64,000 bases of DNA from NCBI RefSeq assembly GCF_020907245.1, contig NZ_JAJJWH010000004.1, forward strand, positions 62,001 to 126,000, given 5' to 3'. Below the pieces are notes generated by a model. It saw only the letters and a program-made list of their open reading frames with translations, was not told where the DNA came from and searched no databases. The stretch's first letter is position 1; the number at the start of each line of letters is the position of its first letter. A program made the position numbers and the translations under genes. The DNA comes from Pontibacter harenae (GTDB lineage: Bacteria; Bacteroidota; Bacteroidia; Cytophagales; Hymenobacteraceae). Of the stretch, positions 1 through 64,000 are shown piece by piece.

Positions 1-1238
1 TTATAGCAATATTTAGATTAGGTTCTTATGTTGTTCTTCCAGGCGTTGATCCTAACCTACTTCAAGCAAACACACAAGGTATGCTTGGTTTGTTAGATAC
101 ATTTCTTGGTGGTGCATTTAGCAACGCCTCGATCTTTGCGTTAGGTATAATGCCTTACATATCAGCTTCTATTGTGCTTCAGCTATTAACCATAGCTGTT
201 CCTTATTTTCAGAAAATGCAGAAGGAAGGGGAGTCTGGTAGAAAGAAAATCAACCAGATTACCCGAGTTCTGACAATTATTATCACGCTTGCTCAGTCTT
301 TTGCCTTTACGGCCACTATAAATGCTGAAGCTATTGCTGTGAATACTACTTTATTCACCATCACATCTATGATAGTCCTCACAGCAGGCACTATCTTCTG
401 TATGTGGCTTGGTGAACGAATAACTGACAAAGGAATTGGTAACGGTATCTCCATGTTGATCATGATTGGTATTATATCCCGTTTCCCAGGTGCCATTGTA
501 GCCGAAGCATTGTCTAAGCAACTCAATGGTGCGCTATTATTCCTGTTCGAGTTAGCTGTGCTGTTCTTCGTAGTAATGTCTGTTGTAATGCTTACACAGG
601 CTGTTCGGAGAATACCTGTACAATATGCTAAACAAGTTGGAGGAAGCTCCCTTTATAGTGGACAGCGTCAGTTTATTCCTTTGAAAGTTAATGCTGCAGG
701 TGTAATGCCAATCATTTTTGCACAGTCGTTAATGTTTTTGCCTTCTATGTTAGCTTCTATTTGGGCTGATACTAGTGAAACTGCTAGTTATATAGGGGCA
801 ACATTTTCAGACTTTACATCTTGGCAGTACAATGTTGTGTTTGGGTTATTAATTCTTATTTTCACTTATTTCTATACTGCTATAAGTGTTAATCCAAACC
901 AGATTGCTGATGACTTAAAAAGAAGTGGTGGTTTTGTTCCTGGTGTAAAGCCAGGTAGAGCTACCTCTGATTATATAGATGAAATTTTAACTAGAATAAC
1001 GTTACCTGGTGCTATATATCTTGCCCTAGTAGCAATTTTCCCTTCTATTGCTCTGCTTTTAGGAGTAACAAGAGAGTTCTCTCAGTTCTTCGGAGGTACT
1101 TCTCTTATCATCATGGTAGGTGTGGTGCTTGATACACTACAACAAATTGAAAGCTACTTGTTGATGAGACACTACGACGGAATGATGAAAACAGGTAAAT
1201 TGCGTGGAAGGTCCGAGAACATAGCCATGGCATCCTAG
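1..1238 (+). CDS. secY: Protein translocase subunit SecY (5' end missing)
   Basis: This is the channel subunit of the Sec translocon in the inner membrane, which passes unfolded proteins delivered by SecA or the ribosome. The frame is open from base 3 and enters with the conserved segment FRLGSYVVLPGVDP, so only the first transmembrane part, roughly 25-30 residues, lies outside the window. Many hydrophobic helices follow, with the SecY motif GIGNGISMLIM and the C-terminal LLMRHYDGMMKTGKLRGR. It is followed after 6 bases by map, the usual spc-operon order. An ATG at 81 is internal and not the start. The SecA partner is encoded at 18324. Confidence 0.97.
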   Translation, partial: IAIFRLGSYVVLPGVDPNLLQANTQGMLGLLDTFLGGAFSNASIFALGIMPYISASIVLQLLTIAVPYFQKMQKEGESGRKKINQITRVLTIIITLAQSFAFTATINAEAIAVNTTLFTITSMIVLTAGTIFCMWLGERITDKGIGNGISMLIMIGIISRFPGAIVAEALSKQLNGALLFLFELAVLFFVVMSVVMLTQAVRRIPVQYAKQVGGSSLYSGQRQFIPLKVNAAGVMPIIFAQSLMFLPSMLASIWADTSETASYIGATFSDFTSWQYNVVFGLLILIFTYFYTAISVNPNQIADDLKRSGGFVPGVKPGRATSDYIDEILTRITLPGAIYLALVAIFPSIALLLGVTREFSQFFGGTSLIIMVGVVLDTLQQIESYLLMRHYDGMMKTGKLRGRSENIAMAS

Positions 1239-1244
1239 ATATAA

Positions 1245-2015
1245 ATGATTTTTTACAAATCTGAAGAAGAAATTGAGCTAATTCGCCAGAGTGCTTTGAT
1301 CTTAGGTCAGGCACATGGCGAAATAGCTTCGCTTATAAAGGAAGGTGTTTCGACAAAAGAACTTGATAAACGCGCTGAAGAGTTTATTAAGGATCTTAAT
1401 GCAGTACCTTCGTTCAAAAACTATAATGGTTTTCCTTATAGTTTATGTATCTCTGTTAACTCTACTGTAGTACATGGCATGCCAAGTGACTACGTTTTGA
1501 ACGATGGTGATATTATTTCTGTTGATGCAGGAGTTAAATACAAAGGCTTCCATAGTGACAGCGCCTATACACATGCAGTAGGTAACGTCTCTGACGAAGT
1601 TAAAGCCTTATTAAAAGCTACAGAAGAATCTTTGTATGTAGGTATTGAAAAGGCAGTTGTAGGAGCAAGAATGGGTGATGTTAGCCACGCGATTCAACAA
1701 CATGCTGAAAGCAAAGGCTATAGTGTTGTTAGGGAGCTGGTGGGGCATGGTATCGGAAAAGATCTACATGAGTCGCCTGAGGTACCTAACTATGGCAAAA
1801 GAGGACAAGGTGTAAAGCTTCAGGAAGGGCTTGTTCTTGCAATTGAGCCAATGATCAATTTAGGCACACGTCATATTGTGCAGGAAGATGATGGTTGGAC
1901 TATTCGCACAAGAGATAATAAGCCTTCAGCTCATTTTGAGCATACAGTTGTTGTAAGAAAAGATAAGGCTGAAATTTTAACAACATTCAAATTCATAGAA
2001 CAAGCAAAAAAATAA
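1245..2015 (+). CDS. map: Methionine aminopeptidase, type I
   Basis: The enzyme removes the initiator methionine from nascent proteins. Its 256 residues match the usual length of the type I family. The metal ligands are visible as D94 (VDAG), D105, H168 (GHGIG), E201 (EPMIN) and E232 (HFEHTVVV), and the substrate-contacting H77 is in VVHGMP. It starts 6 bases after secY and ends 3 bases before infA, so it is cotranscribed with the translation genes. The ATG is preceded by an A/T-rich stretch with no Shine-Dalgarno sequence. Confidence 0.97.
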   Translation: MIFYKSEEEIELIRQSALILGQAHGEIASLIKEGVSTKELDKRAEEFIKDLNAVPSFKNYNGFPYSLCISVNSTVVHGMPSDYVLNDGDIISVDAGVKYKGFHSDSAYTHAVGNVSDEVKALLKATEESLYVGIEKAVVGARMGDVSHAIQQHAESKGYSVVRELVGHGIGKDLHESPEVPNYGKRGQGVKLQEGLVLAIEPMINLGTRHIVQEDDGWTIRTRDNKPSAHFEHTVVVRKDKAEILTTFKFIEQAKK

Positions 2016-2018
2016 TAC

Positions 2019-2237
2019 ATGGCGAAGCAGTCCTCTATTGAACAAGACGGAACTATAGTTGAAGCACTATCTAATGCCATGTTCCGGGTAGAGCTAGAAA
2101 ATGGTCATCAGGTGGTTGCTCATATTTCAGGCAAAATGCGAATGAACTACATTAAGATTTTGCCAGGTGATAGAGTTAAGTTAGAGATGTCACCTTATGA
2201 TTTAACGAAAGGTAGAATTGTTTATCGATATAAATAA
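2019..2237 (+). CDS. infA: Translation initiation factor IF-1
   Basis: IF-1 binds the 30S A site during initiation. The 72-residue protein is exactly the standard length and is a single S1-like OB fold ([20 protein letters not shown], then [18 protein letters not shown]). It sits 3 bases after map and 5 bases before rpmJ in the spc/alpha gene cluster, the arrangement common to many bacteria. Nothing about it is unusual. Confidence 0.97.
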
Positions 2238-2242
2238 ATACA

Positions 2243-2359
2243 ATGAAAGTTAAAGCATCAGTAAAGAAAAGAAGTGCTGAATGTAAAGTGATCCGACGCA
2301 AAGGAAAGCTTTATGTCATCAACAAGAAGAATCCAAGATATAAACAAAGACAAGGATAA
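2243..2359 (+). CDS. rpmJ: 50S ribosomal protein L36 (zinc-less form)
   Basis: The frame encodes 38 residues, [14 protein letters not shown] onward, ending [10 protein letters not shown], which is the full length and both end signatures of L36. L36 packs on 23S rRNA late in 50S assembly. The canonical zinc site is CxxC...C...H. Here only the Cys at residue 14 remains; the first Cys, the third Cys and the His are replaced by Ser, Asn and Tyr. It is therefore a C-minus form that should not bind zinc, which I recall as the usual form in Bacteroidota. It lies between infA and rpsM, the expected place, and is short enough to be missed by length cut-offs. Confidence 0.95.
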
Positions 2360-2371
2360 TTTAAATTCAAT

Positions 2372-2749
2372 ATGGCTAGATTAGCAGGAGTAGATATTCC
2401 GGATAACAAAAGAGGAGAAATAGCCCTTACCTATATCTATGGTATAGGTCGTAAGCTTTCTCAAGCAATTCTTACAAAGGCCGGGGTGGATCTTGACAAA
2501 AAAGTGAAAGAGTGGACCGACGAAGAAGCCGGTGAGATCAGAAATATCATTGCAGCTGAGCATAAAACAGAAGGTGTTTTAAGATCAGAAGTACAGTTGC
2601 ACATCAAGCGTCTTATGGACATTGGTAGCTACCGTGGATTAAGACACCGTAAAGGTTTACCTGTTCGTGGACAGCGTACGAAGAATAACTCACGCACTAG
2701 AAAAGGTAAGCGTAAAACAGTTGCAAATAAGAAGAAAGCTTCTAAATAA
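2372..2749 (+). CDS. rpsM: 30S ribosomal protein S13
   Basis: S13 binds the head of the 30S subunit and forms bridges to the 50S. The 125-residue protein starts [20 protein letters not shown] and has the YGIGRKLS helix-turn segment. Its basic C-terminal tail [17 protein letters not shown] reaches towards the P-site tRNA in known structures. It follows rpmJ by 12 bases and precedes rpsK by 9, in the alpha-operon order rpsM-rpsK-rpsD-rpoA-rplQ. Confidence 0.98.
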
Positions 2750-2758
2750 TTTTTGATC

Positions 2759-3151
2759 ATGGCTCAGAAAAGAAAAGATAAAGCTAAAAAGCGTGTAGTA
2801 GTTGTAGAAGCAACTGGTCAAGTACACATAAAAGCGTCTTTCAACAATATAATTATCTCAGTAACCAACAATACAGGTCAAGTTATATCTTGGGCTTCTG
2901 CTGGTAAAATGGGTTTTAAAGGTTCTAAAAAGAACACTCCTTACGCTGCTCAGATGGCAGCTTCAGATTGCGCTAAAGTTGCCTATGATTTAGGTATGCG
3001 TAAAGCTGAGGTTTTTGTTAAAGGCCCTGGTGCAGGTAGAGAGTCCGCCATACGTACTGTGCAAAATGCAGGTATCGAAGTAACAACTATCAAAGATGTT
3101 ACTCCTCTACCACACAACGGATGTCGTCCTCCAAAACGCAGAAGAGTTTAA
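2759..3151 (+). CDS. rpsK: 30S ribosomal protein S11
   Basis: S11 forms part of the 30S platform near the mRNA exit. The 130 residues include the hallmark segments [15 protein letters not shown] and [12 protein letters not shown] and the C-terminal PPKRRRV. I start it at the ATG giving MAQKRKDK. An in-frame TTG two codons upstream (2753) is unlikely to be used because the ATG gives the standard N-terminus. Confidence 0.98.
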
Positions 3152-3172
3152 TTTTAATTTAGGTAAAATAAA

Positions 3173-3778
3173 ATGGCAAGATATACTGGTCCTAAAAGTA
3201 AAATCTCTAGAAAATTCGGTGAAGAGATTTTTGGCCCAAGCAAAGCATTAAAAAAGAAAAGCTATCCTCCAGGACAGCATGGACGTGGCCGTCGTAAGAA
3301 GCAGTCTGAATACGCAGTTCAGCTTGCAGAAAAGCAGAAGGCTAAATACATATATGGTGTTTTAGAGAGACAATTCGCTAATTTGTTCGATAAAGCACAC
3401 AGAAAAGGTGGTATTACAGGTGAAAACTTGTTGGCTATGCTTGAGTCAAGATTAGATAACACTGTTTATCGTCTTGGTATTGCTCCAACAAGAAGAGCTG
3501 CTCGCCAATTAGTACTTCATAAGCACATCACTGTTAACGGTGAAATTGTCAACATTCCTTCTTATAGTTTAAAAGTAGGTGATGTTATTGCAGTAAGAGA
3601 GAAGTCAAAATCTCTTGAAGCAATTACGACAAGCTTATCTGTACGTAATGCCCGTCAGTTTAGCTGGTTAGAGTGGAACGCAACTGATTTTGCTGGTAAA
3701 TTTATTGCTACGCCTGAGCGTGAGCAAATCCCTGAGAAAATTCAGGAGCAGCTAATCGTCGAGCTTTACTCTAAGTAA
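3173..3778 (+). CDS. rpsD: 30S ribosomal protein S4 (zinc-less form)
   Basis: S4 nucleates assembly of the 30S body and lies at the mRNA entry. The 201-residue protein starts [17 protein letters not shown] and has the S4 RNA-binding domain at about residues 92-155 ([20 protein letters not shown]...[14 protein letters not shown]). The N-terminal region holds no cysteines, so it is a C-minus form lacking the zinc knuckle of some S4 proteins. It lies in the alpha operon between rpsK and rpoA. Confidence 0.98.
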
Positions 3779-3814
3779 TCAGTTAATCAATTTTTAACCT
3801 TTAACACTGCAAGT

Positions 3815-4804
3815 ATGTCAATATTAGCATTTCAAATGCCAGAGAAAGTTGTAATGGAAAAAGCCGACGACTTTCATGGTTTATTTGAATTCAAGCCGCT
3901 TGAAAAAGGTTACGGTGTAACCATCGGTAATGCTCTGCGAAGAATTTTATTATCTTCTCTAGAAGGATATGCTATTACGAGCGTTCGCATACCTGGTGTA
4001 CTGCACGAGTTTTCGTCTGTTGAAGGGGTGGTTGAGGATATTTCTGATATCATTCTTAACCTTAAAATGGTACGGTTCAAAAAAGTTAGCGAAATCGTTG
4101 ATGATAAAATAACCGTTACTATTAGTGGTCAAGATACATTTACAGCTGGTGATATAAACAAGTTTACTTCTAGCTTTGAGGTTCTTAATCCAGAGCTTGT
4201 AATATGTAACTTAGATACTAGCATATCTCTTGAGGTTGAGCTTACAATTCAGAAAGGACGTGGTTACGTTCCTGCTGATGAGAACAAGCCAGCAGATCAA
4301 GCTTTCAGTCAGATCTCTATCGATGCGATCTTCACACCAATCAAAAACGTGAAGTTTAGTGTTGAAAACACGCGTGTTGAGCAAAAGACTGACTATGAGA
4401 AGCTAGTTCTTGATATTCAAACAGACGGATCTATACATCCGGAAGATGCATTGAAAGGTGCAGCCAACATTCTGATTCAACACTTCATGCTGTTCTCTGA
4501 CAACACAATGACGTTTGAGACAGCGAAGCCAGAAGAAGAAGAGGCTGTAGACGAAGAAATGCTTCACATGCGTAAGGTTCTAAAAACTTCTTTGCAAGAC
4601 ATGGACCTTTCAGTTAGAGCTTATAACTGCCTGAAGGCTGCCGACATCAAAACGCTTGGTGACCTAGTGCAGTTGGATATCTCTGACATGATGAAGTTCA
4701 GAAACTTTGGTAAAAAGTCTTTGACAGAATTAGAAAACCTAGTTCAGGAGAAGAACTTAACCTTTGGAATGGACCTCTCTAAGTATAAATTAGACGAAGA
4801 TTAA
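3815..4804 (+). CDS. rpoA: DNA-directed RNA polymerase subunit alpha
   Basis: The alpha dimer scaffolds RNA polymerase assembly, and its C-terminal domain contacts promoter DNA and activators. The 329-residue protein has the N-terminal dimerisation domain to about residue 230 ([19 protein letters not shown]) and an acidic linker with EEEEAVDEE. The C-terminal domain with helix-hairpin-helix is at about 255-320 ([20 protein letters not shown]). It is located in the alpha operon between rpsD and rplQ. Confidence 0.98.
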
Positions 4805-4872
4805 TAATCAACGGCATAATTCCCGATCCCTTTGTTGGTTGATCGACGGTATGCACGTGCACAATTACAATA

Positions 4873-5388
4873 ATGAGACACGGTAAAAAAATAAATCACT
4901 TAGGTAGGACTGCTTCCCACAGAAAAGCGATGTTGTCTAACCTAGCAGCATCTCTTATACTTCATAAGAGAGTATCTACTACAGTTGCGAAGGCTAAAGC
5001 GCTTCGTAAATATGTAGAACCTCTTCTTACAAAGTCTAAGAGCGACACAACTCACTCAAGAAGAACAGTTTTCGCTTATCTTCAGGATAAAGAATCTGTT
5101 AAAGAGCTTTTTGATGAGGTTGCTAGCAAAATTGCCAACAGACCTGGTGGATACACACGTATCCTTAAGACTGGTTACAGACTTGGTGATAACGCAGAAA
5201 TGTGTGTTATTGAGTTAGTAGACTATAACGAGGATCTAGTTTCTGGTACTGGTACAACTGGTGCACCTGCTAAGAGAACTCGTCGTCGTGGTGGAAAGAA
5301 GAATACTGAGGCTTCAACAGCTACTGAAACTACAGAAGCTACAACTGATGCACCAGCTTCTACAGATGAAACTAAAGATGCAGAGTAA
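4873..5388 (+). CDS. rplQ: 50S ribosomal protein L17 with acidic C-terminal tail
   Basis: L17 lies near the peptide exit of the 50S. The core domain ([20 protein letters not shown]... to ...[15 protein letters not shown]) spans about the first 120 residues, the size of a minimal L17. The remaining roughly 50 residues are a basic RTRRRGGKK patch followed by a Thr/Ala/Glu/Asp-rich low-complexity tail. Such tails are known on L17 in this phylum, but I assign no function to it. It is the last gene of the operon, 68 bases after rpoA, and is followed by a strong terminator. Confidence 0.96.
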
Positions 5389-5408
5389 GCTTATTTAGGA
5401 AATATTTT

Positions 5409-5440
5409 AAAGGGACATGACGTAAGTCGTGTCCCTTTTT
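5409..5440 (+). terminator. Intrinsic terminator of the ribosomal alpha operon
   Basis: There is a 13-bp stem from 5409-5421 to 5426-5438 with one T-G pair. The loop is GTAA and the T tract runs to 5441. It lies 20 bases after rplQ. The T tract runs directly into a TAnnTTTG element for carA. Confidence 0.9.
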
Positions 5441-5448
5441 TATTTTTG
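5441..5448 (+). promoter_or_regulatory. Candidate -7 element upstream of carA
   Basis: TATTTTTG matches the Bacteroidota -7 consensus TAnnTTTG, and transcription would begin near 5455, 16 bases before the carA ATG. No clear -33 TTG is visible because the upstream bases are the terminator stem. Confidence 0.55.
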
Positions 5449-5470
5449 CATTAAATCTTCTATTTTGATA

Positions 5471-6577
5471 ATGAAAAACCAAAAAACAACAGAGGCAGTC
5501 TTACTCTTAGAAGACGGAACAATTTATAGAGGCCAAAGCTTAGGCAAAATCGGTACGTCTGGCGGTGAGCTATGTTTTAACACAGGCATGACTGGATATC
5601 AGGAGATTTTTACTGATCCTTCTTATTTCGGTCAGATTGTTATTACTACAGTTTCTCATGTTGGTAACTATGGCGTGCAGCAGGAAGAGGTTGAGTCTGA
5701 AAATATTCAGATAAGAGGGTTGGTGTGTAAAGACTTTTCGCACCAGTTCTCTAGAAAGACAGCTGAAGGATCGTTGCAAGAGTATTTCGAAAAGGCAGGA
5801 GTTGTGGGTATTTGCGAAATAGATACTCGTGCTTTAGTTCGCCATATTCGTGATAAAGGTGCTATGAATGCTGTTATCTCTTCTGAAATAACAGATGTGG
5901 CTGAACTGCAAACCTACCTAAATAGTGTTCCTTCTATGGCTGGCCTTGAGTTATCTTCCCATGTAAGTACGGCTGCCATTTATGAGTTAAAGCCTGAGGA
6001 TGCGAAATACCGCGTAGCAGTTCTTGATTTGGGTATCAAAAAGAACATCATTAATAACCTTGTAAGCAGAGGTTGCGAGGTAAAAGTTTTTCCGTACAAT
6101 ACTTCATTTGAAGAGATGGAAAAGTGGAACCCTGATGGCTACTTTATCTCTAATGGCCCTGGTGACCCTGCAGCTACTACGGATGCTGTAAAAAATGTTA
6201 GGTTGATGCTGGAGAAGAACAAGCCGTTGTTTGGTATTTGCTTAGGCCATCAAGTATTAGCAGAGGCTAACGGTATCGCTACTTACAAAATGCACAATGG
6301 CCACAGAGGGTTGAATCACCCTGTTAAGAACCTGATTACAGGACGTAGTGAGATTACGAGCCAGAACCATGGTTTTGTGGTGGATGCTGAACAGTTAAAA
6401 AGCCACCCCAATATTGAGGTAACTCACGTAAACCTTAACGATAACACTATTGAAGGTATACGTATGAAGTCTAAACCAGCCTTCTCTGTACAATACCACC
6501 CTGAGTCGTCGCCAGGGCCACACGATTCTACTTATCTTTTTGATGAGTTTGTTGCCATATTAGAAAAGAGTAAATAA
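5471..6577 (+). CDS. carA: Carbamoyl-phosphate synthase small (glutaminase) subunit
   Basis: This subunit hydrolyses glutamine and passes ammonia to CarB for carbamoyl phosphate, the precursor of pyrimidines and arginine. The 368-residue protein has an N-terminal CPSase small domain and a class I amidotransferase domain. The nucleophile C257 (GICLGHQ) and the partners H343 and E345 (YHPES) are present. I start it at the ATG at 5471; a GTG 14 codons upstream lies inside the terminator hairpin. carB is not in the window, so the two subunits are not adjacent. Confidence 0.95.
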   Translation: MKNQKTTEAVLLLEDGTIYRGQSLGKIGTSGGELCFNTGMTGYQEIFTDPSYFGQIVITTVSHVGNYGVQQEEVESENIQIRGLVCKDFSHQFSRKTAEGSLQEYFEKAGVVGICEIDTRALVRHIRDKGAMNAVISSEITDVAELQTYLNSVPSMAGLELSSHVSTAAIYELKPEDAKYRVAVLDLGIKKNIINNLVSRGCEVKVFPYNTSFEEMEKWNPDGYFISNGPGDPAATTDAVKNVRLMLEKNKPLFGICLGHQVLAEANGIATYKMHNGHRGLNHPVKNLITGRSEITSQNHGFVVDAEQLKSHPNIEVTHVNLNDNTIEGIRMKSKPAFSVQYHPESSPGPHDSTYLFDEFVAILEKSK

Positions 6578-7879
<1,302 letters not shown>

Positions 7880-7907
7880 TATAAATTTCCATAAAATATT
7901 TATGGCT

Positions 7908-7943
7908 AAGGCTGTGGGTTTTGTGACTCACAGCCTTATTTTT
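7908..7943 (+). terminator. Intrinsic terminator after eno
   Basis: There is a 9-bp perfect stem (7908-7916 with 7929-7937) plus one G-T pair, followed by TATTTTTG. The tail overlaps the candidate promoter element of the next gene. Confidence 0.85.
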
Positions 7944-7944
7944 G
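7937..7944 (+). promoter_or_regulatory. Candidate -7 element upstream of the FtsB-like gene
   Basis: TATTTTTG fits TAnnTTTG and is formed by the last base of the eno terminator stem plus its T tail. Transcription would start near 7951, about 19 bases before the ATG. Confidence 0.5.
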
Positions 7945-7969
7945 TATAGTACCTTTTACTTCTCTGATT

Positions 7970-8269
7970 ATGTTGAAGCGCATTCCTAAATTTTTCCGCA
8001 ATTTCTACTTTATCACAACTTTCCTGTTTGTGACGTGGATGCTCTTTTTCGACTCAAATGATTTTATTACCCAGTACCAAATGAGTAAAGCCTTAAGAGC
8101 TAAAGAAGCCGATAAGGAGTATTACCTTCAGAAAATAACCGAGGTACAGAAAGACCGAAAAGAATTGATGAGTAACCCTGAGTTGCTTGAGAAGTTTGCC
8201 CGTGAAAAGTACCTGATGAAGCGCCCGAACGAGGATGTATTCATTATTGTGCCGAAGGAAGACAAGTAG
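7970..8269 (+). CDS. Septum formation initiator (DivIC/FtsB-like)
   Basis: The 99-residue protein has a short basic N-terminus, one transmembrane helix at about residues 12-28 and a charged coiled coil at about 33-70. The typical FtsB/DivIC tail reads ...NPELLEKFAREKYLMKRPNEDVFIIV. FtsB-type proteins bridge the early and late divisome in the periplasm with FtsL and FtsQ. The position directly behind eno is common for this family in many bacteria, which supports the call. The family is divergent, so the assignment rests on topology, the tail and context. Confidence 0.85.
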   Translation: MLKRIPKFFRNFYFITTFLFVTWMLFFDSNDFITQYQMSKALRAKEADKEYYLQKITEVQKDRKELMSNPELLEKFAREKYLMKRPNEDVFIIVPKEDK

Positions 8270-8594
8270 CCTTCACTCTCTTGATAATATAAAAGTAAAT
8301 TATCTTGCAGCATAACTTGGCCCATAGAATTGATGCTGTTTTTAATTGTTATGGTATTTGTGTGGGCTGTACTGTTAAGATGAGCAAGCAAGATACCCAC
8401 AACCAGAAGGGCCGTGGCGTGTGCAATACCACTTTACCTTGCAAAGTAAGTGGAAGCTGATTGAAGTCGTAAAGTCAGCATTGCTGTAAGGTTTTGCCTC
8501 TATACCTTCTATTAAAATACCCTCCCCAAAATTTTTGTAACTTTGTGCTACATGCTGCTGCTTTTTAGTGGCGGCTTCACGTAATATAGATACT
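8270..8594. other. Intergenic stretch between the FtsB-like gene and hscA
   Basis: About 325 bases have no convincing gene on either strand. The only supported element is the TAACTTTG promoter match at 8538. The middle part, 8330-8480, shows no stem-loop or repeat that I can defend. Confidence 0.5.
8538..8545 (+). promoter_or_regulatory. Candidate -7 element upstream of hscA
   Basis: TAACTTTG matches TAnnTTTG. The predicted transcript start is near 8552, leaving a leader of about 43 bases to the ATG at 8595. No clear -33 TTG is visible at the expected distance. Confidence 0.5.
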
Positions 8595-10460
8595 ATGGCA
8601 AAAGTTGCAATAAACCTTTCTACCGGATCTCTTCAAAAAGAAGAGGTAATTGTAGGTATAGATTTAGGCACTACCAACAGTTTGGTGGCCTACATACATC
8701 CTGAAGATAAAAAACCAATCGCGATAAATGACCAGGGGCGCGGTACCATTGTGCCGTCTGTGGTGCACTTTACCCAGCAAGGCGATACTATTGTGGGTAC
8801 TGAGGCTAAAGATTATCTTATCACAGACCCAGCCAACACCATTTATTCTGTAAAACGACTGCTAGGTAAATCTTATAAGGACGTTGGCGAGCACAAAGAT
8901 TACTTTGGCTACAAAATTATTGACGATGACAGCGAAGGGCTGGTGAAAATAAGGGTACAGGACAAGTTCTATTCTCCTATTGGGCTTTCGGCAGAGATAC
9001 TGAAGGAGTTGAGAGAACGTGCAGAGCATTCGCTGAAGACGCCTGTTAACAAAGCCGTTATTACAGTACCAGCTTATTTCAATGATTCGCAACGCCAGGC
9101 TACCCGTGATGCTGGTAAGTTGGCTGGTTTAGAAGTATTGCGCATCGTGAACGAACCTACCGCTGCTGCACTAGCCTATGGTATAGGCATAGACCCTGAT
9201 GAGGAGAAGACGGTGGCGGTGTATGATTTAGGCGGCGGTACTTTTGATATTTCTATCTTGAGTATACACCAAGGCATTTTTGAAGTGCTTTCAACCAACG
9301 GCGATACGTATTTGGGAGGCGATGATTTTGACCGTGCCATCATTAACCATTGGCTACAGGAAAACAAGCTGATTGCCGACACAGTGAACCAAGATAAGAA
9401 CCTGTCGCAGGAGCTGCGCCTGAAAGCGGAAGAAGCGAAGAAAGTGCTGAGTTCGCAGGAAGTATACACAAGTAACCTGAACGGAACGATAGATTGCCAC
9501 CTGGAGCGCCATACTTTTGAGACGCTAATTGTGCCGATAGTTGCCCGCACCATAGAAAGCTGTAAGCAAGCTATGGCCGATGCAAAGCTACAGTCTGAGC
9601 AGATAGATGCCGTAATAATGGTGGGAGGCTCTACCCGTGTACCGATGGTGTACAATGCGGTATCGGAGTTCTTTGGCAAGCCAGCTAATAATTCGCTTAA
9701 CCCAGATGAAGTAGTAGCTTTGGGTGCTGCCATACAAGCCGATATTTTGGCGGGAAACCGTAAAGACATTCTGCTGCTCGACGTAACGCCACTTACTTTA
9801 GGTATTGAAACAATGGGCGGACTCATGGACCCAATCATACCAAGAAACTCTAAAATACCAACTAAAGCTGGCCGCCAATATACAACCTCCATCGATGGCC
9901 AAGTGAACATGAAGATCTCTGTATTTCAGGGTGAGCGAGACCTGGTGAAGGAGAACCGTAAACTGGCAGAATTTGATTTGAAAGGTATACCCGCTATGCC
10001 CGCTGGCTTCCCGAAGGTAGATGTGAATTTTATACTCAATGCCGACGGTATATTAAAAGTAGAGGCTATTGAGTTGCGTTCTGGTGCACGGCAGGAAGTA
10101 GAAGTAAAGCCGCAGTATGGTTTAACAGACCAGCAAGTAGAGCAAATGCTGATGGACTCGCTGACACATGCCAAAGAAGACGTAGATGCCCGTATGAAAA
10201 TAGAGGCACGGTCAACAGCCGAGCAGATGATTTACCAGGTAGAGCGCTTTGTGGATAAAAACGGAGAGCACCTAACCGAAGAGGAAATACAGCTGACGCG
10301 CCAAAACTTACAGCACCTGAAAGATGTGTTGGCCGCTGGAGGCGATAAAGACGCTATTTATGCCGCTGTAGATACTTTAGAGGCACAAACAAGTCCGTTT
10401 GCAGAACGTGTGATGCAGATTTCCATTAAGAAAGCCATGTCTGGAAAGAAGATAGATTAG
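8595..10460 (+). CDS. hscA: Hsp70-family Fe-S cluster assembly chaperone HscA
   Basis: This ATP-dependent Hsp70 chaperone works with the J-protein HscB to release Fe-S clusters from the IscU scaffold. The 621-residue protein has the actin-like ATPase domain (IVGIDLGTTNSLVAY, AYDLGGGTFDISIL-type and MVGGSTRVPMVY motifs). A substrate-binding domain (LLLDVTPLTLGIETMGG) and a helical lid follow. The N-terminus MAKVAINLSTGSLQKEE is characteristic of HscA rather than DnaK, and it lacks DnaK's long disordered tail. I chose the ATG at 8595; an upstream GTG at 8568 would add nine atypical residues. No other isc gene is nearby. Confidence 0.88.
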   Translation: MAKVAINLSTGSLQKEEVIVGIDLGTTNSLVAYIHPEDKKPIAINDQGRGTIVPSVVHFTQQGDTIVGTEAKDYLITDPANTIYSVKRLLGKSYKDVGEHKDYFGYKIIDDDSEGLVKIRVQDKFYSPIGLSAEILKELRERAEHSLKTPVNKAVITVPAYFNDSQRQATRDAGKLAGLEVLRIVNEPTAAALAYGIGIDPDEEKTVAVYDLGGGTFDISILSIHQGIFEVLSTNGDTYLGGDDFDRAIINHWLQENKLIADTVNQDKNLSQELRLKAEEAKKVLSSQEVYTSNLNGTIDCHLERHTFETLIVPIVARTIESCKQAMADAKLQSEQIDAVIMVGGSTRVPMVYNAVSEFFGKPANNSLNPDEVVALGAAIQADILAGNRKDILLLDVTPLTLGIETMGGLMDPIIPRNSKIPTKAGRQYTTSIDGQVNMKISVFQGERDLVKENRKLAEFDLKGIPAMPAGFPKVDVNFILNADGILKVEAIELRSGARQEVEVKPQYGLTDQQVEQMLMDSLTHAKEDVDARMKIEARSTAEQMIYQVERFVDKNGEHLTEEEIQLTRQNLQHLKDVLAAGGDKDAIYAAVDTLEAQTSPFAERVMQISIKKAMSGKKID

Positions 10461-10477
10461 CAATGCAGTAACTGCAG

Positions 10478-10520
10478 AAAACAAAAAGCACTGGGAATGT
10501 TCTCAGTGCTTTTTGTTTTT
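10478..10520 (+). terminator. Intrinsic terminator after hscA
   Basis: There is a 16-bp perfect stem (10478-10493 with 10504-10519) with a 10-base loop. The arms are A-rich and T-rich, so it can also serve leftward transcripts from the Ldh-family gene. Confidence 0.9.
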
Positions 10521-10556
10521 AAGTAGAGCGGTATGTATACAACATTCAAGTTTAAA

Positions 10557-10750
10557 TTAACCCACCACCTGCAGCAGCGTGAAACTGAGGTATAGCAGCG
10601 TAACCGCTACAATCACACCCACCATTATATTGGCGTAAGGCGCATGTAGTTAATGCCTAGCCAAAGCACATTCAGGAACCAGCTTAGCATCAGCATCGAA
10701 ATACTTCGTCTGGACGAACTTAAGCCGATTGTGCTGAAAAATGCTGCCAT
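10557..10750 (-). pseudogene. Small two-helix membrane protein, apparently frameshifted
   Basis: Reading leftward, an ATG at 10750 opens 41 codons (MAAFFSTIGLSSSRRSISML, then a hydrophobic run) that end at a TAA at 10627-10625. A second hydrophobic stretch in the next frame (ANIMVGVIVAVTLLYLSF) continues to a TAA at 10557. The two pieces joined would give a protein of about 65 residues with two membrane helices, so a single frameshift is the simplest reading. Stop and restart overlap as TAATG, so coupled translation of two tiny peptides is the alternative. It begins 9 bases after the Ldh-family gene and is probably cotranscribed with it. I do not recognise the family. Confidence 0.45.
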
Positions 10751-10759
10751 TTTTATACT

Positions 10760-11827
10760 TTATAGTTTAACCCCAAAGCGTTTGCCCAGTTCTTCCAGGT
10801 CGCGTTCTACGGGGGCAAGCAACGGAATTCCTTTCTTCAGGCGTTGCTGCGTCATCAGGCGTTCTGGGTCGCCAGGTATAAGTACGGCTTTCTCGCCTTT
10901 CTTAACTTTTGCCTTACGGAAAGTTTCGATCCAGTTGTCCATGTGCGCTTTAAACTCATCGGCAGGGCGGAAGGCATCAATACGCATCGCACCAAAAAAA
11001 TGACCGATACCTTTGCCCACAGGATCGGCGGGAGGAGAGAGGAAGCTTACGAAAGGCGGCACCCATGGGCCATAGTTGGCACCCGAAAGCACAGCCGAGA
11101 AAATATCTACTACAGAGGAAAGCGCATATCCTTTGTGGCTGCCGTGGTTACGATCGCTGCCTAGGGGCAACAGCGCACCGCCCTCTTTTAGCTCATGCGG
11201 GTTGGTGGTACGCTGGCCATCTGCGGTCTGAATCCAGCCTTGCGGAGCTTTTTTCTCTTTGCGCTGCAGTATTTCCAGCTTACCGTTTGCAGCGGCGGCG
11301 GTGGCCAAATCGGCTACAAAAGGTGGCTGGTTTTTAGTTGGCACGGCCACGGCAATCGGGTTGGTGCCCAGCATGCGGTCTGTAGAGAAAGTCGGCGCTA
11401 CTAGCGGTGAGGCATTGGTCATGGAGATACCGATCATGTCGCGTTGCAGGGCCTTCATGGCGTGGTAGCCTGCAATGCCGTAGTGGTTAGAGTTCAGCAC
11501 CGACACCCAGCCTGTGCCCACTTGCTCAGCTTTGCCCATGGCTACTTCCATCGCATAAGGTGCAACTACCAAACCAAGTCCTCCGTCGCCGTCTACAGTA
11601 GCGGTGCTAGGCGTTTGGTGTACAATCTTAACCTGCGGCCTCACGTTTATTCTTCCTGCTTCCCAAAGGCGCACATACCCGCTCAAGCGAGCAACACCGT
11701 GCGAGTCTACACCACGCAGATCGGCATCTAAAAGTACTTCTGTGGCAAGTTTGGCATCTTCAGACGGGCAGCCCATGTGCAGGAAAACCTCTTGGGTAAA
11801 GCTGAATAGTTGTTGGTATGGATACAT
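10760..11827 (-). CDS. Ldh family malate/lactate-type dehydrogenase
   Basis: This NAD(P)-dependent 2-hydroxyacid oxidoreductase belongs to the malate/L-lactate/ureidoglycolate dehydrogenase family, which is unrelated to classical LDH/MDH. The 355 residues are full length. Family motifs are DSHGVARL (His43 and Arg47), SNHYGIAGYHA and GTNPIAVAVPT. The substrate (malate, lactate, ureidoglycolate, sulfolactate or a similar acid) cannot be read from the sequence. It is transcribed leftward towards the hscA terminator, with a small disrupted gene behind it. Confidence 0.88.
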   Translation of the reverse strand: MYPYQQLFSFTQEVFLHMGCPSEDAKLATEVLLDADLRGVDSHGVARLSGYVRLWEAGRINVRPQVKIVHQTPSTATVDGDGGLGLVVAPYAMEVAMGKAEQVGTGWVSVLNSNHYGIAGYHAMKALQRDMIGISMTNASPLVAPTFSTDRMLGTNPIAVAVPTKNQPPFVADLATAAAANGKLEILQRKEKKAPQGWIQTADGQRTTNPHELKEGGALLPLGSDRNHGSHKGYALSSVVDIFSAVLSGANYGPWVPPFVSFLSPPADPVGKGIGHFFGAMRIDAFRPADEFKAHMDNWIETFRKAKVKKGEKAVLIPGDPERLMTQQRLKKGIPLLAPVERDLEELGKRFGVKL

Positions 11828-11944
11828 AAATAGCTTCTTCTAGTCTGAGCGGCAAATTAACAAAATAACCTGCCAATGCCTCAGCTAATGTTTTTGTTAG
11901 TTTCTTAACGCCCCTTTCATCCACATCGTGTTTTTTATATACTT

Positions 11945-11952
11945 TAGATTTG
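11945..11952 (+). promoter_or_regulatory. Candidate -7 element of the TPR-protein gene
   Basis: TAGATTTG fits TAnnTTTG. The predicted start near 11959 gives a leader of about 55 bases to the ATG at 12014. Confidence 0.4.
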
Positions 11953-12013
11953 ATGTTTGAATTGTGGAACAGATTTTGTCTTCAGCCAAAGTATACTACT
12001 AAAGCACACGATT

Positions 12014-14395
12014 ATGAAGAAAGCTATACTCTCATTTACACTTGTTCTGTCTGTGCTGCTAGCACAGGCACAGACAAAGCTGGTGTTTGAGGAAACAATT
12101 CCGCAGGCGTACCTGATGAAAAAAGATACAGCCCGTAATAGCAGCCAAACCAACATCAATAAGATTATTCTTTTGCTGGATAACAGCGATGTAAAGGCGC
12201 AGCGTGGCGGCAGACCGAACCGTGTACCTGAATTTGTAGTGCGCTTCGAGCAGCATGCTCGTATAGCCGACGCTGGTGATAAACTCCAACTGAAAGTACA
12301 GCTAAATAAACTGGCGGTATCAGGTGATATGCACTATAAAGGCTTTGAACTAGGAGAGGTGCTGTTGCCAGAGAAGCTGAACTATAAAGTAAAGCTGCTG
12401 GATGGCCAGAAGGTGCTAAAGACCTTTACCCAGAGTATAGCTTTCACTAAAAAAGGCGAAGCCGTTGTGTTTGAAGCGACGGTACCTGATACCATCAGCG
12501 CGGCCAAGTATAAGTTAGTTGTAGAAAGTCCTGAACTGGTTTATACTTCAAATAGTCTGAGCCGTGTGCAGAATCACCTAAGCCTGATCCAGAGCTATTA
12601 CGCTTCGGATGCCACCCTCAATAAAGCCTTGCAGGATGCACAGCGCGTGCAGCCAAACGACCTGGACCGCATCCTGCATCAGGACCGCAACCTGAAAAGT
12701 ATAGAAACTGCTTTGGCAGGTATAAAAGCACTTCAGTTTAAAGAAAAGCTGAACCTGAACCAGTATGACCCGCAGAAGTTCGGCAGCAAGTTAAACCAGT
12801 TGGAGCAACTACTACAGGAACGCCGCAAAACTATAAACTATATACTGGCTACCCTGGATGAGCAGTACTATAACCGTGGCTACGAACTGCTGAACAGGGG
12901 TAACCTGGCGGCAGCTCAGAATTACTTTGTGAAGTCGGTGGAGGCGAACCCAAGATTTGCTCCGTCGCACCTGCAACTGGCTCGCATCGACTTTATGAAC
13001 GGTTATGTAGCAGAGGCCGCTGCGCGTACAAAAGATTTGATTTCTGGTTTCCGCATCGATCCGCAGACGCAGGAGCTGGCATTGGTGCTGGCCCACGATA
13101 TCTACGGTGCCTACATAAACGAAGGAAACTCCTTAACCAGCCGTGGCAATTACCAAAACGCCTTAGCCTCTTATGCTGAAGCGCGTAAACTATGCAGCAC
13201 TATTGGTGGCCTGCGCTGCAACTTGCCCGCCCTAAACGATGGTGAGGGTCGTGCAGCTTATGGTGCTTATCGAAGTATGGTAGATGAAGGTAAAAGCCTG
13301 TTGTCCCGAAACGATTTGGCAGGAGCAGACCGAATGGTAGCCGAGGCTTTAGGCTTTCAGCAGGACTATGATTTTGCTCTGCACAATGCCACCGAAGCAA
13401 CTGAACTACAGACACAGGTGAAGTTCCAGTACTACCTGCAGCATATCGACCAAGGCAAGCAGCAGATGAGCCAGCAAAACTATGCCTCAGCCCTCAGCCA
13501 GTTTGAAACGGCGCTTGAAATGGAGCAACGCTATACCTTCAGACCTGTGCAGGAACTGGGGCTTCTGGCTAAACAGGCGGCCAAACCAGTCTTGCTGAAT
13601 AGCCTTACCGATGGTTATCAGCAAGCCATGAACAACCGCCTGTCCAATGCCAGAAGCATCGCCGCCAAAGCCGAAGCCATGCAGGCGCGTTATGCGCTGC
13701 AGTATGATACGGAGGTGCAGAATAAGTATAATTTGCTGCGCGAGCGCATCTTTACGCAGGAGTGTGTCAACACGCAAGCTGCTTACGATAACCACTTTCA
13801 GAACGGCAAAAGCCTGGAGCGGGAGAGGAAGTTCATTGCCGCAGATCAGGCATATGAAGCGGCTATAAAAACGGCAGCAGCACAGACAAATTGTGCCATC
13901 GCCACTTTCAACGCCACCGATGCAAGAGATGCCATAAAGGCTGCCGTGGCTTACCAGCTTAAGCTGGAAGAGGTGAACCGCTACGTTGCCAGCAGCCGCT
14001 TTACAGAAGCTATCCGAACTTATAACGAAGCCGAAAAGCACTACCTGTTAAACGAAATCAACCGCTTCGGCCTAGACCATATCTCGCTTTTCAACTTCGC
14101 TAAAGAAAACCAGAAGCTAACTTTTTCAGCGGCCGTGGTAAGCTATTATACCGAACTGCAGGAGGAACAGGCTGCGATAGATTTGCTTTATACCTTGCTG
14201 AACAGGGGCTATTCCAAAGGCAAGACCAAGAAAGTGCAGGAGCAGTTGGGCAAGCAGCTGGCAGCTAAAGATATTGTACGTGGCCTGGAGGAGTCGCCTA
14301 AAGTGCTGGCCGCCGATTATGCCAAAGGTGATAAGAAGTTGAAGAAATTAAGAAAAGCTTACGAGAAAGAGATGAAGCGCCAGGCGAGAGGATAA
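12014..14395 (+). CDS. Secreted TPR-repeat protein, function unknown
   Basis: The protein has 793 residues with a signal peptide (MKKAILSFTLVLSVLLAQAQ) and a predicted cut after AQA. It has no lipobox cysteine, so it should be soluble periplasmic or exported. A beta-rich segment covers about residues 20-180. A long helical part follows with TPR-like units such as NRGNLAAAQNYFVKSVEANP, TSRGNYQNALASYAEARKL and SQQNYASALSQFETALEME. It ends with a very basic tail (GDKKLKKLRKAYEKEMKRQARG). An upstream in-frame ATG at 11957 would bury the signal peptide, so I start at 12014. It stands alone between two terminators. A scaffold role is inferred from TPRs only. Confidence 0.75.
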   Translation: MKKAILSFTLVLSVLLAQAQTKLVFEETIPQAYLMKKDTARNSSQTNINKIILLLDNSDVKAQRGGRPNRVPEFVVRFEQHARIADAGDKLQLKVQLNKLAVSGDMHYKGFELGEVLLPEKLNYKVKLLDGQKVLKTFTQSIAFTKKGEAVVFEATVPDTISAAKYKLVVESPELVYTSNSLSRVQNHLSLIQSYYASDATLNKALQDAQRVQPNDLDRILHQDRNLKSIETALAGIKALQFKEKLNLNQYDPQKFGSKLNQLEQLLQERRKTINYILATLDEQYYNRGYELLNRGNLAAAQNYFVKSVEANPRFAPSHLQLARIDFMNGYVAEAAARTKDLISGFRIDPQTQELALVLAHDIYGAYINEGNSLTSRGNYQNALASYAEARKLCSTIGGLRCNLPALNDGEGRAAYGAYRSMVDEGKSLLSRNDLAGADRMVAEALGFQQDYDFALHNATEATELQTQVKFQYYLQHIDQGKQQMSQQNYASALSQFETALEMEQRYTFRPVQELGLLAKQAAKPVLLNSLTDGYQQAMNNRLSNARSIAAKAEAMQARYALQYDTEVQNKYNLLRERIFTQECVNTQAAYDNHFQNGKSLERERKFIAADQAYEAAIKTAAAQTNCAIATFNATDARDAIKAAVAYQLKLEEVNRYVASSRFTEAIRTYNEAEKHYLLNEINRFGLDHISLFNFAKENQKLTFSAAVVSYYTELQEEQAAIDLLYTLLNRGYSKGKTKKVQEQLGKQLAAKDIVRGLEESPKVLAADYAKGDKKLKKLRKAYEKEMKRQARG

Positions 14396-14419
14396 ATTGT
14401 TTTTGATAATGTTTTTTAC

Positions 14420-14455
14420 AGCGCCAGAGGCTTTTAGTTTCTGGCGCTTGTTTTT
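14420..14455 (+). terminator. Intrinsic terminator after the TPR-protein gene
   Basis: There is a 9-bp GC-rich perfect stem (14420-14428 with 14440-14448) and a TGTTTTT tail on the + strand. Confidence 0.85.
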
Positions 14456-14471
14456 AGGGTGGTTAGACCAG

Positions 14472-15416
14472 CTATAGCCTTTCCCCCTCCAATACCTGCT
14501 GCAGCACGCCTTCTTTCAAAGCATAAGCCGATACACGAATTTCCTGTAGCTGATACTGCTGGAGCACAAAGTCAACGGCTATACTTGCCAACACAATCAT
14601 ATCCACACGCATTTCGAGCATGCCAGGTATAGCCAGGCGGTCGTCGTGGTTTTTGCTGAGAAGCTGCTGATGGATGTGGTAAAAGTCCTCTAGAGTCAGG
14701 GTAGAGGCAGGAGGAGTAGCCTGGACTCGTGACGGATCGCCTTTGCGTAGCGCATTTATGTCGCAAAGCGTGTCGAAGGTACCAGAAGCGCCCACCAATG
14801 CCGTAGGTTTATACTCAGCAACGGCTGCTGAAAGCGGCTGTAGTGTTTCCTGCAAGTAAGCTTTTTCAGCGGTTATACTTTCGGCAGGTATAGGGTCTTG
14901 CTGAAAGAACTGGTCCATGAGGCGCTGCGCTCCAATCTCGAAACTTTGCTTCCAGAAAATCTCCTGTTGGTTGCAGATGATAAACTCTACACTACCGCCA
15001 CCGATGTCCATGATCATGGCTGTTTTCTCGTCCAGAGCATCCGCTGCGCGAACACCGTAGTAGATCAGTTCTGCTTCGCGGGCACCAGAAATTACCTCTA
15101 CTTGTATATCAGTTTGTTTAAAAACATCTTTTATAAACTCCTCTCCATTGGTGGCATTACGCACCATACTTGTAGCCATGGCACGTACAGTTTCTACTGT
15201 GTACTCATCAATTTGTGCTCTGAAAGCTTTTAGCGTTTTAGTGGCACGCTCGTATGCTTCGGGTGCGATGGCTCCGTTGCTGATGCCGCCCTGCCCCAGG
15301 CGCACAGGCAGTTTTGTTTTCACAAGGTCGTGGCGTTTGCCCTTTTCATCTACCTCTGTTATCAGCAGGTGAAAAGTATTGGTGCCCATATCGATAAGTG
15401 CGAGGCGTTTTTTCAT
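14472..15416 (-). CDS. Ppx/GppA family phosphatase (exopolyphosphatase-like)
   Basis: The family hydrolyses polyphosphate and/or pppGpp. The 314-residue protein is the short two-subdomain form of the actin-like ASKHA fold. It has the phosphate-binding loops ALIDMGTNTFHLLI and MIMDIGGGSVEF and the motif VGASGTFDTLCDI. It lacks the C-terminal HD-like domain of the E. coli enzymes. I start at the ATG at 15416; an ATG nine codons upstream would add an unusual leader. Whether polyphosphate or pppGpp is the substrate is not visible. It runs convergent to the TPR gene. Confidence 0.88.
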   Translation of the reverse strand: MKKRLALIDMGTNTFHLLITEVDEKGKRHDLVKTKLPVRLGQGGISNGAIAPEAYERATKTLKAFRAQIDEYTVETVRAMATSMVRNATNGEEFIKDVFKQTDIQVEVISGAREAELIYYGVRAADALDEKTAMIMDIGGGSVEFIICNQQEIFWKQSFEIGAQRLMDQFFQQDPIPAESITAEKAYLQETLQPLSAAVAEYKPTALVGASGTFDTLCDINALRKGDPSRVQATPPASTLTLEDFYHIHQQLLSKNHDDRLAIPGMLEMRVDMIVLASIAVDFVLQQYQLQEIRVSAYALKEGVLQQVLEGERL

Positions 15417-15731
15417 GGCTTTTATGTTTGTGGAGTTTTGCAAATTGGAAGATGAGTTAAATATGTCCTGAAGTAGTTGTCTTGTTTACGAACATTTAAT
15501 GACTTTTATACCGTAAAATGGCAGTCTTAATTCAATACTCTTACCTCTAAAGAGTCGGAGCTGGCAAACTCTTGTGAAGTTGCTAACAGAGTTATTCTAA
15601 GCAGAAAGTTATGGTATAAATAGTTTAACGGGTTTAATGTACCATGTATAGAAGGTCGTATTTCATCTATGTTCTTACTGCTGATCTGCTAAATGGAATT
15701 GCTGGTTACAAGATTTAGTGGTAAACCTAGT
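15417..15731. other. Intergenic stretch between Ppx and methyltransferase genes
   Basis: About 315 bases are open on both sides of leftward genes. The Ppx promoter must lie here but no TAnnTTTG match is visible on the minus strand. I see no gene, repeat or strong stem. Confidence 0.4.
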
Positions 15732-16625
15732 TTACCTCCCCACCGAAGAGAACCTGAAAAACGTGCCCAGCGGCAGTTTTCTGTTACCTCTGTCACTTAA
15801 GTATATCTCACCTAGTTCTTCGTTTTGAATTTGCTCCCCGAATGTCAGGCGCATTAGGTTATCTAAGATAAGGGCAGAGAAGCCGAGGGAGTAGAGGTTA
15901 ATCACCAGGAAATAATCGGTTTTGTCGAGCATCTGCTGGCATAGCTTAATCAGTTCGTTCAGCTCGTTCTCCAGTTGCCATTTCTCGCCATTTGGGCCGC
16001 GGCCGTAAGCGGGAGGATCCAGGATGATGCCGTTGTAGGTGTTGCCGCGCCTAACCTCGCGTTGGGCAAATTTCATGGCGTCCTCCACAATCCAGCGGAT
16101 GTTGTCGAGGTTGCTGGCTTCCATGTTGTCGCGGGCCCAGAAGTTTACCTGCTTTACCGAGTCCAGGTGCGTGATGTCGGCACCTGCGGCTTTGGCTGCC
16201 AGCGAGGCACCGCCAGTGTAGGCAAACATGTTCAAGACCTTCGGCTGCTGCGTTTTCAGCTTGCGGGTAGTGTCGTAAATAAAGGTCCAGTTGTTGTCCT
16301 GCTCAGGAAACAGGCCCACGTGCTTAAACGAAGACAGGCCCAGGCGGAAACGTAAACTCAGGTCGTTATACTTATAGTTGATGTACCACTGCTCAGGCAT
16401 TCCTTTCTTCAGCTTCCACTGGCCCTTCTCCGAGCTGCCTTTTTCACGGGTAAACACCGCCTGCGCCATTCGGTCCCATTCCTGCTCAGGTAGGTGCTTG
16501 TCCCAAACAGCCTGTGGCTCAGGTCGCGCCACGTAATACTGCCCGAAACGCTCCAACTTTTCAAAATTTCCAGAATCTACTAATTCGTAGTCGGCCCAGT
16601 TTTCTATTGTAAGAAAGGAATACAT
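15732..16625 (-). CDS. Class I SAM-dependent RNA methyltransferase (RlmI/RlmK-like domain)
   Basis: The 297-residue protein has a Rossmann methyltransferase core. Motif I is VLNMFAYTGGASLAA and the acidic end of strand 2 is THLDSVKQ. The catalytic motif IV is ILDPPAYGRGP, which resembles the DPP[AK] motif of the RlmI/RlmK rRNA cytosine/guanine methyltransferases. The PUA domain of RlmI is absent; the N-terminal 100 residues are instead a beta-rich part found in single-domain members. The target RNA is unknown. It is transcribed leftward, divergent from dapF. Confidence 0.82.
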   Translation of the reverse strand: MYSFLTIENWADYELVDSGNFEKLERFGQYYVARPEPQAVWDKHLPEQEWDRMAQAVFTREKGSSEKGQWKLKKGMPEQWYINYKYNDLSLRFRLGLSSFKHVGLFPEQDNNWTFIYDTTRKLKTQQPKVLNMFAYTGGASLAAKAAGADITHLDSVKQVNFWARDNMEASNLDNIRWIVEDAMKFAQREVRRGNTYNGIILDPPAYGRGPNGEKWQLENELNELIKLCQQMLDKTDYFLVINLYSLGFSALILDNLMRLTFGEQIQNEELGEIYLSDRGNRKLPLGTFFRFSSVGR

Positions 16626-16632
16626 ATCTTTG
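16625..16632 (+). promoter_or_regulatory. Candidate -7 element for dapF
   Basis: TATCTTTG on the + strand fits TAnnTTTG and overlaps the start codon of the divergent methyltransferase. The leader to the dapF ATG would be about 95 bases. Confidence 0.4.
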
Positions 16633-16733
16633 TCGTTTAAATTTGGCTGTGCGCCAATCAGGCTGTAAAAGTACTACTAATCAGCCGAACCTAAAAAATT
16701 GCACGTATCAGCCGTTTTGATTGTTACAGATAT

Positions 16734-17510
16734 ATGGCAATAAACTTTTACAAATATCAGGGCACGGGCAACGACTTTGTGATGGTCGATAACCGTAAAC
16801 TTACTTTTCCTGCCGAAGACGAGGCATTGGTAAAACATTTATGCGACAGGCGCATGGGCGTAGGAGCCGATGGCCTGATTCTGCTGCAGGACCACCCAGA
16901 CTACGATTTCCAGATGGTATACTATAATGCCGACGGCCGTTTGGGATCTATGTGCGGAAACGGTGCCCGCTGCACCGTTCGCTTTGCCCGAAATTTAGGT
17001 GTGATTGAGGATGTGGCGCATTTTCTGGCTGCCGATGGCGAGCACCAGGCCAGCGTAGAACGCGAGCTAATCAACCTGAAGATGAACGACGTGGCAGGCG
17101 TAGAGCGCATAGGAGAGGACTTTTACCTGAACACAGGCTCACCGCACTATGTACGTTTTGTAGACGATCTGGAGAACCTGGATGTATATACCGAGGGTAA
17201 AGCCATCCGCTACAACGACCGCTTTCAAGAGGTAGGTACGAACGTGAACTTTGTGCAGCGCCTTTCAGAAAATGAAATTTTTGTGCGAACCTACGAGCGT
17301 GGCGTAGAAGACGAAACGCTTTCTTGTGGTACTGGCGTAACAGCCTGTGCGCTGGTGGCTAATTTCTTGGGTTTCCAGAGCCCCGTGGAAGTAAAAACGT
17401 TAGGCGGTAACTTAGAGGTGGCCTTTGAAAGAGAGGCTGCTGGTACTTTTAGTGATATTTACCTCACAGGCCCAGCCAAGCAGGTATTCACAGGTTCCGT
17501 TCCTTTGTAG
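16734..17510 (+). CDS. dapF: Diaminopimelate epimerase
   Basis: The enzyme converts LL- to meso-diaminopimelate for lysine and peptidoglycan synthesis. The 258-residue protein has both catalytic cysteines: C74 in MCGNGARC and C198 in SCGTGVTACAL. It also has the N-terminal YQGTGNDFVMVD. The family is a cofactor-free racemase made of two similar halves. A GNAT gene follows after 28 bases and is likely cotranscribed. Confidence 0.96.
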   Translation: MAINFYKYQGTGNDFVMVDNRKLTFPAEDEALVKHLCDRRMGVGADGLILLQDHPDYDFQMVYYNADGRLGSMCGNGARCTVRFARNLGVIEDVAHFLAADGEHQASVERELINLKMNDVAGVERIGEDFYLNTGSPHYVRFVDDLENLDVYTEGKAIRYNDRFQEVGTNVNFVQRLSENEIFVRTYERGVEDETLSCGTGVTACALVANFLGFQSPVEVKTLGGNLEVAFEREAAGTFSDIYLTGPAKQVFTGSVPL

Positions 17511-17538
17511 CTCCTCTCACTCATTTTTTCAGATCAGC

Positions 17539-18054
17539 ATGTTCTTAAGCTCCGATAAAATTTACCTTCGTGCCTTAGAGCCTGCTGATCTGAATTTTTT
17601 ATACTCCCTCGAAAACGATGCTTCTGTATGGCATTTTGGCAACAGCCTCACGCCTTACTCCAAGCATGTGCTGGAGCAGTACTTGCAGAATGCCTCCCTC
17701 GATATTTACACGGTAAAGCAGCTACGCCTTATTATCTGTACACAGAACCACCAAGCCATTGGGGCCATCGACCTGTACGACTACGACCCTTTGCACCGCC
17801 GTGCCGCTGTAGGCATTGTAGTAGCGGCAGATTGGCGCGGTAAAGGCTATGCGGCAGAGGCACTGGAGTTGCTGCAGGAGTATTGCCAGCAGATTCTACA
17901 CCTGCACCAGGTATACTGTTCTGTTTCTACTGATAACCCTCAAAGTATAAAACTGTTCTCCAAGGCTGGCTTTGAGCAGGTGGGCGTGCGCAAACAATGG
18001 CTATTATCTGCTGATGGCTGGACGGATGTAATCGAATTCCAAAAGCTGTTTTAA
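17539..18054 (+). CDS. GNAT family N-acetyltransferase (RimJ/RimL or SpeG type)
   Basis: The 171-residue protein is a single Acetyltransf_3-type GNAT domain. It has IYLRALEPADLNFLYSLEND at the N-terminus and the acetyl-CoA loop VAADWRGKGYAAEAL. The late segment SVSTDNPQSIKLFSKAGFEQVG is typical. I start it at the ATG giving MFLSSDKIYLRAL, 28 bases after dapF; longer frames overlap dapF and add nothing conserved. The acceptor is unknown; RimJ/RimL relatives modify ribosomal protein N-termini and SpeG-type relatives modify polyamines. Confidence 0.85.
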   Translation: MFLSSDKIYLRALEPADLNFLYSLENDASVWHFGNSLTPYSKHVLEQYLQNASLDIYTVKQLRLIICTQNHQAIGAIDLYDYDPLHRRAAVGIVVAADWRGKGYAAEALELLQEYCQQILHLHQVYCSVSTDNPQSIKLFSKAGFEQVGVRKQWLLSADGWTDVIEFQKLF

Positions 18055-18272
18055 AGTACCTTACTGAACTTCTGTTCCCAAACTATAGTTTTAAATTGTT
18101 AGGCCTCTGCCACATTGCCACTATCGGTATGGGTATTTAGCCGCCGAATAGCCCCCGAAGGTATAGTTAAAAAATCCGCTATACTATATCGGTAAATATG
18201 GCAGATATTCTATAAAGCTTTTAATCTGGTATTGTTTTAGTACAGAATTAATGAAATATCGGAAAAACAGCT

Positions 18273-18280
18273 TACTTTTG
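18273..18280 (+). promoter_or_regulatory. Candidate -7 element of secA
   Basis: TACTTTTG matches TAnnTTTG. The predicted start near 18287 gives a leader of about 37 bases before the secA ATG at 18324. Confidence 0.5.
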
Positions 18281-18323
18281 AAGATATTGCAAACACAGGA
18301 TTTCATTTAAGAACAAAATACAG

Positions 18324-21300
18324 ATGTTTGATTTTTTCGGTAAAACCGTTGCGAAACTATTCGGAACAAAATCCGACAAAGATATAAAGGAGGTTATACC
18401 TTATGTATCTAAAATAAACGAAGAATATGCTCAGCTTGCCAGCCTGACCGATGACCAGCTTCGCCAGAAAACGGTGGATGTGAAAAGCATCATCGATGAG
18501 CGCCTCAAGCCTATAGATGAACAGATTGCTGCCTTGCACAAGCGTGTGGCCGAGGAAACAGAGCTGAACATTGTGCAGAAGGAAAATATTTTCTCCGAAA
18601 TTGATGAATTGGAGAAGACGCGTAACAAAGACTTGGAAGTGGTGCTGATGGAAGTACTGCCTGCTGCCTTTGCTATCGTAAAAGAAACTGCTCGCCGCTG
18701 GAAAGAGAATGGTCAGTTGGTGGTTACTGCCAACGATCAGGATAGAAGCATTGCGGCTCGCAAACCAAACGTGCAACTGGATGGCGACAAAGCGATCTGG
18801 GCAAACAAATGGTTTGCTGCTGGCAACGAGATTACCTGGGAAATGCTGCACTACGACGTGCAGTTGATTGGTGGTATTGTGCTGCACCAGGGTAAAATTT
18901 CTGAGATGGCGACTGGTGAAGGTAAAACCTTAGTGGCTACCTTACCTGCCTTCCTGAATGCTTTGGCTAAGCGAGGCGTGCACGTGGTAACGGTAAACGA
19001 TTACCTTGCCAAGCGTGACTCGGAGTGGATGGCTCCGCTATTCGAGTTCCATGGCATGAGCATCGACTGCATCGATAAGCACCAACCAAACTCTGAGGCT
19101 CGCCGAAACGCCTACCGTGCCGATATCACGTATGGTACGAACAATGAGTTCGGTTTCGACTATCTGCGTGACAACATGGCGCGCGAGACGAAAGACCTCG
19201 TACAGCGCAAGCACCATTATGCAATGATTGATGAGGTGGACTCCGTGTTGATTGACGATGCCCGTACCCCTTTGATTATTTCTGGCCCAGTGCCACGCGG
19301 TGATGAGCATGAGTTTTATCAGTTGAAGCCACGTATTGCCATGCTGGTAGAGGCGCAGCGTAAGCTTGTAAATAACTTCCTAACCGAAGCGAAGCGTCTG
19401 ATCAAGGAAGGAAATGTTCAGGAAGGCGGCTTACCCCTGTTTCGTGCTTACCGTGGTTTGCCAAAGAGCAAGCCGCTAATTAAATTCCTGAGTGAGACAG
19501 GTAACCGTGCTATCATGCAGAAGGTGGAAAACCACTACCTGCAGGATAACTCGCGCATGATGCCAGAGGCTGATGAGCCGCTATACTTCACTATAGACGA
19601 AAAGCACAACCAGATTGAACTGACCGAAAAAGGTATTGACCTAATCACAGGTCAGGGCGAAGACCCGAATCTGTTCATTCTACCAGATATCGGTTCTGAG
19701 ATTGCCAATATTGAAAACGATAAATCGCTTTCAAACGAAGAGCAGCTGCACGCGAAGGAACAGCTTATTGCTGATTTCCAGGACAAGACCAAGCGTGTGC
19801 ATACTATCAACCAGTTGCTGAAGGCTTATACTTTGTTCGAAAAAGACACAGAGTATATCGTAACGCCAGACCACAAAGTAAAAATTGTGGATGAGCAGAC
19901 AGGTCGTGTGATGGAAGGCCGTCGTTATTCGGATGGTTTGCACCAGGCGATTGAGGCGAAGGAGAATGTGAAGGTAGAAGACGCCACACAAACTTACGCT
20001 ACCGTTACGCTGCAGAACTACTTCCGTATGTACCACAAGCTTTCTGGTATGACGGGTACTGCCGAAACAGAGGCAGGTGAATTCTGGGACATCTATAAAC
20101 TGGACGTAGTAGTAATACCTACTAACCGACCAATCCAGCGAAAAGACGAGCACGATAAAGTGTTTAAGACAACACGCGAGAAGTATAACGCCGTTGCAGA
20201 CGAGATTGTAGAGCTAACGCAGTTAGGCCGACCTGTACTGGTAGGTACCACATCGGTAGAGATATCGGAGTTGCTGAGCCGTATGCTGACGCTGCGCAAA
20301 ATTAACCACCAGGTGCTGAACGCGAAGATGCACCAGAAAGAGGCAGATATTGTAGCTGAGGCTGGTAAACCAGGTACGGTAACCATCGCTACTAACATGG
20401 CTGGTCGTGGTACCGACATTAAGCTGGCACCAGAGTCTAAGGCTGCAGGTGGTCTGGCCATTATTGGTACAGAACGCCACGAGTCTCGCCGTGTAGATCG
20501 CCAGTTGCGTGGTCGTGCAGGTCGCCAGGGTGACCCAGGTTCTTCTCAGTTCTTTGTGAGTTTGGAAGATAATCTGATGCGCTTGTTTGGTTCTGACCGT
20601 ATTGCCCGCCTGATGGACCGTATGGGTCTGGAAGAAGGTGAAGTAATCCAGCATTCCATGATCACGAACTCTATTGAGCGTGCGCAGAAGAAAGTGGAGG
20701 AAAACAACTTCGGACAGCGTAAGCGCCTGCTGGAGTACGATGACGTGATGAACGCACAGCGTGAGGTGGTGTACAAGCGCCGCAGAAACGCCCTGTACGG
20801 CGAGCGCCTGGAACTGGATATCTGGAACATGATCTATGATATCAGTGAAGATGTAGTGGTTAGTTACAAAAACATAAACGACTACGAAAACTTCCAGCTG
20901 CACATTATTCGTGTGTTTGGTATAGAAACAAAAATCACAGAAGACAATTTCAGAAGTACAAACGCGAACCAACTGGCTGAGCGACTGTATAACGAAGCGC
21001 TGAACTACTACCTGGAGAAAAACAGGAAGACAGCTGAGCAGGCTTACCCAATCATCACCGATATTCACCAGAACCGTGGGCCGATGATTGAGAATGTTGC
21101 GGTGCCGTTTACAGATGGCAAACGCCAGCTGGCTGCCGTTACCAACCTGACGAAGGCCTACGAGTCTAAGGGAATGGAACTGCTTCGTGCCATGGAGAAG
21201 ATCATTACGCTGGGTACTATAGACCAAGCTTGGACAGACCACCTGCGCCAGATGGACGACCTGAAACAGGTAGTGCAGAACGCGGTGTACGAGCAGAAAG

Positions 21301-21698
21301 ACCCGCTGTTGATTTACAAGTTTGAGTCGTTTGAGCTGTTTAAGCGCATGATCGGTAAGGTGAACGAGGAAACAATTAACTTCCTGTTCCATGCCTTCAT
21401 TCCTGTACAGGCACCAGAGCAGGTGCAGCAGCCCGTAAGACCTCCTATGGCTCCTAAAGCTCCTGTGTTGAAAGAGCAGAAGCAGGAAGTGCATTCTTCT
21501 TTGGAAGGCGGCAACGGACAAACTGAAGAATCGGCACCAGAGCCGCAGAAGGTAATGCCAGCACACTCGCAAAAAGTAGCAGGCCGTAACGATCGTGTAA
21601 GTGTACAGTACAGAGATGGCCGTGTGGTGAAAGACGTGAAGTACAAAACTGTAGAGCAGGATCTGCTGGATAACAACTGCGTTATTTTAGAAGACTAA
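18324..21698 (+). CDS. secA: Preprotein translocase ATPase SecA
   Basis: SecA drives post-translational export through SecYEG. The 1124-residue protein is longer than the roughly 900-residue E. coli protein. One reason is a charged helical insertion near residues 55-105, a lengthening I recall from Bacteroidota SecA. Motor motifs are [11 protein letters not shown] (GEGKT at 198-202), [31 protein letters not shown] and [19 protein letters not shown]. The C-terminal tail is Pro/Gln/Glu rich. It ends without the CxCxSGx8CH zinc motif that binds SecB, so client hand-over probably does not use that contact. It has its own promoter and terminator. Confidence 0.98.
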
Positions 21699-21806
21699 GG
21701 GTGGCTTCGCCGAATTAGAAATAAAGATCAGAAGTGAGGGGAGGTAAAACTTTCTCTCATTTCATGGAAAAGCAGCCAAACAGCTGCAGCTTCATAAACA
21801 ATAAGG

Positions 21807-21848
21807 AAAGGATATAAGAGGAGAGGAAACTTTCAGCTTATATCCTTT
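21807..21848 (+). terminator. Hairpin after secA, probable terminator
   Basis: There is a 12-bp perfect stem (21807-21818 with 21837-21848) around an 18-base loop. It is followed by ATCTTTG rather than a pure T tract. It is the best terminator candidate for secA, about 110 bases behind the stop codon. Confidence 0.6.
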
Positions 21849-21855
21849 ATCTTTG
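21848..21855 (+). promoter_or_regulatory. Candidate -7 element behind the secA hairpin
   Basis: TATCTTTG fits TAnnTTTG and begins at the last base of the hairpin stem. A transcript starting near 21862 would run through the palindrome cluster into deoC. Confidence 0.45.
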
Positions 21856-21884
21856 TAAGGCAGGTGGTATCGTGCACTCTGCTT

Positions 21885-22004
21885 CAAGTTTTCAACTTGG
21901 AGCTTTTATGGTGCAAGTTTCAAACTTGCGTGCGTGTACTACTGAAAGACAAGTTTCGCAAGTTGAAAACTTGCCGCATGACCACCACAAATTGAAAACT
22001 TGCG
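21885..22004. repeat. Cluster of REP-like palindromes (core CAAGTTTnAAACTTG)
   Basis: Three related palindromes and one half copy lie within 120 bases of non-coding DNA between secA and deoC. They are at 21885-21899, 21913-21929 (8-bp arms around a single C) and 21958-21974 (7-bp arms, 3-base spacer), with a half copy at about 21990-22004. They share the core AAGTTT/AAACTTGC. The stretch 21699-22052 holds no gene. Confidence 0.8.
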
Positions 22005-22014
22005 GTATAGTTAC

Positions 22015-22061
22015 GTCTATAGTCAACAGTCTAATATTTAGTCTAGCGTCTAATGTCTAAG
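22015..22061 (+). repeat. Degenerate heptamer array running into the deoC start codon
   Basis: Six units of the type GTCTAAT/GTCTAGC, each 7 bases, are in phase except for one 5-base interruption at 22036-22040. The deoC ATG (22053-22055) is formed at the junction of the last two units, so the first three codons of deoC come from the array. Confidence 0.75.
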
Positions 22062-22715
22062 AAAGAATTAGCTTCCTACATCGACCACACCCAACTTAAG
22101 CCTGAGGCTACAACTGATCAGGTGCGCCAGCTTTGCCATGAAGCCAATACCTATGGTTTTGCAGCTGTTTGCGTGGCTCCCGTTTATGTAGCTTTGGCTA
22201 AAGAGGCTTTAGGGGAAAGTTCCGAAGTGAGAATAGCAACGGTAGTTGGTTTTCCGTTAGGCTATCAGCACCACAAGGTAAAGTTCCTGGAAACGCACCA
22301 GGCCATTGCCGACGGAGCTACAGAAATAGATGTGGTAATGAATATCTCCGCTTTCAAATCTGGCGACTATAAAGCAGTGGAAAACGAATTAAGTGATTTG
22401 GCCAACTTCTGCCATCTGAAGGAAGCGGAATTGAAGGTAATTATAGAGACAGCGCTGCTTACACCTGCTGAAATTGAGAAAGCCTGCGAACTCTGTGTGG
22501 CTGCAGGAGCCGATTATGTAAAGACTTCCACGGGCTTCTCTACGCGCGGTGCTTCTTTAGAAGATATAGAATTAATGCGCGGTGTGCTGCCGCCACATAT
22601 GAAAATAAAAGCCTCTGGCGGTATAAAAACATTTGTCCAGGCCGAAGCGTTAATCAAGGCGGGTGCCGATAGGTTAGGGTGCTCAGCCAGTATCCAGATT
22701 ATAAACCATGAATAA
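22053..22715 (+). CDS. deoC: Deoxyribose-phosphate aldolase
   Basis: The enzyme cleaves 2-deoxyribose 5-phosphate to glyceraldehyde 3-phosphate and acetaldehyde in deoxynucleoside salvage. The 220-residue TIM barrel has the Schiff-base lysine K157 (ADYVKTSTGF), the second active-site lysine K186 (KIKASGGIK) and D93 in EIDVVMN. The start codon lies inside a heptamer repeat array; MSKKELASYIDHTQLKP is nonetheless a normal DeoC N-terminus. The stop overlaps the next gene by 8 bases, implying coupled translation with a SPOR lipoprotein that has no obvious metabolic link. Confidence 0.95.
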   Translation: MSKKELASYIDHTQLKPEATTDQVRQLCHEANTYGFAAVCVAPVYVALAKEALGESSEVRIATVVGFPLGYQHHKVKFLETHQAIADGATEIDVVMNISAFKSGDYKAVENELSDLANFCHLKEAELKVIIETALLTPAEIEKACELCVAAGADYVKTSTGFSTRGASLEDIELMRGVLPPHMKIKASGGIKTFVQAEALIKAGADRLGCSASIQIINHE

Positions 22716-23241
22716 ATTTTTTAGCTTATTGTTATCGTTGGCGATGTTGTTCGCAACAGCCTGCGTGTCCTCGTCTGGGGCCGCCACTAGCGGAACCACT
22801 TCCGAAAGCACTCGTTCAGGAGGTAATGTAAAGGTTACGGAAGACCTGAGCGCGTACCGACCAAAATATACGGTGCCTGACGCTGCCGCCCCAACGGCAC
22901 GCATAGAACCCACTAACCATGTAAACGACCAGGTGGCAGTGCTGATGGACACGGTAGCAAGTGTGAATAAAAACATAAAGTATGCCCAAGGATATCGTAT
23001 TCTAGCCTATAATGGCTCTGAGCGTCAGACTGTGATGAATCTGCGAAAAACGATTATTGCGCGCGTGCCCGACGAAAAAGATTACCTGACCTATAACCAG
23101 CCAAATTTCCGATTAAAGATAGGCGACTACTTTAGCCGCATTGAGGCGCAGCAGGTACTGAACCAAATTAGCGATTTGCTACCTAATGCCCAAATTGTGC
23201 AGGAGCAGATCAACATCCCGAAAAGCACAGGCAGCAGGTAA
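22708..23241 (+). CDS. SPOR-domain lipoprotein
   Basis: The 177-residue protein begins with a lipoprotein signal (MNKFFSLLLSLAMLFATAC, with Cys19 as the lipidation site). A Ser/Thr/Gly-rich linker follows. The C-terminal SPOR-like domain covers about residues 95-172 (YAQGYRILAYNGSERQTVMN... RLKIGDYFSRIEAQQVLNQI). SPOR domains bind peptidoglycan stripped of stem peptides at division sites, so a cell-wall or division role is likely. It overlaps deoC by 8 bases and is followed by a terminator. Confidence 0.85.
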   Translation: MNKFFSLLLSLAMLFATACVSSSGAATSGTTSESTRSGGNVKVTEDLSAYRPKYTVPDAAAPTARIEPTNHVNDQVAVLMDTVASVNKNIKYAQGYRILAYNGSERQTVMNLRKTIIARVPDEKDYLTYNQPNFRLKIGDYFSRIEAQQVLNQISDLLPNAQIVQEQINIPKSTGSR

Positions 23242-23263
23242 AACTGCAGCTAACTATAAAGAT

Positions 23264-23301
23264 ACGTTGCAACTACTTTGTAGTGGTTGCAACGTTTTTT
23301 A
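23264..23301 (+). terminator. Intrinsic terminator of the deoC-SPOR operon
   Basis: There is a 10-bp perfect stem (23264-23273 with 23286-23295), extended by a small inner stem, then a T6 tract. Confidence 0.9.
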
Positions 23302-23354
23302 GTTTAGTGGGAGGGGAGGAGTAAAACTTTGTTAAACTCTAATAACCTTTGATG

Positions 23355-23431
23355 TCATTTCGAACGCAGTGAGAAATCTGTGTTCTTTCAATCTTTTGTC
23401 TGTAGCAGATTTCTCCCCTTGGTCGAAATGA
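23355..23431. repeat. Interspersed inverted repeat (TCATTTCGA...TCGAAATGA)
   Basis: The outer arms are TCATTTCGA (23355-23363) and TCGAAATGA (23423-23431). The inner arms are GAGAAATCTG (23371-23380) and CAGATTTCTC (23406-23415). Both pairs are perfect reverse complements. A related half element occurs at 24819 on the other side of the amidohydrolase gene. Confidence 0.8.
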
Positions 23432-23486
23432 GACAAAGCTTAAAATAAAATGTGCTTAACTACAGCACAAACTATAAAACCATACC

Positions 23487-24677
23487 ATGTCTCAAATCTT
23501 ACAGAAAATACAGTCTCTTGCCAAAGCTTATGCCAATGATACGGTGGAGGTGCGTCGGCATTTGCATGCGAACCCAGAGCTTTCGTTTGAGGAGCATAAT
23601 ACGGCAGCTTACGTTGAGCAGGTGCTGCAAAGCTATGGCTTGGAAACGACGCGGCTGGCAAACACAGGTGTAGTGGCTATCATAGAAGGAAGAAATCCTG
23701 ACAAGAGCACCATTGCCCTGCGTGCCGACCTGGACGCGCTGCCGATTGTAGAACAGAATGAGGTAGCTTATAAATCGAAGAACACGGGTGTAATGCATGC
23801 CTGTGGGCATGATGTGCATACGTCTTCTTTGCTGGGCACGGCGCGTATTCTGCAGGACGTGCGCGAAGGTTTTGAGGGCACCGTGAAGCTAATTTTTCAG
23901 CCAGGAGAGGAGAAGTTTCCAGGAGGCGCTTCCCTGATGATAAAAGAAGGCGTACTGCAGCAGCCTGCTCCAAGTGGCATTATGGGGCAGCACGTGTTCC
24001 CGATGCTGCCAGCTGGTAAAGTCGGTTTCCGTAGCGGCATGTACATGGCCAGCGCCGATGAAATTTACATCACGGTAAAAGGAAAAGGTGGCCATGCCGC
24101 TATGCCTGAGCAGAACGTGGACACGGTGCTGATTGCTTCGCACCTGATTGTGGCGCTGCAGCAGATTGTGAGCCGCCATGCTAGCCCAAAGGTGCCAAGC
24201 GTACTTTCTTTTGGTAAAGTAGAGGCCTTGGGTGCAACTAATGTAATCCCGAACGAGGTGAAGATAGAAGGCACCTTTAGAACAATGAACGAGGCATGGC
24301 GCAAGGAGGCGCATAAACGCATCAAGAAGCTAGCCGAAGGCCTCTGCGAAAGCATGGGCGGAAGCTGCGACATTGACATCAAAAATGGTTATCCGTTCCT
24401 GATGAATGACCCTAACCTGACTAACCGTGCCCGTGCAGCAGCAGAAGCGTATTTGGGAGCAGAAAACGTAGTGGACCTGGATCTGTGGATGGGAGCAGAA
24501 GATTTTGCTTATTATTCGCAGGAAGTGCCTGCCTGCTTTTACCGACTAGGCACACGCAACGAAGAACGAGGCATCACGTCCTCCGTACATACACCTACCT
24601 TCGATATAGAAGAAACTGCCTTGGAAACAAGTATAGGCCTGATGGCTTGGCTGGCAGTGCAGGAGCTAGAAAAGTAA
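23487..24677 (+). CDS. M20 family amidohydrolase (amino-acid acylase/hippurate hydrolase type)
   Basis: The 396-residue metalloenzyme cleaves amide bonds of N-acylated amino acids or related conjugates. The catalytic domain has RADLDALPI, the metal motif HACGHDVHTSSLLGTA and GEEKFPGGASLMI. An inserted dimerisation domain lies at about 190-300 (KGKGGHAAMPEQNVDT), and LWMGAEDFAYYSQ lies near the end. No signal peptide is visible, so it is cytoplasmic. The substrate cannot be told from sequence. It is flanked on both sides by copies of the TCATTTCGA repeat family. Confidence 0.9.
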   Translation: MSQILQKIQSLAKAYANDTVEVRRHLHANPELSFEEHNTAAYVEQVLQSYGLETTRLANTGVVAIIEGRNPDKSTIALRADLDALPIVEQNEVAYKSKNTGVMHACGHDVHTSSLLGTARILQDVREGFEGTVKLIFQPGEEKFPGGASLMIKEGVLQQPAPSGIMGQHVFPMLPAGKVGFRSGMYMASADEIYITVKGKGGHAAMPEQNVDTVLIASHLIVALQQIVSRHASPKVPSVLSFGKVEALGATNVIPNEVKIEGTFRTMNEAWRKEAHKRIKKLAEGLCESMGGSCDIDIKNGYPFLMNDPNLTNRARAAAEAYLGAENVVDLDLWMGAEDFAYYSQEVPACFYRLGTRNEERGITSSVHTPTFDIEETALETSIGLMAWLAVQELEK

Positions 24678-24818
24678 TTTTTCAGCGGGAAAATGTAGAT
24701 AAATTTCCTTTGTTCTTGCTTTGTGGTTTTTACCAGCAAGCGAAGGCACTTGTGAAGACGTAAAGTTATTCCTGTTGTTAGTAAGAATACCGTAGGCAGC
24801 AGGTTCATTTATTTTGTG

Positions 24819-24855
24819 TCACTTCGACGAAAGGAGAAATCTGTGTTTTATCAAG
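24819..24855 (+). repeat. Half copy of the TCATTTCGA interspersed repeat
   Basis: TCACTTCGA at 24819 and GAGAAATCTG at 24834 match the left half of the element at 23355, including the TGTT that follows. The right half is missing. It lies in the 291-base gap 24678-24968, which has no gene. Confidence 0.65.
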
Positions 24856-24927
24856 TCACAGCCTGACTGAAAAATGAGAGCAAACAATAACGGCAGGTGG
24901 CTTTAAGGTACTACAGAATAATGTGGA

Positions 24928-24962
24928 GTCTTGCGTCCTGTGTCCTGCATCTTATGTCTATA
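24928..24962 (+). repeat. Degenerate heptamer array upstream of the gene at 24969
   Basis: Five uninterrupted 7-base units, such as GTCTTGC and GTCCTGT, stay exactly in phase. The array ends six bases before the GTG start codon at 24969. Confidence 0.75.
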
Positions 24963-24968
24963 GATTAA

Positions 24969-25583
24969 GTGGAAGAAGAAAAGGTTTTTGAATACGAACT
25001 GTCGGAGGGGCTGCTGGGGCGGAAACGCAAACTGCAGCTTGCTCCTGCTTTTGTTGCATTCGAAAGCAGCATTCTAAAGCAGGAGTCACTCACCAAAATT
25101 AGCAAGAAAGACATTGTGGACGTAAGGCACGAGATGAACTGGATGCAGTGGTACAGGTTTTATGTAGGCTGCGACTTCAGGATTGCGTTCAGGACTATAG
25201 ACGAAAATATTCAGACCTTCAAATTCAAGAGCTATTTCGATAAGAATGAAAGCTACATCGACATTTATGAAGAGATTGTAAATGTGCTGTGGCGCTACTA
25301 CCTGAACCACCTGGTGGCGCAGCAACTGGAGGAGTTTAACAGAAACCAATCTTTGGAGTTAAAGACGGTAAAATTAAAAGAGGATGGTTTATACTTTACC
25401 GATCAGGATCAGTTTGTGCCTTGGGCAGAAGTAGAAGTGAAAGAGTTTGAGAGCTATTACGCCATTTATAAATCTAGTGAGGCTGCTATACATAAGCGCA
25501 TCAACTATAACGAGTGGGGCAGCGAAGTACTTTTCGGTTTGATTAAGGCTCTGAAGGAGAAGGAGCAGGAGAGTAGAAGCTAA
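24969..25583 (+). CDS. Uncharacterised protein, 204 residues
   Basis: I do not recognise this family. The protein is acidic, soluble and rich in aromatic residues (VRHEMNWMQWYRFYVGCDF, EEIVNVLWRYYLNHL), without signal peptide or membrane helix. It appears to have a PH-like or mixed beta N-terminal half and a second half with LKEDGLYFTDQDQFVPWAEVEVKEF. The start is GTG, because a stop codon lies just upstream and no in-frame ATG precedes the conserved-looking part. It is followed 6 bases later by an outer-membrane protein gene, so the two form an operon. Confidence 0.75.
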   Translation: MEEEKVFEYELSEGLLGRKRKLQLAPAFVAFESSILKQESLTKISKKDIVDVRHEMNWMQWYRFYVGCDFRIAFRTIDENIQTFKFKSYFDKNESYIDIYEEIVNVLWRYYLNHLVAQQLEEFNRNQSLELKTVKLKEDGLYFTDQDQFVPWAEVEVKEFESYYAIYKSSEAAIHKRINYNEWGSEVLFGLIKALKEKEQESRS

Positions 25584-25589
25584 TTAAAT

Positions 25590-26387
25590 ATGAGAAAATT
25601 TTACCTGATTTTTTTACTCGTTGTATTGCCAGCGTTTAGTCAGGCACAGCGCAAAGTCACGGCTCCAACGGCTATCTGGCCCGAGCTGCAGCTAAGCTAT
25701 GGTGTAAGCGAAAAAAGCCTGTTCTTCTTCCGAAACCAATACCGTATTAATACCGATTCTAGGTTTAACGACCTCAAAAACAGCGGCCCCCTTAGCAACT
25801 TTGAGCGGGTAGAACTGACATTAGGTTATGAGTTTACCTCCAATGAGCATTGGCGGGGCGGAGCGCTGGTACGTTATGCTATCGAGAATTATCCGAAGAT
25901 TACTTTTTACACCTTCTTTTTGCGCCACAACGGACATATAGGTAGTTTGTACTTTAACAAACAAGGTGCTTTTGATTTTGCAAACCAAGAAGATCAGGAC
26001 TTGGCAGGACGGGTAAGGCTGATGGTGGAATTAGGCAAACGGCTGCCTATCGGAAGTAAATATATAACGCCTTCGATAAGGTACGAAATCATGATGCTAA
26101 CAGAGTTGGGGGAAACGGATAGAAATAATTTAGAAGAGCGTAGTATTGATAGAACACGCCTGCGCTTAAGCCTGAACTATGAACTGACGGAAAAGCTACG
26201 AATTAACCCATACTTTATGCGGCAAACCGACTACTATTATGCCATGGTGCCTCCGAAGTATGATGAAAACGATGTGCTGCTGGAGGATGGCTACACCACC
26301 AAACGGAACAGAGTTTCGCCTGTATTCGGACTGGAAATAAAGTATAACTTCAACATTGCTCCGAACACCGCCAGTATTTCATATTGA
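25590..26387 (+). CDS. DUF2490-like outer-membrane beta-barrel protein
   Basis: The 265-residue protein has a signal peptide (MRKFYLIFLLVVLPAFSQAQ). Alternating beta strands rich in aromatics follow (WPELQLSYGVSEKSLFFFRN, ERVELTLGYEF, RTRLRLSLNYEL, SPVFGLEIKYNFNI). That pattern, the early W-x-E and the length suggest a small barrel of the DUF2490 type, which has no known function. It is cotranscribed with the cytoplasmic unknown at 24969. Confidence 0.65.
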   Translation: MRKFYLIFLLVVLPAFSQAQRKVTAPTAIWPELQLSYGVSEKSLFFFRNQYRINTDSRFNDLKNSGPLSNFERVELTLGYEFTSNEHWRGGALVRYAIENYPKITFYTFFLRHNGHIGSLYFNKQGAFDFANQEDQDLAGRVRLMVELGKRLPIGSKYITPSIRYEIMMLTELGETDRNNLEERSIDRTRLRLSLNYELTEKLRINPYFMRQTDYYYAMVPPKYDENDVLLEDGYTTKRNRVSPVFGLEIKYNFNIAPNTASISY

Positions 26388-26543
26388 TTTAACCTTAACT
26401 GTAAAGTTGTCAGTTACTTAGATTTATTTTAATGCTATATAATGACATTATTTCATGATTTAAAAGGACATTACGATTGGTATAATTTTTACTAGTGCTT
26501 TAGTGTAAAAGATGTTTAACTACATTTTAAAGAGATTACAACT

Positions 26544-27071
26544 ATGGCACTGAACAGATATAACGGCATGCAGGATGTAATGCCAAACACATTTAGCTCT
26601 ATGTTAGACAGATTCTTTAACGAGTCTGTGAATTCAAGAAACTTTGCAGGCTTTACGCCACATGTAGATGCTTGCGAAACTGAAGAAGGTTTTGAAATTG
26701 AACTGGCATTGCCAGGAGTGAAGAAAGAAGATATTTCCATCGATTTTCAGGAAGGCAAGCTAACGATAAGCGGCGAGCGCAAGCTAGAGAAAAAAGAAGA
26801 AGGTAGACGTTACCATATGCTTGAAACGCAGTATGGCTCGTTTAGCAGAAGCTTCTATTTGCCTGATAAGGTAAACCCAGATCAGATTTCAGCGCAGCTG
26901 GATAATGGTGTGCTGCTGGTAACAGTTCCGAAAGATGAAAACAAAACAAAGAAACGCCAGATTAGCATCAGCTCTGGTACAGAAACTCAGAAAGCATCGG
27001 TAGGAAAAGGTAAAAGCACTGCTAAGCTAGCCACGGCCACCTCCGAAAACGGTAAAGAAGTACATGCGTAA
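26544..27071 (+). CDS. Small heat-shock protein Hsp20 (alpha-crystallin family)
   Basis: This ATP-independent chaperone holds unfolding proteins. The 175-residue protein has an N-terminal arm (about 1-38) and an alpha-crystallin domain at about 39-140. The domain runs from HVDACETEEGFEIELALPGVKKEDI to LDNGVLLVTVPK. A Lys/Thr/Ser-rich tail follows. The expected assembly motif I-x-I appears as ISI after KKRQ. It is monocistronic with a strong terminator. The upstream 150 bases are AT-rich, and no CIRCE-type inverted repeat was seen. Confidence 0.93.
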   Translation: MALNRYNGMQDVMPNTFSSMLDRFFNESVNSRNFAGFTPHVDACETEEGFEIELALPGVKKEDISIDFQEGKLTISGERKLEKKEEGRRYHMLETQYGSFSRSFYLPDKVNPDQISAQLDNGVLLVTVPKDENKTKKRQISISSGTETQKASVGKGKSTAKLATATSENGKEVHA

Positions 27072-27080
27072 CTAAAGCAT

Positions 27081-27113
27081 AAAAAAGGGGCCAGATTTTT
27101 GGCCCCTTTTTTG
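27081..27113 (+). terminator. Intrinsic terminator after hsp20
   Basis: There is a 12-bp perfect stem, AAAAAAGGGGCC (27081-27092) with 27101-27112, and an 8-base loop. The T6 tract is part of the right arm. Confidence 0.93.
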
Positions 27114-27306
27114 TTATAGTCAGGGTATAACGGGAGATAGTGGTTTAAATTAGTTTTAAAGCTAAAACATTGCTCTTTACAACATTTAAAGTAGTCGTGG
27201 CTGAGTGTAATTTCGTATAACAAATAGCGTTATAGTTTATAATATAGCCTACAATTAATATATTAGTAATCAAGATACCTTTAACATATTATTTAGTTAA
27301 AAATAC

Positions 27307-28803
27307 ATGAAGACAAAACAGTTTATAGTTGGCTTAACGCTCTCAGCCGTATTAGGTGGCGGTGTGGCTGTAGGTAGCTACAAGCTGCTGGAGGAAGAAA
27401 ATCATGGCATGACGCAATCCCAGGAGCAGCAGTATCCTACCGTAAGGTATACCAGCGATATGCGGAGTAGCAATGTTGTAGTACCTGAGGGGCTAAATTT
27501 TGTAAACGCTGCACAAGCGTCTACTCCTGCAGTGGTGCACGTGAAAACGGAGTATAGCTCCCGTGGTTCTGACCGCTACAGCAGCCAGATGGATCCGTTT
27601 TTGAGAGAGTTCTTCGGCGATGGTTTTGGCGAGCGTGCTCCCCGAGGTCCGCAGCGTGGTTCAGGCTCAGGTGTGATTATTGCCTCTAACGGCTATATTG
27701 TAACGAATAACCACGTTATTGATAAAGCAGATAAGATTGAAGTTGTGCTGGACGATAAGCGTACTTTTTCGGCAACGCTAGTAGGTGCCGACCCAACCAC
27801 CGATATTGCCCTGCTTAAGATTAACGGCGAGAGCCTACCAGCTATGCGCTATGGTAACTCCGACGATCTGAATGTAGGAGAGTGGGTATTGGCTGTTGGC
27901 AACCCCATGAACTTAACTTCTACCGTTACAGCTGGTATAGTGAGCGCCAAAGGCCGTAGCATCGATATCCTTCGCTCAAGTGCAGGAGAAATGAGCATCG
28001 AGTCTTTTATACAGACAGATGCGGCAGTGAACCCTGGTAATAGCGGTGGTGCTCTTGTAAACCTAAACGGTGACTTGGTTGGTATAAACACAGCCATTGC
28101 TTCGCAAACAGGTTCTTTCGCTGGTTATTCTTTTGCAGTACCATCTTCTATTGTAAGTAAAGTAGTTGATGACCTTCTGAAGTATGGAGAAGTACAGCGA
28201 GCCTTGTTAGGTGCCAGAATAATGGACATCAGCTCTGATTTTGCCAAAGAAAAAGGTCTTAAGACTTTGAATGGTGTGTATATATCAGAAGTAACAGAAA
28301 ACAGCGCTGCCAAAGATGCTGGTATTCAGTCTGGTGATATTATTACTGCTATCAATGGCGCAGCTGTAAACAGAAACTCTCAGTTGCTAGAGCAGGTAGC
28401 CCGCTACCGTCCTGGCGATAAAGTAAAAGTAACTTACCTGCGCGATGGTAAAGAGCGTGTTGCTAACGTTACCTTCAAAAATGCTAACAACAGCACAGAG
28501 CTTGTAAAACGCAGCAATGCAAAGGCTATCACTTTTGAGGGAGCTACTTTCCAACCTGTTTCTAAAGAAGAAATGAGGAAGCTAGGTATAAACGGTGGTG
28601 CAAAAATTACTGAAATCAAGAACAGCAAGTTCAGCGAAACAGGTATAAAAGATGGTTTCATCATCACTAAAATTGACAGATATGCCGTTAACCAGCCTTC
28701 AGATATCGAAAAGTATTTGAAAGATTTAGAAGGTGGCGTGGTGTACGTAGAAGGTGTTTATCCTGACGGATTAAGAGCTTTCTACCCAATCGGCAAAGGT
28801 TAA
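27307..28803 (+). CDS. Periplasmic serine protease, DegP/HtrA family
   Basis: This protein quality-control protease has 498 residues. An N-terminal signal or anchor (about 5-25) is followed by a trypsin-like domain with the triad H136 (TNNHVID), D166 (TTDIALL) and S246 (NPGNSGGAL). Two PDZ domains lie at about 300-390 and 400-495. This is the DegP/DegQ layout. It stands alone and ends at a strong terminator. An exact DegP or DegQ orthology cannot be set. Confidence 0.94.
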   Translation: MKTKQFIVGLTLSAVLGGGVAVGSYKLLEEENHGMTQSQEQQYPTVRYTSDMRSSNVVVPEGLNFVNAAQASTPAVVHVKTEYSSRGSDRYSSQMDPFLREFFGDGFGERAPRGPQRGSGSGVIIASNGYIVTNNHVIDKADKIEVVLDDKRTFSATLVGADPTTDIALLKINGESLPAMRYGNSDDLNVGEWVLAVGNPMNLTSTVTAGIVSAKGRSIDILRSSAGEMSIESFIQTDAAVNPGNSGGALVNLNGDLVGINTAIASQTGSFAGYSFAVPSSIVSKVVDDLLKYGEVQRALLGARIMDISSDFAKEKGLKTLNGVYISEVTENSAAKDAGIQSGDIITAINGAAVNRNSQLLEQVARYRPGDKVKVTYLRDGKERVANVTFKNANNSTELVKRSNAKAITFEGATFQPVSKEEMRKLGINGGAKITEIKNSKFSETGIKDGFIITKIDRYAVNQPSDIEKYLKDLEGGVVYVEGVYPDGLRAFYPIGKG

Positions 28804-28828
28804 TAGCAACACATCGTATAAATTCAGG

Positions 28829-28862
28829 AAAGCTTCTACAGCATTGTAGAAGCTTTTTTGTT
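28829..28862 (+). terminator. Intrinsic terminator after the HtrA gene
   Basis: There is a 12-bp perfect stem (28829-28840 with 28845-28856), a 4-base loop and a T tract. Confidence 0.93.
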
Positions 28863-28866
28863 TTGT

Positions 28867-28874
28867 TAGCTTTG
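28867..28874 (+). promoter_or_regulatory. Candidate -7 element upstream of the ALDH gene
   Basis: TAGCTTTG fits TAnnTTTG and lies 10 bases behind the HtrA terminator stem. The leader to the ALDH ATG at 29033 would be about 150 bases. Confidence 0.4.
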
Positions 28875-29032
28875 TAAAGAGGCGCTTTTGTAATGGGGCA
28901 GGTATAGGTTAAAGTTACAATCTGGCAAGTAGCCAGAGGCGCAAATTTAATTTACTACAGGTATAAAATTCCTGATCACCCTCTAATCCTGTAAATCCAG
29001 ATTCAGAAATTTAAAGCATTAAAAATAAAACC

Positions 29033-30610
29033 ATGAAACAGACTATAGATCAGCTACCGCTAACCAAAACCATAGAAGACGTGCTACAGCAGCTAGGCAT
29101 AAAAGACCTGAACCCTACCTACAGTACAGGTTTAGTATGGGGAGGTAAGGAAAACAGAAATACAAAAGCCATACATTCTCCTGCGGATGGCAACAAAATA
29201 GCCTCTGTAAACATGGCCACGCCCGAAGATTATGAGCAGGTTATTTCCACGGCGCAGGAGGCTTTTAAAAGTTGGCGCAAAACACCAGCCCCGAAGCGTG
29301 GAGAAGTTGTGCGCCAGATTGGTGATAAGCTGCGCGAGTACAAAGAGCCGCTCGGTAAGCTTGTAAGTTACGAGATGGGTAAAATTCTGCAGGAAGGCCT
29401 GGGCGAGGTGCAGGAGATGATCGATATCTGTGATTTTGCAGTTGGATTGTCGCGGCAGCTGCACGGTTATACTATGCACTCCGAACGCCCACAGCACCGC
29501 ATGTATGAGCAGTACCATCCGCTTGGCATTGTTGGTGTTATCTCGGCCTTTAACTTTCCTGTAGCGGTGTGGAGTTGGAACACCATGTTGGCTGCCGTTT
29601 GTGGCGATGTGGTGGTATGGAAGCCTTCGGAGAAAACACCGCTTACGGCACTGGCTTGTCAGCATATTATTAGAGAAGTGTTAGTAAACAATGAGCTGCC
29701 AGAAGGAATCTTCAATTTAATTATTGGCGATGCTGAAATCGGTAGCCTGATGAGCCATGATGGGCGTGTGCCGTTGGTTTCTGCTACAGGTTCTACGCGC
29801 ATGGGCAAGAAAGTAGGGGAGGCTGTGGGAGCTCGTTTAGGGAAATCGTTGTTAGAGTTGGGAGGCAACAACGCTATTATCCTTACCGAGAATGCCGACT
29901 TGGAAATGGCGCTTCGGGCTATTGTGTTTGGGGCGGTTGGCACTTGTGGCCAGCGCTGCACCTCTACACGTCGCCTCATCATTCACGAAAATATTTATGA
30001 GCAGGTAAAAGAGCGCCTGCTGAAAGTATACCCGAACCTGCCCATCGGTCATCCGCTAAGCAGCACAACGCTGGTTGGTCCGTTAATTGACAAGGAGGCC
30101 GTAAAGGCATTTCAGCAAGCGCTGGAGCGCGTGCAAGCTGAAGGCGGCACTTTGCTAACAGGCGGCGAAGTACTGGAAGGCGAAGGCTTTGAAAGCGGTA
30201 ACTACGTTAAGCCAGCTATTGTAGAGGCGAAGAACGAGTACGAAACAGTGCAGGAAGAGACTTTTGCACCAATCCTGTACCTGATCAAATATAGCGGCGA
30301 TGTAGAAAACGCTATCGAGTTACAGAATGGCGTAAGACAGGGTTTATCGTCGGCTATTTTCTCTAGTAACCTGTTGGAGACAGAGGCCTTCCTTAGTCAC
30401 TGGGGCTCCGATTGCGGCATTGCCAATGTAAACATTGGCACATCTGGTGCTGAGATAGGCGGTGCCTTTGGCGGTGAGAAAGACACAGGCGGCGGTCGTG
30501 AGTCTGGCTCAGATGCCTGGCGCGTATACATGCGCCGCCAAACCAACACCATCAACTACAGCCGTGAACTGCCACTGGCGCAGGGCATTCGCTTCGATAT
30601 CATGGATTGA
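29033..30610 (+). CDS. ALDH7-type aldehyde dehydrogenase (L-piperideine-6-carboxylate dehydrogenase)
   Basis: ALDH7 enzymes oxidise alpha-aminoadipic semialdehyde, in equilibrium with L-piperideine-6-carboxylate, to alpha-aminoadipate in lysine breakdown. The 525-residue protein has the ALDH7 signature HSERPQHRMYEQYHPLG and the NAD-site segment GVISAFNFPVAVWSWN. The general base is E275 (LLELGGNN) and the nucleophile is C309 (GTCGQRCTSTRRL). No other lysine catabolic gene is in the window, so the pathway role comes from the family only. An octamer array begins directly after its stop codon. Confidence 0.88.
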   Translation: MKQTIDQLPLTKTIEDVLQQLGIKDLNPTYSTGLVWGGKENRNTKAIHSPADGNKIASVNMATPEDYEQVISTAQEAFKSWRKTPAPKRGEVVRQIGDKLREYKEPLGKLVSYEMGKILQEGLGEVQEMIDICDFAVGLSRQLHGYTMHSERPQHRMYEQYHPLGIVGVISAFNFPVAVWSWNTMLAAVCGDVVVWKPSEKTPLTALACQHIIREVLVNNELPEGIFNLIIGDAEIGSLMSHDGRVPLVSATGSTRMGKKVGEAVGARLGKSLLELGGNNAIILTENADLEMALRAIVFGAVGTCGQRCTSTRRLIIHENIYEQVKERLLKVYPNLPIGHPLSSTTLVGPLIDKEAVKAFQQALERVQAEGGTLLTGGEVLEGEGFESGNYVKPAIVEAKNEYETVQEETFAPILYLIKYSGDVENAIELQNGVRQGLSSAIFSSNLLETEAFLSHWGSDCGIANVNIGTSGAEIGGAFGGEKDTGGGRESGSDAWRVYMRRQTNTINYSRELPLAQGIRFDIMD

Positions 30611-30666
30611 TTTTAATGTGCTGATTGATTAATGTGCTAATGAGGCAATATGCTAATGTGTTAGTT
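30611..30666 (+). repeat. Degenerate octamer array directly after the ALDH stop codon
   Basis: Seven in-phase 8-base units with consensus TGCTAATG begin at the first base after the TGA. Two units are perfect (30635-30642 and 30651-30658). It is the inverted counterpart of the array at 37555. Confidence 0.75.
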
Positions 30667-31013
30667 AGCAGTACCTCTTGCCGTTGTTGCGTGTTCTCAC
30701 CAACAACGGCATCAGCCTAAAATTTTGAGAGTAGTACAAACAGGAAAAGCTGGCTTAGAAAGTCAGCTTTTCCTGTTTGTAAGCAACTGATGTACTGTGC
30801 CCTGCAATACTGTACTTGGCAAACGAACCGCAGTTTTTAGTGCAGCACTTCAGGCACAGAGTAGACGATCAAAAAAAAGAAGGAAATATTTTGCAACTTG
30901 ATGCAACCTCCCGCATTTGCTGTTGTCTTTAGTATGGATTTGAGAAGGAGAGAAAGCATAGAGAAAACAACAGAGTACTAACGCCATCACCTGTATTCGG
31001 ATAATAACTTCAT
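30667..31013. other. Intergenic stretch with two hairpins before the ECF sigma gene
   Basis: No gene is visible. It contains an 11-bp inverted repeat at 30679-30711 without T tract and a much longer stem at 30736-30780, described separately. The remaining 230 bases before the sigma-factor start show no clear promoter match. Confidence 0.5.
30736..30780 (+). terminator. Very long hairpin after the ALDH gene, probable terminator
   Basis: A 17-bp perfect stem (30736-30752 with 30764-30780) can extend by four more inner pairs, leaving a three-base loop. The right arm is T-rich but no separate T tract follows. Confidence 0.7.
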
Positions 31014-31589
31014 TTGAGTCATTTGGAAACGCTCACCTACCAGGACGAGAACATGCACGTGGTCCAACGTTGCAGGGAAGGCGACAACCGTGCCCAGTAC
31101 GAGTTGTATAAGCTCTATGCCAAAGCTATGTTCAACGTGAGCATGCGCATCACTAACGATTATGCCGAGGCCGAGGATGTGTTGCAGGAGGCTTTTATCA
31201 GCGCCTTCAAAAACATACATGCCTATAAAGGCGAAGCCTCCTTTGGCAGCTGGCTGAAAAAGATTGTGGTTAACGCTGCCATCAACTCTATCCGAAAGAG
31301 AAAAGCGGAGCTGGTGCCTATAGAAGACAGAATGGCTGAAACTGTAGCCGACGAAGTATACGAAGACGAAACAGAGTGGCAGGTAGAGAAAGTAAGGCGG
31401 GCCATCCAAAAGCTGCCAGACGGTTACCGCGTCGTGCTCAGTTTGTACTTGCTAGAAGGATTCGACCATGCCGAGATAGCCGAGATACTGGGCGTAACGG
31501 AGTCTACTTCTAAATCGCAGTATTGCCGCGCCAGAAAAAAGCTTTTGGAAATATTGCATGAGCCTGCGTTTGCGGCTTATGAGGTGTAG
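31014..31589 (+). CDS. ECF-type RNA polymerase sigma factor
   Basis: The 191-residue protein has sigma region 2 at about 20-90 (AQYELYKLYAKAMFNVSMRI, AEDVLQEAFISAF) and region 4 at about 130-185 (LPDGYRVVLSLYLLEGFDHAEIAEILGVTESTSKSQYCRARKKL). It should direct RNA polymerase to a small regulon. The start appears to be TTG at 31014, just after an in-frame stop; the alternative ATG at 31053 would cut into the family's N-terminal part. It heads an operon with an anti-sigma-like membrane protein and a surface protein. Confidence 0.9.
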   Translation: MSHLETLTYQDENMHVVQRCREGDNRAQYELYKLYAKAMFNVSMRITNDYAEAEDVLQEAFISAFKNIHAYKGEASFGSWLKKIVVNAAINSIRKRKAELVPIEDRMAETVADEVYEDETEWQVEKVRRAIQKLPDGYRVVLSLYLLEGFDHAEIAEILGVTESTSKSQYCRARKKLLEILHEPAFAAYEV

Positions 31590-31610
31590 AAATCAGTACA
31601 ATTAACTGAT

Positions 31611-32255
31611 ATGGAAGATAAATTAAAAGGATTTGTAAATGAGCATCGGGACGAATTCGATGTTTTTGAACCCAGACAGGAACTGTGGCAGGAGATATGT
31701 CAGGAAATTCCGCCTCTGAGGAAAGAGGTAAAAGTAATAAGCTTTAACTACGGAGAACGTTTAAAGTTCAGCGCCGACTTTATGTTTATGCGCATAGCAG
31801 CGGCAGCGTTGCTGCTCTTAGGTTGCGGCCTTACCTTTTTAGCGGCTAAAAAAAGCAGTTCAGGCTCTGACGGAGCCATGGCTGTGGCTACCGCAACAGA
31901 GGCGCCTGCTTTAAACACGATAGCCCCTGAAATGATAGAGGTAGAAGCGTACTACACCAGCCAGATTAACAGCAAAAAGAGCCAGCTGAGTAACTACGAT
32001 GTAAAGGTGCTAGGGCTAGATGAACAGCAAAGCATAGACCGTGAGCTGATGCGCCTGGACAGCACGTACGGCCAACTAAAAAAGCAACTGTACACGACAC
32101 CGAATAAAGACTTGGTAATAGACGCCATGATTCAGAACCTGCAGATACGAATTGAGGTGTTGAACCGCCAACTGGAGGTACTCCAGAAAATAGAAAGACT
32201 ACAACAAAATGAAACTACTGACACAAAACATGATGAAACCGCTACTATACTATAA
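31611..32255 (+). CDS. Anti-sigma-factor-like single-pass membrane protein
   Basis: The 214-residue protein has a cytoplasmic N-terminal segment of about 60 residues (MEDKLKGFVNEHRDEFDVFEPRQELW), one transmembrane helix at about 63-83 (FMRIAAAALLLLGCGLTFLAA) and a helical periplasmic part. That part ends in a coiled coil (QIRIEVLNRQLEVLQKIERLQQ). I call it the anti-sigma factor of the preceding ECF factor from position and topology. No zinc-binding anti-sigma motif (HxxxCxxC) is present. Confidence 0.7.
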   Translation: MEDKLKGFVNEHRDEFDVFEPRQELWQEICQEIPPLRKEVKVISFNYGERLKFSADFMFMRIAAAALLLLGCGLTFLAAKKSSSGSDGAMAVATATEAPALNTIAPEMIEVEAYYTSQINSKKSQLSNYDVKVLGLDEQQSIDRELMRLDSTYGQLKKQLYTTPNKDLVIDAMIQNLQIRIEVLNRQLEVLQKIERLQQNETTDTKHDETATIL

Positions 32256-33429
32256 CCTGAAATGCTACGCCTTTATACTTTTACTACTCACACCCGCTGT
32301 AGTATGGGCACAAGACCAGCCCAAGGGCACTAGGCTAGGCAAAGTGCCTGAACCCGCCTTGCAAGCTATCATGAATTTGGAAAAGCTCGAAAACCTAGCA
32401 AACCTAAATCAGCTGGCGAAGCTGGAAGAACTATCGGCCTTAGCTAGCCTGAGTAGTCTGGGAAGCTTGAGCAGCTTGAAAAGTTTGGGCGACATAAACA
32501 TAATTATTCCAGATGTTAAAGTAGACTGTGCAAGCACCACTTTTGAGGCCGAAACACAGAAGACTTTCGACAAGACTTACAAGGTAGACAGCCGCGATAT
32601 GCTTTCTATTGATAACAAGTTTGGCAGAGTGCATGTGAATACCTGGAACAAAAATGAGGTTCGGGTGCGGGTGGATATTAAAGCCAGAGCCAGCAACGAG
32701 CAGCGGGCACAGGAACTGCTGAACTCAATTAATATTGCTGAACGCAAGGAGGGAAACAACCTGGCCCTTAAAACCAATATTGGCTCCACGCAAAGCTCAG
32801 GAAACAGAGGAATGGAAATAAACTACACTGTTTATATGCCAGAAAGCAATGCTATCAACATCAAGAACAAATTCGGAGATGTTTACCTGCCCGATTTTAA
32901 AGGACAAGCGACGCTTGAAATTCAGCATGGTTCTTTAAAGGCAGAGCGATTGAGCAACGAGTCCAACTCTATAAAACTGGTGCATGGTTCAGGCAGGCAC
33001 AGCTCTATCAGCTACATGAACAAAGGTGTTGTGGATGTGATGTACTCCACCTTGGTGATTGACGGTGCAAACCAGATTCAGTGCTCCTCTAAGTACAGCG
33101 ATTTCAAAATAGGTAATGTGCAGGATGTACTGGATCTGGACATAAAGTATGGCTCACTGAATGTTGCCAACGTCAGCAGGGATGTGCAGAAGATTATCGT
33201 GGACGGTAGTTATTGCCCTATCACTATTAATTTCGAAGATAACTCGTCTGTTAACTTTGATGTGAAAGTACAGTTTGCTGATTTCAAGTATGATAAATCC
33301 CGTGTAAACGTCACCTCCCAAGGCCAGGATATGCATTCTGCAGAGTATAAAGGCAAATTAGGTTCTGCTGCTTCTAAAGGTACCGTTACAATTGTATCCA
33401 AGTTCGATGATGTGAGGTTTGCGAACTAG
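32209..33429 (+). CDS. Secreted DUF4097-like protein with period-3 leucine tract
   Basis: The 406-residue protein has a signal peptide (hydrophobic stretch at about 20-33, cut near VWAQ). A tract at residues 51-99 follows, where every third residue is Leu or Ile. A C-terminal beta-solenoid-like region of about 270 residues comes next (NKFGRVHVNTWNKNEVRVRVDI, NIKNKFGDVYLPDF), resembling DUF4097-type putative adhesins. It overlaps the anti-sigma gene by 47 bases; an alternative ATG at 32230 would shorten the overlap and give a neater signal peptide. As a surface protein in an ECF operon it may be the envelope sensor or an effector. Confidence 0.72.
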   Translation: MKLLTQNMMKPLLYYNLKCYAFILLLLTPAVVWAQDQPKGTRLGKVPEPALQAIMNLEKLENLANLNQLAKLEELSALASLSSLGSLSSLKSLGDINIIIPDVKVDCASTTFEAETQKTFDKTYKVDSRDMLSIDNKFGRVHVNTWNKNEVRVRVDIKARASNEQRAQELLNSINIAERKEGNNLALKTNIGSTQSSGNRGMEINYTVYMPESNAINIKNKFGDVYLPDFKGQATLEIQHGSLKAERLSNESNSIKLVHGSGRHSSISYMNKGVVDVMYSTLVIDGANQIQCSSKYSDFKIGNVQDVLDLDIKYGSLNVANVSRDVQKIIVDGSYCPITINFEDNSSVNFDVKVQFADFKYDKSRVNVTSQGQDMHSAEYKGKLGSAASKGTVTIVSKFDDVRFAN

Positions 33430-33473
33430 AATAGCTAAGACATTTTAAGGTTGTTTGTGATAATTGTTTTGAG

Positions 33474-33510
33474 GCAAAAGGGCTGGCATTCGCTGGTCCT
33501 TTTTGCTTTT
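33474..33510 (+). terminator. Intrinsic terminator of the ECF sigma operon
   Basis: The arms AAAAGG (33476-33481) and CCTTTT (33498-33503) close a partly paired GC-rich interior. A T-rich tail follows. It sits between convergent genes. Confidence 0.6.
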
Positions 33511-33519
33511 GTCCTAAAA

Positions 33520-35157
33520 TTATTCAAGTTTAAATTCTATCAAAGTACTAGGACCTCGTCCAAATATGTCTCCACTGAGAAAATATCTAATTTTGGGCAA
33601 GTTAGTATCATAAAGAGTAGGGCCATAGTTGTTTTTGATGTATTTTTCATTATATCCTTGTAACAACAATAAAGTCGGAAAGATTTGAGCGTGTGATTGT
33701 TGGTTAGGAGAAGGCACGGTAAAAGATTGGGCGTAGCCTGTCTTATCAAGAATCCACAGCGGAACATTTGCTTCAATTGGTAGTGTATTTATTGTACTGG
33801 CATGTGTAATACTTATTCCATCTCCTGAAAGATCTTGTCCATGATCTGAAGTATATACAATAAAGGTGCTATCCTGCGGTTGGATATTATGAATAAGCTT
33901 CCTCCAAAACCCATCTACCGTCCATCTTATCGAATTATAGTAAGCGTTGATAGACTTTTCTTTATCTTTCAACATACTTCTTTCTGAAAGAACAGGGCTA
34001 AAAAATACTGAATCTGGATGATATGTTCTGGCATAAGGCCAATGTGCACCAGCCTTGTTTACATAAACAAATATCTTATTGTTAGACTTTGATAACTTCA
34101 GCAGTAAGTCAGCAATAACAAAGTCTCTTTTGTAATATGGCTGTTCTAGCTGCTCTTCTGTTACTTGTACGAAATGGTCGATGCTCTTTAAATCTTGTGA
34201 GGACACAAAGTTCTGAAGCATTCCTCGTCCAATTTGTGCATCAATAAAGTAGGTAGTGTAACCAGCTTGCTTTGCATACTGAAAAATGTTAGATTTTTTA
34301 AGTGCCTGCTTTTCTTTATCTGGTAGTTCCTGGCTCCTAAGACCGCTCATGAGTGCAATATTGCTACCTGCGCTATAATTAGTATAAGCCGATGCGATGC
34401 CAAAATTTTGAAGCTGATCACTCACACTCTTAAGGAATGGTGTAGTGTTTGAATTGTTGCCATTAATAGAAAGCGCACCTCCGGTAATACTCTCGTCTAC
34501 TATAAGGAAAAGGTGCTTTACACCAGCCTGTTCAGGACTAATTTGAACAGGTGTTCTTGAGGTGTTAGGTAAGGTGTGGTTGTAGGCTAAAATGGTGCTT
34601 AATGGTACCCTGTAAAAAACTGGCAAGTCGTCTATTACGCCCAACGATCTGTTTATGTACCAGTAACTAAGAACTATCAAGGGGAGTAAAACAAGAGTAT
34701 ATCCTGTTTTATACACATGTTTTATTCTTTTATTGGCAAAGCAAAGCGCTGCTCCAGTTGCTATGGTTCCGGCCAAGGCAAACACTAGAGGTAAAGTATA
34801 ATTATTGAAGGCTTCTGACAATAGATGAGTGTTATTAATAGCAGTGTGTGCATCAGCATAGGTATAGTTGTAGCCTGTAATAAAGCGGTACACTAGACTT
34901 ATGAATAAAAGCGGTAGCCATACTGCTGCAGAAGCAATCCGTATAGTTTTGTTCTTGTTAAACAAAACAATCTGTAAACCCCAAACAGTTAGTCCAAAAA
35001 TAATAAGGTATAAGGCTAAGTTTGCAACGCTGTTTCTGAACAACAGCATTTGCAGTAAATAATAAACCCTTCCAGGACGCATTTCGACAGTTACAACAAA
35101 CAGACAAAGAAAAATATATAAAATAGTTGTTCTATATAATGTAGAAGGAGCACGCAT
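33520..35157 (-). CDS. Sulfatase-fold membrane transferase (EptA/LTA-synthase-like)
   Basis: The 545-residue protein has four or five membrane helices in its first 180 residues and a periplasmic alkaline-phosphatase/sulfatase-fold domain from about 210. Metal ligands fit the family: D221-E222 (LIVDES), D438-H439 (YTSDHGQ) and H452. The nucleophile is probably a Ser in YSAGSNIAL (262-265), in place of the usual Thr. Relatives move phosphoethanolamine or phosphoglycerol onto lipid A or glycans, and the donor here is unknown. The gene is clearly more AT-rich than its neighbours and stands alone, consistent with acquisition. Confidence 0.8.
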   Translation of the reverse strand: MRAPSTLYRTTILYIFLCLFVVTVEMRPGRVYYLLQMLLFRNSVANLALYLIIFGLTVWGLQIVLFNKNKTIRIASAAVWLPLLFISLVYRFITGYNYTYADAHTAINNTHLLSEAFNNYTLPLVFALAGTIATGAALCFANKRIKHVYKTGYTLVLLPLIVLSYWYINRSLGVIDDLPVFYRVPLSTILAYNHTLPNTSRTPVQISPEQAGVKHLFLIVDESITGGALSINGNNSNTTPFLKSVSDQLQNFGIASAYTNYSAGSNIALMSGLRSQELPDKEKQALKKSNIFQYAKQAGYTTYFIDAQIGRGMLQNFVSSQDLKSIDHFVQVTEEQLEQPYYKRDFVIADLLLKLSKSNNKIFVYVNKAGAHWPYARTYHPDSVFFSPVLSERSMLKDKEKSINAYYNSIRWTVDGFWRKLIHNIQPQDSTFIVYTSDHGQDLSGDGISITHASTINTLPIEANVPLWILDKTGYAQSFTVPSPNQQSHAQIFPTLLLLQGYNEKYIKNNYGPTLYDTNLPKIRYFLSGDIFGRGPSTLIEFKLE

Positions 35158-35660
35158 AATGGGTAGTCTTACTAATAACTAAAGGTTTTAATAAATTAAA
35201 TTTAGTATAAAGAGCAAAGTTAGTTTAATAACCTGATTACTTCTTTCAAGATCTATCTTAGCTTTTGTCCCTCGATAACGAGGGACAAAACAATGTTTGG
35301 ATGATAGTCTGTTAATGCTTGAGTAGTATTGACAGACAATTACCGAAAACAACTAAAGCTAGATTTTACTATGATCCAATTCATGTGATATAAATGCTAG
35401 TAGTGTTAAATGAGAAACAACAACATCTAAAAGCTTGTTGTTTTGTATCTTTAGCAGAATAGGCAAAAATTGCAATATATAGCGCAATTGAAAGAACCCT
35501 CAAGGGAAAAGATGTTACTATAGCAAAAAGGGTTTGGAGGGAAGATTGACGAATTAGAAGTACTACTGAAGTGTGCAACTAAAGGTGAATTATTTTCATT
35601 AAGCATTGCAAAATGAAAATGAGCCGTCATGTTAGCGGTAAATACTAAACTTAGATAAGA
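35158..35660. other. AT-rich gene-free stretch between the sulfatase-like and MutS-like genes
   Basis: About 500 bases show no credible gene. There is a perfect 12-bp stem at 35263-35290 with loop ATAA and no T tract, and a 9-bp stem at 35415-35443. Short open stretches between 35414 and 35615 change frame several times. They could be remains of a dead gene but are too short to support one. Confidence 0.5.
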
Positions 35661-37472
35661 GTGATTGAACAAAGAGAAAATCTATTCAAACAGCGGGCAG
35701 AAAGCTTTGCCGAACAGGAAAAAGGTGCCTCCTCTAAATCTGGCGTGGTGTCGTGGCTGCGGGTGGTGGTGTTTTTGGCAGGTGTTGCTGCGGCTTACTA
35801 CTTCTTTAGCAGCGGGAACAATGTGGCTGGTGCGATGGCTATACTTGGTTCCTACATCATGTTCCTGGTGGTTATGCGTTGGCACAGCCGTCTCGATTTC
35901 AAGTACCAGCACCTGGTGCTGCAGCGCAAAGTAAACGAGTTTGAGGTAGAGCGGCTGCACGGCAGGCTACAGCAGTTTGACGGCGGAGATACCTTCATAA
36001 ATGCGCAGCACCCTTATACTTCAGATTTAGATATATTTGGACAGAACTCGCTTTTTCAGCTGCTGAACCGCTCTGTTACAACGATAGGCAGAGCTAAACT
36101 GGCTGGCTGGCTACAAGCCGCAGCCAAACCCGACGAGGTTGTGCAGCGGCAGGAGGCGGTGGCGGAAATGGCAAGCCCTACGCAACTCGATTGGCTACAG
36201 CACCTACTGGCATTGCCCATGCACTACAAGCACGACAAAGAGCCAGCAAACGAATTTATACTTTGGCTGCGGGAGCGTACTTTCTTTACGCAGCATTCCG
36301 TTCTTAAAGTGCTTCTTTTTATACTGCCCGTTATTACGTTGGCTGCTATTGCAGCCTGGATTTACGGCTACAGTGGCTATATACCAGTGTTCTTTCTGTT
36401 AGTACAGTACCTGCTGAGCTATAAATTTGCAGTGGTTCGGGATGAGTATTATGAGAATAGCGTGGGTATGTACGATGCCATGCGTAGCTATACACGCCAA
36501 TTGCAGCACTTGGAGCAACACCAGTTCGCTTGTGCTAAGTTACAGCAGCTACAGAGCCAGCTGCTGCAGCACAATACCAATGCCTCTGCTGCTGTAGGTA
36601 AGCTGTCCACCATCATCGATTTCTTTTCGTGGCGACTGAGTGCACTCATGAGCTTTTTCCTGAACACCATCCTGATGTGGGATTTCTTCTGGATATACAG
36701 ATTAGAGAACTGGAAAGAGAAGCACCTGGAGCAGGTGGGCAATGCTATAGATGTGCTGGCGGAGTTTGAGGCGCTGGCAAGTATAGCCGCTTTTCAACAT
36801 GCGCATCCTGCCTACACAGTACCTTTGTTAAGCGTCCAACCCTTCGAGGTGAAGGCGAAGACCTTGGCGCATCCGCTTATTTTTTCAGTTAATCCCGTTG
36901 CCAACGATTTTGAAATAGCAGGCGCTGGCAATACGATGGTCATAACAGGTTCCAACATGTCGGGGAAAACCACTTTCTTGCGCACGGTAGGTATAAACAT
37001 GGTGCTGGCCTTTACGGGTGCTCCTGCCTGTGCTGAAGGTTTTACGGTGGCGCCCGCTCAGGTATATACAGCCATGCGCACCGTAGATAATCTGGCAGAA
37101 AACACCTCCTCTTTCTATGCAGAACTGAAACGCTTACGGGTGCTGCTCGAGCTTACTGCGCAAGGGCAACCTGTTTTTTACCTGTTGGATGAGATACTCA
37201 AAGGCACCAACTCCCGCGATCGTCATCACGGCGCAATGGCCCTGATACGCCAGCTGCACAAGCGCAATGCCTCTGGCCTCATCTCCACCCACGATTTGGA
37301 GCTGGGTGCGATGGAGCAGGAACTGCCAGGCAGCGTATACAACTATAGCTTCAACAGCGACATCATTGGCGACGAGATTAAGTTTGATTACAAGCTGCAA
37401 AGAGGTGTTTGCCGAAGCTTTAACGCCAGCAAGCTCATGCAACTGATGGGCATAGAGATGGAGCGTTCCTGA
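35661..37472 (+). CDS. Membrane-anchored MutS-family ATPase
   Basis: The 603-residue protein carries the MutS ATPase domain at its C-terminus. Walker A is TGSNMSGKTTFLRT (430-438), FYAELKRLRVLLE follows, and Walker B is FYLLDEILKGTNSRDRHHGA. LISTHD lies further on. A lever-like helical region precedes the ATPase. Unlike MutS it has no mismatch-recognition domain but has hydrophobic helix pairs at about 29-73 and 213-256 and another at about 327-346. The start is GTG, because a stop precedes it and no ATG is near. The function is unknown; genuine mismatch repair is unlikely for a membrane protein. Confidence 0.8.
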   Translation: MIEQRENLFKQRAESFAEQEKGASSKSGVVSWLRVVVFLAGVAAAYYFFSSGNNVAGAMAILGSYIMFLVVMRWHSRLDFKYQHLVLQRKVNEFEVERLHGRLQQFDGGDTFINAQHPYTSDLDIFGQNSLFQLLNRSVTTIGRAKLAGWLQAAAKPDEVVQRQEAVAEMASPTQLDWLQHLLALPMHYKHDKEPANEFILWLRERTFFTQHSVLKVLLFILPVITLAAIAAWIYGYSGYIPVFFLLVQYLLSYKFAVVRDEYYENSVGMYDAMRSYTRQLQHLEQHQFACAKLQQLQSQLLQHNTNASAAVGKLSTIIDFFSWRLSALMSFFLNTILMWDFFWIYRLENWKEKHLEQVGNAIDVLAEFEALASIAAFQHAHPAYTVPLLSVQPFEVKAKTLAHPLIFSVNPVANDFEIAGAGNTMVITGSNMSGKTTFLRTVGINMVLAFTGAPACAEGFTVAPAQVYTAMRTVDNLAENTSSFYAELKRLRVLLELTAQGQPVFYLLDEILKGTNSRDRHHGAMALIRQLHKRNASGLISTHDLELGAMEQELPGSVYNYSFNSDIIGDEIKFDYKLQRGVCRSFNASKLMQLMGIEMERS

Positions 37473-37486
37473 TAAAGCCTTGACAA

Positions 37487-37531
37487 AAGACAAAGGAGCA
37501 GTATTCAGTATTTATTCTGCTTTTGCTTTTC
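37487..37531 (+). terminator. Weak terminator after the MutS-like gene
   Basis: CAAAGGAGCAG pairs with CTGCTTTTG across a bulge, and T-rich sequence follows. The stem is imperfect. Confidence 0.45.
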
Positions 37532-37554
37532 TCAACTTGAATTAGCTCTCACCT

Positions 37555-37626
37555 CATTAACTAATCAATTCATTAGTATATTACTCAATTATCACATCAG
37601 CACATTAACCAATTAGCACATTAAGC
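37555..37626 (+). repeat. Degenerate octamer array upstream of the gene at 37629
   Basis: Nine in-phase 8-base units with consensus CATTAGCA or AATTAGCA end two bases before the ATG. The consensus is the reverse complement of the TGCTAATG array at 30611. Confidence 0.78.
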
Positions 37627-37628
37627 CC

Positions 37629-37871
37629 ATGAGAACCGTAGCCGACATCCCACACTCAAGTATGAAAATCACCTTACTCGCCTGGAACGGGAAGTATTTA
37701 CTGAAGCTGGAGAAAGGGGATTTTGAACAGACCTATAAGATAAGCGAAATGAACGTGATAGGAGACGAAGGCGCTAAGGCCCTGCTAGACGAAGAATTTT
37801 TAGAAGCTGTCTCAAATCGCTTCACCGATATGCGCAATGCCTTTGTCTCTACCATGAGGCGGAACGGTTAA
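37629..37871 (+). CDS. Small uncharacterised protein, 80 residues
   Basis: I do not recognise a named family. The soluble protein reads as a beta-rich first half (SSMKITLLAWNGKYLLKLEKGDFEQTYKI) and a helical second half (DEEFLEAVSNRFTDMRNAFVSTM). The ordered amino-acid pattern and the following terminator support a real gene. The start ATG lies two bases after an octamer array; an internal Met at residue 12 (SMKITLL) is an alternative start. Confidence 0.7.
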   Translation: MRTVADIPHSSMKITLLAWNGKYLLKLEKGDFEQTYKISEMNVIGDEGAKALLDEEFLEAVSNRFTDMRNAFVSTMRRNG

Positions 37872-37910
37872 AACCGCTGCCACTTTTCTACAATAGAACA
37901 TACTTTTATG

Positions 37911-37956
37911 CCGCCTTTATTTCTGCACCAGCAGAAATAAAGGCGGTTCTGTTTTG
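37911..37956 (+). terminator. Intrinsic terminator with 16-bp perfect stem
   Basis: CCGCCTTTATTTCTGC (37911-37926) pairs perfectly with 37931-37946 around the loop ACCA. TTCTGTTTT follows. Confidence 0.88.
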
Positions 37957-38014
37957 GGAACAGCGTTAATTTTTATACTTTAAGTAGCTGAAAGTGTAGT
38001 ATTTCGCTATATAA

Positions 38015-38042
38015 AAATTAGAAATTAAAATTAGGAATGAGA
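38015..38042 (+). repeat. Short degenerate heptamer array (AAATTAG-like)
   Basis: Four in-phase 7-base units, such as AAATTAG and AATTAGG, lie about 55 bases before the ATG at 38097. The reverse complement belongs to the TTCTAAT-type family seen before tsf. At this length it could be chance AT-rich sequence. Confidence 0.45.
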
Positions 38043-38096
38043 TTTAAGTACTTTTAGTACACTACCGTTTATTATACACATTAAAAGATTGTTCAT

Positions 38097-38507
38097 ATGA
38101 AATCCCTTAACTACATTCTTGCTACAGTAGTAGTTCTGCTTAGCTTTGGAGCATATGCTCAGTCAAATGGACAACAAGCATTTTTAAAGAAATTTGAGTC
38201 TTTTAAGGAAACTCCATACGCTAAAATGAGTTGGACTCTGTCACCTGATGCTTCTGAAAGCGCTGCCCATTCGATACCAATGCCAAACCCTATCGATGTT
38301 ACAAAGACGCATACTGAAGACCCTGAATCAGGCTTATGGCATTATACGAACATTGGTAAAGTTCTTGACCCTGAAACTGGGTACTATATTGACTATGATG
38401 CCCACAGATATTACATGTATCGTGTAGATTCCAAGGCAGGTAAAATCTACAAGGGAAAACCAGAAATCGAGGTAAAGAGGCAAAAAGTTGATGAATCGAA
38501 AGGCTAA
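38097..38507 (+). CDS. Secreted uncharacterised protein, 136 residues
   Basis: The protein has a clear signal peptide (MKSLNYILATVVVLLSFGAYAQ, cut after AYA). A charged mature part of about 114 residues rich in Tyr, Lys and Asp follows (SGLWHYTNIGKVLDPETGYYIDYDAH). No cysteine, lipobox or recognisable domain is present. It is monocistronic: a terminator lies upstream and a bidirectional one downstream. Confidence 0.7.
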   Translation: MKSLNYILATVVVLLSFGAYAQSNGQQAFLKKFESFKETPYAKMSWTLSPDASESAAHSIPMPNPIDVTKTHTEDPESGLWHYTNIGKVLDPETGYYIDYDAHRYYMYRVDSKAGKIYKGKPEIEVKRQKVDESKG

Positions 38508-38509
38508 TA

Positions 38510-38543
38510 CTAATTTGATTCTAATTATATAGAATCGAATTAG
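38510..38543. other. AT-rich 14-bp stem-loop after the gene at 38097
   Basis: 38510-38523 pairs with 38530-38543 with a single T-G pair. It lies directly behind the stop codon and 18 bases before the strong bidirectional terminator, so it may protect the mRNA 3' end. Confidence 0.5.
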
Positions 38544-38561
38544 TGTTAACAACAGGCATAA

Positions 38562-38588
38562 AAAAAGCCCGCTGAAAGCGGGCTTTTT
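38562..38588. terminator. Bidirectional intrinsic terminator between convergent genes
   Basis: There is a 12-bp perfect stem, AAAAAGCCCGCT (38562-38573) with 38577-38588, and a three-base loop. T tracts lie on both strands. It serves the secreted protein gene and tsf. Confidence 0.95.
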
Positions 38589-38610
38589 CTTTTACGTTAG
38601 CAGCGGCTAA

Positions 38611-39444
38611 TTAACCGATAGCTACACGCTTGAACTCGTTTACTGTTAAGCCTTTGCTTGTTTTCTCAAGCAACTGAGCGATAGTAAGAGAAGAATCTTT
38701 TACAAACTCCTGGTTCAACAGTGTATTTTCTTTGTAGAACTTGTTCAGTTTACCCTGAGCAATTTTCTCAAGCATTGCTTCTGGCTTACCTTCAGCACGC
38801 GCTTGCTCTTTACCAACTTCAATCTCACGCTGAACAGTAGCAGCATCAACACCGTCTTTGTCCAAAGCGATTGGCTTCATAGCTGCAATTTGCATCGCGA
38901 TATCTTTGCCAACCTCAGTTACGTCAGTACCGCTAGTGTTGTTAAGGCCTACCAATACACCTAATTTGCCATTAGAGTGGTTGTAAGCAACAACTTTATC
39001 AGCTTTCACAGTCTCGTAAGAAACAACGTCAATTTTCTCACCGATTTTACCCATCAAATCTGTCAGGTGGTCTTGTAACGGACGACCATCAGCCTGAGGA
39101 GCCGCTAACAATTCTTCTTTAGAGGCAGCGTTTGTAGAAACGGCTGTAGAGAGAACTCTTTGTGCCAGCTCCTGGAAATCGGCCACTTTAGATACTGGCT
39201 CTGTTTCGCAAGCAACAGCTACTGCTACGCCAGTAGAACCGTCTTCCGAAATTTGAGTAAGTACTGCACCTTCAGAAGTTTCATTGTCAGCACGCTTGTT
39301 AGCGATTTTCTGACCTGCCTTACGCAGAATATCTTTAGCTGCTTCGAAATCGCCGTTTGCTTCAGTAAGCGCTTTCTTGCAGTCCATCATACCAGCTCCA
39401 GTTTCCTGGCGCAGTTTGTTAACGTCTTGTGCTGTAATAGCCAT
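38611..39444 (-). CDS. tsf: Elongation factor Ts
   Basis: EF-Ts is the nucleotide-exchange factor that recycles EF-Tu. The 277-residue protein has the N-terminal UBA-like domain (VNKLRQETGAGMMDCKKALTEANGDFEAAKDILRK) and the core with ACETEPVSKVADFQEL. The C-terminal part has GKPEAMLEKIAQGKLNKFYKENTLLNQ. It is the last gene of the leftward rplM-rpsI-rpsB-tsf group but is separated from rpsB by 191 bases containing a hairpin and a heptamer array. Confidence 0.97.
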   Translation of the reverse strand: MAITAQDVNKLRQETGAGMMDCKKALTEANGDFEAAKDILRKAGQKIANKRADNETSEGAVLTQISEDGSTGVAVAVACETEPVSKVADFQELAQRVLSTAVSTNAASKEELLAAPQADGRPLQDHLTDLMGKIGEKIDVVSYETVKADKVVAYNHSNGKLGVLVGLNNTSGTDVTEVGKDIAMQIAAMKPIALDKDGVDAATVQREIEVGKEQARAEGKPEAMLEKIAQGKLNKFYKENTLLNQEFVKDSSLTIAQLLEKTSKGLTVNEFKRVAIG

Positions 39445-39454
39445 TTTTTCTATA

Positions 39455-39489
39455 ATTATAAATTAGAAATTATGAATTAGAAATTATCA
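39455..39489 (-). repeat. Degenerate heptamer array just upstream of tsf
   Basis: Five in-phase 7-base units read TTCTAAT or close variants in the tsf direction. The array ends 10 bases before the tsf start codon. Confidence 0.7.
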
Positions 39490-39568
39490 AAGGAATATAA
39501 GAACTATGCCTTTAGCTATAGTTTAAAAGCTAATGCCTAGGTTCTAATATCTTTTCTCATTCCCCTAA

Positions 39569-39613
39569 AACAAACTGAACATTGAAGCAGCTGGGCCCAA
39601 TGTTCAGTTTGTT
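39569..39613 (-). terminator. Hairpin between rpsB and tsf (terminator or attenuator)
   Basis: There is a 16-bp perfect stem (39569-39584 with 39598-39613) with a 13-base loop. On the minus strand it is followed by TTTTAGG, a weak T tract, so partial termination between rpsB and tsf is plausible. Confidence 0.7.
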
Positions 39614-39635
39614 CTTTTTCAATATAAACTAAAGC

Positions 39636-40403
39636 TTATTGTTCGTCAGCTTCTTGCTTTTCTTTGATGCCTTCTTCTTCAGAACGCTTACGCTCAGTTT
39701 CTTCTTTGTCTACTTTGCGCTCAGACAAGCCTTCTTCAATAGCCTTACCCATGATAGACACGATAAGAGAGATTGATTTTGAAGCATCGTCGTTTGCAGG
39801 AATTGGGTAGTCTACCAACTCTGGGTTAGAGTTAGTATCGCAAACCGCAAATACTGGCAGGTTCAATTTATGAGCCTCTTTCACAGCGATGTGCTCACGC
39901 TTCACGTCAACGATGAAAAGCGCTGCAGGAAGTCTAGAAAGATCAGCGATACCGCCCAATACTCTTTCCAGTTTTTCACGCTCACGTGTAAGCATTAATC
40001 TTTCACGCTTTGCGATAGCTGCATAAGCTGTGTTGTCTTTAACCATCTTATCGATAGTAGACATTTTCTTAAGAGACTTACGCACTGTAGCGAAGTTAGT
40101 AAGCATACCGCCTAACCAACGATCGGTAACGTAAGGCATTTTAAGACGCTTCGCCTCTTCCGTAACGATGTCCTGTGCCTGCTTCTTAGTAGCCACGAAC
40201 ATAATCTTACGGCCAGACTTTGCGATGTTCTTGATAGCAGCAGTAGCCTCATCAAGCGCAACCAGCGTTTTGTTCAGGTCAATGATGTGGATCCCGTTCT
40301 TCTCCATGAAGATATACGGAGCCATTTTCGGATCCCACTTGCGGGTAAGGTGGCCAAAGTGAACACCTGCCTCAAGTAATTCTTTATAATTAGTACTTGC
40401 CAT
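39636..40403 (-). CDS. rpsB: 30S ribosomal protein S2
   Basis: S2 binds late to the 30S and helps recruit S1. The 255-residue protein has the signatures LLEAGVHFGHLTRKWDPKMAPYIF, DRWLGGMLTNF and VDYPIPANDDASKSI. The C-terminal tail is strongly acidic/basic (EGLSERKVDKEETERKRSEEEGIKEKQEADEQ). It lies 21 bases after rpsI in the same leftward operon. Confidence 0.97.
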   Translation of the reverse strand: MASTNYKELLEAGVHFGHLTRKWDPKMAPYIFMEKNGIHIIDLNKTLVALDEATAAIKNIAKSGRKIMFVATKKQAQDIVTEEAKRLKMPYVTDRWLGGMLTNFATVRKSLKKMSTIDKMVKDNTAYAAIAKRERLMLTREREKLERVLGGIADLSRLPAALFIVDVKREHIAVKEAHKLNLPVFAVCDTNSNPELVDYPIPANDDASKSISLIVSIMGKAIEEGLSERKVDKEETERKRSEEEGIKEKQEADEQ

Positions 40404-40424
40404 GTTGTTGATACACCTTTAATA

Positions 40425-40811
40425 TTAACGTTTACTGAACTGGAATGAACGACGCGCCTTACGCTTACCGTACTTCTTACGCTCTACCATACGTGGGTCA
40501 CGCGTGATGAAGCCTTCTTTTCTAAGTACAGACTTAGTCTCGGCGTTTTCTACTACCAGTGCTTTAGATATTGCAAGTCTTAGCGCTTCAGCCTGGCCGC
40601 TTACACCACCACCTTTTAAATTAGCAGTAACATCGTACTTGCCAATTGATTCTAAGGTTCTAAACGGCTGATTCACTATAGTCTGCAGTACTTCGCTAGG
40701 GAAGTACGTTTTGATATCTTTACCGTTAATAGTGATATTCCCTTGCCCAGGCGTCATATAGATGCGCGCCACCGAGGTTTTTCTTCTACCAGATGTATTG
40801 ATAACTTCCAT
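40425..40811 (-). CDS. rpsI: 30S ribosomal protein S9
   Basis: S9 lies in the 30S head with its C-terminal arginine tail touching the P-site tRNA. The 128-residue protein has NTSGRRKTSVARIYM, GGGVSGQAEALRLAISKAL and the canonical end YGKRKARRSFQFSKR. It follows rplM by 7 bases. Confidence 0.98.
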   Translation of the reverse strand: MEVINTSGRRKTSVARIYMTPGQGNITINGKDIKTYFPSEVLQTIVNQPFRTLESIGKYDVTANLKGGGVSGQAEALRLAISKALVVENAETKSVLRKEGFITRDPRMVERKKYGKRKARRSFQFSKR

Positions 40812-40818
40812 TAATTAA

Positions 40819-41268
40819 TTAAATGTTGAGGGTTAATTCTTTAGGCTGCTGAGCTGCAAAAGGATGCTCGCTTCCTGTAAAAACATGAAGATTTCTAAAA
40901 AGCTCGCGACCTAGTGGTCCTTTAGGCAACATGCCACGAACCGCGCGCTCTACAAGCAGCGTTGATGATTTAGCCTTAAGCTCACGTGGAGAAGTCTTCT
41001 TCTGACCACCTGGGTAACCAGTGTGCGTCAGGTAGTACTTCTGATCCCACTTACGGCCAGAGAAACGTACGTTGTCAGAGTTGATAACGATTACGTTGTC
41101 GCCGCAGTCAGCATTAGGCGTGTATGAGGGCTTGTTCTTGCCCTTCAGGATCTTGGCGATTTCAGACGCCACGCGACCCAAGTTTCCTTGTCCAGCATCA
41201 ACAATCACCCAGCCTTTGTTGGCTGACTTTTTGCTGATGTGCAAGGTCTTGTAACTTAAATGATCCAT
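40819..41268 (-). CDS. rplM: 50S ribosomal protein L13
   Basis: L13 is an early 50S assembly protein. The 149-residue protein has WVIVDAGQGNLGRVASEIAKILKGK, CGDNVIVINSDNVRFSGRKW and AVRGMLPKGPLGRELFRNLHVF. It is the first gene of the leftward operon and has the best promoter match in the window just upstream. Confidence 0.98.
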   Translation of the reverse strand: MDHLSYKTLHISKKSANKGWVIVDAGQGNLGRVASEIAKILKGKNKPSYTPNADCGDNVIVINSDNVRFSGRKWDQKYYLTHTGYPGGQKKTSPRELKAKSSTLLVERAVRGMLPKGPLGRELFRNLHVFTGSEHPFAAQQPKELTLNI

Positions 41269-41332
41269 TTTTAGTGGTTGTAAGCGGTTTTTATTTAACT
41301 ATTAATTTCTTTCGGTTCTCGAAAAATGGTCA

Positions 41333-41363
41333 CAAAGATACAATATACTTTTTTGATATGCAA
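41333..41363 (-). promoter_or_regulatory. Promoter of the rplM-rpsI-rpsB-tsf operon
   Basis: On the minus strand a TTG at 41363-41361 is followed after 20 bases by TATCTTTG (41340-41333). That agrees with the Bacteroidota consensus TTG, about 19-20 bases, TAnnTTTG. The transcript would start near 41326, about 58 bases before the rplM ATG. Confidence 0.75.
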
Positions 41364-41429
41364 TAGATTGTGTAGAAATATACTGTGTAACAGGGAAATA
41401 GTAAGTTAAAGTGATTGTTAATTTGTATT

Positions 41430-41491
41430 ATTCTCAAACAAATGTCTCTAAAGACACAGTCGGTCACCTTTAGAGACATTTGTTTGAGAAT
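41430..41491. terminator. 24-bp perfect inverted repeat between the BlaR1-like gene and the rplM promoter
   Basis: 41430-41453 pairs without mismatch with 41468-41491 around a 14-base loop. It begins 5 bases beyond the BlaR1-like stop codon. There is no T tract on either side, so a Rho-independent role is uncertain. It would at least shield the 3' end and separate the two operons. Confidence 0.65.
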
Positions 41492-41496
41492 TAACT

Positions 41497-43713
41497 TTAC
41501 TCTTCTTTTATCCTCACAGGAGGTGGCGGAGGAGGAAGAGGAGGAAGTTCACCATATTTATTCTCTGCTTGAGTAACATTGTTGCTGTCGTACAGGTTAT
41601 AAACTTCTTCTGTGCCCGATTTAAGGTATAAGTGAATGAGGCGTATTTTGTTTTCGCCTTCATTTCTTAAAGTCCAGCCTACTTGCTGCACTTTTGGGTT
41701 CCGTTTTAAAAATGACTTGTATTCTTCTGTTTGATTGGCTTCGTCTGGAATATATGGAGGTTCTACCTGTTTATCTCGTTTTACCACTGGCGGAGCGTAC
41801 TTCTTAATTTCTTTATCTCGCTTTACGATTGGTGGCGAATCGGGCAGTCTGCCATACTTCTTCTCAGCTCCGGCTATACTTTGCTTATCGTTTAGTTGGT
41901 ATATTTCCTCCTTTCCTGATTTCAGTTTGACAACCACCTTCCCGCCCGATAGCAAGGAAATATCACTTACTGAAGGGTTCTGTTTTAGGAAAGTTTGATA
42001 GTCTCTGGATGAACGCAAGTCCTGCTGCTTATTCTGTTGTGCAGGTGGAGGAGGCGGCGGCGCAGGCAACGCTGGCGGTGGAGGAGGGGGTAGCGGTGCC
42101 TCGGCAGGTACTGGTGGAGCGGGCGGCGGCGGTGGAGGTAATGGCAAAGCTCCGTATTTCTTCTCGGCCGCAGCTATACTTTCTTTATCCTTAAAATCAT
42201 ATGTTTCTTTTTGGCCAGATTTCAGGTGCAACACAATTTTGCCTTCTTCCCAATGCAGGTTTTCCACAGTAGGGTTCTTCTCCAGAAATTCCCTTACATG
42301 CTTTGGTACGCTGGGCGTTTGCTGCTGTGGATCTTGTAGGCCGGTTTTGATGTGTGGCGGCAGCTTACCATACTTTTTTTCAAGCGCATCTACACTTTGC
42401 TTGTCTTTTAAATTGTAAGTTTCTGTATCACCAGACTTTGATTTAATCGTAATTTTGTCACCTGAAATCACCCGCTTCTCCTCAAAGCTCCCTACTGGGT
42501 TTGTTATAACATAATTGCTATAAGGATTGGGAGTGGCTGTTTTACCTTGAGCTGTGTCTTCCGAAGATGACTCGCCTTTATCGTTAGAAGTCAACTTTAC
42601 GCCATACCTTCTGTTGGCGTCTGCTAAATCCTGTTCGTTATTTAATAGATAGGTTTCTTCTTTTCCATTTCTGAGTTTAATCACCAATGTGTTTGGCGCA
42701 GACCAACTGGTATATTCGAGGTCAAGGTTGTTCTTCACATAAACATCTGGGGCAACCTCTATATATTCTGCTGTATTATTTGTTCTTTTTTCAGTGACAA
42801 CTCTTGTAATTTTTTGGTCTTGCACCGCAGATTGTTCTTTAGTTTGAGCCACACCATTAAAAGCAAGCACAAGAGCAGTAGCAACAGGTACTACCACCAG
42901 AAATCGGAGCAGGTTTGTTTTGGTACTCGGATTCTTGTTCATCATAGCTATGCGTTGTTTTATAGTTAAAAAATTGAAGTTATTGGCAATTGCTGAGCCT
43001 TGAGATAGGCCGCTGACCCTGATTAGGCTGTACTGGTAAGCTTTGCTGTCGAGGCCGCTTTGCAGTACCTTACTATCGGCGATAAACTCAAGGTTTTGTT
43101 TTATAGCGAGTTTCATGAGCCAGGCGCCTGGGTTAAACCAGTAGAAAACCGTGCTCAGCTCCGACAGCAGCACATCCAGTGTGTGCCACTCTTTTACATG
43201 CACCTGCTCGTGCCGAAGTATAGGCACCAGTTCTTCTGGCTGATACTTGGCAGGATTTAGAAAGATTGACCGCCAGAAGGAGAAGGGATTGATGTCCTGC
43301 TGTACCCGCCTATAGTTAAAGCCATGCAGCTGCGCATTTTTCGACTGCAGATACAGCCTATACAGCGATAGCAGCTGTAGAGCAAAACGTACAAGTAGCA
43401 CGCCCACTCCAAACCAGAAAATTAGTATGAGCAATTGCCATACATCAAAAGCAGCAGGAGCCTGTTTAGGTTGCGGCTCTATGTAATACCATTCAGGCGA
43501 TACAGCAACCAATTTTTGGGTTAGTTGCTTGTTTTCTGCCATCAATTTAGAAAGATCTATAAAAGGATAAACCGTAGAAAAAGCTATTCCAAAAATCAGA
43601 AAACAGCGATTTAAAGTATAGAAAGTAAGCCTGCGCAGCACAAAGAAGTACGCCAGGTAAAATAGTACCAGGGCTACGTTTACTTTCAGCAAGTATAAGA
43701 TCAGGCTTGGCAT
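41497..43713 (-). CDS. M56 (BlaR1-like) membrane metallopeptidase with repeated C-terminal modules
   Basis: The 738-residue protein begins like BlaR1/MecR1. It has four membrane helices (about 2-24, 31-50, 91-115, 269-288) and the zinc motif HEQVH at 168-172, with E209 in LEFIADSKV. BlaR1-type proteases inactivate the BlaI repressor on receiving a signal. The beta-lactam sensor domain is absent. Residues about 325-725 instead hold five copies of a module ending ...LKSGxEExYxLxDxxSxxxAEKKYGxLP, separated by proline-rich linkers that include runs of six prolines. The ligand is unknown. It starts one base after blaI, on the same strand. Confidence 0.85.
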   Translation of the reverse strand: MPSLILYLLKVNVALVLFYLAYFFVLRRLTFYTLNRCFLIFGIAFSTVYPFIDLSKLMAENKQLTQKLVAVSPEWYYIEPQPKQAPAAFDVWQLLILIFWFGVGVLLVRFALQLLSLYRLYLQSKNAQLHGFNYRRVQQDINPFSFWRSIFLNPAKYQPEELVPILRHEQVHVKEWHTLDVLLSELSTVFYWFNPGAWLMKLAIKQNLEFIADSKVLQSGLDSKAYQYSLIRVSGLSQGSAIANNFNFLTIKQRIAMMNKNPSTKTNLLRFLVVVPVATALVLAFNGVAQTKEQSAVQDQKITRVVTEKRTNNTAEYIEVAPDVYVKNNLDLEYTSWSAPNTLVIKLRNGKEETYLLNNEQDLADANRRYGVKLTSNDKGESSSEDTAQGKTATPNPYSNYVITNPVGSFEEKRVISGDKITIKSKSGDTETYNLKDKQSVDALEKKYGKLPPHIKTGLQDPQQQTPSVPKHVREFLEKNPTVENLHWEEGKIVLHLKSGQKETYDFKDKESIAAAEKKYGALPLPPPPPPAPPVPAEAPLPPPPPPALPAPPPPPPAQQNKQQDLRSSRDYQTFLKQNPSVSDISLLSGGKVVVKLKSGKEEIYQLNDKQSIAGAEKKYGRLPDSPPIVKRDKEIKKYAPPVVKRDKQVEPPYIPDEANQTEEYKSFLKRNPKVQQVGWTLRNEGENKIRLIHLYLKSGTEEVYNLYDSNNVTQAENKYGELPPLPPPPPPVRIKEE

Positions 43714-43714
43714 A

Positions 43715-44080
43715 TCATTCTGTTTTTTTGTTTTCGATCATGTCAATAATCTCTTTCAGTTCGGCTGCGCTTATCTGCTTTTCTTTAGCGAAAAAGGCCA
43801 CGAGTTCTTTGTAGGAGTTTTTAAAGTAGTCTCCTACAAAGCCTTTCATGAAGCGCTTTTTGTAGTCTTCGGCTTTGATGATAGGCGTGTAGCGGTAGGT
43901 GTTCCCAAACTTCTCGCTGGAGAGGTATTCCTTTTTCTCAAGGTTCTTTACAGTAGAGGCCAGTGTGGTGTAAGGCGGTTTCGGCTCAGGCAGCCGTTCC
44001 AGAAAATCCTTGATGAACCCGCCATCTAACTCCCAGATTATCTGCATAGCCTCCTCTTCCTGTTGTGTTAACTTTTCCAT
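43715..44080 (-). CDS. BlaI/MecI/CopY family transcriptional repressor
   Basis: The 121-residue winged-helix repressor has KLTQQEEEAMQIIWELDGGFIKDFLERLPEPKPPYTTLASTVKNLEKKEYL at its N-terminus. A C-terminal dimerisation helix bundle follows. Proteins of this family are cleaved by the partner M56 protease, which releases the operon. The partner gene begins 1 base downstream, and two palindromes lie directly in front of the start codon, so autoregulation is likely. No beta-lactamase gene is nearby. Confidence 0.92.
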   Translation of the reverse strand: MEKLTQQEEEAMQIIWELDGGFIKDFLERLPEPKPPYTTLASTVKNLEKKEYLSSEKFGNTYRYTPIIKAEDYKKRFMKGFVGDYFKNSYKELVAFFAKEKQISAAELKEIIDMIENKKTE

Positions 44081-44084
44081 AGTA

Positions 44085-44120
44085 TTACGATATTTCCGTA
44101 TAATTACGAATATTTCGTAA
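44085..44120. promoter_or_regulatory. Tandem operator for the BlaI-like repressor
   Basis: TTACGAATATTTCGTAA (44104-44120) has perfect 7-bp arms around a 3-base spacer. A degenerate copy, TTACGATATTTCCGTA, lies at 44085-44100. They sit 4-40 bases upstream of blaI. The match of gene and palindromes supports operator function; actual binding is inferred. Confidence 0.75.
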
Positions 44121-44237
44121 TAAAGTCAATGCGCTTGGAGGATATTTTAAAATATTTATTATCATGAACTTATGGATGCTCATTAACCCAGAAAAAGGCG
44201 TGGTGGCTGTTAAAATATCTTTACCAGCTTATCTTGC

Positions 44238-44286
44238 GTCTATTATTAGAAGTCTAACATCTAATCTCTAACTTCTAAAATCTTAC
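44238..44286 (+). repeat. Degenerate heptamer array upstream of the quinone oxidoreductase gene
   Basis: Seven in-phase 7-base units run to two bases before the ATG at 44289. The last five are clear, for example GTCTAAC and ATCTAAT. It is the longest clean heptamer array in the window. Confidence 0.78.
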
Positions 44287-44288
44287 GA

Positions 44289-45269
44289 ATGAAAGCGATA
44301 CTTGTAAAACAACCTGGCGGACCAGAGCAGCTGGAACTAGGGGAATATGAGCAGCCTCTGCCGAACTCTAACGAACTGTTAGTGCGGGTGCATGCCACTG
44401 CCTTGAACAGAGCTGATACACTACAGCGTGAAGGTAAGTACCCGCCGCCAAAGGGTGCGAGTCCGCTACTGGGGCTGGAGATGGCAGGGGAGGTGGTAGA
44501 GGCAGGTATAAACTGCAGCAGGTTTAAAAAAGGCGACAAGGTATTTGGTTTGCTACCAGGCGGTGGCTACGCAGAGTATGCCATCATAAGCGAAGCCATG
44601 GCCATGCCTGTACCTGCCCATCTAAGCATGGAAGAGGCAACTGCCATACCTGAAGTGTTTCTAACGGCTTATCAGGCGTTGGTGTGGCTTGGAAGGCTAC
44701 AGGCAGGAGAGCACGTGTTAGTTCATGCAGGAGCCAGTGGCGTAGGTACGGCTGCGATACAGCTGGCGCGCGCGCTAAATGCGGAGGTGCTGGTAACAGC
44801 ATCTGAACATAAATTACAGGCCTGCCTCGATTTAGGAGCAAACAAAGCTATAAACTATAAAGATGTATCTTTTGATGATGCCGTGCTGGCACATACCAAC
44901 TCAGAGGGCGTCGATGTAATCGTGGATTTTATAGGAGGGCCCTACTTCAAAAAGAACCTCGACTGTCTCCGCACCGACGGTAGATTGGTAATGCTGGCTA
45001 CACTTGGCGGCGGGAAGATAGATGAACTGGATTTGCGCAAAATATTGGCGAAGCGGCTGCAGGTAATTGGCTCCACCTTACGCTCCCGCTCTAGAGAATA
45101 CCAGGTAAAACTGACGGAGGAAATGAGCGCTTTTGCTTTACCTCTCTTCGAAAGTGGCGATATAAAGCCTGTCGTTGATTCTGTATTTGATTGGAAAGAT
45201 GTAGCCGAGGCGCATCGGTACATGGAGCAGAACAAGAATATAGGCAAAATTGTGCTGCGGGTAGGTTGA
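44289..45269 (+). CDS. NAD(P)H quinone oxidoreductase, PIG3/QOR type MDR
   Basis: The 326-residue protein is a zinc-free medium-chain dehydrogenase/reductase. It has HATALNRADTLQREGKYPPP, GLEMAGEVVEAG and the NADPH-binding loop HAGASGVGTAAIQLARAL. DFIGGPYFKKNLDCL follows. The set matches the PIG3 (TP53I3-like) quinone oxidoreductases; the physiological electron acceptor is unknown. It is divergent from blaI and convergent with an RNA modification gene. Confidence 0.9.
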   Translation: MKAILVKQPGGPEQLELGEYEQPLPNSNELLVRVHATALNRADTLQREGKYPPPKGASPLLGLEMAGEVVEAGINCSRFKKGDKVFGLLPGGGYAEYAIISEAMAMPVPAHLSMEEATAIPEVFLTAYQALVWLGRLQAGEHVLVHAGASGVGTAAIQLARALNAEVLVTASEHKLQACLDLGANKAINYKDVSFDDAVLAHTNSEGVDVIVDFIGGPYFKKNLDCLRTDGRLVMLATLGGGKIDELDLRKILAKRLQVIGSTLRSRSREYQVKLTEEMSAFALPLFESGDIKPVVDSVFDWKDVAEAHRYMEQNKNIGKIVLRVG

Positions 45270-45340
45270 GGCTTGACAAAAGTCTTTTGAATGACAAAAG
45301 ATAAGTAGGCGGAGGTACAGTTGGCAATTTATCAAGGTGG

Positions 45341-45396
45341 CTAAAAGGCAAAGGACAAAAGAGAAGTGCAAGTTTGTCTTTTGCCTTTTAGTTCTT
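45341..45396. terminator. Bidirectional terminator between convergent genes
   Basis: There is a 19-bp stem (45341-45359 with 45373-45391) with one G-T pair. A T-rich tail lies on the + strand. Confidence 0.8.
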
Positions 45397-45405
45397 TTAC
45401 CAGAG

Positions 45406-46119
45406 TTAAGAATGTGCTCGTAGCTGCTTCACCAGCACAGCAAAATCTTTAGGGTAAGGAGCCTCTACTTTTACTTTCTCACCGTCTAATAGCGTAAAGC
45501 CGATAGTTTGGGAGTGGAGTGCAAAACGCTTGATTAGCGGTTGTTCCTCCGTTTGCTGCTTTAGGTTAAAGCCTCGTTTCAGGCTGCTCAGGTACACGTT
45601 TTCACCGCCATATAGTTCGTCGCCTACAATAGGAGCTTTCAGGAAAGACAGGTGTATGCGTATCTGGTGCAGGCGGCCTGTTACAGGCATACACTCCACC
45701 AACGTATGGCGGCTATAGTTCTCTAGGGTGGTAAAGTACGTCTCAGCAGGTTTTCCTTTTGGCGTAAGTTTCGCCACGCCTTTGGCACTCGGAAAAATAG
45801 ACCTGTTCACCAGTTCGTCCTCAAATTTATGGATACCGTTGGCAACGGCATGGTATACTTTATACACCTCGCGCGCCTCAAACTGCATGGCCACGTGGCG
45901 GTACGTCTCTGGGCTTTTGGCAAACACCAAACAACCCGAGGTGTCCTTATCCAAACGGTGGCAGGCCTGAAGGTCAGGGTTGTGCTGCTTTGCAAGTTTA
46001 AGAAGGTTGGTCGTGTTCGGCGTGCGGTCTTCCAGCGTAGCCAGAAAAGGCGGCTTGTTCACCACCAGGTACTCATCATTCTCAAATATGATTAGGTCTT
46101 TAAAGACAGGATATTTCAT
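45406..46119 (-). CDS. RluA-family RNA pseudouridine synthase
   Basis: The 237-residue protein is the catalytic domain of the RluA group. The catalytic aspartate is in CHRLDKDTSGCLVFAK; LVECMPVTGRLHQIRIHL and APIVGDELYGGE follow. It lacks an S4 domain. The target uridine (23S rRNA or tRNA) cannot be told from the sequence. It has its own promoter match at 46172. Confidence 0.9.
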   Translation of the reverse strand: MKYPVFKDLIIFENDEYLVVNKPPFLATLEDRTPNTTNLLKLAKQHNPDLQACHRLDKDTSGCLVFAKSPETYRHVAMQFEAREVYKVYHAVANGIHKFEDELVNRSIFPSAKGVAKLTPKGKPAETYFTTLENYSRHTLVECMPVTGRLHQIRIHLSFLKAPIVGDELYGGENVYLSSLKRGFNLKQQTEEQPLIKRFALHSQTIGFTLLDGEKVKVEAPYPKDFAVLVKQLRAHS

Positions 46120-46171
46120 CTACTTATACTATAAATTCAGTTACAGCTAAGGTTTACAGCTGTTTATTTTG

Positions 46172-46179
46172 CAAAGATA
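46172..46179 (-). promoter_or_regulatory. Candidate -7 element of the pseudouridine synthase gene
   Basis: TATCTTTG on the minus strand fits TAnnTTTG, with a predicted start near 46165 and a leader of about 45 bases. Confidence 0.5.
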
Positions 46180-46242
46180 CTGAATTTTTACGTGCTCTGT
46201 TGTCTGCAGCGGTTGATGTGCGATCTTGTATTTTCATTCCTG

Positions 46243-46305
46243 TTCATCACTTTACATTAAGCGGTTTCTCCCGTTTCATCACATCTTTTGCCATCTTCAT
46301 CACAT
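46243..46305 (+). promoter_or_regulatory. TTCATCAC direct repeats upstream of the LytS/LytTR operon
   Basis: TTCATCACAT occurs at 46275-46284 and 46296-46305, exactly 21 bases apart. A shorter copy, TTCATCAC, lies at 46243-46250. Direct repeats two helical turns apart are the geometry bound by LytTR-domain regulators, and the operon downstream encodes one. Confidence 0.6.
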
Positions 46306-46361
46306 TTATTTTTCTGCTTTAGAACTTACCTGTAAGATTGTATCAAAACAAAAACACGACG

Positions 46362-47849
46362 ATGCGTTACAGAAAAATTGAGTTTTGGGTAATAACAGGG
46401 GTTTTTATCTTTATCATTTTCAGCTTTGTGCAGGAGGCGGCAAGTATTCTTAGCCGCTACGATAACTATGACATGCAATACTACGGCCAGCACTTTCTAG
46501 AAAGAGGCCTGCGCTTCGATTACCTACAGCACCATACTTACCCATTGCTGGCTTATTACCTCACAGTATACCTATCCTTTCTGATCGTTAATTTTTATAT
46601 TTATCCAAAGCTCTACCTGAAAAAGGACTATACCTTAATGGTACTCCTCGGGCTGCTGGTTTACTTTGGTGTTGTTATCTCTTTTTCAGTTACCGACACT
46701 TGGTACAAAGGATATATGCAGGTGGGGTTTGGTTACTTCTTCTTTAAAAACCTGGTGCTGATAATTGTACTACTTGGAGGCTACACGCTATACATTTTTA
46801 TAAAAGAAGCAGCCAAGAAGTACTACATGCTTCATGAAAGAAGTGTTGAAGGTATTATGCCTGATGTAAAGCGGGATGTGCAGATAGTAGGAAGCATATG
46901 GATAGGTGTATTGCTGCTAATTACGTTTTCGTATGACGAAGATGTATGGGCATTTTGGTTTACAATGGTACCTTGTGCTTATTTCTTATACGCCTTGAAC
47001 AGGTATATACTTTTGCCAGAATATGAACTGAATAGCAAGCTGCTTTGGCCATACTTGGTTAAGTTACTTTCTTATTCGTTGTTGCTTATCATTCCTTTCG
47101 TGCTCGTTTTCTGTGCTATCATAAACAACTTTGAAGAAGAAATATTTTTTATATTTTGGATTGGGCAACTGTTTGTAATTGGTACGTTGTCATGGTTGGT
47201 TCACAGAGCAGGTAAAAAGAAAATGAACCAAATTGTTACTTTAAAGAAAGAGCTCGGGCAAACTACGGCAGATCTTCAGTTTCTGCGTTCTCAAATTAAC
47301 CCGCACTTTTTGTTTAATGCCCTCAATACGCTGTACGGTACTGCTTTGCAAGAAAACAGCGAACGCACCGCACAAGGTATACAAATGCTCGGCGACATGA
47401 TGCGGTTTATGATTCATGAAAACCACCAACAGAAAATTCTGCTTTCGCGTGAGATAGAGTACATGCGAAACTACATCGAGTTGCAGTCGCTACGGGTATC
47501 TACATCGCCAGATATCAGCATTGAGGCTAAAATAGAAGATGTGCTGGAAGAGAAGTTTATAGCGCCGATGCTGCTCATTCCGTTTGTAGAGAATGCCTTT
47601 AAGCACGGTATAAGTTTAAAGCATAAGTCCTGGATTAGAATAACGCTGCACTGCAAGGATAACAACCTGTACTTCGATGTATATAACAGCACGCATCCTA
47701 AGCAGGAGCAAGACCCAGAAAAGGATCAGTCGGGTATAGGATTGGAGAATGTGAAGCAGCGCCTGGCTTTGCTGTACCCTGCAAAGCACGAGTTAGTGAT
47801 AAGAGAAACATCCGAAGAGTATTTTGTGCACCTGACGCTGCAGTTGTAA
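46362..47849 (+). CDS. LytS/YehU-type membrane sensor histidine kinase
   Basis: The 495-residue protein has about eight membrane helices in the first 290 residues, a short coiled coil and then the His_kinase domain with H315 in QINPHFLFNALNTLYG. An HATPase with PFVENAFKHGI and GIGLENVKQRLALLYP follows. This type of kinase signals to LytTR regulators. I start at the ATG at 46362; a TTG eight codons upstream is less likely. The stimulus is unknown and no dedicated sensor domain outside the membrane is visible. Confidence 0.92.
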   Translation: MRYRKIEFWVITGVFIFIIFSFVQEAASILSRYDNYDMQYYGQHFLERGLRFDYLQHHTYPLLAYYLTVYLSFLIVNFYIYPKLYLKKDYTLMVLLGLLVYFGVVISFSVTDTWYKGYMQVGFGYFFFKNLVLIIVLLGGYTLYIFIKEAAKKYYMLHERSVEGIMPDVKRDVQIVGSIWIGVLLLITFSYDEDVWAFWFTMVPCAYFLYALNRYILLPEYELNSKLLWPYLVKLLSYSLLLIIPFVLVFCAIINNFEEEIFFIFWIGQLFVIGTLSWLVHRAGKKKMNQIVTLKKELGQTTADLQFLRSQINPHFLFNALNTLYGTALQENSERTAQGIQMLGDMMRFMIHENHQQKILLSREIEYMRNYIELQSLRVSTSPDISIEAKIEDVLEEKFIAPMLLIPFVENAFKHGISLKHKSWIRITLHCKDNNLYFDVYNSTHPKQEQDPEKDQSGIGLENVKQRLALLYPAKHELVIRETSEEYFVHLTLQL

Positions 47850-47915
47850 AGCATTTACAGTAGGTGGTAAATATGGTGGAAAGGTGTATCTTAAGCTTGC
47901 AAACGGACAAAGAAC

Positions 47916-48587
47916 ATGAAAGCAATTGCGATAGATGATGAGCCAATGGCGCTGGAGGTGGTACGGTCGCTTGCTGCCAAAGTACCTTACCTGGAACTAG
48001 AGGCTTGCTTTACGGACGCCTTTAAAGCGCTGGAGTATTTGCAGCATGAGCCTGTAGACCTGCTCTTCCTGGACATTAAGATGCCTGATATTACAGGTTT
48101 GGAATTTGTGACGAGCCTGCAGAAAAAGCCACTGGTCATTTTTACCACCGCCTATTCCGAACACGCAGTTGTCAGTTTTGAGCTAGATGCCACCGATTAT
48201 CTGCTGAAGCCTTTTTCACTGGCCAGGTTTGTGAAAGCCTGCAACAAAGCACAAGAGCTGTTGCAGCTACGAAGTGCATCGGTTGCTCCAAAAGATAATA
48301 TCTTTCTAAAAGTAGGTTACGAGCAGGTAAAGGTGCTTTATGATGAAATCTTATACTTAGAGGCTGCTGGTAATTACATCACCTTTGTGCTGGAAAGCAA
48401 AAAGCTTTTAACCCGGATGACAATAAGTGAAGTGTGTGAACTTCTTCCAACTGATAGGTTCTCCCGTGTGCACCGTTCTTATATTGTCGCTAAAGACAAA
48501 GTAGAAAAGATAGAACGCCACCAGGTGTGTATAAGAGGGAATTGTGTACCCGTTGGGGCATCTTATATGCAGCAACTACAGGTGTAA
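47916..48587 (+). CDS. LytTR-family response regulator
   Basis: The 223-residue protein has a receiver domain with D8-D9 and phospho-acceptor D53 (LLFLDIKMPDITG). A C-terminal LytTR DNA-binding domain covers about residues 125-220 (NIFLKVGYEQVKVLYDEILYLEAAGNYITF... FSRVHRSYIVAKDKV). It is 66 bases behind its kinase. LytTR proteins bind direct repeats, and a matching repeat lies upstream of the operon. Confidence 0.95.
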   Translation: MKAIAIDDEPMALEVVRSLAAKVPYLELEACFTDAFKALEYLQHEPVDLLFLDIKMPDITGLEFVTSLQKKPLVIFTTAYSEHAVVSFELDATDYLLKPFSLARFVKACNKAQELLQLRSASVAPKDNIFLKVGYEQVKVLYDEILYLEAAGNYITFVLESKKLLTRMTISEVCELLPTDRFSRVHRSYIVAKDKVEKIERHQVCIRGNCVPVGASYMQQLQV

Positions 48588-48683
48588 GTTTGAATATATA
48601 AAATACCTGTGGCTAAACAAGAAATGAAATTTTCATCCTGTTCTCCAGTCATCAGGTTTCAAGAAGAATGCTCTATCATGGTG

Positions 48684-49724
48684 CTACTCCTTCTTTGCCT
48701 TCAGAAGTTTAAAGCGAAGAGTAGTGCCTTTGTCCACCACACTTTTTACAGCTATAAAAGATCGGTGCGCCTCCACAATGTGCTTGCAAATGGCAAGCCC
48801 TAAACCAGTGCTGCTAGTGTCGCGGGCGCGGCTTTTGTCGATACGGTAAAAGCGCTCGAAAATACGGTTTATGTGCTCCAGTGCTATGCCTTTGCCGTCA
48901 TCTTTTACGGTAATAGTATACTTCTTGCGGCCCTCATCAAACGTAACCCAGATGTTGCCTCCCTTTCTTCCATACTTTATAGCATTATCTATTAAGTTGA
49001 TAAATACCTGCCGCATACGGTTAGGGTCTGCATAGAGCATAATTTGTTCGTCAGGAGTAGCTTCAAGGTGCAGTGTTACTTGGTGCATGCTTGCTTTCTG
49101 CTCCAACTGTTCGAAAACTTCACGTATCAATTGAGCAGCATCAAAGTTTCGCTTCTGCATCTTTACCACCCCTTTCTCAAACTGAGAGATACTGATCAGG
49201 TCTTGCACCAGAGCATCTAGCCCGTCAAGGCTCTTGGCAGCTTTCTGCAGAAACTTATCGCGCACATTTGGGTCGTCCATGGCGCCATCTAGTAAGGTAT
49301 GTATAAAGCCCTGGGCAGCAAAAATAGGTGTTTTCAGTTCATGCGATACATCGGCCAAAAACTCCCGTCGCATGTCTTGTAAGTGCTTTAGTTCGTCTAT
49401 CTCTTGCTGCTTGCGCTCGGCTATCTGGTAAATGTCATCCTTTATCCTTTTAAGCGGGTCGGCGGTAAATGTGGACTTGCTTTCCGCCCTTTTGTAGTCC
49501 TGCTTCTTTATTTTCTCAAGGCTGGAGTATATGTTTTTTATTTCACGGAAAACCAGTGCCTCATAGGAGAAATGTATCAGCAGAAAGCATGCGATAAACA
49601 CTATCGCCAGCGCAACTATAATTCCCTCGAAGGAGAAGTATCTGGCTAAAGCAAGAAAGGCGGTAAGCACAAGTGCTACCGCCAGTGATATTAAAAGAGC
49701 AAGCGTACGCGAGTTTAAATTCAT
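48684..49724 (-). CDS. Sensor histidine kinase (PhoR-like)
   Basis: The 346-residue protein has two membrane helices (about 7-27 and 34-52) with almost no loop between them. A short HAMP-like or coiled-coil linker follows. HisKA has H128 (ADVSHELKTPIFAAQGF), and HATPase has FINLIDNAIKYG, VKDDGKGIALEHI and STGLGLAICKHIVEAH. The lack of a periplasmic domain suggests that it senses from the membrane or inside. It is 3 bases downstream of its response regulator. Confidence 0.93.
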   Translation of the reverse strand: MNLNSRTLALLISLAVALVLTAFLALARYFSFEGIIVALAIVFIACFLLIHFSYEALVFREIKNIYSSLEKIKKQDYKRAESKSTFTADPLKRIKDDIYQIAERKQQEIDELKHLQDMRREFLADVSHELKTPIFAAQGFIHTLLDGAMDDPNVRDKFLQKAAKSLDGLDALVQDLISISQFEKGVVKMQKRNFDAAQLIREVFEQLEQKASMHQVTLHLEATPDEQIMLYADPNRMRQVFINLIDNAIKYGRKGGNIWVTFDEGRKKYTITVKDDGKGIALEHINRIFERFYRIDKSRARDTSSTGLGLAICKHIVEAHRSFIAVKSVVDKGTTLRFKLLKAKKE

Positions 49725-49727
49725 GCA

Positions 49728-50456
49728 TTAGTCGGTGTTAAACTTATAACCGACACCTTTTATGGTTTTAATATTATCTTCTCCTATTTTTTCCCGCACT
49801 TTTCTGATGTGTACATCCACCGTTCGGGCAATAACATATACATCGTTACCCCAAACATTATTCAGAAGCTCTTCTCTTGTATAAACTTTGTTTGGCGTAG
49901 CAGCCAGGAAAGATAATAATTCAAATTCTTTTTTAGGTAATGTAATTTTGTCTTCGCCTTTGTACACGGCAAAACTGGTGCGGTCAATACGCAGGCCACT
50001 GATTTCTATTACCTGTTCCTGTTCTTCGTTCTGTGCCTCACGACGGGTAAACGCTGCTAAGCGGCTAAGTAAGGCGCGTGGTTTTATGGGCTTAGTTATA
50101 AAATCGTCTGCTCCAGCGTCAAAGGCGGCCACTTCGGAGAACTCCTCTGCCCGTGCCGTCAGGAAAATGACGTGCGTGTTGCGGAACTCGTTCATTTCCC
50201 GTAACTGTCTGCATGCCGCAATGCCGTCCATTACAGGCATCATAACATCCATTAATATAATGTCGGGTTTAAAATGCTGTGCTACAGTAATAGCTTTCTT
50301 GCCGTTGTCTGCCTGTGCTACTTCATAGCCTTCCCGGGTCAGGTTGTACTGCAGTAGTTCAACAATGTCTGAGTCATCGTCTACTACTAAAATTTTGTAA
50401 TTTGTTGAAGGTTGCACGATATGAGGATTAAGTGTGTTATGGTTAACTTTGAACAA
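49728..50456 (-). CDS. OmpR/PhoB-family response regulator
   Basis: The 242-residue protein has a receiver domain (DDD at 26-28, phospho-acceptor D70 in DIILMDVMMPVMDG, K122 region in DDFITKPIKPRALL). A winged-helix DNA-binding domain covers about 145-240 (LPKKEFELLSFLAATPNKVYTREELLNNVWG). It heads the two-gene operon with the PhoR-like kinase. No phosphate transport genes are adjacent, so a Pho role is not shown. Confidence 0.95.
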   Translation of the reverse strand: MFKVNHNTLNPHIVQPSTNYKILVVDDDSDIVELLQYNLTREGYEVAQADNGKKAITVAQHFKPDIILMDVMMPVMDGIAACRQLREMNEFRNTHVIFLTARAEEFSEVAAFDAGADDFITKPIKPRALLSRLAAFTRREAQNEEQEQVIEISGLRIDRTSFAVYKGEDKITLPKKEFELLSFLAATPNKVYTREELLNNVWGNDVYVIARTVDVHIRKVREKIGEDNIKTIKGVGYKFNTD

Positions 50457-50542
50457 GGCCTGGCTTTCTTAAAACTAATATTTTTTGTTAAGGCTTTAGC
50501 TTTTGCTCTCAGAATCCTACGCTACTATCAATATTGCTACTA

Positions 50543-50550
50543 CAAAGATA
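50543..50550 (-). promoter_or_regulatory. Candidate -7 element of the PhoB/PhoR-like operon
   Basis: TATCTTTG on the minus strand fits TAnnTTTG. The predicted start near 50536 leaves a leader of about 80 bases. Confidence 0.5.
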
Positions 50551-50610
50551 AAGTACTATGTTTCATTTTAAACTGAGGTTATGAAATCATAATATTTTCT
50601 TAACATTGAA

Positions 50611-50660
50611 CAGATAAAAAGAGAAGGGCCAGCATTTGCTGGCCCTTCTCTTTTTATCTG
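50611..50660. terminator. 23-bp perfect hairpin overlapping the DUF3108 stop codon
   Basis: 50611-50633 pairs perfectly with 50638-50660 with loop ATTT. It has A/T-rich ends that provide T tracts both ways. The last codons and the stop (50654-50656) of the leftward DUF3108 gene lie within the stem. Confidence 0.85.
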
Positions 50661-51463
50661 TTTGCTAAGTACATCTTGTGCCGTAGGTTCTTGTATTCGT
50701 ACAGGTCTACCTTAACAGAGCCTACAAACATCTGGGCCTGTATAAGCACTGGTATCTTGTTTTTATCGTCTGACAGATAAACTATGATGGCGTCTTCACC
50801 ATTAAAGAGTTTATTGCTAGGCATTTTAGGAACAAGTTTTATGGCTTTTATATCACCAGCCAAGGTGCTTACTGTAGCGCGACCCTTATAGGTTACATCC
50901 ATATTAAACACTTCATCGTCAAAAAAGCCCTTTACTTTTATGACGTCGCCTATGCGATATTTTTGATAATCTAAGGTGCGTAGATAGTAAAACCCACTTA
51001 CAATGTCCTGCACGTCTGCTGGTACCTTAAAATTTTCAAATGTCTTGTCTTTAGACTTTTTTTGTGTTTCTACCAAAACAGTATTGTTGTAGTGGTTGAA
51101 AGTTGCTGTCTCTTTTTTGCGATATTTGCCCTCTTCTATGTTGCGGAATGAGCGCTGTGGTATAAGGGCTGCGGTGTCTATGTAAGACTGCCAGGTATCG
51201 CGTATTCTTAAAAAGAAGTCAAAAGAGCTGTTGCTTTTGCCGTGCACAGTGGCACGGTAGCAAGGCCTATTATTTACATAATAAATGGTAGGAGAGGTGT
51301 CTATTACTGCCTCAGCTGCTGTAATAATGCCATAATGAACTTTGTATTTCAGAACTTCGCCTGTTGTAAAACTTTCATTCTGTCTATTGCTAACAGTGCT
51401 TTTCGTTGCAAAACCGCACACCACCAGCACAATTAATACAGCTACAAGTAATATCTTTCTCAT
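50654..51463 (-). CDS. DUF3108 family secreted protein
   Basis: The 269-residue protein has a signal peptide or N-terminal anchor (MRKILLVAVLIVLVVCGFA). The DUF3108 hallmark GEVLKYKVHYGIITAAEAVI follows, then SSFDFFLRIRDTWQSYID and a beta-rich body. Members are periplasmic or outer-membrane associated and of unknown function. The stop codon lies inside the terminator stem. Confidence 0.85.
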   Translation of the reverse strand: MRKILLVAVLIVLVVCGFATKSTVSNRQNESFTTGEVLKYKVHYGIITAAEAVIDTSPTIYYVNNRPCYRATVHGKSNSSFDFFLRIRDTWQSYIDTAALIPQRSFRNIEEGKYRKKETATFNHYNNTVLVETQKKSKDKTFENFKVPADVQDIVSGFYYLRTLDYQKYRIGDVIKVKGFFDDEVFNMDVTYKGRATVSTLAGDIKAIKLVPKMPSNKLFNGEDAIIVYLSDDKNKIPVLIQAQMFVGSVKVDLYEYKNLRHKMYLANR

Positions 51464-51576
51464 CTACATCTCTGTTTAAGGTTCGCTCACCTTAACTCTT
51501 ATCAAGTTTTATACCAACTGGCTCTCGCACTTTTAAAGTAGCAAGTTTAACTATGTATTTCAACTTGTTATAAATA

Positions 51577-51608
51577 AAAAAAGGTGCCTTATGTAAGGCA
51601 CCTTTTTT
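51577..51608. terminator. Intrinsic terminator after recA
   Basis: There is a 14- or 15-bp perfect stem centred on 51592 (core AAGGTGCC/GGCACCTT), flanked by an A tract and a T tract, so it can act on both strands. Confidence 0.9.
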
Positions 51609-51633
51609 ATTACTTAAGGTTTGGGAACAAGGT

Positions 51634-52674
51634 TCATTCTCCTGTAGTGTCTTCTAATGCGGCAGCTACTTTCTCTGGCTCACCTTTTACAAGAGCTCTT
51701 ATTTTGCCCTCAATCTCTTCCATCAGTTCTGGGTTGTCCTGCAAGATGTTTTTAACACCATCGCGGCCCTGGCCTAATTTATCGCCGTTGTAAGAGAACC
51801 AAGATCCTGATTTCTGTACAATGCCCAGCTCAACACCAAGGTCCAGAATCTCACCTACTTTAGAGATGCCCTCACCGTACATTATATCAAACTCTACAAC
51901 TTTGAAAGGAGGCGCTACTTTGTTTTTCACCACCTTCACACGGGTACGGTTACCTGTAATGTTGTCGGCACTCTCTTTTATCTGGCCAATACGACGGATA
52001 TCCAGACGTACAGACGCATAGAATTTAAGTGCATTACCACCAGTAGTAGTTTCTGGATTACCAAACATCACACCGATTTTCTCACGCAGCTGGTTGATGA
52101 ATATACAGCAGCATCCTGTTTTGTTGATGGTACCAGTAAGCTTACGAAGCGCCTGCGACATTAAACGTGCCTGCAGACCCATTTTGCTATCACCCATGTC
52201 GCCTTCTAACTCGCCTTTTGGAACAAGTGCGGCAACAGAGTCAATAACAATAATATCTATAGCACCTGAACGAATCAGGTGATCAGCGATCTCTAGCGCC
52301 TGCTCACCGTTGTCTGGCTGAGAGATCAGTAGGTTTTCTGTATCAATTCCAAGTTTTCTGGCGTATGCTTTGTCGAACGCATGCTCCGCATCGATAAAAG
52401 CTGCCAAGCCACCTGCTTTTTGTGCTTCTGCAATGGCGTGCATAGTAAGCGTTGTTTTACCAGAAGATTCTGGGCCGTAGATCTCAACTATACGCCCTGC
52501 TGGCAAACCGCCAATGCCCAACGCAATGTCAAGCCCAAGTGAGCCTGTCGAGATAGCTGGCACATCTTCTACGTGGTTATCGCTCAGTTTCATAACTGTG
52601 CCTTTACCGTAGGTCTTGTCAAGCTTGTCAATCGTTAGCTGTAGGGCCTTAAGTTTTTCGTTGCTTACGCTCAT
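51634..52674 (-). CDS. recA: Recombinase RecA
   Basis: RecA forms filaments on single-stranded DNA for strand exchange and for SOS co-protease activity. The 346-residue protein has Walker [16 protein letters not shown], the [16 protein letters not shown]-type Walker B ([14 protein letters not shown]), loops [15 protein letters not shown] and [20 protein letters not shown], and an acidic end. I start at the ATG giving [13 protein letters not shown]; the longer frame to 52749 has an unrelated leader. No LexA box was recognised upstream. Confidence 0.98.
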
Positions 52675-52835
52675 GTGTGTTAAATTATATAGCTTTATAT
52701 TGAAGGTGAAATTACGACTTTCAACAGCAACTTGCAAAAAAGCTAGCAACTATTTTGCTAATTATTTTAGTTGATTATCGCTGTCTGATTATAACATCTA
52801 CTACTGCTTTTTTGTGCCATTATCTCCTCTTTTTT

Positions 52836-53987
52836 ATGAAGTTATTTAAGCTCCTTTTTTGCCTATATGTATTGTTTAGCAGTGGTTTGGCTAGTGCCCA
52901 ACTTAACAACGATGCACTTCAGTGGCATATACCTGTAAATGAGGAAAATGCTAATGAAATTAGATTTGGTGTCAATGTTTTCGGGTTCAGCAAAAATAAC
53001 GAGTACTTCAACAGTATAGCTGATGGCTACACTTTATTTGGGTACCACCTTAACCCGAAACTTATATATTATCCTGCTTCTTTTGTACGGGTAGAGGCAG
53101 GAGCATTTATGTGGAAAGATTTCGGAAGCTCTGGTTACCAACAAATAGCACCTACTTTTACTGCTAAAATAGAGCAGAACAACTGGGCCTTATTATTTGG
53201 TACATTAGAGGGCAACCTGAGCCATGGTTACATAGAGCCGCTCTACGATTTTGAACGATTAATAAATAATAGGCTTGAGAACGGGATGCAGTTTCTTTTA
53301 AATACAGATCGTTTACGCATGGATGCCTGGATTGATTGGAACAAGATGATTTACAGAGCTGATCCAGAGCGGGAGGTTATTAATGGAGGTATAAGTTCAA
53401 CTATTGCGCTGCTGGAGCGGGTAGGCAGAAAAAGCGAAGAAGATACTGTGCGTGTAGCGCTGCCTTTGCAGTTTACGGCACAGCATAAAGGTGGTCAGAT
53501 CGACGCTTCGGATTTGCCATTGCTTACGGTGGTAAATGTTGCTGTGGGCCTGGAGTTGGAAAAGGAGTACAACCAGAACTTTCTGCACAGGCTGTACACA
53601 AAGAACTACCTGCTCGGTTTTAAAGATTTCTCAAATGAATTCCAGCTTCCGTTTTCGCAGGGTAGCGGCTTGTACTTAAATGCTGGCGTAGACACAAAAT
53701 ATCAGAACGTTATGCTAAGCTACTGGCAGGGTAGTGGCTATGTCAATCAGCTTGGTGGGCGGCTATATCAATCAGCTTCTACTACTTACAAAAACCCTGA
53801 TTATATAGAGCAGGAACGCAGGCTACTGATTCTGCGCTTTATGAAGGACATTGAAATTCTGGATAACCTGTTCCTGACGCTAAGGCTAGAGCCTTTCATA
53901 GACTTTAACGATCCTCAGTTAGAGTTTTCCAATTCTTTTTACCTAAACTTTAACACAGAGTTCTTTTTGGCAAAAGATAAGCGTTGA
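52836..53987 (+). CDS. Putative outer-membrane protein, unknown function
   Basis: The 383-residue protein has a signal peptide (MKLFKLLFCLYVLFSSGLASAQ). Many amphipathic beta strands with aromatic residues follow (IRFGVNVFGFSKNNEYF, FVRVEAGAFMWKDF, NVMLSYWQGSGYVNQLGG), and it ends FYLNFNTEFFLAKDKR. This is the look of a 14-18-strand outer-membrane barrel, but I do not recognise the family. I start at the ATG at 52836, which begins the signal peptide. It is divergent from recA. Confidence 0.68.
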   Translation: MKLFKLLFCLYVLFSSGLASAQLNNDALQWHIPVNEENANEIRFGVNVFGFSKNNEYFNSIADGYTLFGYHLNPKLIYYPASFVRVEAGAFMWKDFGSSGYQQIAPTFTAKIEQNNWALLFGTLEGNLSHGYIEPLYDFERLINNRLENGMQFLLNTDRLRMDAWIDWNKMIYRADPEREVINGGISSTIALLERVGRKSEEDTVRVALPLQFTAQHKGGQIDASDLPLLTVVNVAVGLELEKEYNQNFLHRLYTKNYLLGFKDFSNEFQLPFSQGSGLYLNAGVDTKYQNVMLSYWQGSGYVNQLGGRLYQSASTTYKNPDYIEQERRLLILRFMKDIEILDNLFLTLRLEPFIDFNDPQLEFSNSFYLNFNTEFFLAKDKR

Positions 53988-54121
53988 GCTAAATACAAAA
54001 GCTTATACTTTGTTTCATGAGCTTAAGAGCAAGTTGTCATTAAAGGTGCTTGCCTTACTCTGGTTTTGAAGCTTTACTAGCAAAAACAAGATCAAACTCA
54101 AGTATACTCTAGAGATAGGCC

Positions 54122-54754
54122 TTAAGCTAGGGCTTCAGAATTTATATTTGCTTGTTGTTCCACTGATTGTTCATAATCGCTGCGCGTGATGCCGTAGTAA
54201 CTTACGTCTAGCAGCTCGTCTGAATCAGTTCCTCTAAAATCGTTTCGGAACAGCCCTTCGTTCTGGAAGCCAGTTGCCTGGGCAAGTTCTCCATAAAACT
54301 TATTTGTGATCGTGCAACGCATGTAAAGCTTGTTGAGCTTTAGTGAATCGAAGGCAAACTTTACGATTGCTCTTAGCGCTTCCTGTACCTGTTGTTGTGT
54401 TTCGGGGAGTCCTGTAAAGTATAGGGCTACCTCCGCCTTTGGTACTTTATAGTCTAGGTTCTTAATACAGATGTCGCCAATGTAGCTTTCGGTTTCTTTT
54501 AACCAAACTCCAAAATCAAATTCTTTCCTGTTTTCCCAAAAGGTCTGCAATTGGCGCACTTGTACCCGCGCATCTTCCAACACTCTTACTCGGCCTAATC
54601 TTCCAACAAAGGCAGGTGTCAGTGCTTCTGTGTTTTCATGCAATAGCTGCATAAACTTTCCCTCATCGCCTTCCTGGTACGGTCTCAGCAATAAATTTTC
54701 GGTGCTGATTTGGCTTTCGATAGAGGGTAGGAAAGTGTTGTAAAGTAGGTTCAT
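54122..54754 (-). CDS. GNAT family N-acetyltransferase (RimJ/RimL type)
   Basis: The 210-residue protein has the Acetyltransf_3 pattern. It includes STENLLLRPYQEGDEGKFMQLL, FDFGVWLKETESYIGDICIKN, EVALYFTGLPETQQQVQEALRAIVKFAFDSLKLNKLYMRC and TGFQNEGLFRNDF. The acetyl-CoA loop departs from the Q/RxxGxG/A form (GLPETQQQVQ), so catalytic competence is less certain. It is unrelated in detail to the GNAT at 17539. Confidence 0.82.
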   Translation of the reverse strand: MNLLYNTFLPSIESQISTENLLLRPYQEGDEGKFMQLLHENTEALTPAFVGRLGRVRVLEDARVQVRQLQTFWENRKEFDFGVWLKETESYIGDICIKNLDYKVPKAEVALYFTGLPETQQQVQEALRAIVKFAFDSLKLNKLYMRCTITNKFYGELAQATGFQNEGLFRNDFRGTDSDELLDVSYYGITRSDYEQSVEQQANINSEALA

Positions 54755-54907
54755 AAAAATAGATTCAAAATTCTGTAGCCGAGGCTCCTTTTCTCTTCAT
54801 ACGCTAAACGGAAAAAAATGTACAGTTAACCACTTAAATCAGTTTTTGCCAACAAGCCTACTGTTTCTGCCGTTTTTAATGTAGTGACATTAATTTAACC
54901 AAAAGCT

Positions 54908-55774
54908 ATGAAACGACTAGAAGGAAAAGTAGCCATCGTAACAGGCGGTGGCGCAGGTATAGGCGAAGCCATCTGTAAGAAATTTGCTCAAGAGGGAGCC
55001 AAAGTGGTAGTGGCTGGCTTTCCAGAAGACCCTGTAGAAGACGTTGCCAAAGAGATTCAGGAAGCTGGTAATACGGCTATTGCTTTTACTGGAGACTTGT
55101 CTTTGGAGGCTAACGCGAAAAGTTGTGTAGACCTTGCTGTAAAGCAATACGGTAAGCTAGATATACTTATCAACAACGCAGGTGTGTTTCCAGAAACAAA
55201 CCTTGTGACCGACTATACAGAGGAAGCCTTTGACTATATGTTTAAGAACAACTGTAAAACTACCTTTGCCATGTCTAAGGCGGCGCTGCCAGAACTGCAG
55301 AAAACAAAAGGAAACATCGTGACGGCGGGCTCAGAGGCTGGTGTGTTAGGTATACCTCAGAATACACCTTACGGAGGCACCAAAGCTTTCAACATAGCCT
55401 TTACCAAAGGTATTGCTGCCGAACAGGCACAGTTTGGCGTGCGGGCAAACATTGTAGGTCCAGGCCCAATAGATACCACCTGGACGCACAAGGAGACAGG
55501 CCCGATGGATGCAGAGATGGAAAAGATGAACACGCAGGCTAACCTAGTTGGCCGAAGAGGTACACCAGAAGAGGTCGCCAATGTTTACCTGTTCCTGGCT
55601 TCTGACGAGGCTTCTTTTGTTACGGGCTCGCATTATATGGTAGATGGTGGCATCACAATTGCCAAAGGACCTATGGGAGGCAAAGCAGATGATTCTATGA
55701 AAGAGCAACCAGAGGGCAACTTAGACCTGAAACATGCTAAAGACGGGCATACTACTATCAGGGAATCTGCTTAA
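54908..55774 (+). CDS. Short-chain dehydrogenase/reductase
   Basis: The 288-residue classical SDR has the cofactor loop GGGAGIGEAIC, NNAG and the Ser-Tyr-Lys triad (TAGSEAG, then YGGTKAF). The Gly-rich C-terminal SDEASFVTGSHYMVDGG is followed by a 35-residue charged extension (PMGGKADDSMKEQPEGNLDL...). The substrate is unknown. It is monocistronic, ending at a 25-bp hairpin. Confidence 0.9.
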   Translation: MKRLEGKVAIVTGGGAGIGEAICKKFAQEGAKVVVAGFPEDPVEDVAKEIQEAGNTAIAFTGDLSLEANAKSCVDLAVKQYGKLDILINNAGVFPETNLVTDYTEEAFDYMFKNNCKTTFAMSKAALPELQKTKGNIVTAGSEAGVLGIPQNTPYGGTKAFNIAFTKGIAAEQAQFGVRANIVGPGPIDTTWTHKETGPMDAEMEKMNTQANLVGRRGTPEEVANVYLFLASDEASFVTGSHYMVDGGITIAKGPMGGKADDSMKEQPEGNLDLKHAKDGHTTIRESA

Positions 55775-55846
55775 GCAACATGCTTTAAGAGAAACAGCAA
55801 GTATGGTTAAGGATGTTAAACCTTTGCTAGCATCTCTCTTCATAAA

Positions 55847-55903
55847 TGCATAAACCAAAAAGCGCCAATAGCTGATAACTATTGGCGCTTTTTGGTTTAT
55901 GCA
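55847..55903. terminator. 25-bp perfect bidirectional terminator
   Basis: 55847-55871 pairs without mismatch with 55879-55903 around a 7-base loop. A5 and T5 tracts lie inside the stem. It separates the convergent SDR and the gene at 55915. Confidence 0.88.
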
Positions 55904-55914
55904 AGTTGATTTCT

Positions 55915-56370
55915 TTATCCGTTCAATAAAGGATAGCTAAAGTGACGTGGACTAGCCAGGTTCTGCTGCTTAATCATAACAGCAAGGGTATGTGCTGTTT
56001 CGTTAAAGAACTCCAGCCTTCTGATCAACATTTCTTTTTGCAGTACAACGCCCTGCTGTGTTCTCATATAGGCTTTTTTATCGTTCAGCACACGCTGCAT
56101 TACATCGCTAACGGCAGCCTCGTTTTGTAAAAGCCACTGCTGAAAACCATTAACAGCCAAAGCTCCTGGTGTGTTAGATGTATACTCTAAGCCATGCAGG
56201 CGAAGTATGTCAGCTAGCAGGTTAATCTCTAGCGGAACAGAAGTATTATAAGGCATTGTGCGTACCTCTAACTTAGAGTTGAAGGCATAAACTATAAGAT
56301 CTAAATTGTCTTTAAAGCGTGAGAAAAGGGCAACCGCTTCCATATGTTTACTTGAAAGGTTTATAGGCAC
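55915..56370 (-). CDS. Uncharacterised helical protein, 151 residues
   Basis: I do not recognise this family. The protein is soluble and mostly helical (KHMEAVALFSRFKDNLDLIVYAF, NGFQQWLLQNEAAVSDVMQRVLNDKKAYMR, KEMLIRRLEFFNETAHTLAVMIK). It has no signal peptide. An internal ATG at 56343 is an alternative start. It stands alone between the 25-bp terminator and the MoxR gene. Confidence 0.65.
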   Translation of the reverse strand: MPINLSSKHMEAVALFSRFKDNLDLIVYAFNSKLEVRTMPYNTSVPLEINLLADILRLHGLEYTSNTPGALAVNGFQQWLLQNEAAVSDVMQRVLNDKKAYMRTQQGVVLQKEMLIRRLEFFNETAHTLAVMIKQQNLASPRHFSYPLLNG

Positions 56371-56467
56371 AAAAATACACCAATTTGGCTTACTTGCAAT
56401 GTGCTGAGCCTTATTGGCTATTTTGTTTGATTACCAAACGCTCACAAAGCAAGTATAAGCGGAGAAA

Positions 56468-57433
56468 TTACAGCAGGTCTTGAATAAGCTGCTCTACTGT
56501 AATGCCTTCTGCCTCAGCTTTAAAGTTGCGTACAATACGGTGACGAAGTATAGGTAAAGCTACAGCCTGTACGTCCTCAATGTCTGGTGTATACTTGCCG
56601 TTTATAAGTGCGTTGCACTTAGCAGCAACTATCAGGTTTTGAGATGCCCTAGGGCCTGCGCCCCACTCCAAGAACTGATTAGCTTGTTTAGATGCCATTG
56701 GCGAGTTAGGCCTTGTTTTGTGCACCAACTTTACGGCATACTCTACTACATTGTCAACCACTGGCACTCTGCGAACCAGCTGCTGAAAAGCAAGTATGTC
56801 ATCAGCATGTAAAACTTTGTTTAAACTAGATTTTACTGCCCCCGTTGTGTTTTTAACAATTTGAAGCTCCGATTCATAACTTGGGTAGCCAAGCATGATG
56901 TTAAACATGAAACGGTCTAGCTGTGCCTCTGGTAGAGGATAAGTTCCTTCCTGCTCGATAGGGTTTTGCGTAGCCAATACAAAGAAAGGCTTTGGCAGGT
57001 CGTAGCGTTTGCCAGCCACCGTTACCGCATGTTCCTGCATGGCCTCAAGCAGGGCTGCCTGTGTTTTAGGTGGTGTACGGTTTATTTCGTCGGCAAGTAC
57101 AATGTTAGCAAAAACAGGGCCTGTCACAAACTTGAAGTTACGGTCTTTGTCCAGGGTTTCTGCGCCAACTATATCAGAAGGCATTAGGTCTGGCGTAAAC
57201 TGCACCCGGTTAAAAGACATATCCAAAGATGATGCGATGGTATGTATAAGCAAGGTTTTCGCCAAACCAGGCACACCAACTAGAAGGCAATGCCCCTGAC
57301 AAAAAACAGCTGTGAGTACTAATCTTATTACGTCTTCCTGCCCTACAATTACTTTCGAAATTTCGGAAGTCAGTTCCTGGTAAGATCGGTAAAGAACGTC
57401 TGCTGCTTCTTTGTCAGAGGAAAATTGCGCCAT
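56468..57433 (-). CDS. MoxR-family AAA+ ATPase
   Basis: The 321-residue protein has Walker A (GVPGLAKTLLI), Walker B (VLADEINRTPPKTQAALLEAMQE), sensor 1 (ATQNPIEQEGTYPLPEAQLDRFM) and a C-terminal lid. MoxR ATPases act as chaperones, often with VWA-domain partners. No VWA gene lies in the window. Here it follows the SurA-like gene by only 6 bases, which ties it to envelope protein folding. Confidence 0.94.
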   Translation of the reverse strand: MAQFSSDKEAADVLYRSYQELTSEISKVIVGQEDVIRLVLTAVFCQGHCLLVGVPGLAKTLLIHTIASSLDMSFNRVQFTPDLMPSDIVGAETLDKDRNFKFVTGPVFANIVLADEINRTPPKTQAALLEAMQEHAVTVAGKRYDLPKPFFVLATQNPIEQEGTYPLPEAQLDRFMFNIMLGYPSYESELQIVKNTTGAVKSSLNKVLHADDILAFQQLVRRVPVVDNVVEYAVKLVHKTRPNSPMASKQANQFLEWGAGPRASQNLIVAAKCNALINGKYTPDIEDVQAVALPILRHRIVRNFKAEAEGITVEQLIQDLL

Positions 57434-57439
57434 TTTTTG

Positions 57440-58849
57440 CTATTGCGTTAGTTGGAGTACGTTACAGTCGTTGTACGCTGGGTCAATTTCGATGTATACG
57501 GTATTCAGATTTTTTCGGAACCATTCATCTACAGCTTTTGCCCTTTTCTGTGCCAATGCGGCATTAGCAATACGCTGGTAATCGTCTTTCAGGTTGGCCA
57601 GGTGAGGAGTTGTTTTAGATTTTAGGTAAATAATTCTTACCGCCTCTCTTCCATCTGGCGTTGTGAAAGTAATTGGTCGTGTTATTTCGCCTACCTGTAG
57701 TGTATCAATAGAGAAGAAAATAGCTGGGTCAACCTGGTCCATGGGTGTATAAGTAGCACCAGTGGCTGGGCTGATAATCATACCGCCGTTGTTCTGCGTT
57801 TCCTTGTCTTCAGAGAACTCCTTTGCAGCTTTGGCAAAAGCGATGCTGTCGTTTATAATCAGATTACGGACACTATCTAATTCAGCTATAGAAGCTTGTA
57901 TATCCATGGTGGCTGTAGCTGGCTTTATAAGAATGTGGCGCGTGTTAAACTCCTGACCACGCTTCTCTATCAGTTGAATAATATGAAAGCCGTACTGAGA
58001 TTCTATTACATTAGATATCTGGCCAGGCTGTAGTTTAAGGGCTGTTGCCTCATACTCTGGTACCAGTTCTCTCTTTTTAAAGAAGCCAAGCTCACCGCCG
58101 TTTGCAGCAGAACCTGGGTCCTGTGAGAACTGGCGTGCTAGTGCGGCAAACTCTTCACCTGCCAGAATACGAGCACGGATTGCCTCCAGCCGCTGGCGTG
58201 CCTCTTGCTTTTGCTGCTTGCTTACCTGTGCTATTTTAACAATCTGCCCTAACTCAACTTCGCTTGAGAAGTAAGGCAAGCTATCTTGCGGAATGGCATT
58301 GAAATAGTTTTGTACCTCTCTTGGTGTCACAGACACTTTAGCAGTAATGTCCTGCTCCATTCGCTGAGCCACTAATTGCTCACGTACAGATTTACGCAAA
58401 TCTTCTCGCAGTTGTCTGGCGCTCTTGTTATAGTATGCCTCCAGGCGTTCTACACCTCCAACTTGCGAGGCAAGGTAGTTTATTCTTCGTTCTAGTTCGC
58501 CTGTTACCATAGCATCTTCTACCACGATAGAGTCTATTTCGGCACGAGCCAAAAGCAGTTTATCCTGTAGCATAGATTCCAGTATCTGGCACCTTAAGTC
58601 AGGGCTAGGCTGCTGCTTTTGCTGCTGTAGCTGCGCTACATACTGCTGATAGCCAAACTCTAAGTCCGACTTCAGAATAACGTTGTTATTTACCTTTGCA
58701 ATAATGCCGTCTATTCTGTTTTGCACTGGAGCCTGCGCAAAAGCTGCTACAGTCGCAAAAGTGAAAAAGAGGGCTAAAAAGGCAGTTCTGGAAATATGTT
58801 GTATCTTCTTCAATGTCTGTAATATGTTTTGCAGGTGCGTACTGCTCAT
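57440..58849 (-). CDS. SurA-like periplasmic peptidyl-prolyl isomerase
   Basis: The 469-residue protein has a signal peptide (about 18-38, ending AAFAQA) and a SurA N-terminal chaperone domain (IDGIIAKVNNNVILKSDLEF). Two parvulin (PpiC) domains follow at about 180-285 (EEFAALARQFSQDPGSAANGGELGFF) and 285-390 (TRHILIKPATA). SurA escorts outer-membrane proteins to the BAM complex. I start at the ATG at 58849 rather than the GTG three codons upstream. It sits between another parvulin lipoprotein and MoxR in one leftward operon. Confidence 0.9.
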   Translation of the reverse strand: MSSTHLQNILQTLKKIQHISRTAFLALFFTFATVAAFAQAPVQNRIDGIIAKVNNNVILKSDLEFGYQQYVAQLQQQKQQPSPDLRCQILESMLQDKLLLARAEIDSIVVEDAMVTGELERRINYLASQVGGVERLEAYYNKSARQLREDLRKSVREQLVAQRMEQDITAKVSVTPREVQNYFNAIPQDSLPYFSSEVELGQIVKIAQVSKQQKQEARQRLEAIRARILAGEEFAALARQFSQDPGSAANGGELGFFKKRELVPEYEATALKLQPGQISNVIESQYGFHIIQLIEKRGQEFNTRHILIKPATATMDIQASIAELDSVRNLIINDSIAFAKAAKEFSEDKETQNNGGMIISPATGATYTPMDQVDPAIFFSIDTLQVGEITRPITFTTPDGREAVRIIYLKSKTTPHLANLKDDYQRIANAALAQKRAKAVDEWFRKNLNTVYIEIDPAYNDCNVLQLTQ

Positions 58850-58914
58850 TAAACGCACAAATTAATGCTTTATTCTGATTTTGTGGCTGCAAAGAAGAGT
58901 AAATGTAAAATTGC

Positions 58915-61224
58915 TTAGTTTCTGATAAGCTTTTCTACTTCCTCTTCATTTATCTTAACCGAGTATTTGTTGCGAAGCTCTTCTACCCACTCTTGCTCCA
59001 GATAATTCTGGTAATCTGATATAACAGCGCCACGCACTTCACTTAATTGCTTGTAAGCAGGCGCAAGCACATCGTGTATCACAATTAAATACTCCCTGCC
59101 GTTTTGGGTTATAGTATAAGTGCCTTTTTCCCAGGCAACAGCATCAATAGTTTTGTTTTCTCCTTTCTGAAATTTCTTTTGAGAAACTTGTACTGCCAAC
59201 GGATTGTCGGTGTTCAGGTTATTCGCCAAAGTCTTCAGATTAGAAGAATATAGCGTAAAAGAAACGCGGCGGTTACGGCCTCTTCCTGTTTCTGAATTGT
59301 CTGGACCAGCTTGTTTGCTGTTTTGCAGCACGTTGGTACGGAACTGGCTGATCGGCACTTTCTGCGCTACTAAGTATGTCATCACAGCCTGTGCACGTTG
59401 TGCCGAAAAATCGATTTTGCCAGCTGCTTCGCGTGCGTCTGCATGTCCATTTACATCTACACTTAACTCTGGATTTGATTTAAGGCGAGCTGCTAGTTCA
59501 TCTAGTTTAGCCGTAGCCTCCTTAGTCAAAGCCGAACTGTTTGCCTTGAAAAGTATATCAGTTGGTTTACCTGAATTTACAAGATAGCGGCCATTGGCTA
59601 ATTGTTCCTGAACTTGTTGCAGTACCTGTTTGTCGGAAGCACTAATAACAGTTGCCTCTACGCGCTCTCCCCACTTATACTTTTCTTTATTCTTATCAAA
59701 GTATGCCTGCAGGCCAACAGAGTCTTCCGCCGACTTCGTCCATACTTTATCGCCCATAAGTTGGAAGAAAAGTATACCATCATGATACTCTTTCACCAAC
59801 ATACGATAATCTTCGTGCTTGTTCTCTAGGTTTTCCTTCTCGTACTCCAGCAAGCTTTTGTTTACAAAATCATTATACAGCAACGTCATGGCATGTTGCG
59901 CTGTACCAGTGGCGCGCGGGCGCTGCGCTGTTTTAGCAAATGCATAAAAATCAGCTACAGAATAAGGCTTACCTTGTATTGTGAACAATGAGGCAGCTAA
60001 GCTTTTGTCGTTGGCATCGTAGCTCCAATTGCCTTGCAGTAGATCGTCTGTTGCCTTGCTTAACGCTGCTTCTTTGGTTGCAGAATTTTCTGCGAAATTG
60101 TTCTCAACTTTGATGCGCTTCAAAAAAGCTGTCTTGTTAAGCTCCGAACGAGAGTCTTTCGCTATTTTGTTTCGAAGGTTCTGCTCCATGCTGTCGTAAG
60201 ATGGCAGGCCACGCTTATCGAGCAGTTTAATTATATGCCAGCCATAAGGAGTATATACAGGTTTGGCTACCTCGTTTGTATTCTGAAGCGTAAAGGCAGC
60301 TTCTTCAAACGAAGGAATCATTCTGCCTGTACCAAACCAAGGCAGTTCACCTCCGTTAGGCGCTGTGCTAGCATCTTCAGAAAATTCAGATGCCAGTTTA
60401 TTCCAATCTTCATTGCGCTGTACTCGCTTATAAATTGCATCAACGCGTTGCTTTGCGGCAATAGAGTCCGCCTTTGGAATACCAGGGTTAGCTCGCACCA
60501 TAATGTGGGCCACTTTTACCTCGCCAAGAGCGTTGCGTACATCATTTACTTTAATAAGATGGTAGCCAAAGCGCGTACGAACAGGCATTGAAATTTGGCC
60601 AGGATCTGTTTTATAGGCAGCATCCTCAAAAGGATATACCATTTGCATGGAAGTAAAATAGCCTAAGCTACCTCCATTATCAGCTGCGGATGGGTCCTCT
60701 GAAAATTCTCTGGCCAGCTTGCTGAAATCTTCTCCTGCCACTACACGCTCACGCAGTGCTAAGACACGATTGTAAGCCGCCAACGTGTCTTCTGGAGCAG
60801 CATCAGGCGGCAAGTTTATAAGTATATGAGATGCATTTACCTCTTTCTGCAGGCGCTCGTAGGCTTCACGAACCAGTTTGTCGGTTACGCTTGTTTCTGT
60901 TAAATACGGCTGTGCCAATTGCTCTTTATAGCCTTCCAACTCTCTCTTGAAAGACACAACCGTATCCAGGCCCTGACGCTCAGCTTCCATTACCTTCAAT
61001 TTATAGTTGGTATAGAGCTGCAGGTACTCTTCTAGGCTTTTCTTGGTGTAGGCATCTTCGTTACCGCTGTTGTTTTTTTCATACACATAGCGGAATTCAG
61101 AAGCATAAAGAGGCTTGTTGCCAATTGTAGCGAGAACAGGTTCTTGGGTGTTGGACTTCTTAGATGCGGTACAACCAGCTAAGGCTAGCGTAACAGCCGC
61201 AACAAGTAGGTGTTTACTGCGCAT
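58915..61224 (-). CDS. Parvulin-type PPIase lipoprotein with inserted OmpA domain
   Basis: The 769-residue protein has a lipoprotein signal (LALAGC, Cys18). It continues with a helical chaperone part and two parvulin domains at about 130-228 (ASHILINLPPDAAPED, SKLAREFSEDPSAADNGGSLGYF) and 236-338. A C-terminal SurA/PrsA-like region is interrupted at about 557-660 by an OmpA/MotB-type domain (DILFKANSSALTKEATAKLD, VNGHADAREA, GRGRNRRVSF). The OmpA fold binds peptidoglycan, so this foldase could be tethered both to lipid and to the cell wall. It leads the operon with the SurA-like and MoxR genes. Confidence 0.88.
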   Translation of the reverse strand: MRSKHLLVAAVTLALAGCTASKKSNTQEPVLATIGNKPLYASEFRYVYEKNNSGNEDAYTKKSLEEYLQLYTNYKLKVMEAERQGLDTVVSFKRELEGYKEQLAQPYLTETSVTDKLVREAYERLQKEVNASHILINLPPDAAPEDTLAAYNRVLALRERVVAGEDFSKLAREFSEDPSAADNGGSLGYFTSMQMVYPFEDAAYKTDPGQISMPVRTRFGYHLIKVNDVRNALGEVKVAHIMVRANPGIPKADSIAAKQRVDAIYKRVQRNEDWNKLASEFSEDASTAPNGGELPWFGTGRMIPSFEEAAFTLQNTNEVAKPVYTPYGWHIIKLLDKRGLPSYDSMEQNLRNKIAKDSRSELNKTAFLKRIKVENNFAENSATKEAALSKATDDLLQGNWSYDANDKSLAASLFTIQGKPYSVADFYAFAKTAQRPRATGTAQHAMTLLYNDFVNKSLLEYEKENLENKHEDYRMLVKEYHDGILFFQLMGDKVWTKSAEDSVGLQAYFDKNKEKYKWGERVEATVISASDKQVLQQVQEQLANGRYLVNSGKPTDILFKANSSALTKEATAKLDELAARLKSNPELSVDVNGHADAREAAGKIDFSAQRAQAVMTYLVAQKVPISQFRTNVLQNSKQAGPDNSETGRGRNRRVSFTLYSSNLKTLANNLNTDNPLAVQVSQKKFQKGENKTIDAVAWEKGTYTITQNGREYLIVIHDVLAPAYKQLSEVRGAVISDYQNYLEQEWVEELRNKYSVKINEEEVEKLIRN

Positions 61225-61386
61225 ATATAATTTAAAAACAAACTCTTAGTAGATCTGAACAAGCCAGACTGTGCAATTTTACTTAAATTTTCTGACAGAT
61301 GAGTCAAAAAGTATATCTATAATACTATTGCTCCAGATTTTGTTCCAGATAACGGGCAGTAAGAAAGAAAAGTGTGTAGTGAGAGT

Positions 61387-61797
61387 TTATTTAATTTTTT
61401 TGTAGAGCAGGCATGTGTTTTTTTCTCCGTCAGAAGTGTACTCCACCCTGTCCATTATACGGTTTACAAGGGCTATGCCTACACCACCTTTTTTGCCAGT
61501 TTTAACATTGTCTTGTATGTTAGGCTCTTTATAGTTGGAGCGCTGAAAAGCAATGCCGTGGTCTGAAATATGAAACTCCAGACCATCTTTTTTCTTTATA
61601 ATTGAAAGCGTAATATATTTGGAAGTGTCCTCTTTATTTGCGTGAATAATCAGGTTGGCGCAAATCTCATCTACGGCCAATACGATCTGGTTCATCAGAA
61701 TATCAGAAAGCGCAAGCGCCTGCAGATACTCTGATACAAAGTCTCGTATTAGCTTAAGATTTTTTTTAGAGCAACTTACCTTAACCAGATTATTCAT
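61387..61797 (-). CDS. RsbW/SpoIIAB-like anti-sigma kinase (HATPase_c_2)
   Basis: The 136-residue protein is a stand-alone GHKL ATPase with the N-box AVDEICANLIIHAN and the G1/G2 boxes HISDHGIAF and KKGGVGIALVNRIMDRVEY. Such kinases phosphorylate a STAS protein and bind a sigma factor or another partner in a partner-switching cycle. The start ATG at 61797 overlaps the STAS gene by 8 bases, so translation is coupled. No SigB-type sigma gene is in view. Confidence 0.9.
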   Translation of the reverse strand: MNNLVKVSCSKKNLKLIRDFVSEYLQALALSDILMNQIVLAVDEICANLIIHANKEDTSKYITLSIIKKKDGLEFHISDHGIAFQRSNYKEPNIQDNVKTGKKGGVGIALVNRIMDRVEYTSDGEKNTCLLYKKIK

Positions 61798-62134
61798 CAG
61801 CAATAGTCATTGCCTCCTCGTAGTTTGATACGATTGTCATTAGCAGGTCCAAACCTAATATTTCGAAAACGTTGCGAACCTTATCTTGCATGTTAAAAAA
61901 GATAAGCTTGATTTGCGCATCCTCGAAACGCTGCAGATGTGAAATAAACACTCCTAAACCTGCAGAGGAAATATAATTAAGATTTTCGCAATTTACCAAA
62001 ATCTTGTTGTGCGCCATAATTTCTGGATCAGACAATTCTTCGTCTAGCGCTACCGATGAGCTGGCATCTAATTCACCGTCCAGGGTAATAATGATGGTGT
62101 TGTCTTTCGTTTCTCTTGTGATTTTCATGGGCAT
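61790..62134 (-). CDS. STAS-domain anti-anti-sigma factor (RsbV/SpoIIAA-like)
   Basis: The 114-residue protein is one STAS domain with the phosphorylation site in LNYISSAGLGVFISHLQ (one of the two serines). The unphosphorylated form sequesters the kinase, and the phosphatase encoded upstream would restore it. A second in-frame ATG two codons later (62128) may be the true start. It lies between phosphatase and kinase genes, 14 bases after the phosphatase. Confidence 0.92.
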   Translation of the reverse strand: MPMKITRETKDNTIIITLDGELDASSSVALDEELSDPEIMAHNKILVNCENLNYISSAGLGVFISHLQRFEDAQIKLIFFNMQDKVRNVFEILGLDLLMTIVSNYEEAMTIADE

Positions 62135-62148
62135 ACTTTACGTCGCAA

Positions 62149-64000
62149 CTATATGTTTGGTTGACTGTCCTTGAACTTTATTACGAGCAATGTTTGGTCA
62201 TCGTACAGATTATCTGGACCCGTAAAATCCAATAAGTCATTGATAATAGCATGTTTTATATCGTCAGCTTCTAGATGATAAGTTTGCTTTAACATGTATT
62301 GCAAGCGATCTTCTCCATATTCCTCGTTTTCTGGACTACGCGCTTCTATGATGCCGTCTGTGTAGATAACCATCACATCATCAGGGTTGTAATCGTAGTA
62401 CATCTCTCGGATATGGTTGCTGTAGCTCTTATCGCGAATAATCCCAAGTCCTAAGCCGTCTGTTTGAAAATAGAAGGCATCGTCCATCATCGCGTTGTAA
62501 TACAGGGTATGGCAGTGCCCAGCTCTGGCAAACATAAATCCCTTCATACGGTAATCTATGATATATAGCGCAGAAGTGATAAAAGAAGTTTTCTCAAGGC
62601 AGCGGCTCAGAGCACTGTTCGCCTGCTTCATAAATTCGCTCGGAGGCATGTCCTGTTGCATTAGGCCATGAAATATACCCTTCATTTGTGCCATATGGAA
62701 GGCCGCCGAGATACCCTTGCCCGATACATCGCCAATAATAATAGCTATCCTGGACTCGCTCAGCTGCAGGAAGTCATAAAAGTCGCCACCCACTTCTTTT
62801 GCTGCCATAGCATGGGTACTTATCTCAAACCAGCTATCAACAGGGAAGGTTTTTGGAATCAAGCTATCCTGTACCTGGCTCGCAATTTTAAGCTCCTCCT
62901 TATAACGTTCGTTTTGTAAGGACTCAGCTACAAGGCGAAGGTTTTCTGTTGTTAAAATGGTTTGGTTTGTGAAAGTACGCAATACGTTTATTGTTTCACG
63001 ATCGAAGCCATTTTCAATGTCCTTTAGCAAGTACAGTATCCCGAAAGTTCTTGTACTCGTTTTAATGGGTAAAATAATAAACGACTTCCACGGCAAGGAC
63101 AGTTCTTTGAAGCCAGGATTGCGGTCGAGGTTATTATTTATATAATCGATGTTATGGAGCTTGTAAGCTTGTAAAAGGTGGCTAATGGCTTTGATCTGCT
63201 CATGTGTGATATTGAGCAGGTGCGACGTCTGCATGTTGTTGTTTTTGGAAACCTCTAACCAGGCAGCGCTGGCGTCAGAGGCCTTAACTGTACTTTCAAA
63301 CAGCGTGTCGTACACCTGCGCCTCGCTCTGCCCTTGTTGTATAGATTGGCTCAGGCGCTGGAAGTTGAGCAGATCTTCGCTCTTTTGCTCAAACACGCTA
63401 GAAGTAGGAAGGCTGAACAGCGAAACCAGAAAGGCCGCCAACGTATACAAACCGACAAAGAGCATAGCCAGTAGCAGAAAGCCCACATCGGTATAGTCAA
63501 CTAAAATTTCTTTGCTATCGGTAAACTGCCAAAAGAACCTGGCAAAGATGTAGCAGCTAAGCAAAATAGCGCCCAACAGCACCAGCGAGCGACTCTTTTT
63601 ATTGAAGGTGAGGTAAGCCACCCACTTAAGGTTGGTACAAAGAAAAAGAATATAAAACACCAGTAAAGCCAGCAGTGGCAGAAATACATAGCTGGTGTAG
63701 TTAAAGTTAAATAGCGTTAGCAGGAGGGTGGCTCCCAACAACAGCTCGAACCAATCCCAGGCAATTTGCAGAAACTTGTTTTTATGGTATAGCAGCAACT
63801 GCCGCCATATATAAAATGCCTTAGCCAGGAAAAGCACCAACAACCCAAAGTTGACATGGTATACAATGTGCAGCAGCAGGGTAGAGGTAAGGTTGGCATA
63901 GTCTGTCGTAAGCCTGTATGCCAAGAAGAGCGCCACGCTCAGGTAAGCAGCTATGCCTGCCTTAGAGAAAAGATTCCAGAGGTAGCCTATAAAATCAATT
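62149..64000 (-). CDS. SpoIIE/RsbU-type PP2C phosphatase with membrane region (5' end outside window)
   Basis: The frame stays open to the right edge (...DFIGYLWNLFSKAGIAAYLS before the GTG at 63936), so the start is missing. About 617 residues are visible. There are five to seven membrane helices in the first 190 residues and a GAF-like domain at about 215-360. A PP2C-type SpoIIE phosphatase domain completes it (MAAKEVGGDFYDFLQL, IIGDVSGKGISAAFHMAQ, MVIYTDGIIEARSPENEEYG). It should dephosphorylate the STAS protein encoded next to it in response to a membrane or cytosolic signal. Confidence 0.92.
   Translation of the reverse strand, partial: IDFIGYLWNLFSKAGIAAYLSVALFLAYRLTTDYANLTSTLLLHIVYHVNFGLLVLFLAKAFYIWRQLLLYHKNKFLQIAWDWFELLLGATLLLTLFNFNYTSYVFLPLLALLVFYILFLCTNLKWVAYLTFNKKSRSLVLLGAILLSCYIFARFFWQFTDSKEILVDYTDVGFLLLAMLFVGLYTLAAFLVSLFSLPTSSVFEQKSEDLLNFQRLSQSIQQGQSEAQVYDTLFESTVKASDASAAWLEVSKNNNMQTSHLLNITHEQIKAISHLLQAYKLHNIDYINNNLDRNPGFKELSLPWKSFIILPIKTSTRTFGILYLLKDIENGFDRETINVLRTFTNQTILTTENLRLVAESLQNERYKEELKIASQVQDSLIPKTFPVDSWFEISTHAMAAKEVGGDFYDFLQLSESRIAIIIGDVSGKGISAAFHMAQMKGIFHGLMQQDMPPSEFMKQANSALSRCLEKTSFITSALYIIDYRMKGFMFARAGHCHTLYYNAMMDDAFYFQTDGLGLGIIRDKSYSNHIREMYYDYNPDDVMVIYTDGIIEARSPENEEYGEDRLQYMLKQTYHLEADDIKHAIINDLLDFTGPDNLYDDQTLLVIKFKDSQPNI

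Follow-up and report, generated by a model that had tools for sequence, protein, structure and literature searches.

The window, by which we mean the whole 64,000-nucleotide stretch of Pontibacter harenae DNA that was analysed, contains a zinc-type quinone oxidoreductase/alcohol dehydrogenase gene with its ATG at 44289 and, divergent to it, a gene for a BlaI-type (Penicillinase_R) repressor. An array of 7-base units ends two bases before this ATG, and by direct reading we confirmed the seven units of the original prediction at 44238-44286: GTCTATT, ATTAGAA, GTCTAAC, ATCTAAT, CTCTAAC, TTCTAAA and ATCTTAC. The core said to be shared by the units is missing from unit 2. With segments scored at lag 7 as +1 for a match and -1 for a mismatch, the best segment inside the array runs from 44253 to 44283 and reaches 12. 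Between the two genes, palindromic TTACGA/TCGTAA repeats (44083-44123), which could be made out by eye in about 21 of the 30 Pontibacter leaders, look like a putative operator of the BlaI-type repressor. The arrays of the window and one of the spacers that hold them are as follows.

22015..22061, plus strand: (TCTAANN) array with one phase break, spanning the deoC start codon (22053); score 11
24678..24968, no strand: 291-bp spacer from the M20 peptidase gene to the ORF at 24969; its right-hand edge is occupied by the 24928 array
24928..24962, plus strand: (GTCTTGN/GTCCTGN) heptad array of five units, 6 bp 5' of the ORF at 24969; score 9
30611..30668, minus strand: stop-side octads of TTAGCACA type when read into the gene, directly 3' of the stop at 30610; score under the threshold of 10
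37553..37623, plus strand: octad array of CACATTAG type, 5 bp 5' of the ORF at 37629
38015..38042, minus strand: weak AATTAG-type heptads, marginal; the ORF start (38097) is 55 bp away; score 9
about 39455..39489 (39454..39489), minus strand: array of (TAATTNN) heptads within the leader of tsf, in the sense of that gene, with a genus-conserved core; score 16
44238..44286, plus strand: (TCTAANN) heptad array of seven units, solitary, in a divergent spacer, 2 bases 5' of the ATG

The five-unit arrays at 24928-24962 and 39455-39489 were found as claimed. The array at 22015-22061 does span the deoC start codon, but the strict phase ascribed to it is broken by a 12-base step, with TCTA/TCAA at offsets 1, 8 and 15 and then at 27, 34 and 41. 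The one at 38015-38042 is as weak as had been described and lies 55 bp from the ORF start. The idea of one core common to all arrays had to be given up, as the TCTAA, TCTTG and TAATT units represent different families. Overlooked in the original prediction were the octad arrays, that is, the one at 37553-37623 and a weaker one after the stop at 30610, and also arrays beside stop codons in other parts of the genome. In the window spacers (7,774 bp) and at period 7, we observed 4 segments with a score of at least 9, 2 of at least 10 and 2 of at least 11, compared with 0.50, 0.25 and 0.03 in 40 shuffles. The sequence TCTAANNTCTAANNTCTAA, with up to two mismatches, occurs 5 times in the window against a shuffle mean of 0.30, a number reached in none of 100 shuffles. 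Structured RNAs of Rfam 15 gave no match in the window at the gathering score.

We extended the scan to 786 kb of the 4.85-Mb draft genome, comprising 543 spacers (136,855 bp) between genes called with a home-made hexamer ORF scorer without a check against curated annotation, and compared the segments scoring at least 10 with ten dinucleotide shuffles of the spacers. The excess was largest at periods 7, 8, 14 and 16, where 27, 27, 22 and 21 segments were observed against 3.0, 3.3, 2.6 and 3.3 in shuffled spacers; at periods 7 and 8 the segments are thus 8-9-fold more frequent than in shuffled spacers, which supports the view of the original prediction that its heptads recur with a strict period and beyond chance. 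A milder excess was present at periods 5, 6, 10 and 11 (6, 7, 7 and 6 segments against 2.7-3.1), 12 (12 against 3.0) and 15 (9 against 2.4), and periods 9, 13 and 17 gave 5, 2 and 1 against 3.7, 2.4 and 3.0. For scores of at least 11, the numbers were 19 against 1.5 at period 7, 23 against 1.0 at period 8 and 3-4 against about 1 at most other periods. The excess was replicated in 400 kb of a relative, G037 (13 against 1.0 at period 7 and 9 against 1.0 at period 8). In E. coli K-12 (150 kb, of which 16.9 kb are spacer), the same pipeline found no period-7 and no period-8 segment of at least 10, the expectation at the rate of our own genome (0.39 per kb) being about 6-7. In a phylum sample of 80 tsf-bearing loci, nearly all from Bacteroidota, we found 60 period-7 and 23 period-8 segments against 17.6 expected jointly; the control periods 5, 10, 11 and 13 average 13.5, so that period 8 is just mildly raised there. 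The arrays of this sample cluster in certain genomes, for example those of Fibrella, Hymenobacter actinosclerus, Spirosoma fluviale and Arcicella. Four exact TCTAANN units were present in 12 of 60 genomes of the family, the control sequence in none.

The 786 kb yielded 59 merged arrays, and these do lie near coding borders: the median distance is 14 bp compared with 34.6 bp for random placement in the same spacers, and 1 of 500 random sets was as close. Similar medians were found in the relatives, with 11 against 43.6 bp in G037 (0 of 500 sets), 7.5 against 32.9 bp in G049 (9 of 500) and 8 against 27.4 bp in G031 (73 of 500 sets as small). The special link to start codons did not survive the comparison with stop codons. 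While 33 arrays are nearest to a start, 26 are nearest to a stop, the edges available being about equal in number (557 and 539), and within 20 bp of a border there are 14 arrays at starts and 19 at stops. Specificity for start codons is therefore rejected; what the arrays mark is the border of a coding region and not the initiation codon. Their distances to the start span -9 to 205 bp.

The orientation of the arrays is shared between the two kinds of border. We wrote each array from the spacer into the gene and, since counts of similar pairs are not independent, assessed them with a flip permutation (5000 flips). Among the 44 arrays no farther than 50 bp from a border, 148 similar pairs had the same sense and 11 the opposite sense, and the statistic was reached in none of the 5000 flips; among all 59 arrays, the numbers were 202 and 61. 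The pattern holds for near-border pairs of a start-side and a stop-side array (73 same, 3 opposite), the stop-side arrays being the reverse complement of the start-side families. With the same into-gene sense at both borders, two border arrays within one spacer are inverted. Polarity was weak in G037 (7 against 4 pairs; statistic reached in 100 of 5000 flips), and in G031 and G049, whose arrays are too few for the comparison, the statistic was reached in 1842 and 624 of 5000 flips. Read into the gene, 47 of 59 arrays here have more C than G, as do 39 of 61 in the phylum sample.

The (TAATTNN) family allowed a broader view of the genus. Four exact units gave 841 matches in 50 Pontibacter genomes against 27 for the reversed control, counted as overlapping windows and with long arrays thus counted repeatedly; they are present in 43 of the genomes, with 0-120 matches per genome, and the NN positions differ by species among the matches listed (G001-G009). 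Near-identical 30-base arrays are found in 20 loci of three species, these loci having been selected for their likeness to the tsf array. We placed 37 TAATT arrays of at least three units against the gene calls; a border lies within 40 bp to the right of 30 of them and to the left of 3, and the edge on the right belongs to a start in 21 cases and to a stop in 16. The 20 selected loci supply 27 of these arrays, and the border is on the right in 8 of the other 10. Neighbouring TAATT arrays at most 400 bp apart were in the order minus-plus in all 8 cases. Long regular arrays of about 14 and 17 units were found in the Hymenobacter locus L033 and in G009. The former locus, from Hymenobacter actinosclerus, holds at 5790-5890 a perfect TAATTCA-type array of about 14 units that abuts a start codon.

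An inverted partner within the same spacer was found, at the 5% level, for 17 of 57 arrays here (spacers over 1500 bp were dropped, leaving 57 of 59) and for 43 of 72 in the phylum sample. Some inverted pairs are in register and near-perfect, variant units included, as in Fibrella (L032, 2965-2995 and 3030-3068), Hymenobacter (L033, 809-843 and 904-931) and Spirosoma (L030, 6541 and 6584). The interiors between the paired arms are shared in 3 of 6 comparisons in Fibrella and 1 of 10 in Hymenobacter. Between the TAATT arms of Pontibacter, 1 of 28 comparisons rose above all shuffles, which gives no support to a whole MITE with a fixed interior in this genus. We found three matches to the Y1 transposase (Y1_Tnp) and scanned 1.8-3.2 kb around each for TAATT arrays and for segments of at least 13; one TAATT array lies about 1.3 kb from one of the matches and none closer, so that no close association with a RAYT was seen in these stretches.

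Comparison with relatives indicates gain, loss and replacement of arrays. The 44238 array is visible by eye in 3 of the 30 oxidoreductase leaders read (of 50 matching genomes), namely in our own genome, in G037 and, weakly, in G034. For the ORF at 24969, 11 of 18 fetched loci yielded a leader, and the 10 orthologous leaders other than our own contain no segment of at least 8; in these relatives the upstream stop is about 10-45 bases away (gap and upstream homology judged by eye) compared with the 291-bp spacer here. A heptad segment of at least 8 is found in 9 of the 30 deoC leaders read (of 48 genomes), our own included, mostly with another unit. That the arrays at 44238 and 24928 are mostly missing in relatives and the deoC array is weakly kept speaks against a general initiation signal. 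The 37553 octad array is common to G037 and, below threshold, G049, and is absent in G031. After the stop at 30610, our genome has TTAGCACA octads and G037 has ATCTTCAA-type octads at the same place. Relative to array-free orthologues in three relatives, spacers with arrays are longer by a median of 99.5 bp (12 comparisons of 6 spacers, one doubtful orthologue with -46 bp in G049 included), while the median difference for spacers without arrays is 0 (348 comparisons). The 44238 spacer, at 208 bp, is about as long as the array-free orthologues (207, 199 and 190 bp; the G037 version of the array scores under threshold in this comparison), which argues for local growth rather than insertion. In many species, a GGCGTCTWAAGGTATAGCC-like motif recurs by eye 5' of the oxidoreductase start (leaders L129-L158), and the array seems, again by eye, to have grown from this GCGTCTWA leader motif.

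The tsf leader is the exception to the poor conservation of leader arrays. TAATT heptads were present in all 30 tsf leaders read (of 50 matching genomes). In an alignment anchored at the last AATT, identity is 93-100% in the final three TAATT cores and 47-87% at the NN positions, and beyond -35 the commonest base mostly reaches 30-60%. The distance from the last AATT to the ATG is 8 bp in 21 leaders, 9 bp in 7, 10 bp in one and 17 bp in one. A nearly invariant core next to looser NN positions points to selection on the core and the period; on this comparative evidence, the tsf heptads appear to be kept by selection and likely have a role in the leader.

We consider it an even chance that the arrays are dispersed border repeats resembling REPINs, subject to slippage and occasionally kept as a leader. 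What is dispersed would be a series of degenerate 7/8-base units, about 20-60 bp in all, set against the border of spacer and gene, and such arrays could multiply within genomes and be gained and lost there as selfish or neutral elements of the spacers. Their layout would be like that of REPINs, with inverted doublets able to fold as a hairpin and solitary copies as remnants. Replication slippage in 7/8-base steps would lengthen them, and their exclusion from genes would leave them against coding borders. Copying between loci is a presumed step, no transposase being tied to the arrays. Bacteria of the host's type rarely use Shine-Dalgarno sequences, and an array landing or growing in a 5' leader would give an unstructured, G-poor leader compatible with initiation. 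This reading is supported by the periods, the polarity, the inverted pairs, the varying copy number and the gain and loss accompanied by longer spacers. Against it count the low share of arrays with partners here (17 of 57), the unshared interiors, the unlengthened 44238 spacer and the weak polarity in G037, as well as the less marked C over G bias (39 of 61) and the mild period-8 excess in the phylum sample; the conservation at tsf moreover requires selection on top of dispersal. A bolder form of the reading is possible but rather doubtful: Bacteroidota would have mobile spacer elements defined by their period (7 or 8) and border polarity and not by sequence; their units could be exchanged completely from one species to another with place, period and direction preserved, and single copies would be captured as leaders of essential genes such as tsf.

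Alternatively, the arrays could act after transcription as leader elements, either as tandem sites for an RNA-binding protein or as a ribosome landing zone 5' of the start. The tsf array, present in all 30 leaders read, with its conserved cores and nearly fixed spacing to the ATG favours such a role, and folding is weaker in leaders whose array lies no more than 15 bp from the start than in the others (mean MFE -3.2 against -8.1 kcal/mol, 11 against 510 leaders, p 4e-5). Leaders in general have more C than G in their last 20 nt, also when the arrays are masked. The weak folding may, however, follow from composition alone, and we regard a general leader function as unlikely, given that 26 of 59 arrays are nearest to stops and in reverse-complement sense, that the distances to starts are so variable and that in relatives the oxidoreductase and 24969 arrays are not kept and the deoC array hardly so. 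Purely mutational growth, through 7/8-base slippage and template switches at imperfect palindromes, with neither selection nor any copying from locus to locus, could explain the long regular Hymenobacter and G009 arrays, the differing units at the orthologous stop-side border of our genome and G037 (30610) and the seeming origin of the 44238 array from a leader motif. It does not lead one to expect the shared polarity or the conservation at tsf, nor the near-identical arrays in 20 loci of three species, although these were chosen by similarity, and it is decidedly unlikely as the full account. We assign the smallest probability to paired arrays serving as RNA hairpins that terminate transcription or stabilise mRNA 3' ends where an operon ends. 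In-register inverted pairs would suit such hairpins, as would the scarcity of partners in divergent spacers (0 of 6 in the phylum sample and 3 of 11 here) compared with ++ spacers (33 of 48 and 7 of 20). Among spacers of up to 350 bp, the folding z is below -2 in 22 of 35 with arrays and in 29 of 70 others; yet the two groups are alike overall (mean z -2.5 against -2.3, p 0.23), so better folding of array spacers was rejected. Several array spacers already hold a separate terminator-like hairpin, as judged by eye, and solitary arrays abut start codons.

Other candidates were also considered and set aside. Loading sites for Rho, with C over G and a YC every 7-8 bases, fit poorly with the conserved tsf core TAATT, which is without YC, and with the NN positions, which often have no C. 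Insulation by stop codons in three frames fits poorly with the GTCTTGN units, which carry no stop. For mRNA circularisation through one family at the start and stop of a single gene, one or two genes inspected by eye gave no match.

Related heptamer repeats are already known. MacGregor (2015, PMC4679880) describes TAACTGA direct repeats in spacers, many of them within a few bases of the starts of unrelated genes; of 170 sets, 147 are directed toward a start, 132 of these lacking an RBS and 15 having one, whereas 12 point toward a stop (Table 1). According to the same text, these consist of one exact unit with a stop codon in each forward unit, occur also in five Bacteroidetes, where long arrays and other heptamers were noted, and have been proposed to have translational roles in a Beggiatoaceae genome (PMC4679880). 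The arrays here are likewise 7-base repeats in spacers, many near the starts of unrelated genes. Unlike the repeats of that description, they are degenerate, belong to several families, have periods 7 and 8, are about as common at stops as at starts and form inverted pairs. Adjacent TAACTGA doublets were found in neither our 786 kb nor any of 312 fetched loci, and the forward placement 5' of starts that is typical of TAACTGA sets does not prevail here (33 start, 26 stop). REP/BIME elements and REPINs (PMC3116915, PMC3733652) are dispersed spacer repeats, mostly inverted doublets around a less conserved, hairpin-forming spacer, with singlets seen as remnants and families specific to genomes. 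The REPs themselves are given there as palindromes of 20-40 bp that carry a GTAG or CGTC tag and are linked to RAYT transposases, the CGTC-tagged ones being reported from Bacteroidetes among other phyla (PMC3116915, PMC3733652). Our arrays resemble REPINs as there described in being dispersed in spacers. All 8 neighbouring TAATT pairs have the minus-plus order of an inverted doublet, yet a partner was found for only 17 of 57 arrays. The arrays differ from REPs in that the arms are, by sight, tandem arrays abutting gene borders and in that a RAYT link was not found. Heptanucleotide long simple sequence repeats and cyanobacterial STRR are period-7 tandems for which slippage has been proposed as the source, as described in PMC4679880, and from that description the arrays here differ by their border polarity and inverted pairing. 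MacGregor (2015) was the only directly related paper among the literature matches listed, and we did not find among these a published degenerate, multi-family, period-7/8, border-polar arrangement in Bacteroidota.

If polarity and turnover hold in curated genomes, an unrecognised repeat process that sets itself next to coding borders shapes the spacers in part of a large phylum. The annotation of start codons, leaders and terminators in such genomes would then have to reckon with border arrays, and the tsf leader offers a direct test case for the action of heptad arrays in translation.

With the arrays masked, 13 of 49 array spacers share another repeat with other spacers, compared with 41 of 494 among the rest, indicating that other palindromes gather in array spacers. 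Within the window, REP-like palindromes (CAAGTTGAAAACTTG) that are dispersed in our genome and in relatives lie at about 21905-22010, and a dispersed palindrome of the form GCCGTTGTTG(T/C)GTGTT..ACCAACAAC lies at about 30685-30720 and recurs in L012 (1518-1772) and L019 (11121-11327). A dispersed repeat of about 100-130 bp with GACACAAG heptads was found in L013 (15717-16293), L111 (1018-1551), L126 (3417-3601) and L127 (16096-17134), and in L013 it begins just 3' of a stop codon.
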